This document shows positions 1-63,698 of a stretch of 63,698 bases of DNA, in pieces. Within the stretch, counting starts at the first letter, position 1. Each line of letters starts with the position of its first letter. A model generated the notes under the pieces. It searched no databases. It saw nothing but the letters and a program-made list of their open reading frames with translations, and was not told the origin of the DNA. Where the stretch lies: NCBI RefSeq assembly GCF_902806315.1, contig NZ_CADCWD010000057.1, forward strand, positions 1 through 63,698. The letters are read 5' to 3'. The position numbers were made by a program, and so were the translations under genes. This stretch comes from an uncultured Sphingosinicella sp. Lineage in GTDB: Bacteria; Pseudomonadota; Alphaproteobacteria; Sphingomonadales; Sphingomonadaceae.

Positions 1-201
1 CTGCTCGATCTCAACGAGAAGATCTGCAAGTGGCCGATCGGCCATCCAGGCGAGCCGGATTTCCACTTCTGCGGCCGCGCGTCCAATCCGGGCTTCCCTT
101 ATTGCGTCCAGCATTGCGGCGTCGCCTACCAGGCGCAGCTGCCGCGCCGGGATCGCCGTCCGCCGCCGCCGCTTCCGTTCGGCGGGCCGCGCATCCGCTG
201 A
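1..201 (+). CDS. gcrA: GcrA cell cycle regulator, C-terminal end (partial)
   Basis: The reading frame is open from the window edge and stops with TGA at 199-201; only the last 66 residues are present. They include CKWPIGHPGEPDFHFCGR and a following YCVQHC, the conserved cysteine-containing tail of GcrA proteins, ending in a Pro/Arg-rich extension. In alphaproteobacteria GcrA is a transcription factor that works with sigma-70 RNA polymerase and responds to CcrM methylation at GANTC sites to time S-phase gene expression. The N-terminal helix-turn-helix lies outside the window. The match to the conserved tail is strong, so the family call is firm. Confidence 0.9.
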   Translation: MLDLNEKICKWPIGHPGEPDFHFCGRASNPGFPYCVQHCGVAYQAQLPRRDRRPPPPLPFGGPRIR

Positions 202-599
202 CGTCCGACAGAGGCGCGGTGCCGGAAGTCCACGACTTGCGTGGTCGCGCACGAAAATAGCAGCGTAACCTTCGGTCGTTCGGAGGCCGGACACCCGCGC
301 AAATCCGCGGCTCTCGTCGCTGCGGCGGCCTTGCACCTGTGACCATCGAGGACCCACGCCTCCTCTCCTCATTTCCGCCCCGTCGAGCGAGAATCGGGCG
401 GGAGAACATGCCTAGAACATCGATGAATAGGAAGCGGATTTTTTCTTAGACCCGGCCCTGCGCGTTGCGCGGGATGACCTAGGTTAGAGGGTTTTCCGGG
501 ATACCGATTCCGGGTCCTTCGTTTTGCTTCCGTATCCACCGCCGCAGGAGCCGTCCTGGCTCATTCCCGGAGCGGCCGAACCGGAGAGTGAAGCGTCCA
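202..599. other. Intergenic stretch without a recognisable gene
   Basis: No convincing reading frame lies here: the long minus-strand frame over it is Arg-rich and has no ribosome site. Two GANTC sites (GAATC at 391-395, GATTC at 506-510) are present, the kind of site methylated by CcrM and read by GcrA. An AT-richer patch at 418-450 could hold a promoter for the small gene at 600, but no clear -35/-10 pair was found. Confidence 0.5.
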
Positions 600-773
600 A
601 TGCCTCGTGAAGAGATGGAATATTTCCAGTCGAGGGCCGAAGCCGAAATCGCACTGGCCCAGCAGGCATCCCACAGCAGAGCCGTGCAGGCTCATTACCA
701 GCTCGCGTCCGCCTATCTGGATATGGTCCACGGCGAGACTCCCGTCGCCGAACCGAACTTCCTAAGCCGCTGA
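600..773 (+). CDS. Small hypothetical protein (57 aa)
   Basis: A short soluble, probably helical protein beginning MPREEMEYFQSRAEAEIALA and containing an alternating Ala/Glu/His pattern. It resembles small proteins of sphingomonads with the theme 'RAEAE..AQ.A.H..AV.AHY.LA..YLD', recalled as a family without known function. ATG at 600 was chosen because the Shine-Dalgarno-like GGAG (583-586) is too close to the in-frame GTG at 588. No membrane segment or signal peptide. It stands alone, 43 bases before a lipoprotein gene on the same strand. Confidence 0.65.
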   Translation: MPREEMEYFQSRAEAEIALAQQASHSRAVQAHYQLASAYLDMVHGETPVAEPNFLSR

Positions 774-816
774 GCACCTGACGGGGGGGCGCGCTCGGAC
801 CCGAGAGGAACGCCCG

Positions 817-2175
817 ATGTCCCGCCTCCCCCTCTGTCTTCTCTCGCTCGGCCTCCTGCTCGGCGGCTGCGCACCTTCGGAAACGAACGCATCGCAAACT
901 CCCTCCCGCCAGCAGACCGGCGGCGCGGCCGCGTCCCCCTGGGCCCGCACCGTCGTTCCAATCGGCGACGGCAGCGGCGATGCCGACGGGCTCGTCCGTG
1001 CAGCTGGACAAGGGCGGTTCGTGCTTCTGGGCGAGAACACCCATGGGACGCGCGAATATTATGTCGAGCGTGGCCGCATCTCCGAAAGCCTGATCCGGAA
1101 CCACGGCTTCGGGGCAGTGGCGATCGAGGGCGACTGGTCCGCGACCTATCGCGTCAACCAATATGTGCGCGGCCTTGGCAGCGACCGGAGCGCGCAGCAG
1201 GCCTTGTCGGGCTATACCAACTTTCCGTACTGGATGTGGCGCAACGCCGAGTTCGCAGCTTTCGTCGAGCGGCTGCGCGCCTGGAACCTCAGCCAACCCG
1301 AGGCGCGCCGCGCCGGCGTCTATGGCATGGATGTCTACGACCTTTACGACGCGGCCGACACGGCAGTGGCCTATCTGAGGCAGGCGGACCCGCGTGCGGC
1401 GCAAGAGGCGCAGCGCCAATATCGCTGCTTTGCGCCCTACAAACGCAGCACCCATGCCTATGGCGAGGCCGCGCGCAGGGCGAACCGCTCCTGCGAAGAG
1501 GAAGCGCAGGCGGTGGTGGCGCTCGTCGAGCGCACACCGACGCCCGCCGATCCGGCGGCGCGCGAGCGGCGTTTCGCGGCGGTTCGGAGCGCAGCCTCGA
1601 CGGCGGCGGGCGAGGCCTATTTCCGCACCGTCTATGTAGGCTCGCTCGCCTGGAACGTCCGCGACCAGGGCATGGCGCGCAACGTCGAAGCGATTGCGCA
1701 ACATGTCGGAACCCTGTCGGGCCGAGAGGGCAAGGTCGTGGTCTGGGGCCACAACACCCATTCCGGAGACGCGCGCGCAACCTTTGCCGCCGATCGCGGC
1801 GAGCTCAACCTCGGTCAGTTGATGCGTCAGCGCCATGGGAATGCGGCTTATCTGGTCGGTTTCTTCACCCATTCCGGCCGGGTCATGGCGGCGCCCGAAT
1901 GGGACGCGCCCGGACGCGTCTATGACCTGAGGCCCGCGCTTCCCGAAAGCTATTCGGGGCTGTTCCACAGGGTCGGAGTGCCGGCTTTCTCGTTGCTGCT
2001 GCGCGGCAATCCTCAAGTCGGCGAGCTGGGGCAAACTCGGCTCGAACGCGCGGTGGGCGTCATCTATCGTCCGGAGACGGAACGGCAGTCCCACTATTTC
2101 GACGCGCGCCTGACCGGACAGTTCGATGCCATCGTCTATTTCGACCGCACCAATCCAGTGACTGAGCTGCGGTGA
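817..2175 (+). CDS. Erythromycin esterase family lipoprotein
   Basis: The 452-residue product begins with a lipoprotein signal peptide whose lipobox is LLGGC (Cys about residue 18), so it should be anchored in the envelope. The mature part carries the erythromycin-esterase/succinoglycan-biosynthesis fold: VLLGENTHGTREYY near residue 70, AIEGDWSATYRVNQYVRG near 100 and VVWGHNTHSG near 310, giving the conserved His and Glu residues. Family members include EreA/EreB macrolide esterases, but most are uncharacterised, so resistance should not be assumed. GAGAGGAAC lies 7 bases before the ATG. The stop overlaps the GTG of the downstream pcm gene, implying co-expression. Confidence 0.85.
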   Translation: MSRLPLCLLSLGLLLGGCAPSETNASQTPSRQQTGGAAASPWARTVVPIGDGSGDADGLVRAAGQGRFVLLGENTHGTREYYVERGRISESLIRNHGFGAVAIEGDWSATYRVNQYVRGLGSDRSAQQALSGYTNFPYWMWRNAEFAAFVERLRAWNLSQPEARRAGVYGMDVYDLYDAADTAVAYLRQADPRAAQEAQRQYRCFAPYKRSTHAYGEAARRANRSCEEEAQAVVALVERTPTPADPAARERRFAAVRSAASTAAGEAYFRTVYVGSLAWNVRDQGMARNVEAIAQHVGTLSGREGKVVVWGHNTHSGDARATFAADRGELNLGQLMRQRHGNAAYLVGFFTHSGRVMAAPEWDAPGRVYDLRPALPESYSGLFHRVGVPAFSLLLRGNPQVGELGQTRLERAVGVIYRPETERQSHYFDARLTGQFDAIVYFDRTNPVTELR

Positions 2176-2894
2176 GAAGGCTTGCCGCCCTCATTTGCGC
2201 CGCCCTCGTCGCAGCGGCTCCGCCCGGAGCGGATCGGGCGCGCGAGCGCGAGATGATGGTGCTGGCTGTCGAGAACCTTGCCGCCACCGCCGGGAGCACG
2301 CACCGCCGGATCGATCGCAAGGTGCTGGATGCGATGCGCAAGGTGCCGCGTCACCTGCTGGTCCCGCAGGAGGTCCGGGCCGAGGCTTATCAGAACCGGC
2401 CTCTCCCGATCGGCTATGAAGCGACCATCTCGCAGCCCTATATCGTCGCCTTGATGACGGATCTGCTGGACGTGGAGCCCGGCCACAAGGTGCTCGAGGT
2501 TGGCACCGGCTCGGGCTATCAGGCGGCCATCCTCTCGGGTCTGGTGAATCGGGTCCATTCGATCGAGATCGTGGAACCGCTCGCCAAGCGCGCGGGCGAG
2601 CAGCTCGCGGCGCTCGGCTATCGCAACGTCACTGTCCGGGCGGGCGACGGCTATGCCGGGTGGCCTGAGCAGGCGCCGTTCGACCGGATCATCGTCACGG
2701 CGGGCGCCGATCATGTCCCCCGGCCGCTGATGGACCAGCTTCGCCCGGGCGGACGCATGGTGATCCCGGTGGGCGAAGGCGGGGACCTGCAGCTCACCGT
2801 TATCGACAAGAGCAGGAAAGGCCGCATCAGCAAGCGCCGGGTGCTGCCGGTCTATTTCGTGCCGCTGACCCGTAAAGCCTCCTCCGGCGGCTGA
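2172..2894 (+). CDS. pcm: Protein-L-isoaspartate O-methyltransferase, possibly exported
   Basis: This is a Pcm-type SAM-dependent methyltransferase that repairs isoaspartyl residues in damaged proteins. The SAM motif VLEVGTGSGYQAAILS is near residue 107, with the family blocks NRPLPIGYEATISQPYIVA upstream and DRIIVTAGADHVP downstream. The GTG start at 2172 overlaps the preceding stop (GTGA) and gives a hydrophobic N-terminus (LAALICAALVAAA) that looks like a signal peptide; the alternative ATG at about 2254 would give a cytoplasmic form. Coupling to the preceding lipoprotein gene favours the long form, but the choice is not settled. Confidence 0.88.
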   Translation: MRRLAALICAALVAAAPPGADRAREREMMVLAVENLAATAGSTHRRIDRKVLDAMRKVPRHLLVPQEVRAEAYQNRPLPIGYEATISQPYIVALMTDLLDVEPGHKVLEVGTGSGYQAAILSGLVNRVHSIEIVEPLAKRAGEQLAALGYRNVTVRAGDGYAGWPEQAPFDRIIVTAGADHVPRPLMDQLRPGGRMVIPVGEGGDLQLTVIDKSRKGRISKRRVLPVYFVPLTRKASSGG

Positions 2895-2953
2895 ACCTCG
2901 GATGAAGCCCGTATACCGGGCAGGTTCAGAGCGTCTCCTCTAGTTTCTGCGCA

Positions 2954-2979
2954 GGAACTACGAGCCTCCGAAGCAGGTT
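2954..2979 (+). promoter_or_regulatory. Possible EcfG-type (general stress) promoter
   Basis: GGAAC at 2954-2958 is followed after 17 bases by GGTT at 2976-2979. The alphaproteobacterial EcfG consensus is GGAAC-N16/17-CGTT, so one position of the -10 deviates. It lies 22 bases before the start of the glycine-rich RcnB-like gene. Confidence 0.35.
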
Positions 2980-3001
2980 TGGACAGCAGAGGAGTATGAG
3001 T

Positions 3002-4165
3002 ATGCGCAAGTTTCTCATGATCGCGAGTGCAGCCGCGATGGCCATCAGCATGCCCGCAGTTGCGAAGGAAAAAGGCGGTGGCGGCGGTGGCGGCGGCAAG
3101 CCCGAGAAGCATCAGGGCGGCGGCGGCCACGGTGGCGGCGGTCACGGAGGCGGCGGCAAGGCGCACAAGGAATCCCGCGGCGGCGGAGGCGGCGGAGGCA
3201 ACCCGTTTGGCGCTCAATTGCAGGGCGGCGGCCATGGCGGCTTCAAGGCGGAGCGCCGGATGGCGCGGCAGGAGCGCCGGGGTGGCGGCGAATGGCGCGC
3301 CCGCGGCAAGGCTGAGAAGCAATGGGCGCGCGCCGAGAAGCGCGAGCGCAAGATCGAGAAAAGCTACGCCAAGGCCGACCGCGGCTATGCCAAGGCGGAG
3401 CGCAAGGCCTGGAAGCAGGACACGCGGCGCGTGGAGCGTCTGGCCCGGCGCGACGAACGGCGCGACATCCGGAATGTCCGCGAGGATCGCTCCTCACCCG
3501 GCTACGACTATCGATATCAGCAGCGCTACGCGGACAATTTCGGCGGCGCCTGCCCTCCGGGTCTCGCGCGTAAGAACAATGGCTGCCTGCCACCCGGCCA
3601 GGCGAAGAAGATGTTCGGCGGCGCCCAATTCTACAATGCGGGCCAGGTGCTGCCGGTCGAATATTATAGCGATTACAACATCCCGGCCGAGTATCAGAAC
3701 TGGTATCAGGACAATCCGGACAATTATTACCGCTACGACGACAACGGCTACATCTACCAGGTCGACCGGCAGTCGAACCTGATCGAGAGCCTGATCCCGC
3801 TGCTCGGCGGTGGGTTCGGCGTCGGGCAACTGCTCCCGGCGGGCTTCGACAGCTACAATCTGCCGATGCAGTATCGCGACGATTATCAGGACAGCGACGA
3901 GGCTTATTATCGCTACGGCGACGATGCGATCTATGAGGTCGATCCGCAGTCGAACATGATCGAGTCGATCGTGGCGCTGCTTTCCGGCGATCTCAATGTC
4001 GGCAGCATGCTCCCGAGCGGCTACGACACGTACAACCTGCCGATGGAATATCGCGACGACTATGTCGACGATGCGGACTCGATGTACCGCTATGCCGACG
4101 GCAACATCTACGAAGTCGATCCGCAAACGCAGATCATCGAGCAGATCGTCGCCTCGCTCGTCTGA
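3002..4165 (+). CDS. Secreted glycine-rich protein with three RcnB-like repeats
   Basis: The protein (387 residues) has a signal peptide ending around AISMPAVA, a low-complexity region of Gly runs with His/Lys (about residues 24-75), an Arg/Lys/Ala-rich region (about 80-160), then CPPGLARKNNGCLPPGQAKK and three tandem repeats of about 60 residues. Each repeat has LP.GYD.YNLPMEYRDDY, then YRY(A/G)D and IYEVDPQ....IE.I, which resembles the RcnB periplasmic domain. E. coli RcnB is linked to Ni/Co homeostasis; no metal role is shown here. ATG at 3002 was chosen because AGAGGAG (2988-2994) is 7 bases upstream, whereas the ATG at 2996 is only 1 base away. Confidence 0.75.
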   Translation: MRKFLMIASAAAMAISMPAVAKEKGGGGGGGGKPEKHQGGGGHGGGGHGGGGKAHKESRGGGGGGGNPFGAQLQGGGHGGFKAERRMARQERRGGGEWRARGKAEKQWARAEKRERKIEKSYAKADRGYAKAERKAWKQDTRRVERLARRDERRDIRNVREDRSSPGYDYRYQQRYADNFGGACPPGLARKNNGCLPPGQAKKMFGGAQFYNAGQVLPVEYYSDYNIPAEYQNWYQDNPDNYYRYDDNGYIYQVDRQSNLIESLIPLLGGGFGVGQLLPAGFDSYNLPMQYRDDYQDSDEAYYRYGDDAIYEVDPQSNMIESIVALLSGDLNVGSMLPSGYDTYNLPMEYRDDYVDDADSMYRYADGNIYEVDPQTQIIEQIVASLV

Positions 4166-4189
4166 GACTTGTCATAAAGCAGGCGTAAC

Positions 4190-4230
4190 GGCATCAAACG
4201 CTCTTCCAATCTGGGAGAGTGTTTGATGCC
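4190..4230 (+). promoter_or_regulatory. Long stem-loop burying the ribosome site and start codon of the fasciclin gene
   Basis: The left arm 4190-4207 and right arm 4213-4230 pair over 18 positions, two of them G-U in RNA, around the 5-base loop AATCT. The right arm contains the Shine-Dalgarno GGGAGAG (4213-4219) and the ATG at 4226-4228, so the whole initiation region would be double-stranded in a full-length transcript. No U-run follows, so it is not a typical terminator. It could be an RNA switch or thermometer, or a DNA operator. Confidence 0.7.
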
Positions 4231-4852
4231 TGTTCGTCCGTTCCTGTCGATCGCTCTTGCTTCTGTCGCCCTCACCGCCTGCCAGCAAGGCGGCGACGCC
4301 GGCGGCAACCAGACCGCGTCCGCCAACCAGAACGCCACCACCACGCCCGGACCGGCTACCGCAAGCGGCGCGCCGGTGACGGTCGGCGGCGCGCCCATGT
4401 ATCCCAACAAGACGATCATCGAGAACGCGTCGACCTCGTCCGAGCACACGACCCTCGTGAATGCGGTGAAGGCGGCGGGGCTCGACAGGACGCTCGCCGG
4501 GGCTGGCCCTTACACGGTCTTCGCGCCGACCAATGCCGCGTTCGGCAAGCTTCCGGCCGGCACGGTCGAAGGGCTGATGCAGCCGCAGGGCAAGGGCGCG
4601 CTCACCGGCATCCTCAGCTACCATGTGGTGCCCGGCTTGGTGCTGGCAGAGGATCTTCGCCGCTCGATCCAGAAACGCGGCGGCAGGGCCGAGCTCGCCA
4701 CCGTGGGAGGCGGCAAGCTTACCGTGACCGACGCGGGCGGAGCGATCACCGTCACCGACAGCAAGGGCGGTCAGGCGCGGGTGACGCAGGGGAACGTGAT
4801 GCAGTCCAACGGCGTCGTCCACGTCGTCGACGCGGTGCTGATGCCGAGCTGA
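4226..4852 (+). CDS. Fasciclin (FAS1) domain lipoprotein
   Basis: The 208-residue product has a lipoprotein signal peptide with lipobox LTAC (Cys about 19), an Asn/Thr/Ala-rich linker, and one FAS1 domain from about residue 62: the H1 block is seen in YTVFAPTNAAFGKLP and the H2 block in NGVVHVVDAVLMPS at the C-terminus. FAS1 domains are extracellular adhesion-type modules; bacterial single-domain lipoproteins of this kind are common in sphingomonads and mostly unassigned. GGGAGAG 6 bases before the ATG supports the start, but both lie inside the 4190-4230 hairpin, so translation should be controlled. Confidence 0.88.
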   Translation: MPVRPFLSIALASVALTACQQGGDAGGNQTASANQNATTTPGPATASGAPVTVGGAPMYPNKTIIENASTSSEHTTLVNAVKAAGLDRTLAGAGPYTVFAPTNAAFGKLPAGTVEGLMQPQGKGALTGILSYHVVPGLVLAEDLRRSIQKRGGRAELATVGGGKLTVTDAGGAITVTDSKGGQARVTQGNVMQSNGVVHVVDAVLMPS

Positions 4853-4857
4853 AGTTC

Positions 4858-4881
4858 CTTCCCTCCGGCTAAGGAGGGGAG
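4858..4881. terminator. Probable bidirectional terminator hairpin
   Basis: CTTCCCTCC (4858-4866) pairs with GGAGGGGAG (4873-4881) with one G-U. It lies between the convergent fasciclin and PilZ genes. No long T-run follows on either side, so efficiency is uncertain. Confidence 0.5.
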
Positions 4882-4885
4882 AAGT

Positions 4886-5599
4886 TCAGCGTTTGTTGCG
4901 GTCCCAGGCGCCGAGCTTGGCGCTGGCCACCTCGACCCGCTTGCTCATCCATTCGGCGAGTTCTTCGAACGTGAGCGGCTGATCGAAGACGATGCCGGCG
5001 CGGCCCGCTTTGTACCAGCGCACCTTGCCCTTGAGCGGGCGCAGGCTCTCGATCGTAATGACGACCGACTTGCCGACGCATTGACTGTCGCTGATCTCGA
5101 CCTTGATGCCGCCGAACGAGATGTCCTGCACTTCGACGCGGTGATAAAGCCGGGCGATCTTCACGGTCGCTCCGCAGGTCACGTCGAGCCGCGGCGGACG
5201 CGGCGTGAAACCGTGCCGAACCTTGCGGTCGGCGAACAGCTCGCGCAGGTCCACCTTCTGGTCGAACTTGATGCCCATGGCGTTGCCGCGCGTCCAGACG
5301 ATGGTGCCTGGAATGCGCCGATTGTCACCCATTTCGATATGGATGTTGGTGTGGGCTTCGACCCCTGCCGTGCCTTCGAGCATCAGGCCGCCGGCCGAGA
5401 TGTTCTTGATACGGCAGAGATGCTGGGCGCTGTCGTCCGTTATGAGCTTGGTGACGGGCAGGATTGCGCGCAGGCGCTCGTCCGTCCGCTTGTCGGTCGG
5501 ACGCGGGACGTCGGTCGAAAGTGAAAACAGGGTGGATTCAGCAGCGAACTCGTCTTCGCTCACCCGAAGCGCTCGCCTGCGGATCAGTCCTCCAAACAT
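4886..5599 (-). CDS. Protein with two PilZ domains
   Basis: Two PilZ-like segments are visible. The first, about residues 35-115, includes RLRAILPVTK, LCRIKNISAGGLML and GTIVWTRGNAMGIKFDQ. The second, about 130-220, includes VQDISFGGIKVE, GKVRWYKAGRAGIVFDQPL. PilZ domains often bind cyclic di-GMP through an RxxxR and (D/N)xSxxG motif; here only parts are evident (NISAGG, DISFGG), so binding is uncertain. ATG at 5599 was preferred over a TTG at 5626 because it starts at MFGGLIRRRAL and the TTG lies in the upstream hairpin. An EAL phosphodiesterase at 55 kb would be in the same signalling network. Confidence 0.8.
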   Translation of the reverse strand: MFGGLIRRRALRVSEDEFAAESTLFSLSTDVPRPTDKRTDERLRAILPVTKLITDDSAQHLCRIKNISAGGLMLEGTAGVEAHTNIHIEMGDNRRIPGTIVWTRGNAMGIKFDQKVDLRELFADRKVRHGFTPRPPRLDVTCGATVKIARLYHRVEVQDISFGGIKVEISDSQCVGKSVVITIESLRPLKGKVRWYKAGRAGIVFDQPLTFEELAEWMSKRVEVASAKLGAWDRNKR

Positions 5600-5604
5600 A
5601 GCAA

Positions 5605-5637
5605 AGCCCCACCAGTTGTTGGACAAACGGTGGGGCT
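5605..5637 (-). promoter_or_regulatory. Stem-loop over the ribosome site of the PilZ gene
   Basis: Read on the minus strand, AGCCCCACC (5637-5629) and GGTGGGGCT (5613-5605) form a perfect 9-bp stem with a 15-base loop. The second arm holds the only G-rich ribosome-site candidate, ending 5 bases before the ATG at 5599. It could also act as a weak terminator for the HicB gene upstream, since TTT follows the stem. Confidence 0.55.
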
Positions 5638-5673
5638 AGCGAATTTGCGTTAAGATATGGTGCCTGGATGCCC

Positions 5674-5916
5674 TCAGGCGGTGGCGAGCAGTTCGAACTT
5701 TTCGGTGCTGACGCGCAGGCTGCCGCCAGCGCAGGGCACCGGGAAATCTCGGCCTTCGGCGGCATAGCGCTCCAGCGCCGCTTCGAGCGCATGCTTGGCC
5801 TGTTCCAGCGCCTCTTCATGGTCCCGGCCGAGCGCCATCGCCTCGGGCACGTCGGGGAAGGTCGCCATCACCATGCCGTTGTAATTGGACGCAAGCTTGA
5901 GCGAATAGGTGAGCAT
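5674..5916 (-). CDS. HicB-family antitoxin-like protein (no HicA partner seen)
   Basis: The 80-residue protein has the HicB N-terminal fold: MLTYSLKLASNYNGMVMATF then PDVPEAMALGRDHEEALEQA, with the conserved PD(V/L)P..x..G.(D/T)..EA pattern. GGAGAAG 5 bases upstream of the ATG at 5916 fixes the start. HicB normally neutralises the mRNA interferase HicA, encoded next to it; neither flank here has a small double-stranded-RNA-binding-like HicA frame. It is therefore an orphan, possibly a stand-alone regulator. The gene runs into PilZ after a 75-base gap with a hairpin. Confidence 0.8.
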   Translation of the reverse strand: MLTYSLKLASNYNGMVMATFPDVPEAMALGRDHEEALEQAKHALEAALERYAAEGRDFPVPCAGGSLRVSTEKFELLATA

Positions 5917-5936
5917 CGCTTCTTCTCCAGAGATGA

Positions 5937-9444
<3,508 letters not shown>

Positions 9445-9448
<4 letters not shown>

Positions 9449-9648
9449 TTCAGCAGCATGAAGGCTGGGCGGCCGACCTTCTTGCGGCCGAGCACCTGCA
9501 GCGACACGAGCGTCTTGATGTCGGCGAGCGTGCCGAGATCGGCCCCGCAATCCTCGCAATCGACCGGACTTTCATCGCCGCCATTGATCGGGATGCTGAT
9601 GGCGTTGCCGCGGCAATTGTCGCAGCGCACATCGATTGAGACTGTCAT
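9445..9648 (-). CDS. Small zinc-ribbon protein
   Basis: The 67-residue protein carries two cysteine pairs, CDNC near residue 9 and CEDC near 31, arranged as a zinc ribbon, followed by a basic tail (GRKKVGRPAF). Function unknown; such proteins are frequent in sphingomonad genomes. Its TAA shares bases with the TAG of the convergent hydrolase gene (TTAG at 9445-9448). Confidence 0.7.
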
Positions 9649-9749
9649 GGCTAGGCAACCCCCTTCACCGCTACGACTGAATCCAACCCTTGAAGCCGCC
9701 CAGAGTTGCTTCCGGCGTTAACTATTTTTGCGGGAGGAGAGGTTCGCCA

Positions 9750-10163
9750 TCAGCTTGCGACGGCCGGCGCGATCAGCGGGAAGCGGGGGATGGCGACAGC
9801 GAAGCTCGCGCCTTCCGCGCTCACCATCTGGTAGCGGCCTTCCATATGGCCGGTGGGGGTGCTGAGCGGGCAGCCGGAGACATAATCGAACGAGCCGCCC
9901 GGCTCGATGATCGGCTGTTCGCCGACGACGCCCTCGCCCTGCACTTCGTGGCGGCCGCCGCGGCCGTCGACGATCGCCCATTCGCGGCTGACGAGCTGGA
10001 CGGCGCGGCCGCCACCATTTTCGATGCGAACATGATAGGCCCAGAACCAGCGGCCCTTGGGCGGCTCCGACTGCTCGGGAAGGAAGCTCACGGCCACGCG
10101 AACCGTGACGTCGCGCGTCGTGGCGCTGTGGGGGAAAAGCGATTTCACGATGCTCGCTTCCAT
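9750..10163 (-). CDS. apaG: ApaG domain protein
   Basis: The 137-residue sequence matches ApaG along its length: SLFPHSATTRDVTVRVAVSF, RWFWAYHVRIENGG, EGVVGEQPIIEPGGSFDYVS and CPLSTPTGHMEGRYQMV. ApaG has a fibronectin-III-like fold and is linked in enterobacteria to Co/Mg resistance and Ap4A metabolism; the biochemical role is unknown. AGGAG 7 bases before ATG 10163 supports that start over a TTG three bases upstream. It follows recO on the same strand with a 16-base gap, likely one transcript. Confidence 0.92.
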   Translation of the reverse strand: MEASIVKSLFPHSATTRDVTVRVAVSFLPEQSEPPKGRWFWAYHVRIENGGGRAVQLVSREWAIVDGRGGRHEVQGEGVVGEQPIIEPGGSFDYVSGCPLSTPTGHMEGRYQMVSAEGASFAVAIPRFPLIAPAVAS

Positions 10164-10179
10164 CAAAAGCTCCTGGCCG

Positions 10180-10806
10180 TCAACGCGTCACCCGGCGCAG
10201 GCGGTCCACCAGACGCTCGCGTGCGTCGAGCACATTGGCCTCGCGCCCGGTGAGCAAGTCGCGGGTTAGGGCATCCCCGGTGATGCGAAGGCCCTGGAAG
10301 ATATCCTCCCATTCGCCGGGCGCGCTGGCCAGGAGGAAGGGCGGCCATTCGGGGCGATCCAAGCCGAAGCCGAGATCGCGCAGGACGAGCAGTTCGTAGC
10401 GGAGCAGAGCGGTGGCCCAGCCTTTGGCGCTCGGCGCCGCTTCAACGGCGGAAAGGACGCCATCGAGCGCTTCATAGACGCGCGGATAGGCCTGCCCTTC
10501 GGGTAGAGCGGCAGCGGTCAGCGCTGTCACCCAGTCGATCGCGGCGGCGGGAAGCGCTTCCGAAAGCATTGGTGCGCGGCTGTGGACGAGCTCCACGCTG
10601 AGCTGGGCGAGCTGGTCCTCGGTGCGGGCGCGATACTCGGCCTGAACGAGATTGCCCGGAAGCAGGATCGGGCGGAGGCGGCGCGAACGGCCACCGCGGA
10701 CATAGCCGGGCTGGAGGCCGTCGACGGGTGTAAGGGCGCGCGCGATGGCGCCATGCTCGCCGTGCGGCCACACCGCGCAGATGATCGCCTGCGTTTCGAT
10801 CCGCAT
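10180..10806 (-). CDS. recO: DNA repair protein RecO
   Basis: The 208-residue protein begins [20 protein letters not shown], the OB-fold start of RecO, followed by [20 protein letters not shown] and a helical domain with [17 protein letters not shown]. RecO loads RecA on SSB-coated single-stranded DNA with RecR. The zinc-binding cysteines of many RecO proteins are absent, as is usual in alphaproteobacteria. ATG 10806 is one base after the stop of the acetyltransferase gene, implying coupling. Confidence 0.88.
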
Positions 10807-10807
10807 C

Positions 10808-11716
10808 CTAGCGACGCACGCGGCGGACGATCTGCTCGAGTCTGAGCCTGTGAACCGCGCGCTTGGCAAGCGCGACACCCGCGTCGAAGCCGTTGAGGAG
10901 GTGGCCAGCGGCGAGATTGCCGGCAGTCCGACGCAGCAGGAGCAGGTCGACGCAATCGACCGCACCGGTGCCGAACTGCTGCTTGTGCTGCCCTTCCCCT
11001 TCGGTGAAGTCGAACAGGGTGAAACTCCCCTCCTCCATCAGCTCGCGCATGGCTTCCAGCTGGAGAACGGTGCCTGGCGAGAGATCGGCATGATCGGGGT
11101 CGTAGCCGAGATAGTCGTAGATGAGCGTGGAGCCCTCCGCCGGAGCGTGAAGGTAGCTGATCGGCTCGCCGTTCAGGAACAGCAGCCAGCCTCGCATCGC
11201 GCCGCGCGCCGCGAGCGCGCGCATCTCGGAAATCGCACCCTCCCCATCCGGCAGTCCCGCCCCGAGCAGCTTCTCCTGATAGGTCCTGGCCGAGACCGAG
11301 CGGGCAAGGCGGTGGAACGGCTCGATCTCGTCCGGAGCGGAATAGGTGCGGACGTCGAGGGCGCCGCCATTGGCGTCTGCCAGCTTGCGGAGTTTGCGCT
11401 TGAGGGTGGAGCGGGTTTTCGACGAATAGCGACCCAGATAGGCTTCGAAGCCGCCCTCGAGCGAGGCGTAGCTCCGCGCATACCGTTGCCGCACGAAGGG
11501 CTTCAGCCGGGGATGTGATCGCTCGATGTCCACCTGAAGCGATGCGGGAAGCGAGGTGAGCAGGTAGCCGTCCGCATCGTCGGGCAGCGGGGAAAGCTCG
11601 GGAGCTTTTCTCTGCAGCGCCTGCTCCAGTGTCAGCGGCACCCGAACAAGCCTCCGCCGGATGTGCGCCACCGTTCGGGCGCCGATACGGAGCGGCAGGG
11701 CGACCGGAGACATCAT
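10808..11716 (-). CDS. GNAT-superfamily acetyltransferase, FemAB/BioF2-like
   Basis: The 302-residue protein has the BioF2-like/Acetyltransf_6 layout: a variable N-terminal half with [20 protein letters not shown] and a C-terminal acetyl-CoA fold with [20 protein letters not shown] and [18 protein letters not shown]. Relatives act in exopolysaccharide or cell-wall precursor modification; the substrate here is unknown. Two ATGs lie at the start (11714-11716 and 11711-11713). It precedes recO with one base between them and follows uvrC by 9 bases, so uvrC, this gene, recO and apaG may be one operon. Confidence 0.78.
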
Positions 11717-11725
11717 GCGCCGCCC

Positions 11726-13648
11726 TTAGCCCTTCGGATGGAAATAATCGTAAATTCCACGCGCCATGGTTTTCGAGATCCCCGGCGCTTTCTCCAGATC
11801 CTCGAGAGCCGCGCCCTTTACAGCGCGCGCGGTGCCGAAATGCATGAGCAGCGCGCGCTTGCGGCCGGGGCCGATGCCGGGAACCACGTCGAGCGGGCTG
11901 GACGCCATGTTCTTGGCGCGTTTCTGGCGATGCGCGCCGATCGCAAAGCGGTGGGCTTCGTCGCGAAGCCGCTGAAGGTAGAAGAGGACCGGCGCGTTGG
12001 GCGGCAGCGTGATCTCCCGCCCGCCGGGCAGGTGGAACACTTCGCGGCCCGCATTGCGATCCGGCCCCTTGGAGATCGCCACCACGGGCACGTCGTGAAC
12101 GCCGGCATCCTCCAGCGTCTCGCAGACGGCCGAGAGCTGGCCCTTGCCGCCGTCGATCAGCAGGAGGTCAGGCCAGTCACCTTTGGTGCGGTCGGGGTCC
12201 TCCTTCTCAAGACGTGCGAAGCGGCGGCTCAAAACCTCTCGCATCATTGCGAAATCGTCACCGGGCGCGGTCTCCTCGCGCTTGATGTTGAACTTGCGAT
12301 ACTGGTTCTTGAGGAAGCCCTCGGGCCCGGAGACGATCATCGCGCCGACCGCGCTCGTGCCCATTACGTGGCTGTTGTCGTAGACCTCGATGCGCCGCGG
12401 CGGCTCGCTTAACTCGAACATCTCGGTGAGCTGGCGCAGGTTGCTTGCCTGAGTGCTGGTTTCGGCAAGGCGGCGATCGAGCTCCTCCTCCGCGTTGCGC
12501 TTGGCCTGGGCGACCATCCGGACATGATCGCCGCGCTGGGGCACCCGGAGGGTCACCTTGCGCTCGGCGCGCTCCGTAAACGCCTCCGCGAGCAGCTCGG
12601 CCTCCTCCAGCTGGCGGTCGAGCAGGATGGTCTTGGGCGGCGGCACTTCCTCGTAAAACTGCACGAGGAAGCTCGCCAGCACCTCCTGCTCTGGCACCTC
12701 GCTGGTGTGCCCCGGGAAGAAGCTGCGGCTGCCCCAATTGTTGCCGCCGCGAATGAAAAAGGCCTGGATGCACATCGTCCCACCCTTGCAGGCGAGCGCG
12801 AAGATGTCTGCATCGCCGAGCCCCTCCGCCGCGATCGTCTGCGTGCCCTGGATGAAGGTGAGCGCGCGGAGGCGGTCGCGGTAGACGGCGGCCAGCTCGA
12901 AATCCATCGCTTCGGCGGCGTCGCTCATCGACTTGCCGAGCTTGGCCTGCACCTTGTTGGACTTGCCCCCGAGGAAGTCCTTGGCGTCGGCGACAAGCTC
13001 GGCATAGCCGTCGTTGTCGATGCGCTGGACGCAGGGCGCCGAGCAGCGCTTGATCTGGTAGAGCAGGCACGGCCGCGATCGGTTGGCGAAGAAGCTGTCG
13101 GAGCAGCTTCTGAGCAGGAACAGCTTCTGCAGCGCGTTGAGGGTGCGGGTGACCGAGCCGGCGCTGGCGAAGGGGCCGTAATATTGGCCCTTCGCCCGCC
13201 TGGCGCCGCGATGCTTCTGGACGCGCGGGAATGGATGGTCCTCTCGCATCAGGATGAAAGGGAAGCTTTTGTCGTCGCGCAGCAGGACGTTGTAGGGCGG
13301 GCGGTAGCGCTTGATGAGCTGCGCCTCGAGCAGCAGCGCCTCGGCCTCGGTATTGGTCGTGACGATCTGCATGCCGCGCGTCTGCGCCACCATCCGCTGC
13401 AGCCGCTTGGTCAGCCGCGAGACCTGCGTGTAGTTGCTGACGCGATTGCGGAGCGCGCGCGCCTTGCCGACATAGAGCACCTCGCCCTTGGCATCGACCA
13501 TGCGGTAGACGCCGGGTCGCACCGGCAATGTCTTCACCACCGAGCGGATCGCCGCCACCCCCGCCTCTAGGTCCGGTTTGTCGGACCCGCGCACGGTGTA
13601 AACGGATTTCTCTTCGTTGAAGCGGTCGGAGGGGGTGAGTTCGGTCAC
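11726..13648 (-). CDS. uvrC: Excinuclease ABC subunit C
   Basis: The 640-residue product has the UvrC domain order: GIY-YIG nuclease (PGVYRMVDAKGEVLYVGKAR, residues about 44-125), the cysteine-containing linker (CLLYQIKRCSAPC), a UVR motif near 215, the RNase H-like nuclease domain (IEVYDNSHVMGTSAVGAMIV and LLLIDGGKGQL) and C-terminal helix-hairpin-helix repeats (VVPGIGPGRKRALLMHFG). It makes both incisions in nucleotide excision repair with UvrA/UvrB. The GTG start at 13648 has no clear Shine-Dalgarno. It has about 30 extra N-terminal residues before the GIY-YIG core, so a later start is possible. Confidence 0.92.
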   Translation of the reverse strand: MTELTPSDRFNEEKSVYTVRGSDKPDLEAGVAAIRSVVKTLPVRPGVYRMVDAKGEVLYVGKARALRNRVSNYTQVSRLTKRLQRMVAQTRGMQIVTTNTEAEALLLEAQLIKRYRPPYNVLLRDDKSFPFILMREDHPFPRVQKHRGARRAKGQYYGPFASAGSVTRTLNALQKLFLLRSCSDSFFANRSRPCLLYQIKRCSAPCVQRIDNDGYAELVADAKDFLGGKSNKVQAKLGKSMSDAAEAMDFELAAVYRDRLRALTFIQGTQTIAAEGLGDADIFALACKGGTMCIQAFFIRGGNNWGSRSFFPGHTSEVPEQEVLASFLVQFYEEVPPPKTILLDRQLEEAELLAEAFTERAERKVTLRVPQRGDHVRMVAQAKRNAEEELDRRLAETSTQASNLRQLTEMFELSEPPRRIEVYDNSHVMGTSAVGAMIVSGPEGFLKNQYRKFNIKREETAPGDDFAMMREVLSRRFARLEKEDPDRTKGDWPDLLLIDGGKGQLSAVCETLEDAGVHDVPVVAISKGPDRNAGREVFHLPGGREITLPPNAPVLFYLQRLRDEAHRFAIGAHRQKRAKNMASSPLDVVPGIGPGRKRALLMHFGTARAVKGAALEDLEKAPGISKTMARGIYDYFHPKG

Positions 13649-13705
13649 AATTGAGATTTAGGGGACAGTCTCACCCGCTGCCACTTCTTCGTGCAGCCAA
13701 TCACT

Positions 13706-13732
13706 CCGCTCGACGACTATAGCGCCGAGCGG
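13706..13732 (-). terminator. Possible terminator after the ATP synthase F0 operon
   Basis: CCGCTCG (13706-13712) and CGAGCGG (13726-13732) pair around a 13-base loop, extended by GTGA/TCAC with a bulge. It lies just downstream of the b-subunit stop and upstream of uvrC on the same strand. No U-run, so it may only attenuate. Confidence 0.4.
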
Positions 13733-13735
13733 TGA

Positions 13736-14383
13736 CTAGTGCGTCCGTCCCAGACCCGCGATGGTGCGATCGATCATGGCGCGATCCGCCTTGGCGTCGT
13801 GCTCCGCGATGATCAGGCGCTCGGCGGCGGCGGTGGCCGCCGTCACCGCGCGGGCGCGGACTTCTGCGATGGCGGTGCGCTCGGCCGCGGCGATCTTGCT
13901 TTCGGCCATGAGGGTCCGGCGCTCGACGAGATTGGCAGCGTCGACCTGGGCCTGCTGCACGATCGTGTCGGCCTCGTGGCGGGCACGGTCGAGCATGGCC
14001 TGAGCCTCGGCTCCGGCAGAGGCGGTCTTGGCTTCATATTCGCTGCGAAGCGCTTCGGCTTCCGCACGGAGGCGCGCGGCCTCGTCGAGCTGCTCGCGGA
14101 TACCCGCAATTTTCTTGTCGAGGGCGCGACCGATCGCAGCCGGCACCTTCTTCCAGAGCATGATCGCGATGACGACCAGCATCGACAGGGACACGATGAC
14201 CGTCGCGTCGAGGATGCCGAAAATGGCGGGTTCGGCGTGCGGAGCGCCATGGCCCTCGTCCGCGGCGGTCGTCGCAGCGTGCCCGCCCGTTTCCGGCATC
14301 TGGCCGTGCTCGCCTTTGGTGGACTGCTCCTGCAGGTCGCGCTCGATCTCGGCGCTCTGCGGATCGGTGGGTTGGTTAGCCAT
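13736..14383 (-). CDS. atpF: F0F1 ATP synthase subunit b
   Basis: One of two peripheral-stalk subunits. The 215-residue protein has a single membrane helix (AIFGILDATVIVSLSMLVVIAIML, about 52-75) followed by a long Ala/Glu/Arg-rich coiled coil, as in b subunits. Unlike typical b subunits of about 160 residues it has roughly 50 residues before the membrane helix, rich in Gly, His, Glu and Thr. It overlaps the b' gene by 8 bases and is last in the F0 cluster. The F1 genes (atpHAGDC) are not adjacent, as expected for alphaproteobacteria. Confidence 0.88.
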   Translation of the reverse strand: MANQPTDPQSAEIERDLQEQSTKGEHGQMPETGGHAATTAADEGHGAPHAEPAIFGILDATVIVSLSMLVVIAIMLWKKVPAAIGRALDKKIAGIREQLDEAARLRAEAEALRSEYEAKTASAGAEAQAMLDRARHEADTIVQQAQVDAANLVERRTLMAESKIAAAERTAIAEVRARAVTAATAAAERLIIAEHDAKADRAMIDRTIAGLGRTH

Positions 14384-14870
14384 TGGCGAGTGCCACCCTT
14401 ACAGCTTCGGCCGCGCGCTCGCGGGAGACGTTCGCGCCCGACAGCTTTGCAACCATATCCTGAGCGGCTTCTGCAGCGACAGTTTCGATGTCCGCCATGG
14501 CAGCATCGGCGGCCGTGCGGATCCGCGCTTCGGCGTCTGCGACGCGGACGTTCGTCTCCGCGTCGGCGGCCTTCACCCGCGCCTCGGTCTGCCGAGCGGC
14601 ATCCTGCTTGGCCGCCTGCGTCAGCTTCAGCGCCTCGGCGCGGTTCGCTTCGGTCTGGGTGCGGTAGGCCTCCTCCCGCGCATCGGCCTCGGTCCGCGCG
14701 CGCTCGGCGGCGGCGAGGTCGTCGGCGATGCGCCGGTCCCGCGCTTCAACGGTGCCGCTGATCTTGGGCACCATCCCCCGGCCGATGACCAGGTAGATGA
14801 GCCCGAAGGTCAGGAACAGCCAGAAGAATTGCGACCCGAAGGTTTCGGCGATCTGGGCGATCTGAGGCAT
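14376..14870 (-). CDS. atpF': F0F1 ATP synthase subunit b'
   Basis: The 164-residue protein starts with a polar tip and one membrane helix (FFWLFLTFGLIYLVIGRGMVP, about 15-36), then a long coiled coil of Ala/Glu/Arg heptads. Its place directly after atpE, before b, and the lack of an N-terminal extension identify it as b'. With b it forms the heterodimeric stator that photosynthetic bacteria and alphaproteobacteria use in place of a b2 homodimer. Confidence 0.87.
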   Translation of the reverse strand: MPQIAQIAETFGSQFFWLFLTFGLIYLVIGRGMVPKISGTVEARDRRIADDLAAAERARTEADAREEAYRTQTEANRAEALKLTQAAKQDAARQTEARVKAADAETNVRVADAEARIRTAADAAMADIETVAAEAAQDMVAKLSGANVSRERAAEAVRVALANG

Positions 14871-14899
14871 GAACCGCGCTCCTGCGCTCTTGTGTTGGC

Positions 14900-15133
14900 T
14901 TAGCCGCCGACGACGAAGAGCAGGATCATGGCAACGACGAACGCCAGCAGGCCGAGAAGCTCGGCGGCGGCGAAGCCGATGAAGAGACGGCCCTGCTGGC
15001 TGTCGGCGGCGGCCGGGTTGCGAAGCGCGCTCTCGAGGAACGAGCCGAACACGTTGCCCACGCCCAAAGCGGCCATGCCAACTCCGATGGCGGCCAGGCC
15101 AGCGCCCAACAACCGTGCTGCTTCTGCGTCCAT
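14900..15133 (-). CDS. atpE: F0F1 ATP synthase subunit c
   Basis: A 77-residue hairpin of two membrane helices joined by a polar loop (RNPAAADSQQGR). The ion-binding carboxylate is the Glu in GFAAAELLGLLAF near residue 59; no Na+-type Gln/Ser ligand pattern is evident, so proton coupling is expected. AGGGAG 7 bases before the ATG at 15133 is a strong ribosome site, in line with the multi-copy c ring. Confidence 0.95.
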   Translation of the reverse strand: MDAEAARLLGAGLAAIGVGMAALGVGNVFGSFLESALRNPAAADSQQGRLFIGFAAAELLGLLAFVVAMILLFVVGG

Positions 15134-15173
15134 TGTAAAACTCCCTTGTGAAATCTGAAAAAGGTTGAGGAAA

Positions 15174-15959
15174 TCAGTGAAGGTTGACCGCGTCGTTCAA
15201 GTAGAGCGACGTCAGTAGCGCGAACACATAGGCCTGGATGGCGGCGACCAGCAGCTCCAGCGCGCTGATGCCGATCATCAGGATGAAGCTCGGCAGGCTG
15301 ACGATCGGGGCGACCCAGGCGGCGTCGGCGTTCATGCCGTTGATCACGAAGCCGGCGAGCACCTTGAGCAGGATGTGCCCTGCGGTCATCGCCACGAAGA
15401 GTCGCAGCGCCAGGCTGAACGGACGCACCATGAAGGAGACGAACTCGACGGGAATCAGGATCGGCAGCATCCACCAGGGCGCGCCGTGCGGCACGAACAG
15501 CGAGAAGAAGTGGAGGCCGTGCTTGGCGAAACCGACTGCGAGCACGATGCCGAACGAGACGATCGCCAGCACGCCGGTGATGGTGAGGTGGCTCGTGACG
15601 GTGAAGGGATGGACGCCGACGACACCGAGCGGAAGCAGGCCCAGGATGTTGGCGAAAAGGATGAACATGAAGAGCGAGAAGACATAGGGCACGAACTTGC
15701 GGCCCTGGGGACCGATGTTGGTGACCATCATGTTCTCGATGAAGCCGGTCACGCCCTCGACCGCGGCCTGCCAGCGGCCGGGCACGAGCTGACGGCGCAT
15801 GCCCCCCATCATGAAGGCCCAAAGCACACCGAGCGTGATCACCATCCACAGCGCGGAATTGGTGAAGGCGATCTGCTGGCCGCCCACCGTAAACAAGTCG
15901 GTGATGCTCTGCACCTCGAACTGGTGCATCGGATCGATTTTGCCGCTTTCGGCCGCCAC
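15174..15959 (-). CDS. atpB: F0F1 ATP synthase subunit a
   Basis: The 261-residue membrane protein carries the stator half-channel. The conserved Arg needed for proton transfer is in PFSLALRLFVAMTAGH near residue 180, and ISALELLVAAIQAYVFALL forms the last helix. The frame is open 20 codons further upstream, but GTG 15959 was chosen because the resulting VAAESGKIDPMHQFEV matches the usual sphingomonad start. The downstream ATG at MHQF is also possible. Confidence 0.92.
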   Translation of the reverse strand: MAAESGKIDPMHQFEVQSITDLFTVGGQQIAFTNSALWMVITLGVLWAFMMGGMRRQLVPGRWQAAVEGVTGFIENMMVTNIGPQGRKFVPYVFSLFMFILFANILGLLPLGVVGVHPFTVTSHLTITGVLAIVSFGIVLAVGFAKHGLHFFSLFVPHGAPWWMLPILIPVEFVSFMVRPFSLALRLFVAMTAGHILLKVLAGFVINGMNADAAWVAPIVSLPSFILMIGISALELLVAAIQAYVFALLTSLYLNDAVNLH

Positions 15960-15996
15960 GCTTCTGACCCCGTTCAAATAACCTAAACGCCCGAAG

Positions 15997-16317
15997 TCAC
16001 TCCGGGCGCTGGTTCGCAAGCTTGATGATGTTCCAGAACCCGCCGACCGCTCCCAGGAGCATCAGCGTGATCAGGAGCAGGGGCGAGGTGTCGAACAGCC
16101 GGTCCAGAACCCAGCCGATCAGCGCTCCGCCGGCAAAACCCCCAATCAGGTAGGAGAGCACGCGATTGCCGAGCTGCTGGTTCTTGTCAGCCGACTTTCC
16201 CGCCCTTCCGGTCCTGACCGCTTCGTCCGCCTGCGCCTGCTTCAACCGCTGATCGAGCGATGTGAGCCGTGCGTCTTCGGGAAGCTTAGGATCCTGCCCG
16301 GGCCGATCTTCCGCCAT
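15997..16317 (-). CDS. atpI: AtpI/AtpZ-family assembly protein
   Basis: The 106-residue protein has a charged N-terminal half and two membrane helices (VLSYLIGGFAGGALIGWVLD and LLLITLMLLGAVGGFWNI) with the AtpZ-type GW(L/V)LD motif. AtpI/AtpZ helps assemble the c ring and may aid cation supply. It is the first gene of the F0 cluster, 37 bases before atpB, and lies behind the promoter at 16406-16434. Confidence 0.85.
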   Translation of the reverse strand: MAEDRPGQDPKLPEDARLTSLDQRLKQAQADEAVRTGRAGKSADKNQQLGNRVLSYLIGGFAGGALIGWVLDRLFDTSPLLLITLMLLGAVGGFWNIIKLANQRPE

Positions 16318-16405
16318 GTCTTTCTCCGATGTGCAGGTCCCGCGCGAAAAGCAGGGTCACAAGGGCGTGAGACATGCCGGCGAACCAGCCCGCCAAGGCG
16401 CCGGT

Positions 16406-16434
16406 TCTTTAGGAAGGGGTGCGGAGTGAGTCAA
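16406..16434 (-). promoter_or_regulatory. Sigma-70-type promoter of the F0 operon
   Basis: On the minus strand TTGACT (16434-16429), a 17-base spacer and TAAAGA (16411-16406) match the -35/-10 consensus well. A start near 16399 would give a leader of about 80 bases before atpI. Confidence 0.65.
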
Positions 16435-16476
16435 CACCGCTGCTGCAGTGCGGCAAGGCGCGAGAGGGAAGCTGCC

Positions 16477-16872
16477 TCAGCCGCCGCAGTAAGCCGGGCG
16501 CTGGACGGGCGCCGCCGCGTCGCGCTGTCGCCAGACGCCGTCCGACAGCCGGTAATATTGCCCGGCCTGAACCTTGCTCGCGAAAATCTCGCAGGCGGTG
16601 GTAGCGCCCACTTCCTCGATCTTGGCGCCGCGCTTGGCGGCAAGGTCCGTGTAAAAGGCACGCCGCTTGATGTTGATCGCATCGACCTTGGAGCGGATGT
16701 CCGCGTCGCCCGAGGAGACCAGGCCCAGATAGCCGTCCGCCTGCTCGCCGACCTTGCCCGTGGCGCGAAGCGACGCCGAGGCGTCCTGCAGCAGGAAGGC
16801 ATAGCCGGTGCCAGCGGCGAGCGCGGCGACCGCGATGCCTGTGGCGACGAACAGTTTCAGACGGCGTGCCAT
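16477..16872 (-). CDS. ydbL: YdbL-family protein (DUF1318)
   Basis: The 131-residue product has a signal peptide or anchor (LFVATGIAVAALAAGTGYAF) and a periplasmic domain with a long helix and a C-terminal DGVWRQR segment; one Cys pair (ACEIF...PAYCGG) may be oxidised. YdbL is encoded with YdbH and YnbE in many Gram-negatives and is proposed to assist their envelope bridge. ATG 16872 lies two bases after the ynbE stop, so the three genes are one transcript. Confidence 0.82.
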   Translation of the reverse strand: MARRLKLFVATGIAVAALAAGTGYAFLLQDASASLRATGKVGEQADGYLGLVSSGDADIRSKVDAINIKRRAFYTDLAAKRGAKIEEVGATTACEIFASKVQAGQYYRLSDGVWRQRDAAAPVQRPAYCGG

Positions 16873-16874
16873 AG

Positions 16875-17075
16875 CTAGAAGACCCCCGGATTCTTGTTGA
16901 TCAGTTCTCGCACATCCTGCTGAAGACGCACAACAACCTCCTGCCTGATATTGATGTTGAGGTTGATCTCGATCGGCCTGTCGGGCGTGCTGACCTGAAC
17001 ACATCCGCCGAGCGAGACGGCCAGCACCGCCGCGGCGGCGCCAAGGCGGACTCTCGTCAATATCGCATCCTTCAT
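16875..17075 (-). CDS. ynbE: YnbE-family lipoprotein
   Basis: A 66-residue lipoprotein with lipobox SLGGC (Cys about 25), followed by RPIEINLNINIRQEVVVRL, the family signature. In E. coli YnbE is an outer-membrane lipoprotein that stacks beta strands onto YdbH to complete a bridge for phospholipid transport. The ATG overlaps the ydbH stop (ATGA, 17072-17075), so the two are translationally coupled. Confidence 0.88.
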   Translation of the reverse strand: MKDAILTRVRLGAAAAVLAVSLGGCVQVSTPDRPIEINLNINIRQEVVVRLQQDVRELINKNPGVF

Positions 17076-20000
17076 TGCACTTGCTCGCTTTCTTCATCCT
17101 GAACGGTGACGGTCGTGGGGAGGTCGCGCAGCTCCTCGGGTAGGACCGGCTGGATCAGCAGGCTCGGGTCCTCGAATGAGCGGGCGGTGGCGATGAGAGC
17201 GCGGAACGGGCCGCGGATGTTGATGTTGAACTCGAGCGGGATCTTGGCGATTTCCCTGAAGACGCGGCCGGCAATCCCGCCAAGCGGAGCGGTGTTGGTG
17301 GCGAGGCCGTCAAGCTCGATGCGCGCGAGGAACTCGCCCTCGAGCGCGCCGTCCAGATCGATGATCAACTTGCTGTAGCGCAGCGACTTCAGGGCGTCGA
17401 AGGCGAGCTTGCCATATGTGCCGAGCTGCTTGTCGGTGAGTTCGCCGATGTAGGAAAGCGTGCCGCCCTCCGGCCGCGCGACGAGCCGCCCCCCGATTAT
17501 GCGGCCGCCCGACTGGCTGAATTCCATCGGGAGAACGCCGTCGAACGTGCCGGTGGCGGCGATGTTCGAAAATTCCATCTGCTGGATGAAGGCCGCGGCC
17601 TGGAGACCGGTGACCTGGAAGACGAGCCGCTTGGTCGAAGGCTGGCTGAAATCGAGGAGCGTGTCCCGGAGCAGCAGCTCGCCGCCGGCGAAGGGCCAGC
17701 GCCCCTCCTCTACCCGTACGCGGAGATCGCGTTGGAGCTGGTAGCGGATGCCCCCGTCGAACACGTCGATGCCCGCCTGGATGCGGTCCACTTCGGCCAG
17801 CTGGCCGGGCGCGCTGACGAGGCCGAGGAGGTCGGTGAAGTTGACGGTGGTGGTGAGGCCGGTGACGGGGCCGAACGGCGCGGCAAGGTCCATCTTGGCG
17901 GTCGAGAAGCTGCCCGTGCTGGTCGTGCCTTCCGGCCCCCAGGCGATCTCGCCTTTGCCGGTGACGGTGCCCCTGACGATCGCGACCACTCCGGTCGTGA
18001 GGCGGGTCAGCTCCTCGGGCTGATAGGTGGGGCTGAATGCGATGCCGGGCACGTCGAGATCGGCGCGGCCCCGCCCCGTGCGGAGCGCGTGGGTGATGGT
18101 CGCGCGGGTGACGCGGGTGCCGGTCTCCGGATCGTTGAGCCAGCCGCCCGCGTCGATCACATTGTCGCGCAGCGTCAGCCGGAAGTCGTTGGTGACGAGC
18201 GGGTAGAAGCGCGAGGGATCCCGTTCGTCCGCGACCGTCATGCCGCCGTTGACCGCGAGATCGCCGCGCTGGACGCTCCACTCCCCTTGCATGCCGCTCA
18301 GCAGCAGCGGAACGTTGGCAAGCTTGCCGGTGCCGCCGTCGAAGCGGCCGACCACCCCTTGCTCGTTGAAACGGCCGGAGAGGGTCGCGAGGTCGAGGGT
18401 GTTGACCCTGTCAGCATTGCCGAGGCGGATCGCGACGCCGCTGCTGGTGAAGCCCGGCTCGGCAAGGCTCAACCGGAGCTGGTCGGCGGCGAAGTTGACG
18501 GGCGTGCGCCCCAGCCGCCCGGCGAAGCGCGGAGCGCGGATAGTCGCGCCGGCCTGAAGCGGCCCGCGCGGATTGCGCCAAACGAGTGCCCGCCCGGTGG
18601 GGCAAAGCGGCAGGCTAGTGGCTCCAAGCGTCAGGCCGGCAGCCCGCAGCGAGCGGAAAGTGACGGTGGTGCAGCGCTCGCCGAAGGCGAAGCCGCCACC
18701 GCCCAGGGTGCCACGAAGCGGAACAAGCAGGCCCTCGACGCGGCCATCGTTGAACGGTCCGCTGACCAGCGCGGTCGTCTCGATGCTGGTGCGGCCGCCG
18801 CGCCCGGCGACGAAGCGGATCGGAGTCAGTTCGAGGCGGGCCCCGCCGGCGGTCATTGGCGCGATGCCGCCAATGCCGCTAAGCTCGCCCGAGCCGCGCG
18901 GCTGGCTGAGGCTGAAGCGCATCTCCGGCAAGCCGCCGCCCGAAACCGCGAGATCCGCGTCGATGCGCGCGGTCTGCGAGGGCAAGTAGTAAGTGAGGCC
19001 GTCTTCCCCGCGCAGGACCAGGCGTGCTCCGCTGCGGCTGACCGCGTTGAGCCGCTCCACGCGCGCGGCCTGATAGTTCCGGCCGCGGACGAAGCGAAGC
19101 GATGCGGTGGCGTCGATCCCCTGCCCTGCCCGCCGCAGCGCGGCCGCGACGGAGTTTCCGATCGGATCGAGCGGCGTGCCGTCGGCGGAGGCGAGCATGT
19201 TCGCGATGTCGCCGAGCTGGGGGGTAGCGCCGACATTGAGTCCATTCGCCGACACATCGGCCAGCAGCGAGACGCTGCCGCTATTCGGTCCCACGGCGTA
19301 GCGCCCGTTGATCCGCGTGCGGCCCGCCTGGTAGCCGCTAACAGCCGCTCGGGCGGCGTTGATATCGGCGGTGCCGCGTGTCTGATCGGCATTGCCGTCA
19401 TAGGCGATACGGCCACTCACCCCGGCGAAATTGGTCGCCCCGGAGCGAAGGCCGGCCGCCCGAACGCCCGCATCGCCGCGCCACCCGTCCAGCGCCGGCT
19501 CGAGCGTGGTGCGGAGTGCGAATTCAGGGCGGGTGAGATCGACGCCGCCGCAGCGGACGCGATCGGCGCGCATGGGGCCACGGAAGCTCGGCTCTTCCTC
19601 GCGGGTGCTGACCGCGAAGACGGCGCGCGGCGCATCCAGCAGGCAGTCGTCGCCAGGGGTGAGCCGCCGCGACACGGCCGCGATCCGGCCGTTGAAGCTG
19701 TAGGCCAGATTGCCCGTGCCCTCGATCGAAAGCCCGACCTGCCCGGCAGGCGTGTCGAGCCGCATCTGAGCGTCGGCAAGGTCGATCCGCTGGTTGGGCA
19801 AGCGAAACGGGCGGCCGGTGGGCGGCGGGAGCAGCTTGTCGAGCTCGCCCATCCGCAGCTTGCCGTCGACGATCCGGCCCCTGAGGCGGACGCCGCGGGC
19901 GGTGATCAGGCGGACGCGCGGATCGGGCCAGCCGAGCGCAACATCGAGCTCGATCCAGCGCGCGGTAAGATCCGGATTCCTGGGATCGCCGAGAACGAAA

Positions 20001-20257
20001 TTCTCGATCCTCTGGGTGCGAAGGCCGATCTGAGTGACGCGATAGGTTGCGCGCACGCCGCGCTCCTTGAGCTCGCGCTCGAGCATGTCGGTGGCGATGC
20101 GGATGCGCGACAACCAGGCAACAACGCCGATCAGCGCGATCAGGAGGACGATGCCCCAGATCACCAGTGCCCAGCGCGGCCGGCGCAAGGGCATCAGGAA
20201 GCGCCGGCGGCGGCGGCGCGCCGGAGGTTCGTCGACCATGTCCAGGGGTTGGTCCAT
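17072..20257 (-). CDS. ydbH: YdbH, AsmA-like intermembrane phospholipid transport protein
   Basis: The 1061-residue protein has an Arg-rich cytoplasmic N-terminus, one membrane helix (LVIWGIVLLIALIGVVAWL, about 30-49) and a long beta-rich periplasmic body typical of AsmA-like bridge proteins. The C-terminal YdbH domain is seen in VEEGRWPFAGGELLLRD and MEFSNIAATGTFDGVLP. E. coli YdbH works redundantly with TamB and YhdP to move phospholipids to the outer membrane. It is first in ydbH-ynbE-ydbL; AGGGGTAGG lies just before the ATG. Confidence 0.9.
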   Translation of the reverse strand: MDQPLDMVDEPPARRRRRRFLMPLRRPRWALVIWGIVLLIALIGVVAWLSRIRIATDMLERELKERGVRATYRVTQIGLRTQRIENFVLGDPRNPDLTARWIELDVALGWPDPRVRLITARGVRLRGRIVDGKLRMGELDKLLPPPTGRPFRLPNQRIDLADAQMRLDTPAGQVGLSIEGTGNLAYSFNGRIAAVSRRLTPGDDCLLDAPRAVFAVSTREEEPSFRGPMRADRVRCGGVDLTRPEFALRTTLEPALDGWRGDAGVRAAGLRSGATNFAGVSGRIAYDGNADQTRGTADINAARAAVSGYQAGRTRINGRYAVGPNSGSVSLLADVSANGLNVGATPQLGDIANMLASADGTPLDPIGNSVAAALRRAGQGIDATASLRFVRGRNYQAARVERLNAVSRSGARLVLRGEDGLTYYLPSQTARIDADLAVSGGGLPEMRFSLSQPRGSGELSGIGGIAPMTAGGARLELTPIRFVAGRGGRTSIETTALVSGPFNDGRVEGLLVPLRGTLGGGGFAFGERCTTVTFRSLRAAGLTLGATSLPLCPTGRALVWRNPRGPLQAGATIRAPRFAGRLGRTPVNFAADQLRLSLAEPGFTSSGVAIRLGNADRVNTLDLATLSGRFNEQGVVGRFDGGTGKLANVPLLLSGMQGEWSVQRGDLAVNGGMTVADERDPSRFYPLVTNDFRLTLRDNVIDAGGWLNDPETGTRVTRATITHALRTGRGRADLDVPGIAFSPTYQPEELTRLTTGVVAIVRGTVTGKGEIAWGPEGTTSTGSFSTAKMDLAAPFGPVTGLTTTVNFTDLLGLVSAPGQLAEVDRIQAGIDVFDGGIRYQLQRDLRVRVEEGRWPFAGGELLLRDTLLDFSQPSTKRLVFQVTGLQAAAFIQQMEFSNIAATGTFDGVLPMEFSQSGGRIIGGRLVARPEGGTLSYIGELTDKQLGTYGKLAFDALKSLRYSKLIIDLDGALEGEFLARIELDGLATNTAPLGGIAGRVFREIAKIPLEFNINIRGPFRALIATARSFEDPSLLIQPVLPEELRDLPTTVTVQDEESEQVQ

Positions 20258-20418
20258 CCTACCCCTGGGGAAGGTACGCGGAAACAGCAGCAGACATCGT
20301 GCTGAAGAACATCAAGCCACAACCTACATCAAGCCCCGAGCGTTCCGCACCCGTCATGGATCGGGACGCGTCGGTGCGCCGAATTGCCTAAGCGCAGGTT
20401 GCACCTTAATCCAAGCTG

Positions 20419-21102
20419 ATGGCGGATCTTTCCATCGACGGGACCGGGCACCGGGCGAGACTTCGCCAGCGCCTCTTCGAAGGCGGCCCAGATGCGCTGC
20501 TGGATCATGAGCTTGTCGAATATTTGCTTGCGCTTGCCTTGCCCCGGCGGGACACCAAGCCCCTCGCCAAGAAGCTGATCCACGAGTTCGGCGGCTATGG
20601 CGGGCTCCTGAGCGCAGATTCCGAAGCGATCGCGCGGATCGGCGACATCTCGGAAGGCGCAGTGGCAGCGCTCAAAATCGCCCAGGCATCGGCGCTAAGG
20701 CTGCTCAAGTCCGAAATTGCATCGCGGCCGGTGCTCGGCTCATGGCAGGCGCTGCTGGATTATCTGCATGCCGATATGGCGCACGAGCCGATCGAGCGCG
20801 TGCGCGTGCTGTTCCTCAATTCAAAGAACATGCTGATCCGCGACGAGAAGATGTCGGAGGGCTCGGTCGACGAGGCAGCGGTTTATATCCGCGAAGTCAT
20901 GCGGCGCGCGCTCGACTATCATGCAACTGCACTCATCATCGTGCACAATCATCCAAGCGGCGACCCCAGCCCCAGCCAGCAGGACATTCGCCTGACGAGG
21001 GATTTGGTCGAAGCGGGGCGGCATCTGCGGATCGCCGTCCACGATCACGTGATCGTCGGCGCGAAGGGCCACAGCAGCATGCGCGCGATGGGGCTGATCT
21101 AA
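20419..21102 (+). CDS. radC: RadC family (JAB/MPN) protein
   Basis: The 227-residue product has an N-terminal UPF0758 helix-hairpin-helix part (HRARLRQRLFEGG, FGGYGGLLSA) and a C-terminal JAMM metalloprotease-like domain with HNHPSGDPSPSQQD near residue 176, preserving the His-x-His...Asp ligands, plus VFLNSKN-type and DHVIVG blocks. Despite the name, a role in repair is not established; a metal-dependent hydrolase is likely. The last codons and the stop are duplicated in tandem (21087-21126). Confidence 0.9.
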   Translation: MADLSIDGTGHRARLRQRLFEGGPDALLDHELVEYLLALALPRRDTKPLAKKLIHEFGGYGGLLSADSEAIARIGDISEGAVAALKIAQASALRLLKSEIASRPVLGSWQALLDYLHADMAHEPIERVRVLFLNSKNMLIRDEKMSEGSVDEAAVYIREVMRRALDYHATALIIVHNHPSGDPSPSQQDIRLTRDLVEAGRHLRIAVHDHVIVGAKGHSSMRAMGLI

Positions 21103-21126
21103 AAAGGATGGGGCTGATCTAAAAAG
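21087..21126 (+). repeat. Perfect 20-bp tandem duplication over the radC stop codon
   Basis: GATGGGGCTGATCTAAAAAG occurs at 21087-21106 and again at 21107-21126. The unit contains the last four radC codons and the TAA. As 20 is not a multiple of three, the second copy is in another frame. Confidence 0.95.
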
Positions 21127-21129
21127 AAA

Positions 21130-21149
21130 GGGGCGGCCAAAGCCGCCCC
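21130..21149. terminator. Intrinsic terminator, strongest for the minus strand
   Basis: GGGGCGGC (21130-21137), loop CAAA, GCCGCCCC (21142-21149). On the minus strand the stem is followed by TTTCTTTTT, a good U-run, ending the repeat-protein gene; it can also end radC. Confidence 0.85.
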
Positions 21150-21187
21150 TTCCCTCGCCATGTCGGCGGTTACAGCCGGGGCTAGTC

Positions 21188-21904
21188 TCAGCTCCGGCCG
21201 CGCTCGTAGGTTTGCGTGCAGCGGTCGGTGACGGTCCGTGAGCAAGCCGGGTAGCTCTGCTCGCCGGCGGCTTGACCCGTGCCCGGATCGACGAGCGGGC
21301 CACCCATGGCGCTGCCGCCCATGCCGTTCCAGCCTGCCGGCACGAAGGCCGGAGCGGAGATGACGGCGATGCCGCGGGCATCACGCTCGGGATTGTTGTT
21401 ACCGGGCTGGATGCTCATGCCCGAACCGTTGTTCCAGTTGGCGGCGCTGGTCTGACCGGCCATGCCGCTCGTGCCCATCGTGCCGGACTGGCCCATCGTG
21501 CCGGACTGGCCCATCGTGCCGGACTGACCCATCGTCCCCGATTGGCCCATCGATCCGGACGTGCTCGTGCCCATCGTGCCGGTGCTGGTGCCCATGCTGC
21601 CCGTGCCGGTCGTGCTGCCATGGCCCATCGCGCTGTGATCGGCGGCGGCGTCGTCGTCATTCTCGTCGCCGACGGGGGTCTGCGTCGTGTTCTGCGAGTT
21701 GACGGTGTTGCCGCCGACGGCGCCGACATCATCGTTCGTCGACGTGCCCGTGCCGCTCGTGCCCGTGCCGGTGCCCATCGTGCCGGTGGTCGTCTGGCTC
21801 GTGCTGCCCGTGGTCGTTCCAGTCTGGGTGCCCGTATTGGTGCTTTGTGCAAGCACCGGTGCCGCCAGCGCGAACGCGCTGACAAGCAGGATTGGCTTCA
21901 TCAT
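21188..21904 (-). CDS. Secreted Ser/Thr/Gly/Met-rich repeat protein
   Basis: The 238-residue product has a signal peptide (ILLVSAFALAAPVLA) and a mature part almost entirely of Gly, Ser, Thr, Met, Gln and Asn, including runs of TGTMG and four copies of GQSGTM, then a less biased C-terminus with two Cys (YPACSRTVTDRCTQTYERG). No known domain. Low complexity suggests a disordered surface or matrix protein. AGGAG 9 bases before ATG 21904 supports the start (a second ATG follows). A consensus EcfG promoter lies upstream (21988-22012), suggesting stress induction. The GC-rich antisense frame is a shadow. Confidence 0.75.
   Translation of the reverse strand: MMKPILLVSAFALAAPVLAQSTNTGTQTGTTTGSTSQTTTGTMGTGTGTSGTGTSTNDDVGAVGGNTVNSQNTTQTPVGDENDDDAAADHSAMGHGSTTGTGSMGTSTGTMGTSTSGSMGQSGTMGQSGTMGQSGTMGQSGTMGTSGMAGQTSAANWNNGSGMSIQPGNNNPERDARGIAVISAPAFVPAGWNGMGGSAMGGPLVDPGTGQAAGEQSYPACSRTVTDRCTQTYERGRS
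21474..21563 (-). repeat. Array of 18-bp tandem repeats inside the Ser/Thr/Gly-rich gene
   Basis: On the plus strand CCCATCGTGCCGGACTGG begins at 21474 and recurs at 21492, 21510, 21528 and, diverged, at 21546. The first two copies are identical; later ones have a few changes. It encodes the GQSGTM repeat and keeps frame. Confidence 0.9.
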
Positions 21905-21987
21905 TTCCGGTCTCCTGGTCATTTCGATTTTCAACAGTGAAAACAACGCTTCTCTGAGCTCTCAAAGGCCCACGAGCTCGGACGGTG

Positions 21988-22012
21988 AACGACTCCCGGA
22001 AGGGCGCGTTCC
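21988..22012 (-). promoter_or_regulatory. EcfG-type general stress promoter
   Basis: On the minus strand GGAAC (22012-22008), a 16-base spacer and CGTT (21991-21988) match the alphaproteobacterial EcfG consensus exactly. It drives the gene starting at 21904 with a leader of about 75 bases. Confidence 0.7.
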
Positions 22013-22027
22013 GCCTCTTCGTCGGAT

Positions 22028-22056
22028 TGAACGCTCGGGGCGCCTTTGCTAGCGCC
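22028..22056 (+). promoter_or_regulatory. Possible sigma-70 promoter of purB-bphO-bphP
   Basis: TTGAAC (22028-22033), 17 bases, TAGCGC (22051-22056). The -35 is good but the -10 weak. It lies 30 bases before the purB ATG and would be back-to-back with the EcfG promoter. Confidence 0.3.
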
Positions 22057-22085
22057 GGCCTCCCGAACATGGATCAGGAACCGTC

Positions 22086-23384
22086 ATGATTGCTCGTTAC
22101 TCGCGGCCCCGAATGAGCGCCATCTGGGCCGCAGAGACCCGTTTCCGCATCTGGTTCGAGATCGAGGCGCACGCGCTGGACGCGATGGCGGAGCTCGGGA
22201 TCGTGCCGAGGGAAGCGGCCGCCGCCGTGTGGGAGCGCGGCGCATTCGAGGTCGAGCGGATCGACGCGATCGAGGCGGAAGTCCGCCACGACGTCATCGC
22301 CTTCCTCACCAATGTCGCGGAGCATGTCGGCCCCGAAGCACGCTTCCTCCATCAGGGCATGACGAGCTCGGACGTGCTCGACACCTGCCTGGCCGTGCAG
22401 CTGAGTCGCGCGGCCGACATTCTGATCGAGGATCTGGACGAGCTGCTCGCAGTGGTGAAGCGGCGCGCACAGGAGCACAAGCTCACCCCCACAATCGGCC
22501 GCAGCCACGGCATTCACGCGGAGCCGGTCACGTTCGGGCTGAAGCTCGCTTTCGCCTATGCCGAATTCGCCCGCTGCCGGACGCGGCTGGTCGCCGCCCG
22601 CGAGGAGATCGCGACCTGCGCCATATCGGGTGCCGTCGGCACCTTCGCGAACATCGATCCGCGCGTGGAGGCCCACGTCGCCGAAAAAATGGGACTGGGG
22701 ATCGAGCCCGTCTCGACCCAGGTCATTCCTCGCGACCGGCATGCGATGTTCTTTGCCACGCTCGGCGTCCTCGCCTCTTCCGTCGAGCGACTGGCGACCG
22801 AGATCCGCCACCTTCAGCGCACGGAAGTGCTTGAGGCGGAGGAATATTTCGCGCCCGGGCAGAAGGGCTCGTCCGCCATGCCGCACAAGCGCAATCCTGT
22901 GCTGACGGAGAACCTCACGGGGCTTGCGCGGATGGTGCGCGGCTATGTGACGCCGGCGCTCGAGAATGTGGCGCTCTGGCATGAGCGCGACATCAGCCAT
23001 TCCTCGGTCGAGCGCTATATCGGGCCGGACGCGACGGTGACGCTCGATTTCGCGCTGGCGCGGCTCACCGGCGTGATGGACAAGCTCGTCGTCTACCCTG
23101 AGCGGATGCAGAAGAATCTCGACCGCATGGGCGGCCTTGTCCATTCGCAGCGCGTGCTGCTGGCGCTGACGCAGGCCGGAGCGAGCCGGGAAGATTCCTA
23201 CCGCCTGGTCCAGCGCAACGCGATGAAGGTTTGGGAGAGCGACGGTGCGCTCTCGCTGCTCGAGCTGCTCAAGGCGGACCCTGAAGTCGCAGCCTTGCTC
23301 CCGGCCGAGCAGCTCGAGGAGAGCTTCGACCTCGGCTATCATTTCAAGCACGTCGACACGATCTTCGCCCGCGTATTCGGATGA
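22086..23384 (+). CDS. purB: Adenylosuccinate lyase
   Basis: The 432-residue enzyme catalyses two steps of purine synthesis: cleavage of SAICAR to AICAR and of adenylosuccinate to AMP. The fumarase/aspartase superfamily signature is GSSAMPHKRNP near residue 261; TSSDVLDTCLAVQL near 95 and HERDISHSSVERYIGPDAT near 300 supply the other active-site blocks, and GRSHGIHAEPVTFG holds the catalytic His. CAGGAA lies 5 bases before the ATG. Its stop overlaps the heme oxygenase start (ATGA, 23381-23384), an unusual coupling to a light-sensing pair. Confidence 0.95.
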   Translation: MIARYSRPRMSAIWAAETRFRIWFEIEAHALDAMAELGIVPREAAAAVWERGAFEVERIDAIEAEVRHDVIAFLTNVAEHVGPEARFLHQGMTSSDVLDTCLAVQLSRAADILIEDLDELLAVVKRRAQEHKLTPTIGRSHGIHAEPVTFGLKLAFAYAEFARCRTRLVAAREEIATCAISGAVGTFANIDPRVEAHVAEKMGLGIEPVSTQVIPRDRHAMFFATLGVLASSVERLATEIRHLQRTEVLEAEEYFAPGQKGSSAMPHKRNPVLTENLTGLARMVRGYVTPALENVALWHERDISHSSVERYIGPDATVTLDFALARLTGVMDKLVVYPERMQKNLDRMGGLVHSQRVLLALTQAGASREDSYRLVQRNAMKVWESDGALSLLELLKADPEVAALLPAEQLEESFDLGYHFKHVDTIFARVFG

Positions 23385-23926
23385 AGGCCCGCCTGGCATT
23401 GAGGGCGGAGACCGCGGCCGAGCATGAGCGCGTGGACCGGCTCTTCTCGCGCTTCGATCTCGCGAGGATCGAGGATTACGCGCTGTTTCTGAGCGCGCAG
23501 GCGGCCGCTCACCTTCCGGTCGAGGCCGCGCTCGATGCTGCCGGCGCGGAACGTTTGATCAAGGATTGGCCCGCCCGGCGCCGCGCCGAGCCGCTGCTCG
23601 CGGATCTTGAAGAACTCGGCCTTACGAAGCCCGAGCCCGAGGAAGCGCCTGAGCTTCTCGACGACGGGGCCGTCCTGGGAGCCATCTACGTGCTGGAAGG
23701 CTCGCGACTGGGCGGGGCCATGCTCAAGCGTAGCCTTCCCGACAGAGCGCCCAAGCGCTTTCTTGGCGCGATGCAGCCCGCCGGCAGCTGGCGAAAGCTA
23801 CTGGAATCGCTCGATGATTTTCTCTACGAAACGTCCGCCTTCGAATCTGCGTTGAGAACAGCGAAGCAGGTGTTCCAGCGGTTCGAGGCAGGGGGTCTGC
23901 GCGTATTGGAGAATGAAGTCAGGTGA
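23381..23926 (+). CDS. bphO: Biliverdin-producing heme oxygenase
   Basis: The 181-residue protein has the bacterial heme-oxygenase layout: LRAETAAEHERVDRLFSRFD places the proximal heme His at about residue 15, and AIYVLEGSRLGGAMLKRSL near 105 is the distal-helix glycine-rich motif. The enzyme opens heme to biliverdin, CO and iron. It lies between purB and the phytochrome gene with 4-base overlaps on both sides, so its biliverdin is almost certainly made for the phytochrome chromophore. Confidence 0.9.
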   Translation: MKARLALRAETAAEHERVDRLFSRFDLARIEDYALFLSAQAAAHLPVEAALDAAGAERLIKDWPARRRAEPLLADLEELGLTKPEPEEAPELLDDGAVLGAIYVLEGSRLGGAMLKRSLPDRAPKRFLGAMQPAGSWRKLLESLDDFLYETSAFESALRTAKQVFQRFEAGGLRVLENEVR

Positions 23927-26493
23927 GTGAACCTTATCCGCCTGTGGACCTGACCAATTGCGATCGCGAGCCGATCCACCAGCTCGGCGCGATCCAGCCG
24001 ATCGGATTCCTGATCGCGCTTTCGTCGGACTGGATGGTCGCGCGTGTGTCAGCCAATATCGGCCAATTCCTGGGCGTTGCGCCTGAGGACGCGATCGGCC
24101 GGCCGGTTACCGACCTTCTTCCTCCTGGCGCCATTCACGCGTTGCGCAACCGCGTCGCCATGCTGCGCGGACCAGACTCGATTGAACGGCTGTTCGGCTG
24201 CACGTTGATCGACGGCCAGCATCCCTATGACGTGGCGATCCACATGTCGCAGGGCCGTATCATCGTCGAGGCCGAGCCGGGCACGTCGGACGAACATAGC
24301 GACGTGACCGGCACCGTCCGCTCGATGATCGCGCGGCTCGATCAGGCCGACGGAATGGCATCCTTCTACAATGAGGGTGCGCGGCAGGTTCGGGCGCTCA
24401 CCGGGTTCGACCGCGTGATGGTCTATCGCTTCGGCCCGGACGGATCGGGCGAGGTCGTCGCCGAATCCGCCAAATCGGGGATCGGCTCCTTTTTGGGGCT
24501 GCACTATCCGCCGAGCGACATTCCGGCGCAGGCGCGCGAGCTCTACAAGCGCAACCTGCTGCGGATCATCACCGACATCGATGCCGAGCCAGTGCCGATC
24601 GTGCCGCAGCTCGACGAGAACCGGCAGCCGCTCGACCTCTCGATCGCGATGCTCCGCTCGGTGTCGCGCATCCACATCGAATATCTGCGGAACATGGGCG
24701 TTCGCGCGTCCATGTCGGTGTCGATCATCGTCGAGGGGCGGCTATGGGGGCTGTTCGCCTGCCATCATTATTCGCCGCGCTGCCCGACCTTCGAGCGGCG
24801 CTCCGTCTCCGAACTGTTCGCGCAGATGTTCTCGATGCGGCTCGAAAGCCGCGAGCGGAAGGAAACGGTCGAGTTCGAGCGCCGCGCCCGCGACATTTCC
24901 GATCAGCTGCTCGGCGCGGTGGCATCCGACGAGACCCTGCTCAAGGACCCGGACTGGCTGAGCGACATCCTCACCAAGACCATCCCGGCGGACGGAGTCG
25001 GCGTCTGGATCAACGGCAATTACGCTTTTTCCGGCATAACGCCCAACACGGCGCAATTTGCGCGCATCATCAGGGCGCTGAACGGCACGGCCGCGGGCAA
25101 GGTCTTTGCGACGGATACGATCGCTTCGATCGTTCCGGGCGCCGCGGAGTTCGCATCCTCCTGCGCCGGCATGCTGGCGATTCCGATCTCGCGGGCGCCG
25201 CGCGATTATGTGGTTCTGTTCCGGTCCGAGCTGGTCCGCTCGGTCCGCTGGGGCGGGGATCCGCACAAGCCGGTGGAATACGGCCCCAACGGCCCGCGCC
25301 TGACGCCCCGTCAAAGCTTCGAGGAGTGGAAGGAGCTGGTCGAAGGCCGCTCCCGTCCGTTCACGAATTCGGAACTGCGGGTCGCCGAAACGCTGCGCGC
25401 CACCCTGATCGAGGTAGTGCTGCGCCTCAACGACGAAGCGAGCGCAGAGCGGCAGGTCGCGAACGAGCGGCAGGAGTTGCTGATCGCCGAACTGAACCAC
25501 CGGGTGCGCAACATATTGGGCGTGATCCGCGGCCTCATTCGGCAGTCCAAGCCGAGCGGCGGCAGTGTCGAGGACTTCGTCGCCCTGGTGGATGGCCGCA
25601 TCCACGCGCTCGCCCGCGCCCACAACCAGATCACCCAGGACCATTGGGGCCCTGCCCCCTTGCGCACCTTGATCGACGCCGAGGCCGCGGCCTTCCTGGC
25701 CGGCCAGTCCGATCGGGTGCAGATGGACGGCCCGCCGATCCTGCTCAACCCGCAGGCCTATTCGACCATGGCGCTGGTGATGCATGAGCTCGTCACCAAT
25801 TCAGCTAAATATGGCAGCCTGTCCGACAGCGGAAAGGTGAAGATCGCCTGGAAGATCGACGATCGCGGCGACCTGCTCTTCCACTGGCGCGAAAGCGGCG
25901 GGCCACCGGTCCAGGCTCCGACCCGCAAGGGGTTCGGCTCGACCATCATCGATCGCTCGATCCCGTACGATCTCGGTGGCGACGCCCGCATCGAATACAA
26001 GATGCCCGGGGTGGAGGCGTCCTTCTGCATCCCCGCCAAGCACGTGTCCGAGGCCACGGAATATGCCGGCCCCGCGATCACCTTCGCCCGCACCGAGGCT
26101 CAGCGCCACGGGGTGCCGCCGCAGCAGATCATCGAGGGCAGGACAGTGCTGCTGGTCGAGGACAGCCTGATCATCGCCCTGGACGCCGAAGATATCCTGA
26201 AGCGTCTGGGCGCGCTCCACGTGGCGACGGCCGGCACGGTGCAGCAGGCGCTGGAAGCGATCGACACGGCGACGCCTACGCTCGCCATCCTCGACATCAA
26301 TCTAGGCGATCATACCAGCTTCGCAATCGCCGACCGGCTGCTGGAGCTCGACATCCCCTTCCTCTTCGCGACCGGCTATGGCGAACAGGCTCAGCTTCCG
26401 GACGAGCACAAGGCGCGAACGGTGGTGCAGAAGCCCTATACGCTGGAGAACGTCGCGCGGGCGCTGCCGGAGCTGATCCGCGAAGACGCCTGA
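23923..26493 (+). CDS. bphP: Bacteriophytochrome HWE-family histidine kinase with C-terminal receiver
   Basis: The 856-residue light sensor has PAS-GAF-PHY-HWE kinase-REC order. Cys13 in LTNCDREPIHQLGAIQP is the expected biliverdin-attachment site; GAF holds YPPSDIPAQAR near residue 197; the PHY tongue is PRQSFEEW near 464. The kinase H-box is ELNHRVRN with His526, the N-box is MHELVTNSAKYG, and the HWE-type WRESGGP follows, so it belongs to the HWE/HisKA_2 group. REC (about 742-850) has phospho-acceptor Asp791 in AILDINLG. HWE kinases often feed the PhyR-NepR-EcfG general stress pathway; no PhyR is in the window. GTG start overlaps bphO (GTGA). Confidence 0.92.
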   Translation: MSEPYPPVDLTNCDREPIHQLGAIQPIGFLIALSSDWMVARVSANIGQFLGVAPEDAIGRPVTDLLPPGAIHALRNRVAMLRGPDSIERLFGCTLIDGQHPYDVAIHMSQGRIIVEAEPGTSDEHSDVTGTVRSMIARLDQADGMASFYNEGARQVRALTGFDRVMVYRFGPDGSGEVVAESAKSGIGSFLGLHYPPSDIPAQARELYKRNLLRIITDIDAEPVPIVPQLDENRQPLDLSIAMLRSVSRIHIEYLRNMGVRASMSVSIIVEGRLWGLFACHHYSPRCPTFERRSVSELFAQMFSMRLESRERKETVEFERRARDISDQLLGAVASDETLLKDPDWLSDILTKTIPADGVGVWINGNYAFSGITPNTAQFARIIRALNGTAAGKVFATDTIASIVPGAAEFASSCAGMLAIPISRAPRDYVVLFRSELVRSVRWGGDPHKPVEYGPNGPRLTPRQSFEEWKELVEGRSRPFTNSELRVAETLRATLIEVVLRLNDEASAERQVANERQELLIAELNHRVRNILGVIRGLIRQSKPSGGSVEDFVALVDGRIHALARAHNQITQDHWGPAPLRTLIDAEAAAFLAGQSDRVQMDGPPILLNPQAYSTMALVMHELVTNSAKYGSLSDSGKVKIAWKIDDRGDLLFHWRESGGPPVQAPTRKGFGSTIIDRSIPYDLGGDARIEYKMPGVEASFCIPAKHVSEATEYAGPAITFARTEAQRHGVPPQQIIEGRTVLLVEDSLIIALDAEDILKRLGALHVATAGTVQQALEAIDTATPTLAILDINLGDHTSFAIADRLLELDIPFLFATGYGEQAQLPDEHKARTVVQKPYTLENVARALPELIREDA

Positions 26494-26506
26494 TCCGCGT
26501 GCTCGA

Positions 26507-27445
26507 TCAGTGCGTGTGGGTTCTGCCGCCGTGGCTATGCGGCGCCTTCTTCGCGGGTGGTGTGCGCAGGCTGTTGTAGACCGCCTCCACGAACTGGTCC
26601 GGCTTGATGAAGCCGCTTGGCATTCCGTAGCGGGCCGCTGGCGCTGAAGCCTTGATCTGCGCAAGCGTGCGCCTGGATTTGATTCCGGCTGCCACCTTTC
26701 CGCGAATGTCCGCGAGCATGGCGCGATAGGCGGTGAGTTCCGCCCGCGTCGCGACGGGGCCGTGGCCCGGGATGATGCGCGTGGCCGGATTCGACATCTG
26801 CAGGCCATGATCGATGCCGGCGATGAGGCCGTCGATCGAGCCGCCCGAACTCAGGTCGATGAACGGGAACGAAGCGCGGTGGAAGAACGTGTCGCCCATG
26901 TGCAGCACGTTCGCCTTGGCCCAGTAGATCAGAGCGTCTCCGTCCGTATGGGCATTCGCGACGTGCCGGACGCGGAGCGTGTCTCCGTTAAGGTGCAGCG
27001 TCACTCCTTCCGCGAAGGTGACGACGGGAAGCGCCTCCTTGGGGCTCGGCGGCACCTTCTGGTTGAGCGCGGCGAGGAACTGCTCGTTCGACATGCGCGC
27101 GCGGACATTGTCGTGCGCGAGGATCACCGCCCCGCGCTTGCCGAAATTCTCGTTCCCGCCTGTATGGTCGAAATGCCAGTGAGTGTTGATCACGAAGCGC
27201 ACCGGATCGGGATCCACGCTGGCGACGGCAGCGACGATCTTGTCCGTGAGCGGCGCGAACTGATCGTCGACGATGATATTGCCGTCTTCGCCATAGGACA
27301 GGCCGATATTGCCGCCCGCGCCGAACAGAACCGCGACGCCGGGCGCGAGCCGTTCGACCTTGATCTCGACTTTGCTGAAGTCCTGCTGGGCGGCTCCAGG
27401 CGATGCAAGAAGAGCGAGTGCTAAGGCAAAGAAGCTGGCGCGCAT
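26507..27445 (-). CDS. Secreted MBL-fold metallo-hydrolase
   Basis: The 312-residue product has a signal peptide (FFALALALLASPGAAQ) and a metallo-beta-lactamase fold with NTHWHFDHTGGNENFG near residue 90, then HVANAHTDGDALIYW near 161 and IPGHGP near 222, supplying all zinc ligands. It resembles B1/B3-like hydrolases of the type annotated as cyclase-like or quinoprotein-associated; a role as a beta-lactamase cannot be claimed. A His-rich C-terminal tail (HSHGGRTHTH) may bind metal. It converges on bphP with a 13-base gap. Confidence 0.85.
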   Translation of the reverse strand: MRASFFALALALLASPGAAQQDFSKVEIKVERLAPGVAVLFGAGGNIGLSYGEDGNIIVDDQFAPLTDKIVAAVASVDPDPVRFVINTHWHFDHTGGNENFGKRGAVILAHDNVRARMSNEQFLAALNQKVPPSPKEALPVVTFAEGVTLHLNGDTLRVRHVANAHTDGDALIYWAKANVLHMGDTFFHRASFPFIDLSSGGSIDGLIAGIDHGLQMSNPATRIIPGHGPVATRAELTAYRAMLADIRGKVAAGIKSRRTLAQIKASAPAARYGMPSGFIKPDQFVEAVYNSLRTPPAKKAPHSHGGRTHTH

Positions 27446-27499
27446 GAAGTCCCCCTGAGTGGATAGAAGGAGTAGCGCAGTAGCACTGGGCGTGTAAGC

Positions 27500-27522
27500 C
27501 CCTCCCCCATCAAGGGGGAGGG
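27500..27522. terminator. Terminator-like hairpin after dnaJ
   Basis: CCCTCCCCC (27500-27508), loop ATCAA, GGGGGAGGG (27514-27522). It begins 8 bases after the dnaJ stop. A second 6-bp stem (27521-27535) includes the stop codon. No U-run; similar C/G-run hairpins occur as dispersed repeats in this group. Confidence 0.6.
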
Positions 27523-27529
27523 CTGAGGA

Positions 27530-28657
27530 TCAGCCGTCCCAAAGCCCTTTGAGCTTGCCGAAGAAGCTCTTGGACGCGGGGCATTCGTCGCCGGTTTCGG
27601 TCTTGCGGAACTCCTCGAGGAGTTCCTTCTGGCGCGAGGAGAGCCTGGTGGGAGTTTCGACCTCGACCTGAATGACCATGTCGCCATGGCCGCGGCCGTT
27701 GAGGACCGTCATGCCGGCGCCGCGGACGCGAAGCTGCTTGCCGGACTGAATGCCGGCCGGGATGCGGATCTCGTGCCCCTGGCGATCGAGGCCCGGCACT
27801 TCGATGGTGCCGCCGAGCGCCGCCGTGGTGAAGCTCACCGGGCAGCGGGCGAACAAAGTAGTGCCGTCGCGCTCGAATACGGAGTGCCGCGCTAGGTGAA
27901 TGAAGATGTAGAGGTCACCGGCCGGACCGCCGCGAGCGCCGGCCTCGCCCTCGCCGGAGAGGCGGATGCGGGTGCCTTCGTCGACACCGGCGGGGATGCG
28001 GACCTGGAGCGACTTCTGTTTTTCGACCCGGCCGTCGCCGCGGCAATGCTCGCAAGGATCGGCGATGACCTGGCCGGCGCCGCGGCACGTCGGGCAGGTG
28101 CGCTCGACAACGAAGAAGCCCTGGCTCGCGCGGACCTGGCCTCTGCCGTTGCACATGGTGCAGGTGCGAGCCGCGGTGCCGGGCTTAGCGCCGGTGCCGT
28201 CGCACGGCTCGCACTGGGCGGTGGTGTCGAGCCGAAGCTCGACGTCCTTACCCTGGTAAGCGTCCTCAAGGCTGATCTCGAGGTCGTAGCGCAGGTCGGA
28301 GCCGCGCAGCACGTTGCTGCGGCCGCCGCCCTGCTGGCCGTTCATGAACTCGCCAAAGATATTTTCGAAGATATCCGAGAAGGAGCCGAAATCCTGCGCT
28401 CCGCCGGCGCCAGCCCCGCCGAAGCCGCCATTCTTGAAGGCGGCGTGGCCGAAGCGATCGTATGCGGCGCGCTTCTGCGGGTCCTTCAGGCAATCATAGG
28501 CTTCGCTGATCGCCTTGAACTTGGCTTCGGAATCCTTGCAGCCCGGGTTGCGGTCCGGGTGACACTGCATGGCGAGCCGCCGATAGGACGTCTTGATCGT
28601 CTTATCGTCGGCGGTCCGTTCGACCTCAAGCAGCGAATAATAATCGGCGTCAAGCAT
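27530..28657 (-). CDS. dnaJ: Chaperone DnaJ
   Basis: The 375-residue Hsp40 co-chaperone has a J domain with QCHPDRNPG (HPD near residue 33), a Gly/Phe-rich linker, four CxxCxGxG zinc motifs (CEPCDGTG, CTMCNGRG, CPTCRGAG, CEHCRGDG) between about 140 and 205, and a C-terminal substrate-binding region. It stimulates DnaK ATPase and delivers unfolded clients. ATG 28657 gives the family start MLDADYYSLLEV; a GTG at 28669 is less likely. It lies 157 bases after dnaK, separated by a palindromic repeat. Confidence 0.95.
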   Translation of the reverse strand: MLDADYYSLLEVERTADDKTIKTSYRRLAMQCHPDRNPGCKDSEAKFKAISEAYDCLKDPQKRAAYDRFGHAAFKNGGFGGAGAGGAQDFGSFSDIFENIFGEFMNGQQGGGRSNVLRGSDLRYDLEISLEDAYQGKDVELRLDTTAQCEPCDGTGAKPGTAARTCTMCNGRGQVRASQGFFVVERTCPTCRGAGQVIADPCEHCRGDGRVEKQKSLQVRIPAGVDEGTRIRLSGEGEAGARGGPAGDLYIFIHLARHSVFERDGTTLFARCPVSFTTAALGGTIEVPGLDRQGHEIRIPAGIQSGKQLRVRGAGMTVLNGRGHGDMVIQVEVETPTRLSSRQKELLEEFRKTETGDECPASKSFFGKLKGLWDG

Positions 28658-28692
28658 GACGGTTCCCACAGGCCGTCACCCCCGGACGGGAC

Positions 28693-28798
28693 CCCATCAA
28701 AGTAGTACTTTGATGGGACCCACGCATGGCGGGGGTCCCGCTTCCTTCCCCAGCATCGATGCTCGGAAGAGAAGCGGGATTCCCGCTATCGCGGGAAT
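28693..28798. repeat. Composite extragenic palindrome between dnaK and dnaJ
   Basis: CCCATCAAAGTA (28693-28704) and its exact reverse complement (28706-28717) flank one G, giving a 12-bp hairpin. About 60 bases on, ATTCCCGC (28779-28786) and GCGGGAAT (28791-28798) form another. The second unit resembles a dispersed repeat known from many proteobacterial genomes. It may attenuate dnaJ relative to dnaK. Confidence 0.75.
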
Positions 28799-28814
28799 GA
28801 CGGAGCTGCATGAC

Positions 28815-30734
<1,920 letters not shown>

Positions 30735-30807
30735 GCTTATCCTCTTATGCCCCAATAAAATGCCTGCCCGCGCCCTTCTTTCCAGGCACGCGTGCGTGTC
30801 GGGAACG

Positions 30808-30835
30808 ATATAGGGGTGCTTTCCATTGCGACAAG
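30808..30835 (-). promoter_or_regulatory. Heat-shock (sigma-32) promoter of dnaK
   Basis: On the minus strand CTTG (30835-30832), 17 bases, then CCTATAT (30814-30808) matches the alphaproteobacterial RpoH consensus CTTG-N17/18-CYTAT. Predicted leader before dnaK is about 65 bases. Confidence 0.75.
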
Positions 30836-30861
30836 AAGTGCGCCTGCTCTAAGGGCAACGC

Positions 30862-31311
30862 ATGCGTGTCCTGCTTGCAACAGCATTTCTCACTCTGGGA
30901 CTAAGCGGATGCGGAGGATCAGGGTCCGAGCCGCACGTCACCATCGAGAATGCCCGCGTGACGCTGCCGGCCGTGAGGGGCCGGCCCGGCGCCGGTTACT
31001 TCACCGCCGAGGCATCCGCGCTGCCGGAAGCCATCGTCGCGGTGACGGCTCCGCCGCCGACGCGTATCGAAATGCATGAGAGCATGGCGGCAGGCTCGAT
31101 GACCTCCATGCGGCCGATCCCCAGCGCGCCGTTCGAGGCGGACAGGCCGATCGCATTCGAGCCCGGCGGCAAGCACCTGATGATGTTCGACATCGATCCG
31201 GCGGTGAAGCCGGGCGACACCCTCCCCCTCACCTTCCGCTTCGCCAAGGCGCCGCCGGTGACCGTGCAAGCCGAGGTGCTAGGGCCGGGCGGAGCGCATG
31301 CCGAGCATTAA
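30862..31311 (+). CDS. PCu(A)C-type periplasmic copper chaperone lipoprotein
   Basis: The 149-residue product has a lipobox LSGC (Cys about 17) and the DUF461/PCuAC fold. The copper-binding pattern H-M-x(10)-M-x(21)-H-x-M can be traced in MHESMAAGSMTSMRPI (residues about 73-88) and GGKHLMMFDI (about 108-117). Such proteins deliver Cu(I) to the CuA centre of cytochrome c oxidase. It diverges from dnaK and is followed after 3 bases by the next gene. Confidence 0.88.
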   Translation: MRVLLATAFLTLGLSGCGGSGSEPHVTIENARVTLPAVRGRPGAGYFTAEASALPEAIVAVTAPPPTRIEMHESMAAGSMTSMRPIPSAPFEADRPIAFEPGGKHLMMFDIDPAVKPGDTLPLTFRFAKAPPVTVQAEVLGPGGAHAEH

Positions 31312-31314
31312 GGC

Positions 31315-31776
31315 ATGACCGAACGCCCCCTCACCGAGGGCGAACGCAAGATGGCCGCAAGCATCTTCGGCTCGGCCATCCTTTACGACGCGGTGAGGCT
31401 GAAGCGCCGCAAGTGGTTCCCGTTCCAGCCGAGGGAAACGCTGATGGCTCCCACCGGCCACGTGCACGTCCACCCGGCGAGCACGCTCTGGAGCGAGGAT
31501 TACAGCAAGGAGCGGCTCGGCCTCCAAGCATTGCTGATGCACGAGCTCACCCACGTCTGGCAGAGCCAGCTGCGCGGCAGATTTTATCTCCCGCTGATGC
31601 GCCACCCCTTTTGCCGCTACACCTACGATTTCGTGCCGGGCTGGTCGTTCGAGCGCTACGGGCTGGAGCAGCAGGGCGAGATCGTGCGGCACGCTTACTT
31701 GCGCCGGAACGGCTACGCGCTCGACCTTGCCCCGCCGCTGGAGCTGCTCGAAAGCATTTTGCCCTTCCACATATGA
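31315..31776 (+). CDS. Small HExxH-containing protein (Vgr-related type)
   Basis: The 153-residue protein has HELTHVWQ near residue 77, a HExxH zinc-protease motif, in a short basic protein with no signal peptide. Proteins with this motif and length are seen as 'Vgr-related' in sphingomonads, but nothing here indicates a type VI secretion locus. It follows the copper chaperone by 3 bases and probably shares its transcript. Function unknown; peptidase activity is a guess from the motif. Confidence 0.65.
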   Translation: MTERPLTEGERKMAASIFGSAILYDAVRLKRRKWFPFQPRETLMAPTGHVHVHPASTLWSEDYSKERLGLQALLMHELTHVWQSQLRGRFYLPLMRHPFCRYTYDFVPGWSFERYGLEQQGEIVRHAYLRRNGYALDLAPPLELLESILPFHI

Positions 31777-31783
31777 GTGCTGC

Positions 31784-32011
31784 TCAGGCCCGCTTTATCC
31801 GCTCCCACCCAATCGCGCCGGCCACTGCTAGTTGGGCAAACCCGGTGAGGAGCGGGACAAGCTGATTGTCGAGTTGCTCGAACGTTACGAACAGGATCGT
31901 CGCCGCTCCGCTGGCAGCCAGCGGAGAAACCGGGAAGTGCTGGATCAAACTCTCGCGTAAAAGAAGCAGCCGCGTTCTCGTTCGACGGATCCGCCGCTGA
32001 AGATTCCTCAA
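31784..32011 (-). CDS. Possible small membrane protein (75 aa)
   Basis: A frame from a TTG start with Arg-rich N-terminus and two potential hydrophobic helices (SPLAASGAATILFVTF, LLTGFAQLAVAGAIGW) just downstream of grpE. Base composition is a little less GC-rich than flanking genes and there is no clear ribosome site, so it may be spurious. Confidence 0.3.
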   Translation of the reverse strand: MRNLQRRIRRTRTRLLLLRESLIQHFPVSPLAASGAATILFVTFEQLDNQLVPLLTGFAQLAVAGAIGWERIKRA

Positions 32012-32016
32012 TCAGC

Positions 32017-32574
32017 TCAGCCCTTCCGCGCCACCCCAACCAAGGCCGGCCGCAACAGGCGGTCCTTGATCATGTAACCCGCCTGCATCTCCTGGACGAC
32101 CGTGCCGGGTTCGGCTTCGTCGTTCGGGATCTCGACCATCGCCTGGTGGCGGTTGGGGTCGAGCGGCTGGCCCATCGCCTCGATCCGGACGATGCCGTGG
32201 CGCTGGAAGACGTTGCCGAGCTCGCGGCCCGTCGCCTCGATGCCGGTGATGAGCGACTTCAGCCGATCGTCGCTGCGCAGGTCCTCCGGGAAGGAGGCAA
32301 GCGCGCGGTCGAGATTGTCCTTCACGCTCAGCATATCGCGGGCGAAATTGGTCACCGCGTAAGCGGAGGTCTGCTGCTTTTCCGCCTCGAGCCGGCGACG
32401 GACATTCTGCGTCTCCGCCTGCGCGTAGAGCGTCTGCTGCTTCGCGTCGGCGAGCTCCTTTTCAAGCTGCACGAGGCGCTCTTGATCCGGCTCCTGCGCG
32501 TCGAAATCGATGCTGTCCCCAACCGATTCCCGGATGTCGATCGCTTCGTTTTCAGTCTTTTGTTCGTCGTTCAT
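32017..32574 (-). CDS. grpE: Nucleotide exchange factor GrpE
   Basis: The 185-residue protein has an acidic N-terminus, a long coiled coil (about 40-100, LVQLEKELADAKQQTLYAQA) and the C-terminal beta domain (MGQPLDPNRHQAMVEIPND, VVQEMQAGYMIKDRLLRPA). It releases ADP from DnaK. ATG overlaps the hrcA stop (ATGA at 32571-32574), so the repressor and exchange factor are co-translated. Confidence 0.95.
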   Translation of the reverse strand: MNDEQKTENEAIDIRESVGDSIDFDAQEPDQERLVQLEKELADAKQQTLYAQAETQNVRRRLEAEKQQTSAYAVTNFARDMLSVKDNLDRALASFPEDLRSDDRLKSLITGIEATGRELGNVFQRHGIVRIEAMGQPLDPNRHQAMVEIPNDEAEPGTVVQEMQAGYMIKDRLLRPALVGVARKG

Positions 32575-33617
32575 GCCATCAATCTCGAAAGTGCCTGTGC
32601 TGTGAAATCAACCATGGGGACCACCCGCGCATAGTTCAACCGAGTCGGCCCGATCACCCCGACGACGCCGACAACCTTGCCGTCGCTGCCGCGATAGGGA
32701 GCGGCAATGACCGAAGAACCGGACAATGCGAAGAGCTTGTTTTCGGAGCCGATGAAGATCTTCATGCCCCTGCCCTCGCGTGCGCTGTCGAGCAGGCGGG
32801 CGATCTCCTCCTTGCCTTCCAGTTCATCGAGAAGTTGGCGCACCCGCTCCAGGTCGGCGGCGGCGAATTCGTCGATCAGGTTCGCCTGCCCGCGCACGAT
32901 CAGCACCGGCCGGCTGGAGCCGTCCTCCGACCAGATCGCGAGGCCGCGGGCGATCAACTCCCGCGCCGCCTGGTCCAGCTCCGCCCGGCCGGCGCTGATC
33001 TCGTGCGACAGACGCGCCTGCGCCTGGCTTAGGGTCAGGCCCGACAGCCGCGCACTGACATAATTCCCGACTTCGGCTAGCGCTGAAGAGGTAACGCCGG
33101 GCGGCAGATCCACGACGCGGTTCTCGACGCTGCCATCGCTGCCGACCAAAACCGCGAGCGCCTGCATCGGAGACAATTGCACGAAGCCGAACTGGCGTAG
33201 CACCGGCTCGCGCTTGGGCACGAGCACGATGCCGGCGCAGGCCGAAAGGCCGGACAAGGCCTGCGTGGCCGCCGCCAGCGCCTCCTCGATCGGTCCGCCG
33301 CCGCGCGAAAGCCGCGCCTCGATCGCAGCGCGCTCCTCCGCGCTCGGCTCCGCCGCCTGCATCATGCCGTCCACGAACAGCCGGAGACCGCTTTCGGTCG
33401 GAATACGTCCTGCGGAGGTGTGGGGGTGGCTGAGCAGCCCCAGTTCCTCCAGATCCTGCATCACGTTGCGGATCGAGGCCGGCGAGAGGTTGATGCCCGG
33501 AAGCTTCGACACGGTGCGCGAGCCGACAGGCGCTCCGGAACCGAGATAGCCTTCGACCACCATCCGGAACACGTCCCTCGCGCGATCGGTCAGTTCGGTG
33601 ACGGGTGTGGTGGACAT
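32571..33617 (-). CDS. hrcA: Heat-inducible transcription repressor HrcA
   Basis: The 348-residue repressor has an N-terminal winged helix (GAPVGSRTVSKL..LSPASIRNVMQDLEELG...HTSAGRIPTESGLR) and a C-terminal GAF-like dimer domain with MKIFIGSENKLFALSGSSVI. HrcA binds CIRCE operators, mainly at groESL. No CIRCE inverted repeat was found in the 97-base gap to the divergent rph gene or ahead of dnaK, where a sigma-32 promoter is used instead. ATG 33617 gives the usual start. Confidence 0.93.
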   Translation of the reverse strand: MSTTPVTELTDRARDVFRMVVEGYLGSGAPVGSRTVSKLPGINLSPASIRNVMQDLEELGLLSHPHTSAGRIPTESGLRLFVDGMMQAAEPSAEERAAIEARLSRGGGPIEEALAAATQALSGLSACAGIVLVPKREPVLRQFGFVQLSPMQALAVLVGSDGSVENRVVDLPPGVTSSALAEVGNYVSARLSGLTLSQAQARLSHEISAGRAELDQAARELIARGLAIWSEDGSSRPVLIVRGQANLIDEFAAADLERVRQLLDELEGKEEIARLLDSAREGRGMKIFIGSENKLFALSGSSVIAAPYRGSDGKVVGVVGVIGPTRLNYARVVPMVDFTAQALSRLMA

Positions 33618-33714
33618 GCACGCTAGGTAGTCGGTCCCACCGCGCTCGTCACCCCGGTGGACGATGCGAAGGCACGCGGCTAAGGCGCGGGCCGACCCAA
33701 GGAAAGGAACCCTC

Positions 33715-34427
33715 ATGCGCCCATCCGGCCGCGCGCCCGATCAGATGCGGGCGATCACGATGGAACCCGGCTTCACCCGCCATGCCGAAGGAAGCTGCCT
33801 CGTCAGCTTCGGCGACACCCGCGTGCTCTGCACTGCATCCGTGGAGACCAACCTCCCCCCCTGGCTTCGCGGCAAGGGCAAGGGCTGGGTCACCGCGGAA
33901 TATGGAATGCTCCCGCGCGCGACCCACACTCGCGGGCGGCGCGAGGCTGCGGGCGGCAAGCAATCGGGGCGCACGCAGGAGATCCAGCGGCTGATCGGCC
34001 GCTCGCTTCGCGCGGTGGTCGATCTCGAGAAACTGGGTGAGCGGCAGATCACGCTCGATTGCGACGTCATCCAGGCGGACGGCGGCACCCGGACGGCATC
34101 TATCTCCGGCGCCTGGGTCGCGTTGCGCATCGCTGTCGACAAGATCCTCGCCGCCGGCCAGCTCGAAGTGGATCCGATCCGGCAGAAGGTCGCCGCGGTC
34201 AGCTGCGGCATGCATCAGGGAACCGCAGTCCTCGACCTCGATTATGCCGAGGATTCCAACGCCGGTTCGGACGGCAATTTCGTGCTGACGGGCGACGGCA
34301 ACATTGTTGAGGCGCAGGTGAGTGCGGAAGGCGAGTGCTATGACGAGGAAGGGCTGCTGAGGCTGCTCCGCCTCGCCCGCATCGGTTGCACCGATATCTT
34401 CGCCGCGCAGGACCGGGCGACCGGCCG

Positions 34428-34431
<4 letters not shown>
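33715..34431 (+). CDS. rph: Ribonuclease PH
   Basis: The 238-residue phosphorolytic exoribonuclease trims tRNA 3' ends. Family blocks include [20 protein letters not shown] at the start, [15 protein letters not shown] near 61, [20 protein letters not shown] near 86 and [18 protein letters not shown] near 179. AAGGAAAGGAA lies just before ATG 33715. Its stop overlaps the rdgB start, forming rph-rdgB-hemW. Confidence 0.95.
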
Positions 34432-35074
<643 letters not shown>

Positions 35075-35078
<4 letters not shown>

Positions 35079-36235
35079 ACGCCCTCGGCACGATCGCCCA
35101 GGACACGCTGGCCCTCTACGTCCACTGGCCCTTCTGCGTCTCAAAATGCCCCTATTGCGACTTCAACAGCCACGTCCGGGAGACAGTGGATCAGGAGCGC
35201 TGGCGCGACGCGCTCCTTGCCGATCTCGGCTACGAGGCCAGGCAGCAGCCGGTGGGCCAGCTCGGCTCCATCTTCTTCGGCGGCGGCACGCCCTCGCTGA
35301 TGCCGCCCTCCACCGTCGCAGCGATCATCGAAGCTGCCGAGGCGCATTGGGGGTTCGCGCGGGGAATCGAGATCACGCTCGAGGCCAATCCGTCTTCTGT
35401 GGAAGCCTCACGCTTCGCCGATCTGGCCAAAGCGGGGGTGAACCGCGTCTCGCTCGGCTTGCAATCGCTCGGCGATGAGGCTCTGCGCTTCCTCGGCCGC
35501 GCCCACGGGGTCGCCGAGGGGCTTGCAGCACTCGCGACCGCTCAGTCGGTGTTCGAGCGGGTGAGCTTCGACCTCATCTACGCGCTTCCGGACCAGAGCG
35601 AGCAAGCCTGGGAACACGAGCTCTGCAAGGCGCTATCGTTCGGCACGGGGCACCTCTCCCTCTACCAGCTCACCGTCGAGCCGGGCACGCGTTTCGCGGC
35701 GCTTGCCGCCAAGGGCGAGTTGCCCGAAACCGACCCGGACCGAAGCGCCGGGCTCTACGAGTTGACGCAGGAAATGACGGCGGCGGCGGGGCTCCCGTCC
35801 TACGAGATCTCCAATCACGCCCGGCCCGGCGAGGAGAGTCGGCACAATCTCGCTTACTGGCGCTACCAGCCGTATCTCGGCGTCGGCCCTGGCGCTCACG
35901 GCCGACGCAGAGGCGTCGCCACCCAGCGCCACAAGAAGCCTGAGAACTGGCTCGCCGCCCTCTCTCGCACCGGCCACGGCATCGTCGAGGAGGCATCGAT
36001 CAAAGCCGGGGACCGGGGTGTCGAAGCGCTTCTGATGGGGCTTCGGCTGAACGAGGGCGTAGATCTTCGCCGGATCGAGCGGCTTTCCGAGAGGCCTGCG
36101 GACGCTCTCGTGAACATGTCCGCTGTCGCCAAGCTCCAGAATCAGGGGCTGATCGAACAAACGAACCAGCGCCTTCGCGTCACCGCGGCGGGAATGCTGC
36201 TCCTGGACGCGATCCTTGCGGAGATCGTCGCCTAG
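35075..36235 (+). CDS. hemW: HemW-type heme chaperone / coproporphyrinogen-oxidase-like radical SAM protein
   Basis: The 386-residue protein has the radical-SAM cluster motif CVSKCPYC near residue 26 (preceded by LYVHWPF, followed by DFNSH), GGGTPSLM near 69, and the HemN C-terminal domain with [20 protein letters not shown]. Lacking the N-terminal HemN extension, it fits HemW, which binds heme and delivers it to respiratory enzymes. GTG 35075 overlaps the rdgB stop. Its TAG overlaps the convergent lppC stop. Confidence 0.9.
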
Positions 36236-37446
36236 AAGCCGGACGGCGCGGGCGAGACGGTCTGCAGCCCGGCGGCGTTGACCTGCTGCACGGCAAGCGC
36301 ACGTTCGGCGATCCCGTCGCGCCCGAACCGGAAAGCGCCGTCGATGCCCATGAAACCTTCGGGGTCCCGAAGCTTGGCCGCCGGGAACGGTCGCCCGAAC
36401 GGCCACTCCGCGGCGACCCGGACGGTGAGCAGCACCGCATCGTAGCCAAGGCTCGCCAACCGGTAGGGGAAGCTGCCGTAGCGAGTGCGGTAGCGGGTGC
36501 GCAGCTGGTTGAACATGGCGTCCGGCACAGCCGCGAACCAGGCACCACGAAGCGGCGCCTGCGCAGGCAGGTTGGTCTCCGTGTTCCAGAGCTCCGTGCC
36601 GAGAATACGCGCCTGGCTCGAGGGTCCGCTGCGGATTGCCGGAGCCGCCGTCGCCGCGATCCTGCTATTGTCCGCGACCAGTATCGCGTCGTAGCCGGAC
36701 TGACCGTTGAGCCGCCCGACCGCGGCGCGAAGCCCGCCCGGCGTGCGGTCGAAGGTCTGCATCGCGACCATCCGACCCCCGGCGCGCTCGACGGACTCGA
36801 TCAGCGCCTGGCTCGAGCGCTGGCCGTAGGTGCCGGCGGGGATCAGCCCCGCAAAGCGTTGCAATCCTTGCGACCGCGCATGGCTCACCACCCGGTCAAT
36901 TGACTGGCTGGGCGTGAAGCCCATCAGATGAACCCCGTTTCCGGCGACGCTGACGTCGTTGGAAAAGGCGACCACCGGCACGCCGGCACGGTTCGCAACG
37001 GGAGCGACGGCGCGTACATCCTCGGCGAGCAGCGGGCCGAGGAACAGCCGGTTGCCTTCCGCAAGCGCCTGGTTGGCAGCCGCCGCCGCGCCGCGCGATG
37101 CGGTGTCGTAGATGGTGATGCGGATTCGATCCCCGCCGCTGTCGAGCAGAGCAAGATTGGCCGCATTGGCGATCGACTTGCCGACGCCGGCATTCTCACC
37201 CGTCAGCGGCACTAGGACGGCGACACGGTTCCGCAGGTCCTGTGCGGGCGAGCCCGGCTGATCGGGCTGGGGCGTGGGCGCCGGTGTGGCGCGGGGCCGA
37301 GGCGTGGGCTTGGGCTCGGCACGCGCTACCGGCGCCGCGGGATCCGGGATGATCTGGCAGCCGCCGAGCAATGCTGACATGGCGAGCCCCGCCGCCACCC
37401 CGAGGAAGGAGCGCCGCGCTTGCGGGCAATGGAGTTGCTCTGCCAT
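36232..37446 (-). CDS. LppC/LpoA-like penicillin-binding protein activator lipoprotein
   Basis: The 404-residue protein has RRSFLGVAAGLAMSALLGGC, a twin-arginine-like lipoprotein signal, then a Pro-rich linker and a periplasmic binding-protein-like domain (RVAVLVPLTGENAGVGKSIA, GNRLFLGPLLAEDVRAVAPV). In enterobacteria LpoA activates PBP1A. The adjacent rsmI and yraN are the usual neighbours of this gene. No alternative start exists between the ATG at 37446 and the twin Arg, so its ATG overlaps that of divergent rsmI. Confidence 0.85.
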   Translation of the reverse strand: MAEQLHCPQARRSFLGVAAGLAMSALLGGCQIIPDPAAPVARAEPKPTPRPRATPAPTPQPDQPGSPAQDLRNRVAVLVPLTGENAGVGKSIANAANLALLDSGGDRIRITIYDTASRGAAAAANQALAEGNRLFLGPLLAEDVRAVAPVANRAGVPVVAFSNDVSVAGNGVHLMGFTPSQSIDRVVSHARSQGLQRFAGLIPAGTYGQRSSQALIESVERAGGRMVAMQTFDRTPGGLRAAVGRLNGQSGYDAILVADNSRIAATAAPAIRSGPSSQARILGTELWNTETNLPAQAPLRGAWFAAVPDAMFNQLRTRYRTRYGSFPYRLASLGYDAVLLTVRVAAEWPFGRPFPAAKLRDPEGFMGIDGAFRFGRDGIAERALAVQQVNAAGLQTVSPAPSGF

Positions 37447-38290
37447 GACCGGACCCAAGATGAGCGAAAGACTTGCCCCCGGCCTCTACATCGTCGCGAC
37501 GCCGATCGGCAATCTTTCCGATCTGAGCCCGCACGCGGCGGACATATTGTCCAAAGCGGACCTGATCGCGGTCGAAGACAGCCGCGTCACCGCCAAGCTC
37601 CTCGCTCATATCGGCGTCAAACGGCCGATGAAGCCTTATCACGACCACAGCACCGATCGGGTCCGGACCGACCTCCTCGCCCAGATGGCCGACAAGGCGG
37701 TGGCGCTCGTTTCCGACGCCGGCACCCCGCTCATTTCGGACCCCGGCTACAAGCTCGTCCGCGATGCGCGTGCCGCGGGGCGCGAAGTGCACACGGTCGC
37801 CGGCCCCTGCGCGGCCGTGGCGGCGCTGACGCTCGCCGGCCTCCCGACCGACCGCTTCCTCTTCCTCGGTTTTCTGCCGTCCAAAGCGGGCGCGCGCGCA
37901 TCCGCGATTGCCGAGGTGGCCGCCATTCGCGCCACCCTCATCCTCTACGAAAGCGGTCCTCGCTTGGCGGCTGCGCTGGCGGCGCTCCGCGACGGCCTCG
38001 GCGATCGTGAAGCCGCGGTGGTGCGCGAGATCAGCAAAAAGTTCGAGGAGACCGTCACCGGCACTCTTACCGGACTGGCGCAACGCTATGCCGATGCTCC
38101 ACCCAAGGGAGAAATCGTGATCGTCGTCGGCCCGCCTGGTGAACCGGAAGCGGCGGGTGAGGACGAAGTGGATGCCGCGCTTGCGGAAGCGATGACCCGC
38201 CTCTCCCCGTCCCGCGCGGCGGCCGAAGTTTCCGAGAAACTGGGACTGCCAAGGCGCGAAGTCTACGAACGGGCGCTTGCGCTCAAATGA
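37445..38290 (+). CDS. rsmI: 16S rRNA (cytidine(1402)-2'-O)-methyltransferase RsmI
   Basis: The 281-residue SAM-dependent tetrapyrrole-methylase-fold enzyme has GLYIVATPIGNLSDLSPHA, IAVEDSRVTAKLL, VALVSDAGTPLISDPGYKLV and PCAAVAALTLAGL, all family blocks. It 2'-O-methylates C1402 in the decoding centre. ATG 37445 has GGAG 10 bases upstream; ATG 37460 is an alternative with a weaker site. The stop overlaps yraN. Confidence 0.94.
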   Translation: MTGPKMSERLAPGLYIVATPIGNLSDLSPHAADILSKADLIAVEDSRVTAKLLAHIGVKRPMKPYHDHSTDRVRTDLLAQMADKAVALVSDAGTPLISDPGYKLVRDARAAGREVHTVAGPCAAVAALTLAGLPTDRFLFLGFLPSKAGARASAIAEVAAIRATLILYESGPRLAAALAALRDGLGDREAAVVREISKKFEETVTGTLTGLAQRYADAPPKGEIVIVVGPPGEPEAAGEDEVDAALAEAMTRLSPSRAAAEVSEKLGLPRREVYERALALK

Positions 38291-38637
38291 AGCGGCAGCG
38301 GGCCGAGCGAGGCGGCCGACGAGCCGAAGCGATCGCCGCCCTGTTCCTGCAGCTCAAGGGCTGGAGCATCCTCGCCCGCCGAGCGCGCACGCCCGTCGGC
38401 GAGGTCGACCTTGTCGCGCGACGCGGACGCACCGTCGCCTTCGTAGAGGTGAAGGCGCGGGCGACGGAAGCCGACGCGGCCGTGTCGCTTGACGAGTACC
38501 GGCTGAGGCGCGTCGCGGCGGCGGCAGGAGCGCTGAGCCCGCGCTTCGTCCGCCCGGGCGACGACATGCGGATCGACGCCTTGTTCGTCGTGCCGTGGCG
38601 GCTGCCCAGACACTTGCCGAACGTCTGGCATGGTTGA
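38287..38637 (+). CDS. yraN: YraN-family (UPF0102) nuclease-like protein
   Basis: The 116-residue protein has the UPF0102 fold: GRRAEAIAALFLQLKGWSIL then GEVDLVARRGRTVAFVEVKA, where Glu, Asp and the E-V-K form a PD-(D/E)xK-like site. Role unknown; possibly in DNA recombination or repair. The ATG overlaps the rsmI stop. A GST gene follows. Confidence 0.9.
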   Translation: MKRQRAERGGRRAEAIAALFLQLKGWSILARRARTPVGEVDLVARRGRTVAFVEVKARATEADAAVSLDEYRLRRVAAAAGALSPRFVRPGDDMRIDALFVVPWRLPRHLPNVWHG

Positions 38638-38647
38638 AGGAGGTCCG

Positions 38648-39253
38648 ATGAAACTCTTCTACACCCGCCCCTCACCATATGCGCGAAAGGCGCGCGCGGC
38701 GGCGCTCGAGCTGGGGCTGGAGGACAGGGTGGAGCTGGTGGAGGTGACCACCCTCACACATCCCACCAACAACATCCCGGAACTCCTGCGCGAGAACCCG
38801 CTGCAGAAGGTGCCGGTGCTGATCGCCGAGGACCGGCAGCGGCTGTTCGATTCGGTGGTGATCGCCGAATATCTGGACGCGCTTGCGGGCGGCACGCTCT
38901 TCCCCAAGGACGGGCGGCGCTGGCCTTCGCTCAAGCTCCACGCGCTGGCGCAGGGGATCATGGATGCGGGAGTGGCGGTGCGGCTCGAGAGCCTGCGGCC
39001 CGAAGACAAACGCTGGGATAATTGGATGGAGGCGCATCTGCGCAAGGTGACGAACGGCCTCGATGCCGTGGACGCCGAACCAGACTTGCTCGACGGCCCC
39101 TTCAACGTCGGCCATCTCGCGCTCGCCTGCGCGATCGAGTGGCTCGCTTTCCGCACCGTCTATTCGGAAAGCGAAGAAGGCCGCCCCCGCCTCGCCGCGT
39201 GGTTCGCGGACGTGCGGGAGCGGCCTTCCTTGATCGCGACGAGGCCCGTTTAG
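38648..39253 (+). CDS. Glutathione S-transferase family protein
   Basis: The 201-residue product has an N-terminal thioredoxin-like domain (MKLFYTRPSPYARKARAAAL, NPLQKVPVLIAEDRQRLFDS with the cis-Pro and glutathione-binding DS) and an all-helical C-terminal domain. Ser/Tyr in TRPSPYARK may activate glutathione. Substrate unknown. AAGGAGG 4 bases before ATG 38648 decides the start over ATG 38630. gshB, 2.3 kb away, would supply glutathione. Confidence 0.88.
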   Translation: MKLFYTRPSPYARKARAAALELGLEDRVELVEVTTLTHPTNNIPELLRENPLQKVPVLIAEDRQRLFDSVVIAEYLDALAGGTLFPKDGRRWPSLKLHALAQGIMDAGVAVRLESLRPEDKRWDNWMEAHLRKVTNGLDAVDAEPDLLDGPFNVGHLALACAIEWLAFRTVYSESEEGRPRLAAWFADVRERPSLIATRPV

Positions 39254-41391
39254 CGGGCGGCAGTCTGGGTGACGCCCATCTCCTGAAGGAGGCGCTGGGC
39301 GCCATCCACCTTGTCCATCGTCCACAGCATGAAGCGGCTGTCGACGTGGATGGTGCGGTTGATGGACGGGTCATAAGACCAATCGGACACCACGCCTTCC
39401 AGCGTTCCGTCGAAAGCCAGCCCGACGAACTCGCCGCGCGCGTTCAGCGTCGATGAGCCCGAATTGCCGTTGGTAATGTCGACCGTCGAGAGGAAGTCGA
39501 CCGGCAGCGTCCCCAGTTCGGGCGAGGCGTAGCGGCCGTAATCCTTCGCCTTGATGAGCTGGATCGCCTTGTCCGGTGCATCGAACTCGCCCTTGCCCGT
39601 CTGCTTCGCGGCGAGCCCTTCCGCCGTCGTGAACGGGGTCCAGTTTTCGCCGTCCACATTCTTTCCGGTCACCTTGCCGTAGGTGAAGCGGAGTGAGCCG
39701 TTGGCGTCCGGATAGAGCGCCTGCCCCTGCCCTTCGGCATAAGCGAGCATGCCTTGCATATAGGCCGAACGGGCGGCCTGCAGGCGACCGGCACGGTCCT
39801 TGGCCGCATTCTCCCGGGCGATGTCGGCCGGATACATGGCGACGGCGAGCTGGATGAACGGGTCGGTCGAAGCCTCGAACTCCGCGGGGCTCTTGTTGAG
39901 CCAGGCAAGGCGCGTGGGCGTGTCGGCAAGCTTGGTCTCGGCATAGAGCCGGTCCATGCCGACCTGGCCGAGCTTAGCTTCGAAGGCGGCGTCGCGGCGG
40001 GCCGCGTCGACCTTGCGGTATTCACCAATCGCCTGCTCTAGGAGCACGCGATCGACCTTGGGCGCGAAGCGCCGCTCGATCTGAGTCAGGCGCTGCTCGG
40101 TCGGCAACCGGTCGCGGTCTTGATAGCCGCTCTCGCGCTGTGCGTCGGGCTTCTGCCGCTCCTTGGACCAGCGGTAGAGATTGCGTGCGGCGCCGAGAAG
40201 CTGCGCGCGCGACAGCGTGCCCATGCGGACATTGTCGAGCGCCGCCTGATTGGCTTCGGCGACGAGCGCATCGAGCCGCGCCGGGTCATACATCCGGGCA
40301 CGCTTGGGATCGGCCTGGATCCAGGCGCGATAAGCGGCTTCCTGCTGGTCCTTGCGGGCGGCAAGCCCGATCCGGTCGGCGCCGGACATCTCGCCGATAT
40401 ACTTCTTCTTGTAGTTGTCGGCGCCCTTCTGGATCGACGCATATTTGATCGCCGCATCCTCGTCGCCCGCGGTCGCCCGCGTGATCGCGTCCGAATATTC
40501 GTTCAAAAGCGTCTGCTGGACGGGATAGAGCGTGGCGAAGTTGAACTTCGCTTCCTGCGCGGTGACGAGGCGGCTGGTCGTGCCCGGGAAGCCGGCGACC
40601 ATCACGAAGTCGCCGTCCTTCACGCCCTGCTGGGCCACCTTCAGCCAAGCCTTGGGCTGGTAGGGAACGTTGCTCGCGGAATAGGGCGCGGAGGAGCCGT
40701 CCGGAGCCACATAGGCGCGGTAGAAGCCGAAATCGCCGGTGTGGCGCGGCCACATCCAATTGTCGGTCTCGCCGCCGAAATTGCCGATGCCGCCAGCGGG
40801 CGCATAGACGAGGCGGACGTCTTTGATCTCGAGCTGCTGCTGGAGATAGTAGGTCGCGCCACCATAATAAGCGCGCACGTCGCAGCGGCGGCTCGCTTGC
40901 TTCTCGCACGATGCGATCAGCGCCTTGCGATTCTTCTCCATCTGCTCGTAGCGCCGCAAGCCGGCGAGCTTGGTCGTGACGCCCTTGTCCATGTCCTTGG
41001 TGACGTCGCGCAGATCCTCGATCACGTAGATCCGGCTGCCGGGAGCTGCCGCGAGCTCGTCCGTGAGGGACGCAGCGAGGAAGCCGTCGGTGAGGTAATC
41101 CTGCCCCGGCTTTGAATTATACTGGATCGATCCATAGACACAGTGATGGTTGGTCGCGACCAGCCCCTGCGGGCTGAGGAACGCGGCCGAGCAGCCGCCG
41201 AGCGACACGATCGCGTTGAGCGGCGCGGCCTTCAAATTGCCAAGCACGGCCGGATCAAGCTGCAGCCCCGCGGCGCGAAGCTCATCCGCAATGCCGGCCG
41301 TTTGACGCGGAAGCCACATGCCTTCCGTCGCCATTGCGGGCGCGGACAGTGCGGCGGTGCTCGCAAGGAGCACGTAAAGCCTTGTTTTCAT
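39250..41391 (-). CDS. S46 family serine dipeptidyl-peptidase (DPP7/DPP11-like)
   Basis: The 713-residue periplasmic protease has a signal peptide (VLLASTAALSAPAMA), GGCSAAFLSPQGLVATNHHC with the catalytic His near residue 83, NWMWPRHTGDFGFYRAY with the Asp near 226, and NGNSGSSTLNARGEFVGLAF with the Ser near 655. S46 enzymes release dipeptides from N-termini; whether Asp/Glu-specific (DPP11) or hydrophobic-specific (DPP7) cannot be told. GSQ-type long helical region lies between. It converges on the GST gene with overlapping stops. Confidence 0.9.
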   Translation of the reverse strand: MKTRLYVLLASTAALSAPAMATEGMWLPRQTAGIADELRAAGLQLDPAVLGNLKAAPLNAIVSLGGCSAAFLSPQGLVATNHHCVYGSIQYNSKPGQDYLTDGFLAASLTDELAAAPGSRIYVIEDLRDVTKDMDKGVTTKLAGLRRYEQMEKNRKALIASCEKQASRRCDVRAYYGGATYYLQQQLEIKDVRLVYAPAGGIGNFGGETDNWMWPRHTGDFGFYRAYVAPDGSSAPYSASNVPYQPKAWLKVAQQGVKDGDFVMVAGFPGTTSRLVTAQEAKFNFATLYPVQQTLLNEYSDAITRATAGDEDAAIKYASIQKGADNYKKKYIGEMSGADRIGLAARKDQQEAAYRAWIQADPKRARMYDPARLDALVAEANQAALDNVRMGTLSRAQLLGAARNLYRWSKERQKPDAQRESGYQDRDRLPTEQRLTQIERRFAPKVDRVLLEQAIGEYRKVDAARRDAAFEAKLGQVGMDRLYAETKLADTPTRLAWLNKSPAEFEASTDPFIQLAVAMYPADIARENAAKDRAGRLQAARSAYMQGMLAYAEGQGQALYPDANGSLRFTYGKVTGKNVDGENWTPFTTAEGLAAKQTGKGEFDAPDKAIQLIKAKDYGRYASPELGTLPVDFLSTVDITNGNSGSSTLNARGEFVGLAFDGTLEGVVSDWSYDPSINRTIHVDSRFMLWTMDKVDGAQRLLQEMGVTQTAAR

Positions 41392-41551
41392 TGATTAACC
41401 CTCTCCAGAATCGCTTTGTCCCTAACACAAAGCAATCTGAACGCAATGTGACAGCATAACGTCCGCCGCAAGGTGACAATCGCGTCCCGCTCGCTTAGGG
41501 GAGCCGGGCCTCGCTTTGGGGGGCGCAGCCTCTCCAGGAGATCCGCCCGCA

Positions 41552-42496
41552 ATGCCGCTCCGCGTCGCCGTCCAGATGGACCCGCTGGAAAGCATCAACA
41601 TCGCCGGGGATTCCACCTTCGCGATCATGCTGGGCGCGCAGGCACGCGGGCACCGGCTGTTCCACTATTCGGTCGACGCGCTCAGCTACCATCAGGGCCG
41701 CGTCTGGACGATGGCGCACCCGGTCACCGTGCGGCGCGAGCCCGGCAATCACTTCACCCTGGGGGAGCCGGAAGTCCTCGATCTCGGCCGTGACACGGAT
41801 GTAGTGCTGATGCGGCAGGACCCGCCCTTCGACCTCAGCTACATCACCGCCACTCACCTGCTGGAGCGCGTCCAGGGCGAAACCCTGGTGGTCAACGACC
41901 CCGCCTCCGTCCGCGACGCGCCGGAGAAGGTTTGGGTGCTCGACTATGCCCGTTTCATGCCGCCGACATGCGTCACTCGCTCCGTCGGGGTCGCGCGCAA
42001 GTTCCTGGCCGAGCATGGCGAAATCGTCGTGAAGCCGCTGCACGGCAATGGCGGCAAAGCGATCTTCAAGATCGGCCGCGACGGCGCCAACCTTTCATCG
42101 CTGATCGAGGTGTTCAACACGGCGTATCGCGAGCCGCACATGCTGCAGAAATTCCTCCCCGAGATCAGCGAGGGCGACAAACGGATCGTCCTCGTCGATG
42201 GCGAGGTGGCCGGCGCCATCAACCGGTTCCCGGGGGAAGGCGAGATCCGCTCCAACCTCGCGGTCGGCGGTTCGGCCGCGAAGACAGAGCTGACGGAAAC
42301 GGAGCGCGAGATCTGCGCGGCGCTCGCTCCCGAGCTCAAGACGCGCGGCCTGCTATTCGTCGGCATCGACGTGATCGGCGGCAAGTGGCTCACCGAAATC
42401 AACGTCACGTCCCCCACCGGGATCGTCGCGATCGACCGCTTCAACGGCACCGACACGCCGAGGATGATCTGGGATGCAATCGAGGCAAAGCTCTAA
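41552..42496 (+). CDS. gshB: Glutathione synthetase
   Basis: The 314-residue ATP-grasp enzyme makes glutathione from gamma-glutamylcysteine and Gly. It has VAVQMDPLESINIAGDSTFA at the start, MRQDPPFDLSYITATHLLE near 90, VVKPLHGNGGKAIFKI near 151 and GIDVIGGKWLTEINVTSPTG near 275. AGGAG lies 11 bases before ATG 41552. The stop and the next start overlap as TAATG. Confidence 0.95.
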   Translation: MPLRVAVQMDPLESINIAGDSTFAIMLGAQARGHRLFHYSVDALSYHQGRVWTMAHPVTVRREPGNHFTLGEPEVLDLGRDTDVVLMRQDPPFDLSYITATHLLERVQGETLVVNDPASVRDAPEKVWVLDYARFMPPTCVTRSVGVARKFLAEHGEIVVKPLHGNGGKAIFKIGRDGANLSSLIEVFNTAYREPHMLQKFLPEISEGDKRIVLVDGEVAGAINRFPGEGEIRSNLAVGGSAAKTELTETEREICAALAPELKTRGLLFVGIDVIGGKWLTEINVTSPTGIVAIDRFNGTDTPRMIWDAIEAKL

Positions 42497-43137
42497 TGGC
42501 GGACTGGGTCATCAATCTCATCGAACAGACGCGCTACGTCGGCGTGTTCCTGCTCATGTTCCTGGAAACGGTGTTTCCGCCGGTGCCGTCCGAAGTGATC
42601 ATGCCGATTGCGGGCCTCGGCGCCTCGCGCGGGCAGATGACGCTCTGGGGAGTGATTGTCGCCGGCACCGCAGGCGCGATGTTCGGCAACTTCTTCTGGT
42701 ACCTCCTCGCTCGCGTGATCGGCATCAAACGCTTTCGTCCGTTCATCGAGAAGCACGGCCGCTGGCTGACCCTCGACTGGTACGACGTCGAGAAGGCGGA
42801 GAAGCTGTTCGGCAAGTTCGGTAGCGTCGTGGTCGGCCTCGGACGTATGCTCCCCACTGTCCGCTCGGTCGTGTCGATCCCGGCCGGCCTCCTCCACATG
42901 CGCCTCAAAAGCTTTCTCTTCTGGTCCTCGGTCGGCACCGCCGGATGGAGCTCCGCACTGGCGATTGCCGGCTATGTGCTGGGTCAGCAATTCGAGCAGA
43001 TCGAAACGATCGTCGGCCCGCTCTCGATGGCGGTGATCGGCCTGATCGTCGTGGCCTATCTTTATCGCCAGCTGACGTGGCGCAAGCGCCACCCGGCCGA
43101 CGAGACCGCCAGCCCCGAGCAGCCCGAAAGCCGCTGA
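42496..43137 (+). CDS. DedA-family membrane protein
   Basis: The 213-residue protein has the DedA/SNARE-associated signature: FLETVFPPVPSEVIMPIAG with two Pro and Glu in a re-entrant loop, GNFFWYLLARVIG near 65, and RMLPTVRSVVSIPAGL with the functional Arg. DedA proteins flip or scramble phospholipids such as undecaprenyl phosphate. Coupled to gshB by TAATG. Confidence 0.9.
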   Translation: MADWVINLIEQTRYVGVFLLMFLETVFPPVPSEVIMPIAGLGASRGQMTLWGVIVAGTAGAMFGNFFWYLLARVIGIKRFRPFIEKHGRWLTLDWYDVEKAEKLFGKFGSVVVGLGRMLPTVRSVVSIPAGLLHMRLKSFLFWSSVGTAGWSSALAIAGYVLGQQFEQIETIVGPLSMAVIGLIVVAYLYRQLTWRKRHPADETASPEQPESR

Positions 43138-43140
43138 GCG

Positions 43141-44064
43141 TCACGCGCGTGGATGCGCGTTCCGGTAGACGTCCATGAGGTGGGCCATGTCGACCGCGGT
43201 GTAGATCTGAGTCGACGAGAGGCTCGCATGACCGAGCAGTTCCTGGATCGAGCGCAGATCGGCGCCGCGCCCGAGCAGGTGCGTGGCGAAGCTGTGGCGA
43301 AGAGCGTGGGGCGTCGTTCGGTCGGTAAGGCCCAGGCGTACCCGCGCACGGCGCACGACCCGTCGGATCATCTCGCCGTTGAGCGGCCCTCCCCGCGCAC
43401 CCCGGAACAGCGGCTCGTCCTTACTCATGCCGTACGGGCAGAGCTTGAAATACTGCTCGATGGCTTCGCGAACGGGGCCGAGCAGCGGCACGATCCGTGT
43501 CTTGTTGCGCTTCCCGGTCACGGTGAGCGCTTCGCCGAGCGGCAGCGCTGCGCCGGTCAGCCCGAGAGCTTCCGCGACCCGCAGCCCGCTCCCGTAGAGC
43601 AGCAGCAGCACAGCCTCGTCTCGAGCCGCGATCCATTCGGCGGAGGCGTCCTCGCCCACTTCTTGGCTGAGCGAGATCGCCTCGGCGGGCGAGACCGGAC
43701 GCGGAACGCTGCGCGGCTTCTTCGGCGCCCTCACTCGAGGCAGGTTGCCGCTCCTGCCATCCTCACTGGCAGCAAAGGCGAGGAAGCCGCGCACGGCCGA
43801 CAGTTCGCGGGCCGCCGAGCTGTTTCCGAGCCCCTCGCCACGCCTCACTGCCAGATAGGCCCTGAGATCCGCCGACTCGAGCTTGCCGAGTGCGGCACCA
43901 TCCACCCGCTCGCCGAGATGCTGGCCAAGGAAGTGGATGAGGCGGTGGGCGGTCGCCACATAAGCGCGCACGGTATGCGCGGAACGGCGGCGGTCATCAG
44001 CGAGATGGTCGCGCCACTTGAGAACGGCTGCGCGTGCCGGGTGATCGTTTAGGGGATCAGCCAC
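43141..44064 (-). CDS. xerC: Tyrosine recombinase XerC
   Basis: The 307-residue site-specific recombinase has an N-terminal SAM-like domain (DHLADDRRRSAHTVRAYVA) and a C-terminal catalytic domain with Arg in YGSGLRVAEALGLTG, HALRHSFATHLLGRGADLRS with His/Arg, GHASLSSTQIYTAV with the nucleophilic Tyr. With XerD it resolves chromosome dimers at dif. The GTG start overlaps the DUF484 gene by 16 bases, as in many genomes. Confidence 0.9.
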   Translation of the reverse strand: MADPLNDHPARAAVLKWRDHLADDRRRSAHTVRAYVATAHRLIHFLGQHLGERVDGAALGKLESADLRAYLAVRRGEGLGNSSAARELSAVRGFLAFAASEDGRSGNLPRVRAPKKPRSVPRPVSPAEAISLSQEVGEDASAEWIAARDEAVLLLLYGSGLRVAEALGLTGAALPLGEALTVTGKRNKTRIVPLLGPVREAIEQYFKLCPYGMSKDEPLFRGARGGPLNGEMIRRVVRRARVRLGLTDRTTPHALRHSFATHLLGRGADLRSIQELLGHASLSSTQIYTAVDMAHLMDVYRNAHPRA

Positions 44065-44609
44065 CGGCCCATGCAGCGCGTCAGCACGCGTCCCAGGAAC
44101 ACCAGCAACTCCGATCCGTGCCGCGTTTCGAAGCCCTGCGCCTCGCGCTGCCCCAGCGCGAGCAGCCCGTTCGGCAGCGGCGCCTCGCTATCCAGGCGGA
44201 TCAGGGCTTCGGCGCGGATGAGCGTGCAGGCCGGACCGAACATTGGGTGGCCGCGCTTGACGCCGCGCAGCACCACGCCTTCGAACCGCGCGACCGATTT
44301 CTGGATGACGCGGGGATCGACGAACTGCAGCCCCGAAGCGTCGGCGCGCATACCCTTGTCACCCGCGCAGAGCGCGAGCGCCACGGCATCGAGGCCGAGT
44401 ATCTGCGGCCAATCCTGAGTGACGATATGGATGAGGTGATCGAAACCCTCGGCCTCAACCGCCGCAAGCACCGCCTGATGGATCGACGCCACCGCTCCCG
44501 AATGACCGCGGGCGAAGGCGATGAGATCCTGGTTCGCTTCCTCCGCAGCGACGCAGCGCGCGCGAAGGCTCGCGACCGCCCGCTCCTCGAAGTTGATCAC
44601 CGTTCCCAT
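44049..44609 (-). CDS. DUF484 family protein (GAF-like)
   Basis: The 186-residue protein has the DUF484 pattern: a helical N-terminus and a GAF-like domain with the RRGHPMFGPA-like VKRGHPMFGPACTLIRAEAL and NGLLALGQREAQGFETRHGS, the final block including GSELLVFLGRVLTRCM. DUF484 genes regularly precede xerC; function unknown. ATG 44609 gives MGTVINFEERAV. Confidence 0.85.
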   Translation of the reverse strand: MGTVINFEERAVASLRARCVAAEEANQDLIAFARGHSGAVASIHQAVLAAVEAEGFDHLIHIVTQDWPQILGLDAVALALCAGDKGMRADASGLQFVDPRVIQKSVARFEGVVLRGVKRGHPMFGPACTLIRAEALIRLDSEAPLPNGLLALGQREAQGFETRHGSELLVFLGRVLTRCMGRWLIP

Positions 44610-44662
44610 CGCGGGCAGCCTAACCCGAACAAGGTTAAGATGCGATGGCGAAATAATCCGGC

Positions 44663-45316
44663 TCAGCCGATGCTTTGGCCCGTCTTCCCCCAATCGGCCA
44701 GGAACGCCTCGAGCCCGCGATCGGTGAGCGGGTGCTTGAAGAGCTGACGGATGACCGAGGGCGGCGCGGTGATCACGTCGGCGCCGATCTTGGCGCTCTC
44801 CAGAACGTGTATCGGATGGCGGATGCTGGCGACCAGGATCTGCGTCTGGAAATCGTAATTGTCGTAGATCATCCGGATGTCGGAAATGATCTCCATCCCG
44901 TCGAAACCGATATCGTCATGCCGTCCCACGAAGGGCGAGATGAAGGTCGCTCCCGCCTTGGCCGCGAGCAGCGCCTGGTTGGCGGTGAAGCAGAGGGTGA
45001 CGTTCACCATCGTGCCGTCGCTTGTCAGCGCCTTGCAGGTTCTGAGGCCGTCGATCGTCAGCGGGACTTTGATGGTCACGTTATCCGCGATCTTCCGAAG
45101 AACCTCGGCTTCGCGCATCATTTCCGCATGGTCGGCGGCGACCACCTCCGCCGAGACAGGGCCCGGCACGACGCGGCAGATTTCCTCCACCACCTCCATG
45201 AACTTGCGGCCCGATTTGTGGATCAGCGACGGATTGGTGGTGACTCCGTCGAGCAGCCCTGTCTCCGCCAGTTCCCGAATGTCGTTGATGTCGGCGGTGT
45301 CGACGAAGAATTTCAT
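44663..45316 (-). CDS. fsa: Fructose-6-phosphate aldolase / transaldolase-type
   Basis: The 217-residue enzyme of the small transaldolase family begins [16 protein letters not shown] and has [14 protein letters not shown] near 26 and NVTIKVPLT with the Schiff-base Lys near 84, then [14 protein letters not shown] and [20 protein letters not shown]. Family members act as transaldolase or fructose-6-phosphate aldolase; sequence alone does not separate them. It diverges from priA. Confidence 0.9.
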
Positions 45317-45425
45317 GCTTGCGAGTCCTTGTGAGGTGTCCGGGCGCGCTTAGCGCGGTCAACCGCCACCGCGCCATCCTGATCATGCATTGTCTTTTGC
45401 GCTCCGAGACTCGATCTAGCCGGCA

Positions 45426-47591
45426 ATGAGCCGCGTCCGCGTAATCCTCCTCAACGCAGCCCTAGGTCCGCTCGACTACCGTTTGCCGCACGGGGCGGCG
45501 GCGGAGCCGGGCTCGATCGTGCTCGCGCCCTTGGGACCGCGGCAGATGACGGGTGTCGTCTGGGAGCCGGACCGAGTGCAGACGGAGGAGGTCGGCGACA
45601 ATCGCCTGCGCCCGCTCCTCCAGGTTTACGACCTTCCGCCTCTCTCCGAGCCGCTTCGACGGCTGATCGACTGGACCTCGAATTATTATCTCGCGCCGCT
45701 CGCCTCGGTGCTGCGCATGTCGTTGGCATCGTCGAGCGCGCTCGATGGCGCGCGCACGGTGACCGAATACCGCCCCACCGGTCATGTCCCCGATCGCCTA
45801 ACGCCCCAGCGCAAGCAGGCGCTCGATCGCATAGACGGGCGGCAGGGGCTGGTGCGTGAGCTTGCCCTCGCGGCCGACGTATCGGACGGAGTCATCCGGG
45901 GGCTGGTGAAATCCGGCGCCATCGAGGCGGTGGAAGTCTCGGTCGACGACCCCTTCCCTCGCCCCAATCCGGATCATCATCGGCCGGAATTGGAAGACGC
46001 CCAGCGCCAGGCCGCGCGCGAGTTCGTCCTGGCGGTCCAGAATGCCGAATTCGCACCCTTCCTGCTCGACGGGGTAACCGGTTCGGGAAAGACCGAAGTC
46101 TATTTCGAGGCCGTGGCCGAAGCGCTCCGCATGGGCAGCCAGACACTCGTCCTGCTCCCGGAGATCGCGCTCACGGAACCGTTCCTGAAGCGCTTCGCCG
46201 CCCGCTTCGGATGCGAGCCCGTCGCCTGGCATTCGGGCCTTCGCCAATCCCAGCGCCGCCGCGCCTGGCGCGCCATCGCCACCGGTGATGCCAAGGTCGT
46301 CGTCGGCGCCCGATCCTCGCTGTTCCTCCCCTATCGCCAGCTTGGCCTCATCGTCGTCGATGAAGCGCACGAGACCAGCTTCAAGCAGGAGGACGGCGTC
46401 CAATATCACGCCCGCGACGTCGCCGTGATGCGCGCCAAGCTCGAGCAGGTGCCCGTCATCCTCGCCTCGGCGACGCCGGCCATCGAGACGCGGCACATGG
46501 CCGAAATCGGCGTCTACAAGGAGGTGAAGCTTCCCGACCGCTTCGGGGTCGCCGAGATGCCGGATATCGAGGCGATCGACCTCATCCATGACCCGCCGCC
46601 CCGCGGCCGCTGGCTCGCGCCGACCCTGGTGCGCGAGCTGCAGGAGAATCTGGAGCGCCGCGAGCAGAGCCTGCTCTTCCTCAACCGCCGCGGATATGCG
46701 CCGCTGACGCTCTGCCGCCATTGCGGCCACCGGTTCCAGTGCCCGAACTGCACTGCCTGGATGGTCGAGCACCGCCTCGTTTCGCGCCTCGCCTGCCACC
46801 ATTGCGGTCAAATGATGCCGCCGCCCCACGCCTGCCCCGAATGCAAGGAGGAGGACAGCCTCGTCCCAGTCGGCCCTGGCGTCGAGCGCATCGCCGACGA
46901 GGTGAAGGCGCTCTTCCCCGACGCGCGGACTGCCATAGTCACGTCCGACACCATCTGGTCGCCGGCGAAAGCGGCCGAGTTCGTCGCGCGCATGGAAGCC
47001 GGCGCGATCGACATCGTCGTCGGCACCCAGCTCGTCACCAAGGGATATCACTTCCCGAACCTCACGCTCGTCGGAGTGGTCGATGCCGATCTCGGCCTCT
47101 CCGGCGGCGACCTCCGCGCCGCCGAACGCAGCTTCCAGCAGATCAGCCAGGTCTCGGGCCGCGCCGGCCGCGGCGATAAGCCGGGCCGCGTTTTCGTCCA
47201 GACACACGAGCCGGGCGCCCCGGTGATCAGCGCGCTGGTCAGCGGCGACGCCGAAGGCTTTTACGACGCCGAAACCGAAGCCCGCCGAGAAGCCGCCATG
47301 CCCCCCTTTGGCCGCCTCGCCGGCATCATCGTCTCATCGGAAAATCTCGGCGAAGCCACCGAAACCGCCCGCCTCATCGCCCGCACCGCGCCCACCGTGG
47401 AAAACATGGCCGTTTTCGGCCCGGCCCCGGCACCGCTCGCGATGCTGCGCGGCCGCCACCGCCAGCGCCTTCTGGTCCACGCGGCGCGGTCCTTGCCCGT
47501 GCAGGACATCATCCGCGATTGGTTGGGCAAGCTCGATTGGCCGCGAGGCGTTCGTGTCGCCGTGGACGTGGACCCGTACAGCTTCCTCTAG
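45426..47591 (+). CDS. priA: Primosomal protein N' (replication restart helicase)
   Basis: The 721-residue helicase has an N-terminal DNA-binding domain (ILLNAALGPLDYRLPHG), Walker A DGVTGSGKTEVYFEAV near 220, DEAHETSFKQEDG near 315, the zinc-binding Cys pairs (CRHCGHRF, CPNCTAW, CHHCGQMM, CPECKEED) near 430-480 and QVSGRAGRGDKPG near 576. It restarts stalled forks. Its TAG overlaps the TAG of the convergent small gene (CTAG at 47588-47591). Confidence 0.95.
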   Translation: MSRVRVILLNAALGPLDYRLPHGAAAEPGSIVLAPLGPRQMTGVVWEPDRVQTEEVGDNRLRPLLQVYDLPPLSEPLRRLIDWTSNYYLAPLASVLRMSLASSSALDGARTVTEYRPTGHVPDRLTPQRKQALDRIDGRQGLVRELALAADVSDGVIRGLVKSGAIEAVEVSVDDPFPRPNPDHHRPELEDAQRQAAREFVLAVQNAEFAPFLLDGVTGSGKTEVYFEAVAEALRMGSQTLVLLPEIALTEPFLKRFAARFGCEPVAWHSGLRQSQRRRAWRAIATGDAKVVVGARSSLFLPYRQLGLIVVDEAHETSFKQEDGVQYHARDVAVMRAKLEQVPVILASATPAIETRHMAEIGVYKEVKLPDRFGVAEMPDIEAIDLIHDPPPRGRWLAPTLVRELQENLERREQSLLFLNRRGYAPLTLCRHCGHRFQCPNCTAWMVEHRLVSRLACHHCGQMMPPPHACPECKEEDSLVPVGPGVERIADEVKALFPDARTAIVTSDTIWSPAKAAEFVARMEAGAIDIVVGTQLVTKGYHFPNLTLVGVVDADLGLSGGDLRAAERSFQQISQVSGRAGRGDKPGRVFVQTHEPGAPVISALVSGDAEGFYDAETEARREAAMPPFGRLAGIIVSSENLGEATETARLIARTAPTVENMAVFGPAPAPLAMLRGRHRQRLLVHAARSLPVQDIIRDWLGKLDWPRGVRVAVDVDPYSFL

Positions 47592-47761
47592 ACGGCGGGG
47601 TCGCTGCGGACGCCGTTCGAGCTGTTCTCGTAATTCGTCTCTTCCGCCGAATAGCTGCAGCCCCGGACCAGCCCGATCCCTCCGACCACAATCACGGCAG
47701 CGACTGCGATCACGGGGATCACTCCCCATTGCTGCTTTCGCCGCGGGCCATCATCCGCCAT
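47588..47761 (-). CDS. Small single-pass membrane protein (57 aa)
   Basis: The ATG at 47761 is preceded by AAAAGGAGGAAGACGG, a strong ribosome site with 7 bases spacing. The product has a basic N-terminus (MADDGPRRKQQWG), one hydrophobic helix (VIPVIAVAAVIVVGGIGLV, about 14-32) and a polar tail with one Cys (RGCSYSAEETNYENSS). It is below the usual length cutoff for gene callers. Function unknown. Confidence 0.7.
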   Translation of the reverse strand: MADDGPRRKQQWGVIPVIAVAAVIVVGGIGLVRGCSYSAEETNYENSSNGVRSDPAV

Positions 47762-47909
47762 CCGTCTTCCTCCTTTTCAACGAGATCCGAATATGCGGGA
47801 ACACGCCTTTGTTCCGGACCCGGTCCCCACACGCCTGAACGGATCCAATTCCACGAAGCGCCAACATCGTGTAAGCGGCTGAATTCGCGCGGATCGGGGT
47901 GGAAGACGA

Positions 47910-49457
47910 ATGAAGACGATCAGCTTTCTCGCACTGCTGCTCGCGGCATTCGCACCTGCGCCGGCACTCGCCAAATGGCGCGAGGCAAGCTCCACTCACT
48001 TCGTCATCTATTCGGAAGAAAGCGCCGACTCCCTCAGGAAATTCGCGGAACGGCTGGAGCGCTACGACTCCGCAATGCGGTTCATCCGCAACCTCCCCGA
48101 GTTCGATCCCGGCGCGGCCAACCGGCTGACCATCTATTCGGTGTCGAGCGTCAGCGCCGTGCGCCGACTGCACGGCAAGGGCGGCTCGATGGTCGCCGGG
48201 TTCTACATCCCGCGCGCAAGCGGTTCGATCGCAATCGTTCCGCGGCGGGGCATGGGCGCAGGCGAGCACGACATGGACGAAGAAGGCGTCCTGCGCCACG
48301 AATATGCCCACCATTTCATGTTCGAAAATTATCCGGTCGCCTTCCCGTCCTGGTATGTCGAAGGCTTCGCCGAGTTCCACGCGACGTCGAAAGTCGAGTC
48401 TGACGGTTCCGTGGGACTCGGTCGGCCGGCCCTTCATCGCGGCTACGGCTTGATGACCGGCAATCCGCTCCCGATCGACAGGATGATGGCGCTTGGCGCG
48501 CAGCGGCTTGGGCCCGACCAAACCGAAGCGATCTACGGTCGCGGCTGGCTGCTCACCCATTATCTGACCTTCAACGAGAAGCGGCGCCCTCAGCTCGCCC
48601 AGTATCTCAAGGCGCTGAACAGCGGCAAATCCGGCATCGAGGCGGCGACCGCCGCGTTCGGCGATCTCAAGGTGCTCCAGCGCGAGGTGGACAAATACCT
48701 GCTGCAGAAGCGCATGTCGTATTTGCTGATCCCGGCCTCCAAGCTCAAGGTCGGCCCAATCCAGGTGCGTGAGCTGAGCGCGGGCGAAGACGCGATCATG
48801 GAGCTCAAGATCCGCTCCAGGCGCGGCGTGGACGAGAAGGAAGCGGCCGCTTTGTTGCCGCTGATGCGCAGGGCCGCCGCGCCTTTCCCGAACGACCCGG
48901 CCGTGCAGGCGACGCTCGCCGAAGCCGAATATGACGCGCGACATTATAAGGAAGCCATCGCTGCCTGCGACAGGGCGCTCGCCGCCAATCCCAAGACGAT
49001 CGACGCCCTCATCTACAAGGGCCGGGCGACGCAGGCGCTCGCCATGGATGCCGGCGACGGCAAGGCAAAGGGTATCACCGAAGCCCGGAAGCTCTTCGCC
49101 GCGGCCAATCGGCTCGATCCCGAAGATCCGGAACCCCTGATCCTCTTCTACAACAGCTACCTGGCGGCGGGCATGACGCCGACCGCAAATTCGGCGACGG
49201 GCCTGCAGAGCGCCTTCAACCTGGCTCCGCAGGATCGTGGCCTCAGGATGCTCGTCGCCCGCCAGCACCTCCTCGACGGCAAGGTCAAAGAGGCGCGGGT
49301 GGCGCTGAGCCCGATCGCTTTCGACCCGCATTCGGGCGGAATGGGCGAAGCCGCCGCGGCGATCATCGCGAAGCTCGACAGCGGCGGTGCCGCGGCGGCT
49401 TTGCAAACCTTCGACGCCGCCAGCGAAAAGCCAACGAAGGACAAGCAGGGCAGCTGA
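47910..49457 (+). CDS. Exported HExxH metalloprotease-like protein with TPR-like C-terminus
   Basis: The 515-residue product has a signal peptide (FLALLLAAFAPAPALA), a DUF1570-like metallopeptidase part with HEYAHHFMFENYP near 131 and EGFAEF downstream (a Glu-zincin pattern HExxH...E), and TPR-like helices from about 305 to the end (AEAEYDARHYKEAIAACDRA, ARKLFAAANRLDPEDPEPL). Substrate unknown. GGGGTGGAAG lies before the ATG. It is 50 bases before the next lipoprotein gene. Confidence 0.8.
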   Translation: MKTISFLALLLAAFAPAPALAKWREASSTHFVIYSEESADSLRKFAERLERYDSAMRFIRNLPEFDPGAANRLTIYSVSSVSAVRRLHGKGGSMVAGFYIPRASGSIAIVPRRGMGAGEHDMDEEGVLRHEYAHHFMFENYPVAFPSWYVEGFAEFHATSKVESDGSVGLGRPALHRGYGLMTGNPLPIDRMMALGAQRLGPDQTEAIYGRGWLLTHYLTFNEKRRPQLAQYLKALNSGKSGIEAATAAFGDLKVLQREVDKYLLQKRMSYLLIPASKLKVGPIQVRELSAGEDAIMELKIRSRRGVDEKEAAALLPLMRRAAAPFPNDPAVQATLAEAEYDARHYKEAIAACDRALAANPKTIDALIYKGRATQALAMDAGDGKAKGITEARKLFAAANRLDPEDPEPLILFYNSYLAAGMTPTANSATGLQSAFNLAPQDRGLRMLVARQHLLDGKVKEARVALSPIAFDPHSGGMGEAAAAIIAKLDSGGAAAALQTFDAASEKPTKDKQGS

Positions 49458-49506
49458 TCCGGCTCCCCTGTTGTAGAAGGCAAAGGTCGCGCCTAGCGTT
49501 GGCGGC

Positions 49507-51699
49507 ATGGGTCTGAAATCGATGCGCGCCCACGGATTGGCGCTTCTCCTGCTTCCCCTGCTCAGCGGCTGCGCAAGCACCTCCGGATCGTCTCCCGCCA
49601 ATCCCCAGCTCGCGCGCTGGCGCAGCCAGGCCGAGCGGGTGACCATCACGCGTGACGATTGGGGCATTGCGCACGTCCGGGGACGGACCGACGCCGACGC
49701 GGTGTTCGGGATGATCTACGCGCAGGCCGAAGACGACTTCCATCGCGTCGAGACCAACTATCTGACATCACTCGGCCGCACCGCCGAAGCGGAGGGCGAA
49801 AAGGCGATCTGGGCGGACCTTCGCGCCCGGCTCTACATGGACCCGGCGGACCTCCAGGACCGCTACGCCGCCAGCCCCGAATGGCTGCGGCGGCTGATGG
49901 ACTCCTGGGCGGACGGGCTGAACTACTATCTCGCGACCCACCCGGAGGTGAAGCCGCGGGTCATCACGCGCTTCGAGCCGTGGATGGCGCTCTCCTTCAC
50001 GGAGGGCAGCATCGGCGGCGACATCGAGCGGATCGACCTCGCACAGCTCGAGGCGTTCTACTCCAAACGCGGGACGGCCCTTGCAGGTGTCGAACCGGGC
50101 GATCCGGAGCCGCGCGGCTCCAACGGCTTCGCGATCGCGCCTTCGAACAGCGCCACCGGCAAGGCGCTGCTGCTGATCAATCCGCACACCAGCTTCTTCT
50201 TCCGCTCCGAGCAGCAGGTGACGAGCGATGAAGGCCTCAACGCTTATGGCGCGGCCACCTGGGGCCAGTTCTTCATCTATCAGGGCTTCAACGAGAATGC
50301 CGGCTGGATGCACACGTCGAGCGGCGTCGATGTGGTGGACGAGTTCCTGGAGACGATCGAGCAAGGCAATGGCAGCCTGCGCTACCGCTACGGGAACGAG
50401 CTGAGGCCGGTCGTTACCAAGACGGTCACCCTTTCCTTCCGCGCCGCTGACGGCACAATGGCGACCCGCAGCTTCGAGACGTACCACACTCACCACGGCC
50501 CGATCGTCCGCGAGGCTGGCGGCAAGTGGGTCGCCTTCGCTATGATGCACAAGCCGATCGAGGCACTGCAGCAATCCTATCTGCGCACGAAGACGCGGGA
50601 CTTCGCCTCCTTCATGCAGGTGGCCGAGCTCAAGGCGAACTCGTCAAACAACACCATCTTCGCGGACGGCAGGGGCAACATCGCCTACCTCCACCCGCAG
50701 TTCATTCCGGTGCGCGACAATCGCTTCGATTATCGAAAGCCCGTGGACGGCAGCGATCCGCGCACCGACTGGCGGGGCCTCCACGCCCTTGCCGAGGCGC
50801 CACGCGTGCTCAATCCGCCGAACGGGTGGATCATGAACACCAACAACTGGCCCTATTCGGCGGCTGGACCGTACAGCCCGAAGCAGGCGGCCTTTCCGGG
50901 CTACATGGATACGTTCGGCGAGAACCACCGCGGCCTCAACGCGGTGCGCGTGCTGCAGCAGAAGCGGATGCTGACGCTGGAGGGGCTTCGCGACGCTGCC
51001 TACGATCCCTTCCAGCCTGCTTTCGCGGAGCTGATACCGGGCCTCGTCCAGGCCTGGGACCGGCTGCCGACCTCCCACGCCATGAAGCGGCGGCTCGAGC
51101 GCCCGATCTCCGAGCTGCGGACATGGGACTATCGCTGGAGCGCAGGGTCGGTGCCAACCTCACTCGCGATGTTCTGGGCCGAACCGCTCTACGAGGAAAC
51201 GCGCAAGGCAGGATTGCCGCTCGGCGCCACCGTATCGAGCATCGGGCGCCTGCCCGAGCGGCGGCGGCTCGAAGCCCTTGCGGCGGCCGTCGAGCGGCTT
51301 GAGCGCGAGTTCGGCCGCTGGGACGTGCCCTGGGGCGAGATCAACCGTTTCCAGCGCCTCACGGGCGACATCGTCCACCCCTTCTCCGACGCGGCACCCA
51401 GCCTGCCGGTCCCCTTCACCTCGGGCCGCTGGGGTTCGCTCGCCTCGTTCGGAGCAGCACCGCGCAACGGCTCGAAACGCTGGTATGGCACGAGCGGCAA
51501 CAGCTTCGTCGCGGTGGTCGAATTCGGCCCCCGTGTGCGCGCGCTGGCCGTGAGCGCCGGCGGCGAGAGCGGCCGACCAGGCTCGCCGCACTTCAACGAC
51601 CAGGCGCAGCGCTACACGACGGCTGACCTTCGCCCCGTCTACTTCTACCCCGACGAGCTCAAGGGCCATATCGAGCGCAGGTACAAGCCGGGCCGCTAG
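49507..51699 (+). CDS. Penicillin acylase family lipoprotein
   Basis: The 730-residue Ntn hydrolase has a lipobox LLSGC (Cys about 22), an alpha-chain part with VTITRDDWGIAHVRGRTDAD, a spacer and the autocleavage site before the nucleophile Ser205 in EPRGSNGFAI, then NPHTSFFF, FIYQGFNENAGWMHTSSG and the beta-chain Asn block NSFVAVVEFG. Family members cleave acyl groups from beta-lactams, N-acyl homoserine lactones or cyclic lipopeptides; the true substrate is open. Confidence 0.88.
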   Translation: MGLKSMRAHGLALLLLPLLSGCASTSGSSPANPQLARWRSQAERVTITRDDWGIAHVRGRTDADAVFGMIYAQAEDDFHRVETNYLTSLGRTAEAEGEKAIWADLRARLYMDPADLQDRYAASPEWLRRLMDSWADGLNYYLATHPEVKPRVITRFEPWMALSFTEGSIGGDIERIDLAQLEAFYSKRGTALAGVEPGDPEPRGSNGFAIAPSNSATGKALLLINPHTSFFFRSEQQVTSDEGLNAYGAATWGQFFIYQGFNENAGWMHTSSGVDVVDEFLETIEQGNGSLRYRYGNELRPVVTKTVTLSFRAADGTMATRSFETYHTHHGPIVREAGGKWVAFAMMHKPIEALQQSYLRTKTRDFASFMQVAELKANSSNNTIFADGRGNIAYLHPQFIPVRDNRFDYRKPVDGSDPRTDWRGLHALAEAPRVLNPPNGWIMNTNNWPYSAAGPYSPKQAAFPGYMDTFGENHRGLNAVRVLQQKRMLTLEGLRDAAYDPFQPAFAELIPGLVQAWDRLPTSHAMKRRLERPISELRTWDYRWSAGSVPTSLAMFWAEPLYEETRKAGLPLGATVSSIGRLPERRRLEALAAAVERLEREFGRWDVPWGEINRFQRLTGDIVHPFSDAAPSLPVPFTSGRWGSLASFGAAPRNGSKRWYGTSGNSFVAVVEFGPRVRALAVSAGGESGRPGSPHFNDQAQRYTTADLRPVYFYPDELKGHIERRYKPGR

Positions 51700-51827
51700 G
51701 CCGCCACGTTCGTCGCGGCTCGGTCAGCTCCGTCCGCCTTTGTCGAGCAATGTGTGGGATAGGTCGCGGACCGCAACCGCGGCTCCAGCCCCTCGGATAT
51801 GCAGCCTCCAGAGCCGAGGAGGGCAGC

Positions 51828-52085
51828 ATGTTGGAAGTCGCATCGCGTATCGATCAGATCAACCGACTGGACCCACGGGCCCGCGGCTACCACATCGTTT
51901 ATCGTCCCGACGAGGTGAACCACTGCCCCGGTTGCGGCGGCAGCCAGTGGCTGGTGGGACGCTTGCTCGCGGAATGCGCTTTCTGCTCGACTGCCTTGCC
52001 GCTGCTGGAGAGCGGGATGAGCGGCACCGGCCTGTTTCGCCGTCACCACCGCGTGGCTAACGGCGGAGAGCAACTCGCCGCCTGA
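51828..52085 (+). CDS. Small zinc-ribbon protein (85 aa)
   Basis: Two Cys pairs (CPGCGG near 33, CAFC near 50) form a zinc ribbon in a short soluble protein with NHCPGCGGSQWLVGRLLAEC. GAGGAGGGCAGC before ATG 51828 sets the start. A second zinc-ribbon of the same size class is at 9445-9648. Function unknown. Confidence 0.75.
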   Translation: MLEVASRIDQINRLDPRARGYHIVYRPDEVNHCPGCGGSQWLVGRLLAECAFCSTALPLLESGMSGTGLFRRHHRVANGGEQLAA

Positions 52086-52089
52086 GCCG

Positions 52090-53271
52090 CTAGAGAACCT
52101 GCGCCGCGGCCCAGCCGCTCGCCCAGGCCCACTGGAAATTGTAGCCGCCGAGCCAGCCCGTCACGTCCACGGCCTCACCGATCGCGTAGAGCCCGGAGAC
52201 GGTCTTCGACTCCATCGTCTGGGAAGAGAGCCCGTCGGTCGAAATGCCGCCTGCCGTCACCTCGGCCTTGGCATAGCCTTCGGTCCCGTTGGGCGTGAAT
52301 CGCCAGTCGGCGAGCCGCCTCCCCGCTTCTTCCAGCTTGCGGTCCGGCAGGTTGGCGAGCTCGCTCCAGAGGCCGATCCGCTTGGCCAGCGTCTCCGCGA
52401 GGCGATCGGGCAAAGCCTCTGAAAGCAGGGTATGGAAATGCGTGCGCGGGCGCGCCCGTTTGGCCTCCACGGCCCAGTTCGGCTCGCGCTCGGGCAGCAG
52501 GTCGATCCCGATCTCCTGCCCATGCCGCCAGTACGACGAGACCTGCAGGATTGCCGGCCCGGACAGGCCCTTGTGCGTGAAAAGCGCCGCCTCGCGGAAG
52601 CTCGCCTTTCCGGCCTTTACGACAACCTCGGTCGCAACGCCCGACAGCGAGCGAAACAGAACCTCGTCTCCGCCCAACGTCAGCGGGACGAGCGCGGGCC
52701 TGGGCTCCACCACCTTCAACCCGAACCTGCGCGCAAGATCGTAGGCGAAGCCGGTGGCGCCCATCTTGGGGATGGATGGACCGCCGGTGGCGATCACCAG
52801 GGCAGGCGCGGCCGCGACCTCATCGCCGTAAGTCACGCGAAAGCGGCCGTCGGAATGCTCCACATCGCCGATGGGACGACCCAAGGAGATGCGCACCGCG
52901 CCCTTGGCGCACTCCTCCATCAGCATATGGACGATCTGCCGAGCTGAGCCGTCGCAGAAGAGCTGGCCGAGCGTCTTTTCATGCCACGCGATGCGATGCC
53001 GATCGACGAGATCGATAAAGTCCTGGGCCGTGTAGCGCCGCAACGCCGACTTCATGAAATGCGGGTTGGCCGAGAGATAGCGGTCGGGAGCGGCATTGAC
53101 GTTGGTGAAGTTGCAGCGCCCGCCGCCAGAGATCAGAATCTTCTTACCCGCCTGGCCGGCATGGTCGATGACCAGCACGCGCCGACCACGCTGACCGGCA
53201 ACGCCCGCGCACATCAGCCCCGCGCCGCCGGCGCCGAGGATGATCGCGTCGAATTCGCGCGGCTGGGTCAG
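52090..53271 (-). CDS. BaiN/HI0933-like FAD-dependent oxidoreductase with apparent CTG start
   Basis: The 393-residue flavoprotein has the Rossmann motif AIILGAGGAGLMCAG at the start, ISGGGRCNFTN near 45, VIATGGPSIPKMGATGFAYD near 160 and GLYAIGEAVDVTGWLGGYNF near 360, all HI0933-family blocks. No ATG, GTG or TTG lies between the upstream frame and the dinucleotide motif. The best start is CTG at 53271, which overlaps the prfC stop (CTGA) and sits 5 bases after AAGGAG (53282-53277). If so, initiation is by coupling. The alternative, ATG at the middle of the Rossmann motif, would destroy the FAD site. Confidence 0.82.
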   Translation of the reverse strand: MTQPREFDAIILGAGGAGLMCAGVAGQRGRRVLVIDHAGQAGKKILISGGGRCNFTNVNAAPDRYLSANPHFMKSALRRYTAQDFIDLVDRHRIAWHEKTLGQLFCDGSARQIVHMLMEECAKGAVRISLGRPIGDVEHSDGRFRVTYGDEVAAAPALVIATGGPSIPKMGATGFAYDLARRFGLKVVEPRPALVPLTLGGDEVLFRSLSGVATEVVVKAGKASFREAALFTHKGLSGPAILQVSSYWRHGQEIGIDLLPEREPNWAVEAKRARPRTHFHTLLSEALPDRLAETLAKRIGLWSELANLPDRKLEEAGRRLADWRFTPNGTEGYAKAEVTAGGISTDGLSSQTMESKTVSGLYAIGEAVDVTGWLGGYNFQWAWASGWAAAQVL

Positions 53272-54857
53272 CTCCGCTCCTTGGTGGCGGTGAAGCGTAG
53301 CGAGGGGTTGCGCTGCTCGTGGAAGCTCAGCTCCCAGAGGTCCTTGGCCATGAACACGGGCGCACCGTCGCGATCCGTAGCAACGGCGCTGCGATGGTTC
53401 GCGCTGAAGGCTTTGAGGTCGGCTTCGCTGTCGGACGCGATCCAGCGGGCGGTGTCCCACGGTGAGGGCTCGAAGCGCGCATCGACCTTATACTCGACCT
53501 CCAGCCGCGAGATCAGCACGTCGAGCTGAAGCTGGCCGACCACGCCCACGATCCAGTTCGCGCCGATTGAGGGGTAGAAAACCTGCGTCACCCCCTCCTC
53601 CGCCATGTCGTCCAGCGCCTTTCGCAGCTGCTTCGTCTTGGTCGGATCGGCGAGCACCACGCGCCGCAGGATTTCGGGCGCGAAGTTCGGCAGCCCCGTA
53701 AACCGGATTCCCTCATCCTCCGTCAGCGTATCGCCGACGCGCAGCGTCCCGTGGTTGGGAATACCGATGATGTCGCCCGGAAAGGCCTCGTCGGCGAGTT
53801 CGCGATTCTGGGCGAAGAACAGGATCGGGCTGTGCACCGCGATCGACTTGCCGGTCGAAGGCTGCAGCAGCTTCATGCCTCGCTTGAAGCGTCCCGAGCA
53901 GAGCCGCATGAAGGCGACGCGGTCGCGGTGCTGCGGGTTCATGTTCGCCTGCACCTTGAACACGAAGCCGGTGACGGCGCTGTGATCCGGGTCGACAGGT
54001 CCGGCGGTGGTCGGCTGCGGCAGCGGCGAGGGCGCAATCTCACCGAGCGCCGCGATCAGCTCCTGCACGCCGAATTCCTTCAGCGCCGATCCGAAATAGA
54101 CCGGCGTCAGATCGCCGCCCAGATAGGCGGCGGAATCGAACTCGGGATAAGCGGCGAGCGCGAGGCTGGCCTCCTCGCGGAGCTTGGCAAGTCCGTCCGC
54201 GGATACCGTCTCGGCGAGCTTGGGATCGTCGAGCCCGGTGAACTGCACGCTCTCCCCCTCGAAATGCCCGCTGTCGGTCTTGGCGGGCAGATTGAGCCGG
54301 TTCGTCACAAGGTCGTATATGCCTTCGAAGGTGCCGCCCATCCCGACCGGCCAGCTCATCGGCGCGACGTCGAGCGCGAGCACGTCCGCGATCTCGTCTA
54401 GCAGCTCGAACGGCTCCTTGCCCTCCCGATCCACCTTGTTGACGAAGGTCATGATCGGCACGTTTCTCAGCCGGCACACCTCGAACAGCTTGCGCGTCTG
54501 CGCCTCGATGCCGCGGGCCGCGTCGATCACCATCACCGCGGAATCGACGGCGGTCAGCGTGCGGTAGGTGTCTTCCGAAAAGTCTTCGTGGCCAGGCGTG
54601 TCGAGCAGATTGTAGGTCACATCGTCATGCTCGAACGTCATCACCGAGCTGGTGACCGAGATGCCGCGCTGCTGCTCGATCTTCATCCAGTCGGAGCGCG
54701 CCCGCCGGTTCGCCCCGCGCGCCTTCACTTCGCCGGCAAGATGGATCGCGCCGCCGAACAGGAGGAGCTTCTCGGTCAGCGTCGTCTTGCCCGCATCGGG
54801 GTGCGAGATGATGGCAAAGGTGCGCCGGTCGGGACGGCCGGTCGGTCGGTTCAGCAT
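53268..54857 (-). CDS. prfC: Peptide chain release factor 3
   Basis: The 529-residue GTPase removes RF1/RF2 from the ribosome after peptide release. It has ISHPDAGKTTLTEKLLLFGG near 17, RGISVTSSVM, DTPGHEDFSEDTYRTL near 88 and NKVDREGKEPFELLDE near 141, followed by the domain II and III of RF3 (PLPQPTTAGPVD, MNPQHRDRVAFMRLCSGRF). Its TGA couples to the downstream flavoprotein. Confidence 0.95.
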   Translation of the reverse strand: MLNRPTGRPDRRTFAIISHPDAGKTTLTEKLLLFGGAIHLAGEVKARGANRRARSDWMKIEQQRGISVTSSVMTFEHDDVTYNLLDTPGHEDFSEDTYRTLTAVDSAVMVIDAARGIEAQTRKLFEVCRLRNVPIMTFVNKVDREGKEPFELLDEIADVLALDVAPMSWPVGMGGTFEGIYDLVTNRLNLPAKTDSGHFEGESVQFTGLDDPKLAETVSADGLAKLREEASLALAAYPEFDSAAYLGGDLTPVYFGSALKEFGVQELIAALGEIAPSPLPQPTTAGPVDPDHSAVTGFVFKVQANMNPQHRDRVAFMRLCSGRFKRGMKLLQPSTGKSIAVHSPILFFAQNRELADEAFPGDIIGIPNHGTLRVGDTLTEDEGIRFTGLPNFAPEILRRVVLADPTKTKQLRKALDDMAEEGVTQVFYPSIGANWIVGVVGQLQLDVLISRLEVEYKVDARFEPSPWDTARWIASDSEADLKAFSANHRSAVATDRDGAPVFMAKDLWELSFHEQRNPSLRFTATKERS

Positions 54858-54945
54858 GTGCGGGGATCCGGAAACTTCAGTTCGGACTCAAGATAGCGAA
54901 TGGACCCCGAAATTGCGACCCGCCTCCGGACGGGAGCTGAACTGC

Positions 54946-55710
54946 TCAGGCGGCGCTGGCCGCGGGCAGCCCGGGGAGCTGGATGGCCGGCAAGCACTCG
55001 AAACCTGGACGGGCGAAAAGATAGCCTTGAGCATAGCGAACACCCAACGCGCGCAGGGCGTCGAGCTCCCCTTCCGTCTCCACTCCCTCCGCGACCAGCC
55101 TGATCCCGAGCTCGCCGCACATTCCGACGATCCCGCCGACGATGATCCGCTTGGGCAGGCTCGCGTCGAGCCTGCGCACCAGTTCCATATCCAGCTTCAC
55201 CGTATCGGGCTGGAACCGGGCGAGCAGGCCAAGCCCGGCATGACCCGCGCCGAAATCGTCAATCGCGGTGCCGAACCCCATCCGCTGATAGGCGTCGATG
55301 ATCGACACCAGATGGTCCGGGTCGGTGATCTGCTCATTCTCGGTGAACTCGAAGATCAGGCGATCGCTCGGAAATCCGAGCGCCTTCGCCGTCTTGAGCG
55401 TCAGCTGGATGCACGCCACCGGCGAATAGACTGCGTTGGGCAGGAAATTGATCGACAATCGCGCGGACGTGTTCAGGATGCCCGCCTTGGCCGCCGTCTC
55501 GATCGCCTTGACGCGGCATTGCTGGTCGAAGGCGTAGCGATTCTCGTCCGTCACCCGGGCAAGCATGTCCGCCGCCGGCTCGCCCGCCGGGCCGCGGATC
55601 AGCGCCTCGTACGCATAAGGCTGCATCGTCTGGAGATCGACGATCGGCTGGAACGCCATTGAGAAGCTGAAATCGAGCGACTGCCCGTCGCGGCATCCTG
55701 AGCAGGCCAT
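54946..55710 (-). CDS. EAL domain cyclic-di-GMP phosphodiesterase
   Basis: The 254-residue protein is nearly a single EAL domain: YEALIRGPAGE near 33, NFLPNAVYSP, FEFTENEQITD near 120, IDDFGAGHAGLGLL near 150, VKLDMELVRRL, VAEGVETEGELD near 209 and YAQGYLFARP. All catalytic residues (two Glu, Asn, two Asp, Lys, Gln) are in place, so it should hydrolyse c-di-GMP to pGpG. An N-terminal CSGC (MACSGCRDGQS) could bind metal or be redox-active. It is isolated behind a 188-base gap with a possible Fnr-type site. Confidence 0.9.
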   Translation of the reverse strand: MACSGCRDGQSLDFSFSMAFQPIVDLQTMQPYAYEALIRGPAGEPAADMLARVTDENRYAFDQQCRVKAIETAAKAGILNTSARLSINFLPNAVYSPVACIQLTLKTAKALGFPSDRLIFEFTENEQITDPDHLVSIIDAYQRMGFGTAIDDFGAGHAGLGLLARFQPDTVKLDMELVRRLDASLPKRIIVGGIVGMCGELGIRLVAEGVETEGELDALRALGVRYAQGYLFARPGFECLPAIQLPGLPAASAA

Positions 55711-55791
55711 CGCAATCTCTCTTCCGCTACCCTCTACCGCATTTCTAGCCTGCTCCGGTTAAAGGACGCTTTAGCGTAACCCGCCAAGCCG

Positions 55792-55806
55792 CTGACCTGG
55801 ATCAGG
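55792..55806. promoter_or_regulatory. Possible Crp/Fnr-family binding site
   Basis: CTGACCTGGATCAGG resembles the Fnr/FixK box TTGAT-N4-ATCAA, with TGAC and ATCA half-sites four bases apart. It lies between the EAL gene and glcB, 107 bases before glcB. Low information content. Confidence 0.3.
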
Positions 55807-55898
55807 TTTCGCCACAGGCCAGCGCACCGCTGCCGCGGACGATTGAAAGCCGCTCCCCCATCGAACATAGCGGCCGCGAAGCAGCAGAGGGGCGCGTC

Positions 55899-58034
55899 TT
55901 GAGGGACTATCAACTCATTTCCGGGATCGAGGTCGACGCGCGGCTCCGGTCTTTCCTCGAAGACGAGGCGCTGCCCGGCACCGGGATCGATCCAGCCTCA
56001 TTCTGGTCCGGCTTCGCCAGGCTGCTGCGCGAGCTCACGCCCGAGAACAAGCGCCTGCTGAGGAAGCGCGAGACGCTGCAAGCCGCGATCGATGCGCGCA
56101 ACGAGGAACTGAAAGGCCGCGCGCCTGATCCGGCGGAGGAAGCCGCGTTCCTGCGCGAGATCGGCTATCTGGTCGATCCCCCGGCTCCCTTCACAATTGG
56201 CACCGGGAATGTCGACCCGGAGATCGCGTCCATCGCGGGGCCGCAACTCGTCGTGCCCGTGAACAATGCACGATACGCCCTCAACGCCCTCAACGCGCGC
56301 TGGGGCAGCCTCTACGACGCGCTATACGGCACCGACGCAATGGGCAGCCTCCCAAGCGGCGGCGGCTACGACCCGGAGCGCGGCGCCCGCGTGATCGCCT
56401 GGGGCCGCGCCTTCCTCGACGAGATCGCCCCGCTCACCGGCGGCAGCCATGCCGATGTCGCGGGCTACAGGGTCAAAGGCGACGCGCTGGTAACGAGCTG
56501 CGGCACCCTGGCCGACCCATCGCTCCTCGCCGGATGGCGGGATGGCTGCATTCTCCTGCGCCGCAACAACCTGCACCTGGAGATCGTCGTCGACCCGCAG
56601 CACCGGATCGGCCGCGAAGATCGAGCCGGCGTCGCCGACATCCAGCTGGAAAGCGCCATCACCGCGATCATGGATTGCGAGGATTCCGTCGCCGCGGTCG
56701 ATGCGGAGGAGAAGATCGGCGTCTATCGCAACTGGCTCGGCCTCATGCGCGGAGACCTTTCCGCGAGCTTCGACAAAGGCGGAAGCCGGATCCAGCGCCG
56801 GGCCGCCGAGGACCGGGTCTACCAGGCGCCCGGTGGCGGCACGCTGACGCTGAAGGGCCGCTCGCTCCTCTTCGTCCGCAACGTCGGCCACCTCATGACC
56901 AACCCGATGATACGGCTGGACGGCGAGGAGGTCCAGGAGGGTCTCGTCGATGCGGTCGTCACCTCGTTGATCGCCCTGCAAGACCTCAACGGCCGCCGCG
57001 CCAACAGCCCGGCCGGATCGATCTACATCGTCAAGCCGAAGATGCACGGGCCCGAGGAAGCGGCCTTCGCCAACCGCCTGTTCGACCGCACCGAAGACCT
57101 GCTCGGCCTTCCCCGCCATACGATCAAGATCGGCGTCATGGATGAGGAGCGGCGCACCTCGGTAAATCTGGCTGCCGTGATCGCGGAGGTGCGGGACCGG
57201 ATCGTCTTCATCAATACCGGCTTCCTCGACCGCACTGGCGACGAAATCCATACCTCGATGCAACTCGGCCCGATGATCCGCAAAGGCGAGATGAAGTGCT
57301 CGGCCTGGCTCAAGGCCTATGAGGACAACAATGTCGACGTCGGTCTCGCCTGCGGTTTCCACGGGCGCGCGCAGATCGGCAAGGGCATGTGGGCGATCCC
57401 GGACCGCATGGCCGACATGCTGGCGCAGAAGATCGCGCACCCGCAGGCCGGAGCGAACACTGCCTGGGTTCCCTCGCCGACCGCGGCGACGCTTCACGCC
57501 ATCCACTATCACCGCGTCGATGTCGCCGTTCGCCAGCGCGAACTGGCGGGCCGCCCGCCGGCAAGGCTGCACGAGATCCTGACCATCCCCGTCGCTTCCG
57601 GCCGGAACTGGTCGCCCGACGAGGTGCGCGAGGAGCTCGACAACAACGCGCAGGGCATCCTCGGCTATGTGGTGCGCTGGATCGATCAGGGCGTCGGTTG
57701 CTCGAAAGTGCCGGACGTCCACGATGTGGGCCTGATGGAGGACCGCGCCACCTGCCGCATCTCTAGCCAGCACATCGCCAACTGGCTCCGCCACGGCATC
57801 GTGTCACGATCCGAGGTGGAGGCTTCGCTCGAGCGAATGGCGCGCGTCGTCGACGCGCAGAATGCAGTCGATCCCTTCTATCGCCCCATGGCGCCCGATC
57901 CAGCCGCGAGCCTGGCCTTCCAGGCCGCATCCGCCCTGATTTTCGGAGGCGAGCGCCAGCCGTCCGGCTACACGGAGCCGCTGCTCCACGCCCACCGCCT
58001 GAAGCTCAAAGCCGCCGCTCAAGAAGCAGGCTGA
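55899..58034 (+). CDS. glcB: Malate synthase G
   Basis: The 711-residue monomeric enzyme condenses glyoxylate and acetyl-CoA to malate. Blocks include [18 protein letters not shown] near 130, [19 protein letters not shown] near 254 with catalytic Asp/Glu, [20 protein letters not shown] near 375, [13 protein letters not shown] near 410 and HTSMQLGPM. The start is TTG at 55899 with AGAGGGG nearby. No isocitrate lyase is present, so it may serve glycolate use. Its end overlaps the convergent cupin-like gene by 16 bases. Confidence 0.93.
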
Positions 58035-58960
58035 ACCGGCCCCTCCTCGATCCACGCGCGGCCCCGCTCGATCTTCACGGCCTCCAGCTTCGCCATCTCC
58101 GCCACATAGCGGTTCGAGCTCCGCGCGGCCCGCTCGAATAGGGCGATCCGCTCGTCGAGGCTTGCCGCCGAGGACGCCTGCGCCTTGAGCCCCATGAACC
58201 GCACCCGATCGCTCGGATGGCCGTTAGCGAAGTTTTTGACGAGGTCCTTTCCAGCCTCGCCTCCATAATGCGCTGCAAGCGCCACGAGGGATTCGATCGA
58301 GACCCGGTTCAGGATGCCGTGGATGCAGTTCCGCTCGACGTCGAACCGATATTGATCCCGATATTCGTTGCTTCCGGGCAGTCCGAGGATGTTCACCGAG
58401 ACGGAGCTCTGTTCCGCGGGAAGCTGGATGTGAACGTCCCGGTGCGCCCGGTACAGCATCACCTTGCCCGGCTCGAGGCGCGACTTCTCGACGAACTTTA
58501 GATCGACAGGCTCGCCGACATAGCCGTGCACCCCCTCATAATCATATTCGTAATAGTCGCTCCAATAGCCTGAGCCGAGGTAACCGGCCGTCAGGAAAGA
58601 GAAGTTGTGGTCGTGGGCGACTCCATAGAAGAACGGGCTGGTCCCGCTGTTGCGGACCAGGCTGTCATCCTCAGCCGGCCAGAAGTTCGCGCGCAGGGCG
58701 AATTTGCTCGATCCGCTGTAGAGCATGATCACCTGCGGGGAATATTGGTTCTCCCGGATTTGCTTGGCGCACCGCGCCTTCAGCTCGGCGATGACGAGAT
58801 CGCCAAGGAATGTCGGGTTGTTCGCCAACTTCTTGAGCGCCGGCCCCCAGGAGGCGAGACAATCCTCGTCCTGGGAGTCGAAGTGTCCGGTCTCCAGCAT
58901 CTCGATGAGATCGCCGAGCTCGATCCGGTCGCTCGCATCGGTATCAATCACGCGCGGCAT
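58019..58960 (-). CDS. Cupin-like protein of unknown function, in the ECF-peptide locus
   Basis: The 313-residue protein has a central region that fits a cupin-type beta barrel: motif-1-like His116-Asp-His118-Asn in [10 protein letters not shown], Glu residues in DYYEYDYE, and a motif-2-like [18 protein letters not shown] with His173 and His177. The last 70 residues are helical and HEAT-like. No known family was recognised; oxidative or epimerising peptide modification is possible for a metal-binding cupin. ATG 58960 has GAGGAGG 7 bases upstream and overlaps the preceding gene by 13 bases. Confidence 0.6.
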
Positions 58961-59937
58961 TGCAGCGCCTCCTCTTGTTCGTCTTCGAAAAACAGGCTGA
59001 GCGTCTGCGTGGCCGCGAAACGCACCTCCGGATGAGGGTCGCCGTCCGCCATGAGACGCAGGTGCGGCAGGGCCCGTTCGGCATCCAGCGCCAGCATCTC
59101 GCGCATCACATGCCAGCGTGTATAGAAGTGCGGGCTTTGAAGCTCTTGTGCGAGTTCGGGCATGGCGTCCGCCCTGTTCATGAGCCGAAGCAGCGTAGCC
59201 ATTGTCTGGGTGCGCGAGCTCGCCTCGTCAGTGCTCACGGCCCCGATATAGCGCAACGTCCGAGAGTCGTAGTCGACGCTCAGCGGCGCCGCGCGAACGT
59301 GAAGGATAGCCTGCAGGCAGAGCATGTCCGATTTCACATGCTCGATGACCAGACTCTGGTAACGGCCGTCCATCAGCAGTTGAGCACCATCCTCGATCTG
59401 CTGGCGCCCCACGAAACGGCAGCTGCCGGCAACATCCTGACTGAAGTGGCTATCCGATTCCGGCGCCTCCCAGAAGGACAAGGTGGCGCCGCCGGCCTTC
59501 AGGAACCGGTAGCTCGTCATGAAGCCGGTGAAGCTGATGGCGGTCTGCCCCTCGGCTGACACCCGCTTGGCGGCGAGCGCATCGGCGCTGACGACGCCGA
59601 GACCGATGGTCAGCCCCGCGTCGGCATAGAGCATGTAGCCGGTGTTGATCTCCGTTCTCGTCGCTGTAAGCGGCGGCGAGAAAAACGGATCGGCCGAAGC
59701 ACCTTCGATCAGGTCGGTCATCAGGACCTCGATGTCGATCACCCGGTCCATGAAGCGATCGGCAGCAGCAAGCACGCCTTCCAAGCTTCTTTGCGGCATC
59801 GCCGCGAGGTCCGCACGAAGCTCGGCGAACATCGGGTGCGCCGACCAACGCGCCCTCCAAGCGTCAGCGGCAGCTCTCGACTGAAGCTGCCGGTCGTGGT
59901 CCGAGAGCCAGGCGCTCAGTTCGGGACCAATTTTCAT
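58948..59937 (-). CDS. HEAT-repeat protein with a beta-rich N-terminal domain, in the ECF-peptide locus
   Basis: The 329-residue product has an N-terminal helical segment (1-80), a beta-rich middle (TGYMLYADAGLTIGLGVVSA, FTGFMTSYRFLKAGGATLSF) that may be a second cupin-like barrel, and C-terminal HEAT/PBS-lyase-like repeats (TRWHVMREMLALDAERALPH, MADGDPHPEVRFAATQTLSL). HEAT repeats usually bind proteins or peptides. It lies 57 bases after the small peptide gene and overlaps the cupin-like gene, so the two products probably act together. GGGAGAT 6 bases before ATG 59937. Function unknown. Confidence 0.6.
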   Translation of the reverse strand: MKIGPELSAWLSDHDRQLQSRAAADAWRARWSAHPMFAELRADLAAMPQRSLEGVLAAADRFMDRVIDIEVLMTDLIEGASADPFFSPPLTATRTEINTGYMLYADAGLTIGLGVVSADALAAKRVSAEGQTAISFTGFMTSYRFLKAGGATLSFWEAPESDSHFSQDVAGSCRFVGRQQIEDGAQLLMDGRYQSLVIEHVKSDMLCLQAILHVRAAPLSVDYDSRTLRYIGAVSTDEASSRTQTMATLLRLMNRADAMPELAQELQSPHFYTRWHVMREMLALDAERALPHLRLMADGDPHPEVRFAATQTLSLFFEDEQEEALQCRA

Positions 59938-59953
59938 AGCATATCTCCCAACG

Positions 59954-59984
59954 AAAGCGCGGACGGCTCCGCCGCCCGCGCTTT
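59954..59984 (-). promoter_or_regulatory. Stem-loop between the peptide gene and its downstream genes
   Basis: Arms 59954-59966 and 59972-59984 pair over 13 positions (one G-U) around a 5-base loop. No U-run follows. Placed just after a peptide gene, such a stem may stabilise its mRNA or reduce read-through, giving more peptide than enzyme. Confidence 0.7.
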
Positions 59985-59994
59985 GAACGCCAAC

Positions 59995-60129
59995 TCAGCT
60001 CAGCATGTATGCGACGGCCAGCAGGGCGGCGATGCAGACCGGGCCGCCCACCTCCTTGTGCTTCACCGACCCCTGCATTCCGACGCTCGTCTTGAGTTCG
60101 GGGATACGGCTGATGTCGATCTTCTTCAT
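59995..60129 (-). CDS. Small peptide (44 aa), candidate modified-peptide precursor
   Basis: ATG 60129 is preceded by AAGGA at 8 bases. The 44-residue product is short of the usual gene-calling cutoff. Its first half is polar and basic (MKKIDISRIPELKTSVGMQG, then SVKHKEVGG); the rest, PVCIAALLAVAYMLS, is hydrophobic with a single Cys. The Gly-Gly at 28-29 could be a leader cleavage point, or the tail could be a membrane anchor. It lies behind an ECF-type promoter motif and before two unrecognised enzymes-like genes. Precursor role is inference from context; nothing matches a known RiPP leader that I recognise. Confidence 0.6.
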   Translation of the reverse strand: MKKIDISRIPELKTSVGMQGSVKHKEVGGPVCIAALLAVAYMLS

Positions 60130-60234
60130 GGTGACTGTCCTTCCTCCAGGTTGATGAGGAGGAGGGAGAGGACGTCCTCAGCCGGGCTGAAGCGGTCGAT
60201 CGCACGTGCATCAGGCGTCGCGGCTGCTTGTCGA

Positions 60235-60259
60235 AACGGCCGCCGGGCCAGATGGTTAC
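60235..60259 (-). promoter_or_regulatory. ECF-sigma-type promoter upstream of the peptide gene
   Basis: On the minus strand GTAAC (60259-60255), 16 bases, CGTT (60238-60235). ECF sigma promoters typically carry AAC in -35 and CGT in -10 at this spacing. It predicts a leader of about 100 bases. A 12-bp palindrome (60168-60179) lies in that leader. Confidence 0.55.
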
Positions 60260-60285
60260 GCCAATCAGGTCGTGTCCAATCCTTC

Positions 60286-60310
60286 CCCCCGAGCGCTCAA
60301 GTCTCGGGGG
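60286..60310 (-). terminator. Hairpin separating the sigma/anti-sigma genes from the peptide operon
   Basis: CCCCCGAG (60286-60293) pairs with CTCGGGGG (60303-60310) over 8 bp. It lies 50 bases after the membrane-protein stop. No U-run, so it may be leaky. Confidence 0.5.
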
Positions 60311-60360
60311 AGAAAGGAATCAGTCTCGATGCGTTAACTATTCGTTGGAAGCTTGAAGGC

Positions 60361-60996
60361 TCAGCCGACGGCCATCCCGTCCAGCTGCGCTTCCCGGCGA
60401 TATTCGCCGCTGAGGACCGCGAGCCGCCGCAGCTCGCCTCGCAAGCGCCGGACGATTTGCACCTGCTGAACGATCAACGTCAGCATGGCCGCCGCCAGTG
60501 CCGGCCCGACTAGGCCATCCGTGAATTTGTCAGCCACCGCGTGGCCGAGGCCAAGCAAGCTCCCTCCATGGTCGATGCTGTGGGTGAGCATTCCAAACAG
60601 CAGGATCACCAGCGGACTTGCGATCAGGCTCACCAAGGCCCGGTTCAGATCGGTCGTGGCTCGCCGGATCTGCAGATCGAGCAGGTGCGTACGCTCGCTG
60701 ACTTCCAGAAGATCGATGATCTGCTTCCTCATCAGGTGGCGCTTCCACGTGGACCAGAGGAGCGCCCCCGCGGCCACCAAGCCGATCGCGAGGGTCACCG
60801 GAGCGGGCTTCGAAAGGATCGCAAGCAGCACCGCCAAGGCGATCGCACCGCCGAGCCCGAGATCCCAATATTGAAGCAATGTCGCTCGCCAACTCACTCG
60901 GCGCGCGAGATCGACCAGCTCTTTTCGCTCATCCCTCTGAGGCTCCTCCGCCCAAAGGCTGGCAAAATCGTCCAGATCGTCGAAGTCGCTGTTCAC
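60361..60996 (-). CDS. Four-helix membrane protein, probable anti-sigma partner
   Basis: The 211-residue protein has an acidic cytoplasmic N-terminus (DFDDLDDFASLWAEEP), and four likely membrane helices near 48-65, 67-85, 120-137 and 160-178. Its GTG overlaps the stop of the sigma factor gene (GTGA, 60993-60996), the arrangement usual for ECF sigma and anti-sigma pairs. No zinc-type HxxxCxxC anti-sigma motif is present, so the role rests on context only. Confidence 0.6.
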   Translation of the reverse strand: MNSDFDDLDDFASLWAEEPQRDERKELVDLARRVSWRATLLQYWDLGLGGAIALAVLLAILSKPAPVTLAIGLVAAGALLWSTWKRHLMRKQIIDLLEVSERTHLLDLQIRRATTDLNRALVSLIASPLVILLFGMLTHSIDHGGSLLGLGHAVADKFTDGLVGPALAAAMLTLIVQQVQIVRRLRGELRRLAVLSGEYRREAQLDGMAVG

Positions 60997-61529
60997 GACC
61001 TTTTCTCCATTATGGATTTAAGCGCCGTCTTGGCGCGTTGGCAGCGGAGCATGGCGGCGTTGGTGGAAATGCCGAGCACCTGCCCCATTTCGGTATAGCT
61101 GAAGCCTTCGAAGCAGAGCACGATGGCCTCGCGTTGCGGGAGCGGAAGCAGCTGGATCGACTCGACCAGCTGCCGCTTCAGATCGTTCCTGACGGCGATC
61201 TCGTCGGGAAGCATGCCGTTCGCCCGCAGGTCCTCCGGGAGCTCCACCTTGCGCGGCTCGCGGGCGCGGCGGGTGACGTGGGTGATCGCCCGTTTCTGTG
61301 CGATGCTGGCAACAAACGTCTTCAGCGAGCTGTCGCCCCGGAAGGAGGGCAGCGCCACCCAGACGGCGAGCATGATGTCCTGTATCAACTCGCGGCGCAG
61401 CGCCTCGTCAGCTTCGTAGGAAAGCGCGATGCGCGAGATGAGCCCCGTGCAGCGACTCGTCACGTCTTCGAACAGACGCTCCCTCGCGGGTTCGACTGCA
61501 ATGGCGATTCTATCTGGCTGCGCTGCCAT
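60993..61529 (-). CDS. ECF-type RNA polymerase sigma factor
   Basis: The 178-residue protein has a sigma-2 region (LRRELIQDIMLAVWVALPSF with the RD-rich helix, FVASIAQKRAITHVTRRARE) and a sigma-4 helix-turn-helix (LPLPQREAIVLCFEGFSYTE, then MGQVLGISTNAAMLRCQRAK). ATG 61529 was chosen because GGGGGAA lies 6 bases upstream; in-frame starts further up are less likely. It heads a likely operon with the membrane protein and is divergent from the kinase gene at 61592. Confidence 0.85.
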   Translation of the reverse strand: MAAQPDRIAIAVEPARERLFEDVTSRCTGLISRIALSYEADEALRRELIQDIMLAVWVALPSFRGDSSLKTFVASIAQKRAITHVTRRAREPRKVELPEDLRANGMLPDEIAVRNDLKRQLVESIQLLPLPQREAIVLCFEGFSYTEMGQVLGISTNAAMLRCQRAKTALKSIMEKRS

Positions 61530-61591
61530 CGAATTCCCCCCACGCATCTGATAGCCTGGGAACACGCCACCCGAAAGGAGATACGCAGCGG

Positions 61592-62662
61592 ATGGACCGA
61601 AGCGCGCAGAATAGCGGCACAATCCAGGTTAGAACAGCGCATCGTTTCGATAGCTCCAATCTGGAGCAATGGCTGGTGCGGAACGTCGAGGATTTCCGCG
61701 GTCCGCTCACCGTCGAGCAGTTCAAGGGCGGCCAGTCAAATCCGACCTACAAGCTCGTCACTCCTGCCCGCTCATACGTGCTGAGGCGTAAGCCGCCGGG
61801 CAAGCTGCTCCCCGGCGCCCATGCGGTGGAGCGCGAATATCGGGTGATCTCCGCGCTCGGTCGCAAGGGCTTTCCCGTCGCCCAGGGGCTGGGCCTCTGT
61901 GAAGACGATAGCGTCATCGGCACCGCCTTTTACGTCATGGAGATGGTCGAAGGCCGCATCTTCTGGGAAGCCGCGCTGCCCGAAATCCAAGCCGCGGAAC
62001 GACCCGCTTATTTCGATGCGATGAACGACGCCATCGCGGCTCTCCACGGCATCGATCCGCAAGCGATCGGCCTCGGCGACTATGGCAAGCCCGGCGATTA
62101 CTTCGCCCGCCAGATCGGCCGCTGGTCAAGGCAGTATCTCGGCGATGAGGAGGCCGGCCGCGTTCCTGCGATGGACCGGCTCGTCGAATGGCTTCCCCGC
62201 AACGCCCCGCCGGACGGAGGCGACGCCCGCATCATCCACGGCGATTTCCGCTGCGACAACATGATCTTCCACCCCACCGAACCGCGCGTGCTCGCCGTGC
62301 TCGATTGGGAGCTGTCGACGCTCGGCCATCCGCTGGCGGACTTTTCCTACCATCTCATGATGTATCGCATGCCCGCCGGAATCACGACCGGCCTGGCGGG
62401 GCTGGACCTCCCTGCGCTCAACATTCCTTCGGAAGCCGAATATGTCGGCGCCTATTGCCGGCGCACCGGGCGCGACGGCATTCCGCACCTCGACTTCTAC
62501 ATTGCGTTCAACATGTTCCGGCTGGCGGCGATCGTCCACGGCATCAAAGGCCGCCTGGCGCGGGGCACCGCTTCATCGGCGCATGCTGCCCAGATGGCTG
62601 CCAGCCTCGAGCCGCTCGCCGAGCTCGCCTGGAGCCAAGCGGAGCGCGCCGGCCTTGGCTGA
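61592..62662 (+). CDS. APH-like phosphotransferase family protein
   Basis: The 356-residue kinase-fold protein has IIHGDFRCDNMIFHP near 211 (catalytic Asp and Asn) and LDWELSTLGHPLADFSYH near 230 (metal-binding Asp). This matches the ACAD10/11-like APH branch, often linked to acyl-CoA or 4-hydroxy-acid degradation rather than drug resistance. KGGQSNPTYKL near 45 is the nucleotide loop. Substrate unknown. AAGGAG lies 11 bases before the ATG. Confidence 0.88.
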   Translation: MDRSAQNSGTIQVRTAHRFDSSNLEQWLVRNVEDFRGPLTVEQFKGGQSNPTYKLVTPARSYVLRRKPPGKLLPGAHAVEREYRVISALGRKGFPVAQGLGLCEDDSVIGTAFYVMEMVEGRIFWEAALPEIQAAERPAYFDAMNDAIAALHGIDPQAIGLGDYGKPGDYFARQIGRWSRQYLGDEEAGRVPAMDRLVEWLPRNAPPDGGDARIIHGDFRCDNMIFHPTEPRVLAVLDWELSTLGHPLADFSYHLMMYRMPAGITTGLAGLDLPALNIPSEAEYVGAYCRRTGRDGIPHLDFYIAFNMFRLAAIVHGIKGRLARGTASSAHAAQMAASLEPLAELAWSQAERAGLG

Positions 62663-62677
62663 CGCGCTCCGTGCGCC

Positions 62678-63698
62678 TTAGTTGGTCGGAAAGCCCCGCT
62701 TCTTGAGCAGCGCGTTCACGTCCGGGTCGCGGCCGCGGAACAGCCGGTAGGCCTCGGCGCGGTCGGTCTCGTTCCCCGTCGACAGCAAGGTCGTGCGGAA
62801 ACGGTCCGCGGTCGCCTTGTCGAACGGATTGCCCGCTTCCTCGAACGCGGCCCAAGTGTCGGCGTCCATAGTCTCCGACCACAGGTAGGAGTAGTAGCCG
62901 GCCGAGTAGGCGTCGGACGAGAAGAGGTGGTTGAACTGCGGCAAACGGTGCCGCATCACCAGCTCCTTCGGCATGCCGATCTTCTGCAGCGCCTGGGCTT
63001 CGAACGCATTGGGATCCACCACTCCGTCCGGGTCCATGTGCAGCATCATGTCGACCATCGCCGACGACAGATATTCCGCCGTCGCGAAGCCCTGGTTGAA
63101 GGTCGAGGCTTTCTCGATCTTCTGGATGAGCGCGGCCGGCATCGGCTGGCCCGTCTTGTAGTGCTTGGCGAAGCGGCTCAGCACCGGCTGGGTCAGCAGC
63201 CAATTCTCGTTCACCTGGCTCGGATATTCCACGAAGTCCCGCGGCGTCCCGCCGAAGCTCGGATAGTTGATGTCCGACAGGTAGTAATGGATGGCGTGGC
63301 CGAACTCGTGGAACAGGGTCTCGGCATCGTCGAGGCTGATCAGCACGGGCTGCCCCGCCGCGGGCTTCACGAAATTGTTGTTGTTGGACCCGAGCACGAT
63401 GTCGTCCCCAAGCAGCGCCGCCCGGCTCCGATAGGTCGTCGCCCACGCCCCCGAACGCTTGCCCGTCCGCGCATAATCGTCGCGGTAGAAGACGCCGATC
63501 TGCTTGCCCGTGCCGCGCTGCGTCACGCTGTAGGTGCGGATGTCCGGGTTCCACACCGGGACCGTCCCGGTGATCTCCTTGAAGTCGAGCCCGTACAGCT
63601 CACCCGCCGCCCAATATGACGCCTCGATGATGTTGTTGAGCTCGAAATAGGGCTTCACCTCCTCCTGGGTGAGGTTGTAGCGCTGCTTGCGCACCTTC
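62678..63698 (-). CDS. M3 family metallopeptidase (peptidyl-dipeptidase), C-terminal part
   Basis: The reading frame runs off the right edge; about 339 C-terminal residues are present. HEFGHAIHYYLSD is the thimet-oligopeptidase HExxH site, with the Glu ligand in ENWLLTQP-type context and YSAGYYSYLWSETMDADTW near the end, typical of M3A Dcp-like enzymes. It would cut short peptides. The N-terminus and any signal peptide lie outside the window. Confidence 0.92.
   Translation of the reverse strand, partial: KVRKQRYNLTQEEVKPYFELNNIIEASYWAAGELYGLDFKEITGTVPVWNPDIRTYSVTQRGTGKQIGVFYRDDYARTGKRSGAWATTYRSRAALLGDDIVLGSNNNNFVKPAAGQPVLISLDDAETLFHEFGHAIHYYLSDINYPSFGGTPRDFVEYPSQVNENWLLTQPVLSRFAKHYKTGQPMPAALIQKIEKASTFNQGFATAEYLSSAMVDMMLHMDPDGVVDPNAFEAQALQKIGMPKELVMRHRLPQFNHLFSSDAYSAGYYSYLWSETMDADTWAAFEEAGNPFDKATADRFRTTLLSTGNETDRAEAYRLFRGRDPDVNALLKKRGFPTN

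What the first reader, a model, noticed from the sequence alone, without database searches (positions are those of the whole stretch)
58019..61529. ECF-sigma-controlled 44-residue peptide with a HEAT protein and a cupin-like protein
Five minus-strand genes form a coherent module: ECF sigma factor, coupled four-helix membrane protein, a hairpin and an ECF-type promoter motif, a 44-residue peptide (polar N-half, Gly-Gly, hydrophobic single-Cys tail), a stem-loop, then two overlapping genes for unrecognised proteins (HEAT-repeat and cupin-like with His116/His118/His173/His177). RiPP loci often have this layout of precursor, attenuator and modifying proteins; control by a dedicated sigma factor would be unusual. 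I know of no described family with this exact set, but cannot search.
Basis: partly seen in the sequence, partly recalled or inferred. Interest (0 to 1): 0.85.

Follow-up and report, generated by a model that had tools for sequence, protein, structure and literature searches.

The report
Two-cupin peptide-modifying gene cassette
A tiny protein and two partner proteins, one shaped like an iron-dependent oxygenase, stay side by side in many related bacteria and in a few sit next to peptide-export genes, so this is probably an undescribed way of making a modified peptide.

Summary
The five genes are real and correctly placed. The core is a trio: a 40-60 residue peptide and two adjoining genes. 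All 51 relatives readable upstream keep the peptide ORF; it is under purifying selection. The 'HEAT' protein is in fact a cupin with a HEAT tail, the same plan as the last gene; the last gene keeps an invariant HxH...H site in a cysteine-dioxygenase-like fold, the first does not. They look like a catalytic/pseudo-enzyme pair. In three relatives the trio stands beside HlyD/MacB-type exporters with multiple precursor genes, in one beside a C39 exporter. Most loci, the window included, have no exporter nearby, and the window genome has no C39 peptidase. The ECF sigma and membrane protein accompany the trio in 8 of 52 loci; elsewhere an OmpR-type regulator does in 15 of 52. Best reading: a candidate new RiPP-like class with paired cupins; chemistry and product unknown. 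Ten full-text searches found no paper on it.

The parts
60993..61529 (-). ECF sigma factor, 178 aa
   Evidence: Pfam/NCBIfam sigma-70 ECF; 52-74% identical copy in the same place in seven other loci
60361..60996 (-). membrane protein, 211 aa, probable partner (anti-sigma?) of the ECF sigma; overlaps it by 4 nt
   Evidence: no Pfam family above cut-off; strong relatives (E<1e-69) in 6 of 296 family genomes, all six beside the cassette, plus four weak hits elsewhere
60281..60340 (-). upstream block shared by four loci of the genus, perhaps promoter or 5' UTR
   Evidence: alignment of window, L108, L109, L110; function not shown; hairpin within it not significant
59995..60129 (-). 44-residue peptide, putative precursor: IDI..IPELKTSVG..GS motif, then EVGGPVC and a hydrophobic tail
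   Evidence: homologue in 51 of 51 readable loci and profile hit in 56 of 70 others; purifying selection among relatives; only one profile hit in this genome
59954..59984 (-). 14-bp stem-loop between precursor and first partner gene
   Evidence: z -2.68; hairpin in the same gap in seven other places
58948..59937 (-). partner 1, 329 aa: N-terminal helices, cupin domain (about 91-235), C-terminal HEAT repeats
   Evidence: Pfam HEAT_2; AlphaFold model pLDDT 92.2; Foldseek to cupins; no His column reaches more than 36 of 51, and the window has no His at the three commonest barrel columns 92, 142, 232
58019..58960 (-). partner 2, 313 aa: N-terminal helices, probably catalytic cupin (H116, H118, H177), C-terminal helices
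   Evidence: AlphaFold model pLDDT 94.1; Foldseek best hits thiol/cysteine dioxygenases; the three His 49 of 49 and 48 of 49 hits in more distant loci, 47 of 48 places

Best explanation
The cassette makes a post-translationally modified peptide. Step 1 (ORF and its conservation shown; expression inferred): a 40-60 residue precursor with a conserved N-terminal motif (I-D-[IL]-x-x-[LI]-P-x-L ... G ... GS) and an Ile/Val-rich C-terminal part is translated; in this genus an intergenic hairpin may give more precursor than enzyme (inferred). Step 2 (inferred): the two cupin/HEAT proteins work as a heterodimer in which partner 1 binds the precursor N-terminus and partner 2, holding Fe(II) or another metal at H116/H118/H177, oxidises the C-terminal part. 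Step 3 (inferred from a few relatives): the product leaves through HlyD/MacB or C39 ABC systems where these are present; in the window organism a distant exporter is used or the product acts inside. Step 4 (linkage shown, function inferred): the ECF sigma and its membrane partner switch the operon on in this genus and in L003 and L097; an OmpR-type regulator does so in some other loci.
For: Peptide, partner 1, partner 2 order in 51 of 51 readable loci; peptide-profile hit only at that place (56 of 70 loci, 0 elsewhere in 12,586 ORFs, 0 of 30,759 shuffled); peptide pN/pS 0.10-0.51 (29 pairs); metal-site residues 49 of 49 and 48 of 49; cupin folds of both partners. Precursor multiplication: five tandem peptides in L033, two before the second pair of L097, two in L148. 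Export genes beside the trio: L148 (Yip1, HlyD, ABC ATPase, MacB permease upstream; ABC ATPase and ABC-2 permease downstream), L033 (Yip1, HlyD, ABC ATPase, MacB permease), L097 of the window's own family (sigma, membrane protein, two trios, HlyD, ABC ATPase, two FtsX permeases, ABC exporter), L092 (C39 ABC exporter about 0.9 kb from a peptide with an LTLDEADVVSAG stretch).
Against: No modified product is known, no invariant target residue was found in the C-terminal part, and cupin chemistry cannot be read from sequence. Most loci have no such exporter: relatives of L148's HlyD in 3 of 101 loci, of its MacB permease in 2 of 101. The window genome has no C39 match. In the Erythrobacteraceae-type loci the cassette keeps the same neighbours and the peptide is conserved throughout, unlike a diversifying antibiotic. 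L149 has no clear small ORF upstream and L140 none on the coding strand. Partner 1 is very divergent: 8 of 53 loci gave no tblastn hit at E 0.01 (two are cut). Foldseek similarity is partial (TM by query at best 0.43).
Confidence: 0.6

Rival explanations
1. The peptide is a small permanent subunit of a heteromeric cupin enzyme that acts on a small metabolite; the hydrophobic tail packs against the cupin barrel or the membrane. Nothing is secreted.
For: In the Erythrobacteraceae-type loci the trio keeps the same neighbours, the peptide is conserved over its whole length, and most loci have no exporter of the kinds searched.
Against: Tandem precursor copies (five in L033) and exporters beside the trio are not expected of a subunit; C-terminal sequences switch type while the metal site stays the same.
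Confidence: 0.2
2. The catalytic cupin is a peptide thiol dioxygenase: it oxidises the lone Cys of the EVGGPxC motif to sulfinic acid, as an oxygen or redox signal read by the sigma-membrane pair.
For: Closest folds are thiol dioxygenases, with plant cysteine oxidase PCO4 among the hits (that PCO4 acts on protein Cys is recalled); most window-type peptides keep a Cys just after GG.
Against: Only 24 of 111 distinct peptides contain Cys while the metal site is invariant across Cys and Cys-less types. The Cys is internal.
Confidence: 0.1
3. An unmodified hydrophobic bacteriocin or toxin with the two cupin proteins as immunity or antitoxin partners.
For: The most hydrophobic stretch lies in the C-terminal half in 110 of 111 peptides; ABC ATPase plus ABC-2 permease next to the trio in L148 could be immunity.
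Against: The invariant metal site and its neighbouring loop point to catalysis; the same neighbours over many Erythrobacteraceae-type loci suggest long vertical inheritance, unusual for bacteriocins.
Confidence: 0.08

Closest known systems
RiPP clusters with HlyD/MacB-type export, such as darobactin (recalled; only a search listing was seen)
   Same: short precursor, adjacent candidate modifying proteins, HlyD-MacB type exporter in L148, L033, L097
   Different: two paired cupin/HEAT proteins instead of a radical SAM enzyme; no exporter at the window locus
Cupin-like hydroxylases of RiPPs: PbsQ/BpmG of the biphenomycin-like clusters (PMC12257519, passages seen)
   Same: a cupin-fold protein acting on a ribosomal precursor peptide
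   Different: PbsQ is described there as related to a JmjC-domain protein and works with an MNIO; here the fold is nearest thiol dioxygenases, two cupins form the core, and no Pfam cupin family is hit
Cysteine/thiol dioxygenase family (CDO, 3MDO-like 4tlf, mercaptosuccinate dioxygenase, PCO4)
   Same: best structural neighbours of partner 2; conserved HxH...H
   Different: no detectable sequence similarity (0 hits), extra helical N- and C-terminal parts, a partner protein and a peptide
Proteusin-like clusters with a cupin_4 enzyme and NHLP domain in sponge symbionts (PMC9426513, passages seen)
   Same: cupin beside a precursor
   Different: different leader family; no NHLP match for our 52 aligned peptides at E 0.1 in Pfam or NCBIfam
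Double-glycine leader peptides exported by C39 ABC transporters
   Same: L138/L139 peptides carry LTLEDAEFVSGGG and L092's LTLDEADVVSAG; L092 has a C39 ABC gene next door
   Different: other family peptides do not show it clearly; window genome has no C39 match

Membership tests
RiPP biosynthetic cluster | short gene for a ribosomal precursor | tested here: met
   (conservation of the ORF; translation itself not shown)
RiPP biosynthetic cluster | precursor with conserved leader and separable core | tested here: inconclusive
   N-terminal columns P 96, L 92, G 99 of 102; C-terminal part more variable between groups but conserved within the Erythrobacteraceae type
RiPP biosynthetic cluster | modifying enzyme encoded next to the precursor | tested here: inconclusive
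   cupin with invariant metal site; activity on the peptide not shown
RiPP biosynthetic cluster | export or proteolysis genes in the cluster | tested here: inconclusive
   direct neighbours at the window are an APH-family kinase and malate synthase; present in L148, L033, L097, L092; rare over 101 loci
RiPP biosynthetic cluster | post-translationally modified product | not testable with these tools
   needs mass spectrometry
Known precursor families in Pfam/NCBIfam | match of the peptide to a family model | tested here: not met
   1 of 52 members, one weak hit at 0.042 to an unrelated family; 0 of 52; NCBIfam, 0 of 7 divergent ones
Cysteine dioxygenase family | cupin fold with three-His metal site | tested here: met
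   (fold predicted; HxH...H invariant; geometry of the site not inspected)
Cysteine dioxygenase family | sequence homology to the family | tested here: not met
   no cupin or dioxygenase family or chain hit
Cysteine dioxygenase family | thiol substrate | not testable with these tools
   Cys absent from 87 of 111 distinct peptides
ECF sigma / anti-sigma pair | sigma regions 2 and 4 | tested here: met
ECF sigma / anti-sigma pair | co-encoded membrane anti-sigma that binds the sigma | not testable with these tools
   co-encoded membrane protein found; binding unknown, no anti-sigma Pfam hit

The most novel reading that the evidence does not exclude
A new RiPP class defined by a heterodimeric enzyme of two cupin/HEAT proteins of the same plan, one catalytic and one a pseudo-enzyme that reads the precursor, performing an unknown oxidation on Ile/Val-rich C-terminal segments, and in some sphingomonads placed under its own ECF sigma-membrane protein switch.
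Probability: 0.42. Interest if true: 0.87.

Novelty: new variant of a known kind. Interest (0 to 1): 0.72.

Why it matters
If the peptide is modified, this is a precursor-plus-enzyme system in about a third of the family genomes sampled (104 of 298) whose peptide and catalytic partner no Pfam or NCBIfam model covers, so mining that relies on known enzymes would miss it. It would add thiol-dioxygenase-like cupins working with a pseudo-enzyme partner to the peptide-modifying repertoire, with a dedicated ECF switch in some genomes. The cassette is three small genes, so the question is directly testable by co-expression and mass spectrometry.

Tried and rejected
Profile comparison of the two partners aligns only the C-terminal helices, probability 25, so kinship of their cupin domains rests on architecture and fold. 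Solved-structure sequence search: nothing for partner 2; three alphaRep designs and one other chain, all at E 0.07-0.4, for partner 1. Phage records: no match. PADLOC: no match for three proteins. Rfam over 57800-61800: no match at gathering. Sigma-70 promoter scan (1 found, 0.6 expected) and terminator scan (1 found, 2.5 expected). Shared -35/-10 pairs upstream of peptide or sigma: at most 4 of 8 loci. Cys oxidation as the general chemistry: most peptides lack Cys. C39 export as the general route: 13 of 26 chosen genomes have a C39 domain, and carriers such as G000, G475, G553, G376, G131, G250, G364, G865, G1295 have none. ABC ATPase relatives also lie near L002/L100, L098 and L124; not followed up. 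Literature: searches returned no paper; some returned listings, from which three papers were opened at passages only; none describes this cassette. The library is open-access only.
Full report
What is there. On the minus strand the five ORFs are as described: ECF sigma 60993-61529, membrane protein 60361-60996, 44-residue peptide MKKIDISRIPELKTSVGMQGSVKHKEVGGPVCIAALLAVAYMLS at 59995-60129, a 329-residue gene at 58948-59937 and a 313-residue gene at 58019-58960. Pfam recognises the sigma and the HEAT tail of the fourth gene, NCBIfam the sigma; the peptide, the membrane protein and the last gene have no match above cut-off. The flanking genes, on the other strand, are an APH-family kinase and malate synthase.

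Relatives. A search with the last gene returned 53 loci, labelled with sphingomonad names or broader ones, and one labelled uncultured Ferrimonas. Two (L027, L053) are cut off upstream. In the 51 others a small ORF lies directly before the gene that overlaps or abuts the last gene: 46 found by a script whose motif came from looking and five by eye. Partner 1 is far less conserved: 8 of 53 loci gave no tblastn hit with the window's at E 0.01, and in L029 its frame is short (196 aa); in L045 the last gene's frame is cut to 122 aa. In sampled genomes the last gene's profile hits 104 of 298 of the family, 10 of 299 of the phylum, 5 of 337 of the class, 4 of 118 of the family of the distant carrier G126 and 2 of 321 of that genome's class. 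Of 70 non-duplicate loci among L055-L130, 56 have a peptide-profile hit at E<=1e-3 at the start of the HEAT frame on the same strand; there is no hit elsewhere among 12,586 ORFs and none among 30,759 shuffled ORFs. These loci are not fully independent of the profile: 13 of 61 peptides taken from them end identically to one in the alignment. Of the 14 without a hit, L116 is cut by its contig end, L104, L112, L117 and L121 have weak hits (E 0.32 to 0.0028), and nine have an ORF with a good Shine-Dalgarno sequence that I picked by eye. Among still more distant loci, L136-L139 and L148 have candidates, L141 one by eye. Failures: L140 has none on the coding strand, only one on the opposite strand, and L149 has none clear upstream.

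The peptide. Over 29 close pairs its pN/pS is 0.10-0.51, lower than that of the HEAT gene in 25, equal in one and higher in three (pS is high, so ratios are rough). Over 102 aligned distinct peptides the N-terminal half has near-invariant P (96), L (92) and G (99). With the nine picked by eye added (111), the most hydrophobic nine residues start in the C-terminal half in 110, are about 53% Ile/Val, and exceed those of shuffled versions 83% of the time. Two broad types exist: EVGGPxC (window, L002-L005, L033, L098 and others) and DD(T/R)IVVI..YxY(E/D) (Erythrobacteraceae-type loci). Cys occurs in 24 of 111. The own genome has one profile hit, the window's.

The two partners. AlphaFold models from alignments of 49 and 51 rows are confident: pLDDT 94.1 and 92.2. 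Partner 2 has helices, a beta part at about 77-216 and C-terminal helices; the best PDB neighbours are thiol dioxygenases: 4tlf at E 2.7e-8, mercaptosuccinate dioxygenase, rat CDO, ergothioneine dioxygenase, PCO4, with TM by query at best 0.43. In 49 hits from the more distant loci (48 places, since L091 and L136 are one) 48 keep all three His; the exception is L102, whose hit contains a stop. The S134-E142 loop varies in that set. Partner 1 also has a beta domain (91-235) between helices and HEAT repeats; its neighbours are cupins too. Its commonest barrel His columns are 92 (36 of 51), 232 (31) and 142 (22), and the window has none of them, so I infer a pseudo-enzyme, at least here. Profile comparison aligns only the C-terminal helices.

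Export context. Most loci have no exporter of the kinds searched: relatives of L148's HlyD in 3 of 101 loci, of its MacB permease in 2 of 101. But in four loci the picture is that of a peptide-production cluster. On Alteromonas stellipolaris plasmid pASTE61-200 (L148) the order is Yip1, HlyD, ABC ATPase, MacB permease, two small peptides, partner 1, partner 2, ABC ATPase, ABC-2 permease. In L033 five tandem peptide genes (139-nt repeats, 62-100% identical to the reference) precede the pair, followed by Yip1, HlyD, ABC ATPase, MacB permease and a His_kinase-domain protein. In L097, a genome of the window's own family and the only one of 24 of its genus with the cassette, sigma, membrane protein, one peptide, pair, two peptides, second pair, HlyD, ABC ATPase, two FtsX permeases and an ABC exporter follow on one strand. 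In L092 a C39 ABC exporter lies about 0.9 kb from a peptide with an LTLDEADVVSAG stretch, divergently. L136 and L137 lie next to RND plus HlyD genes, which may be chance. L138 has non-ribosomal peptide synthetase modules about 2.7 kb upstream of its peptide. The window genome has no C39 match at 95.8% completeness.

Regulation. Among 52 loci compared (L002 and L100 are one place), sigma and membrane protein lie upstream of the cassette in eight: window, L003, L097, L099, L101, L108, L109, L110. In 296 family genomes the membrane protein has six strong hits, all beside the cassette, and four weak ones elsewhere; the sigma was not searched genome-wide. In 15 of the 52 loci a gene of one sequence group, an OmpR-type DNA-binding protein, starts at or within 200 nt of the end of partner 2; six of the 15 were scanned with Pfam and show Trans_reg_C and no receiver domain; L099's looks like a complete response regulator. 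A hairpin fills the gap after the peptide in the window and in seven other places; it was not seen in six other loci with a gap over 25 nt, and L098 could not be judged (simple shuffles, several z near -2). Four loci of the genus share a block upstream of the peptide; no promoter was established.

How it most likely works. Shown: gene order, conservation, purifying selection, metal-site conservation, predicted folds, a membrane protein that goes with the cassette, exporters and tandem precursors in a few relatives. Inferred: that the peptide is the substrate, that partner 1 recognises it, that partner 2 oxidises it, that the sigma drives the operon. Confidence 0.6. The main rival, a three-subunit enzyme with the peptide as a structural part, fits the Erythrobacteraceae-type loci better than the exporter-linked ones.

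Comparison with the known. It works like a RiPP cluster but membership is open: no known precursor family, no known cupin family, no product. Cupin-like hydroxylases in RiPP pathways exist (PbsQ; PMC12257519, passages), a cupin_4 with NHLP domains has been noted (PMC9426513, passages) and a Nif11/cupin in Synechococcus (PMC10783134, passage); those passages do not describe this pair. The likeness to darobactin-type export is recalled. The literature searches are listed in Tried and rejected.

Noticed in passing
window 60281-60340 (-): Block upstream of the peptide shared by four loci of the genus (about GACAG/ACTG..., GGGACT.AAGC...GGGGGAAG); may be a promoter, 5' UTR element or small RNA.
   Followed up: partly
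window 62678-63694 (-): ORF with an HEFGHAIHYY zinc-peptidase-like motif (family recalled, not tested), running to the window end, upstream of the APH-family kinase.
   Followed up: no
L140:6973-7920: A Cupin_8/JmjC-type gene (Pfam 4.4e-41) lies directly before the divergent pair of G865, suggesting a further hydroxylase.
   Followed up: partly
L138:6093-6326 (-): Small ORF ending NIGGGQPMMLAKDTGPSFCTQQQLAGHTGPTLCTAAKEA near the synthetase modules and the trio; looks like another leader-type peptide.
   Followed up: no
L149 (Vibrio sp. ED002 plasmid) 8294-9850: Most divergent pair, on a 33-kb plasmid with restriction-modification genes and a Tn3 transposase; a 59-residue ORF follows the pair instead of preceding it.
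   Followed up: partly
L098-L101 (genomes G475, G583): Two genomes of the window's genus carry two cassettes each, one with and one without the sigma-membrane pair, each with its own peptide.
   Followed up: partly
peptides of L120 and L123: Tails such as MDVVIAIIVNR and SDHIIISIITNP resemble streptococcal short hydrophobic pheromones (recalled), hinting at a signalling role.
   Followed up: no
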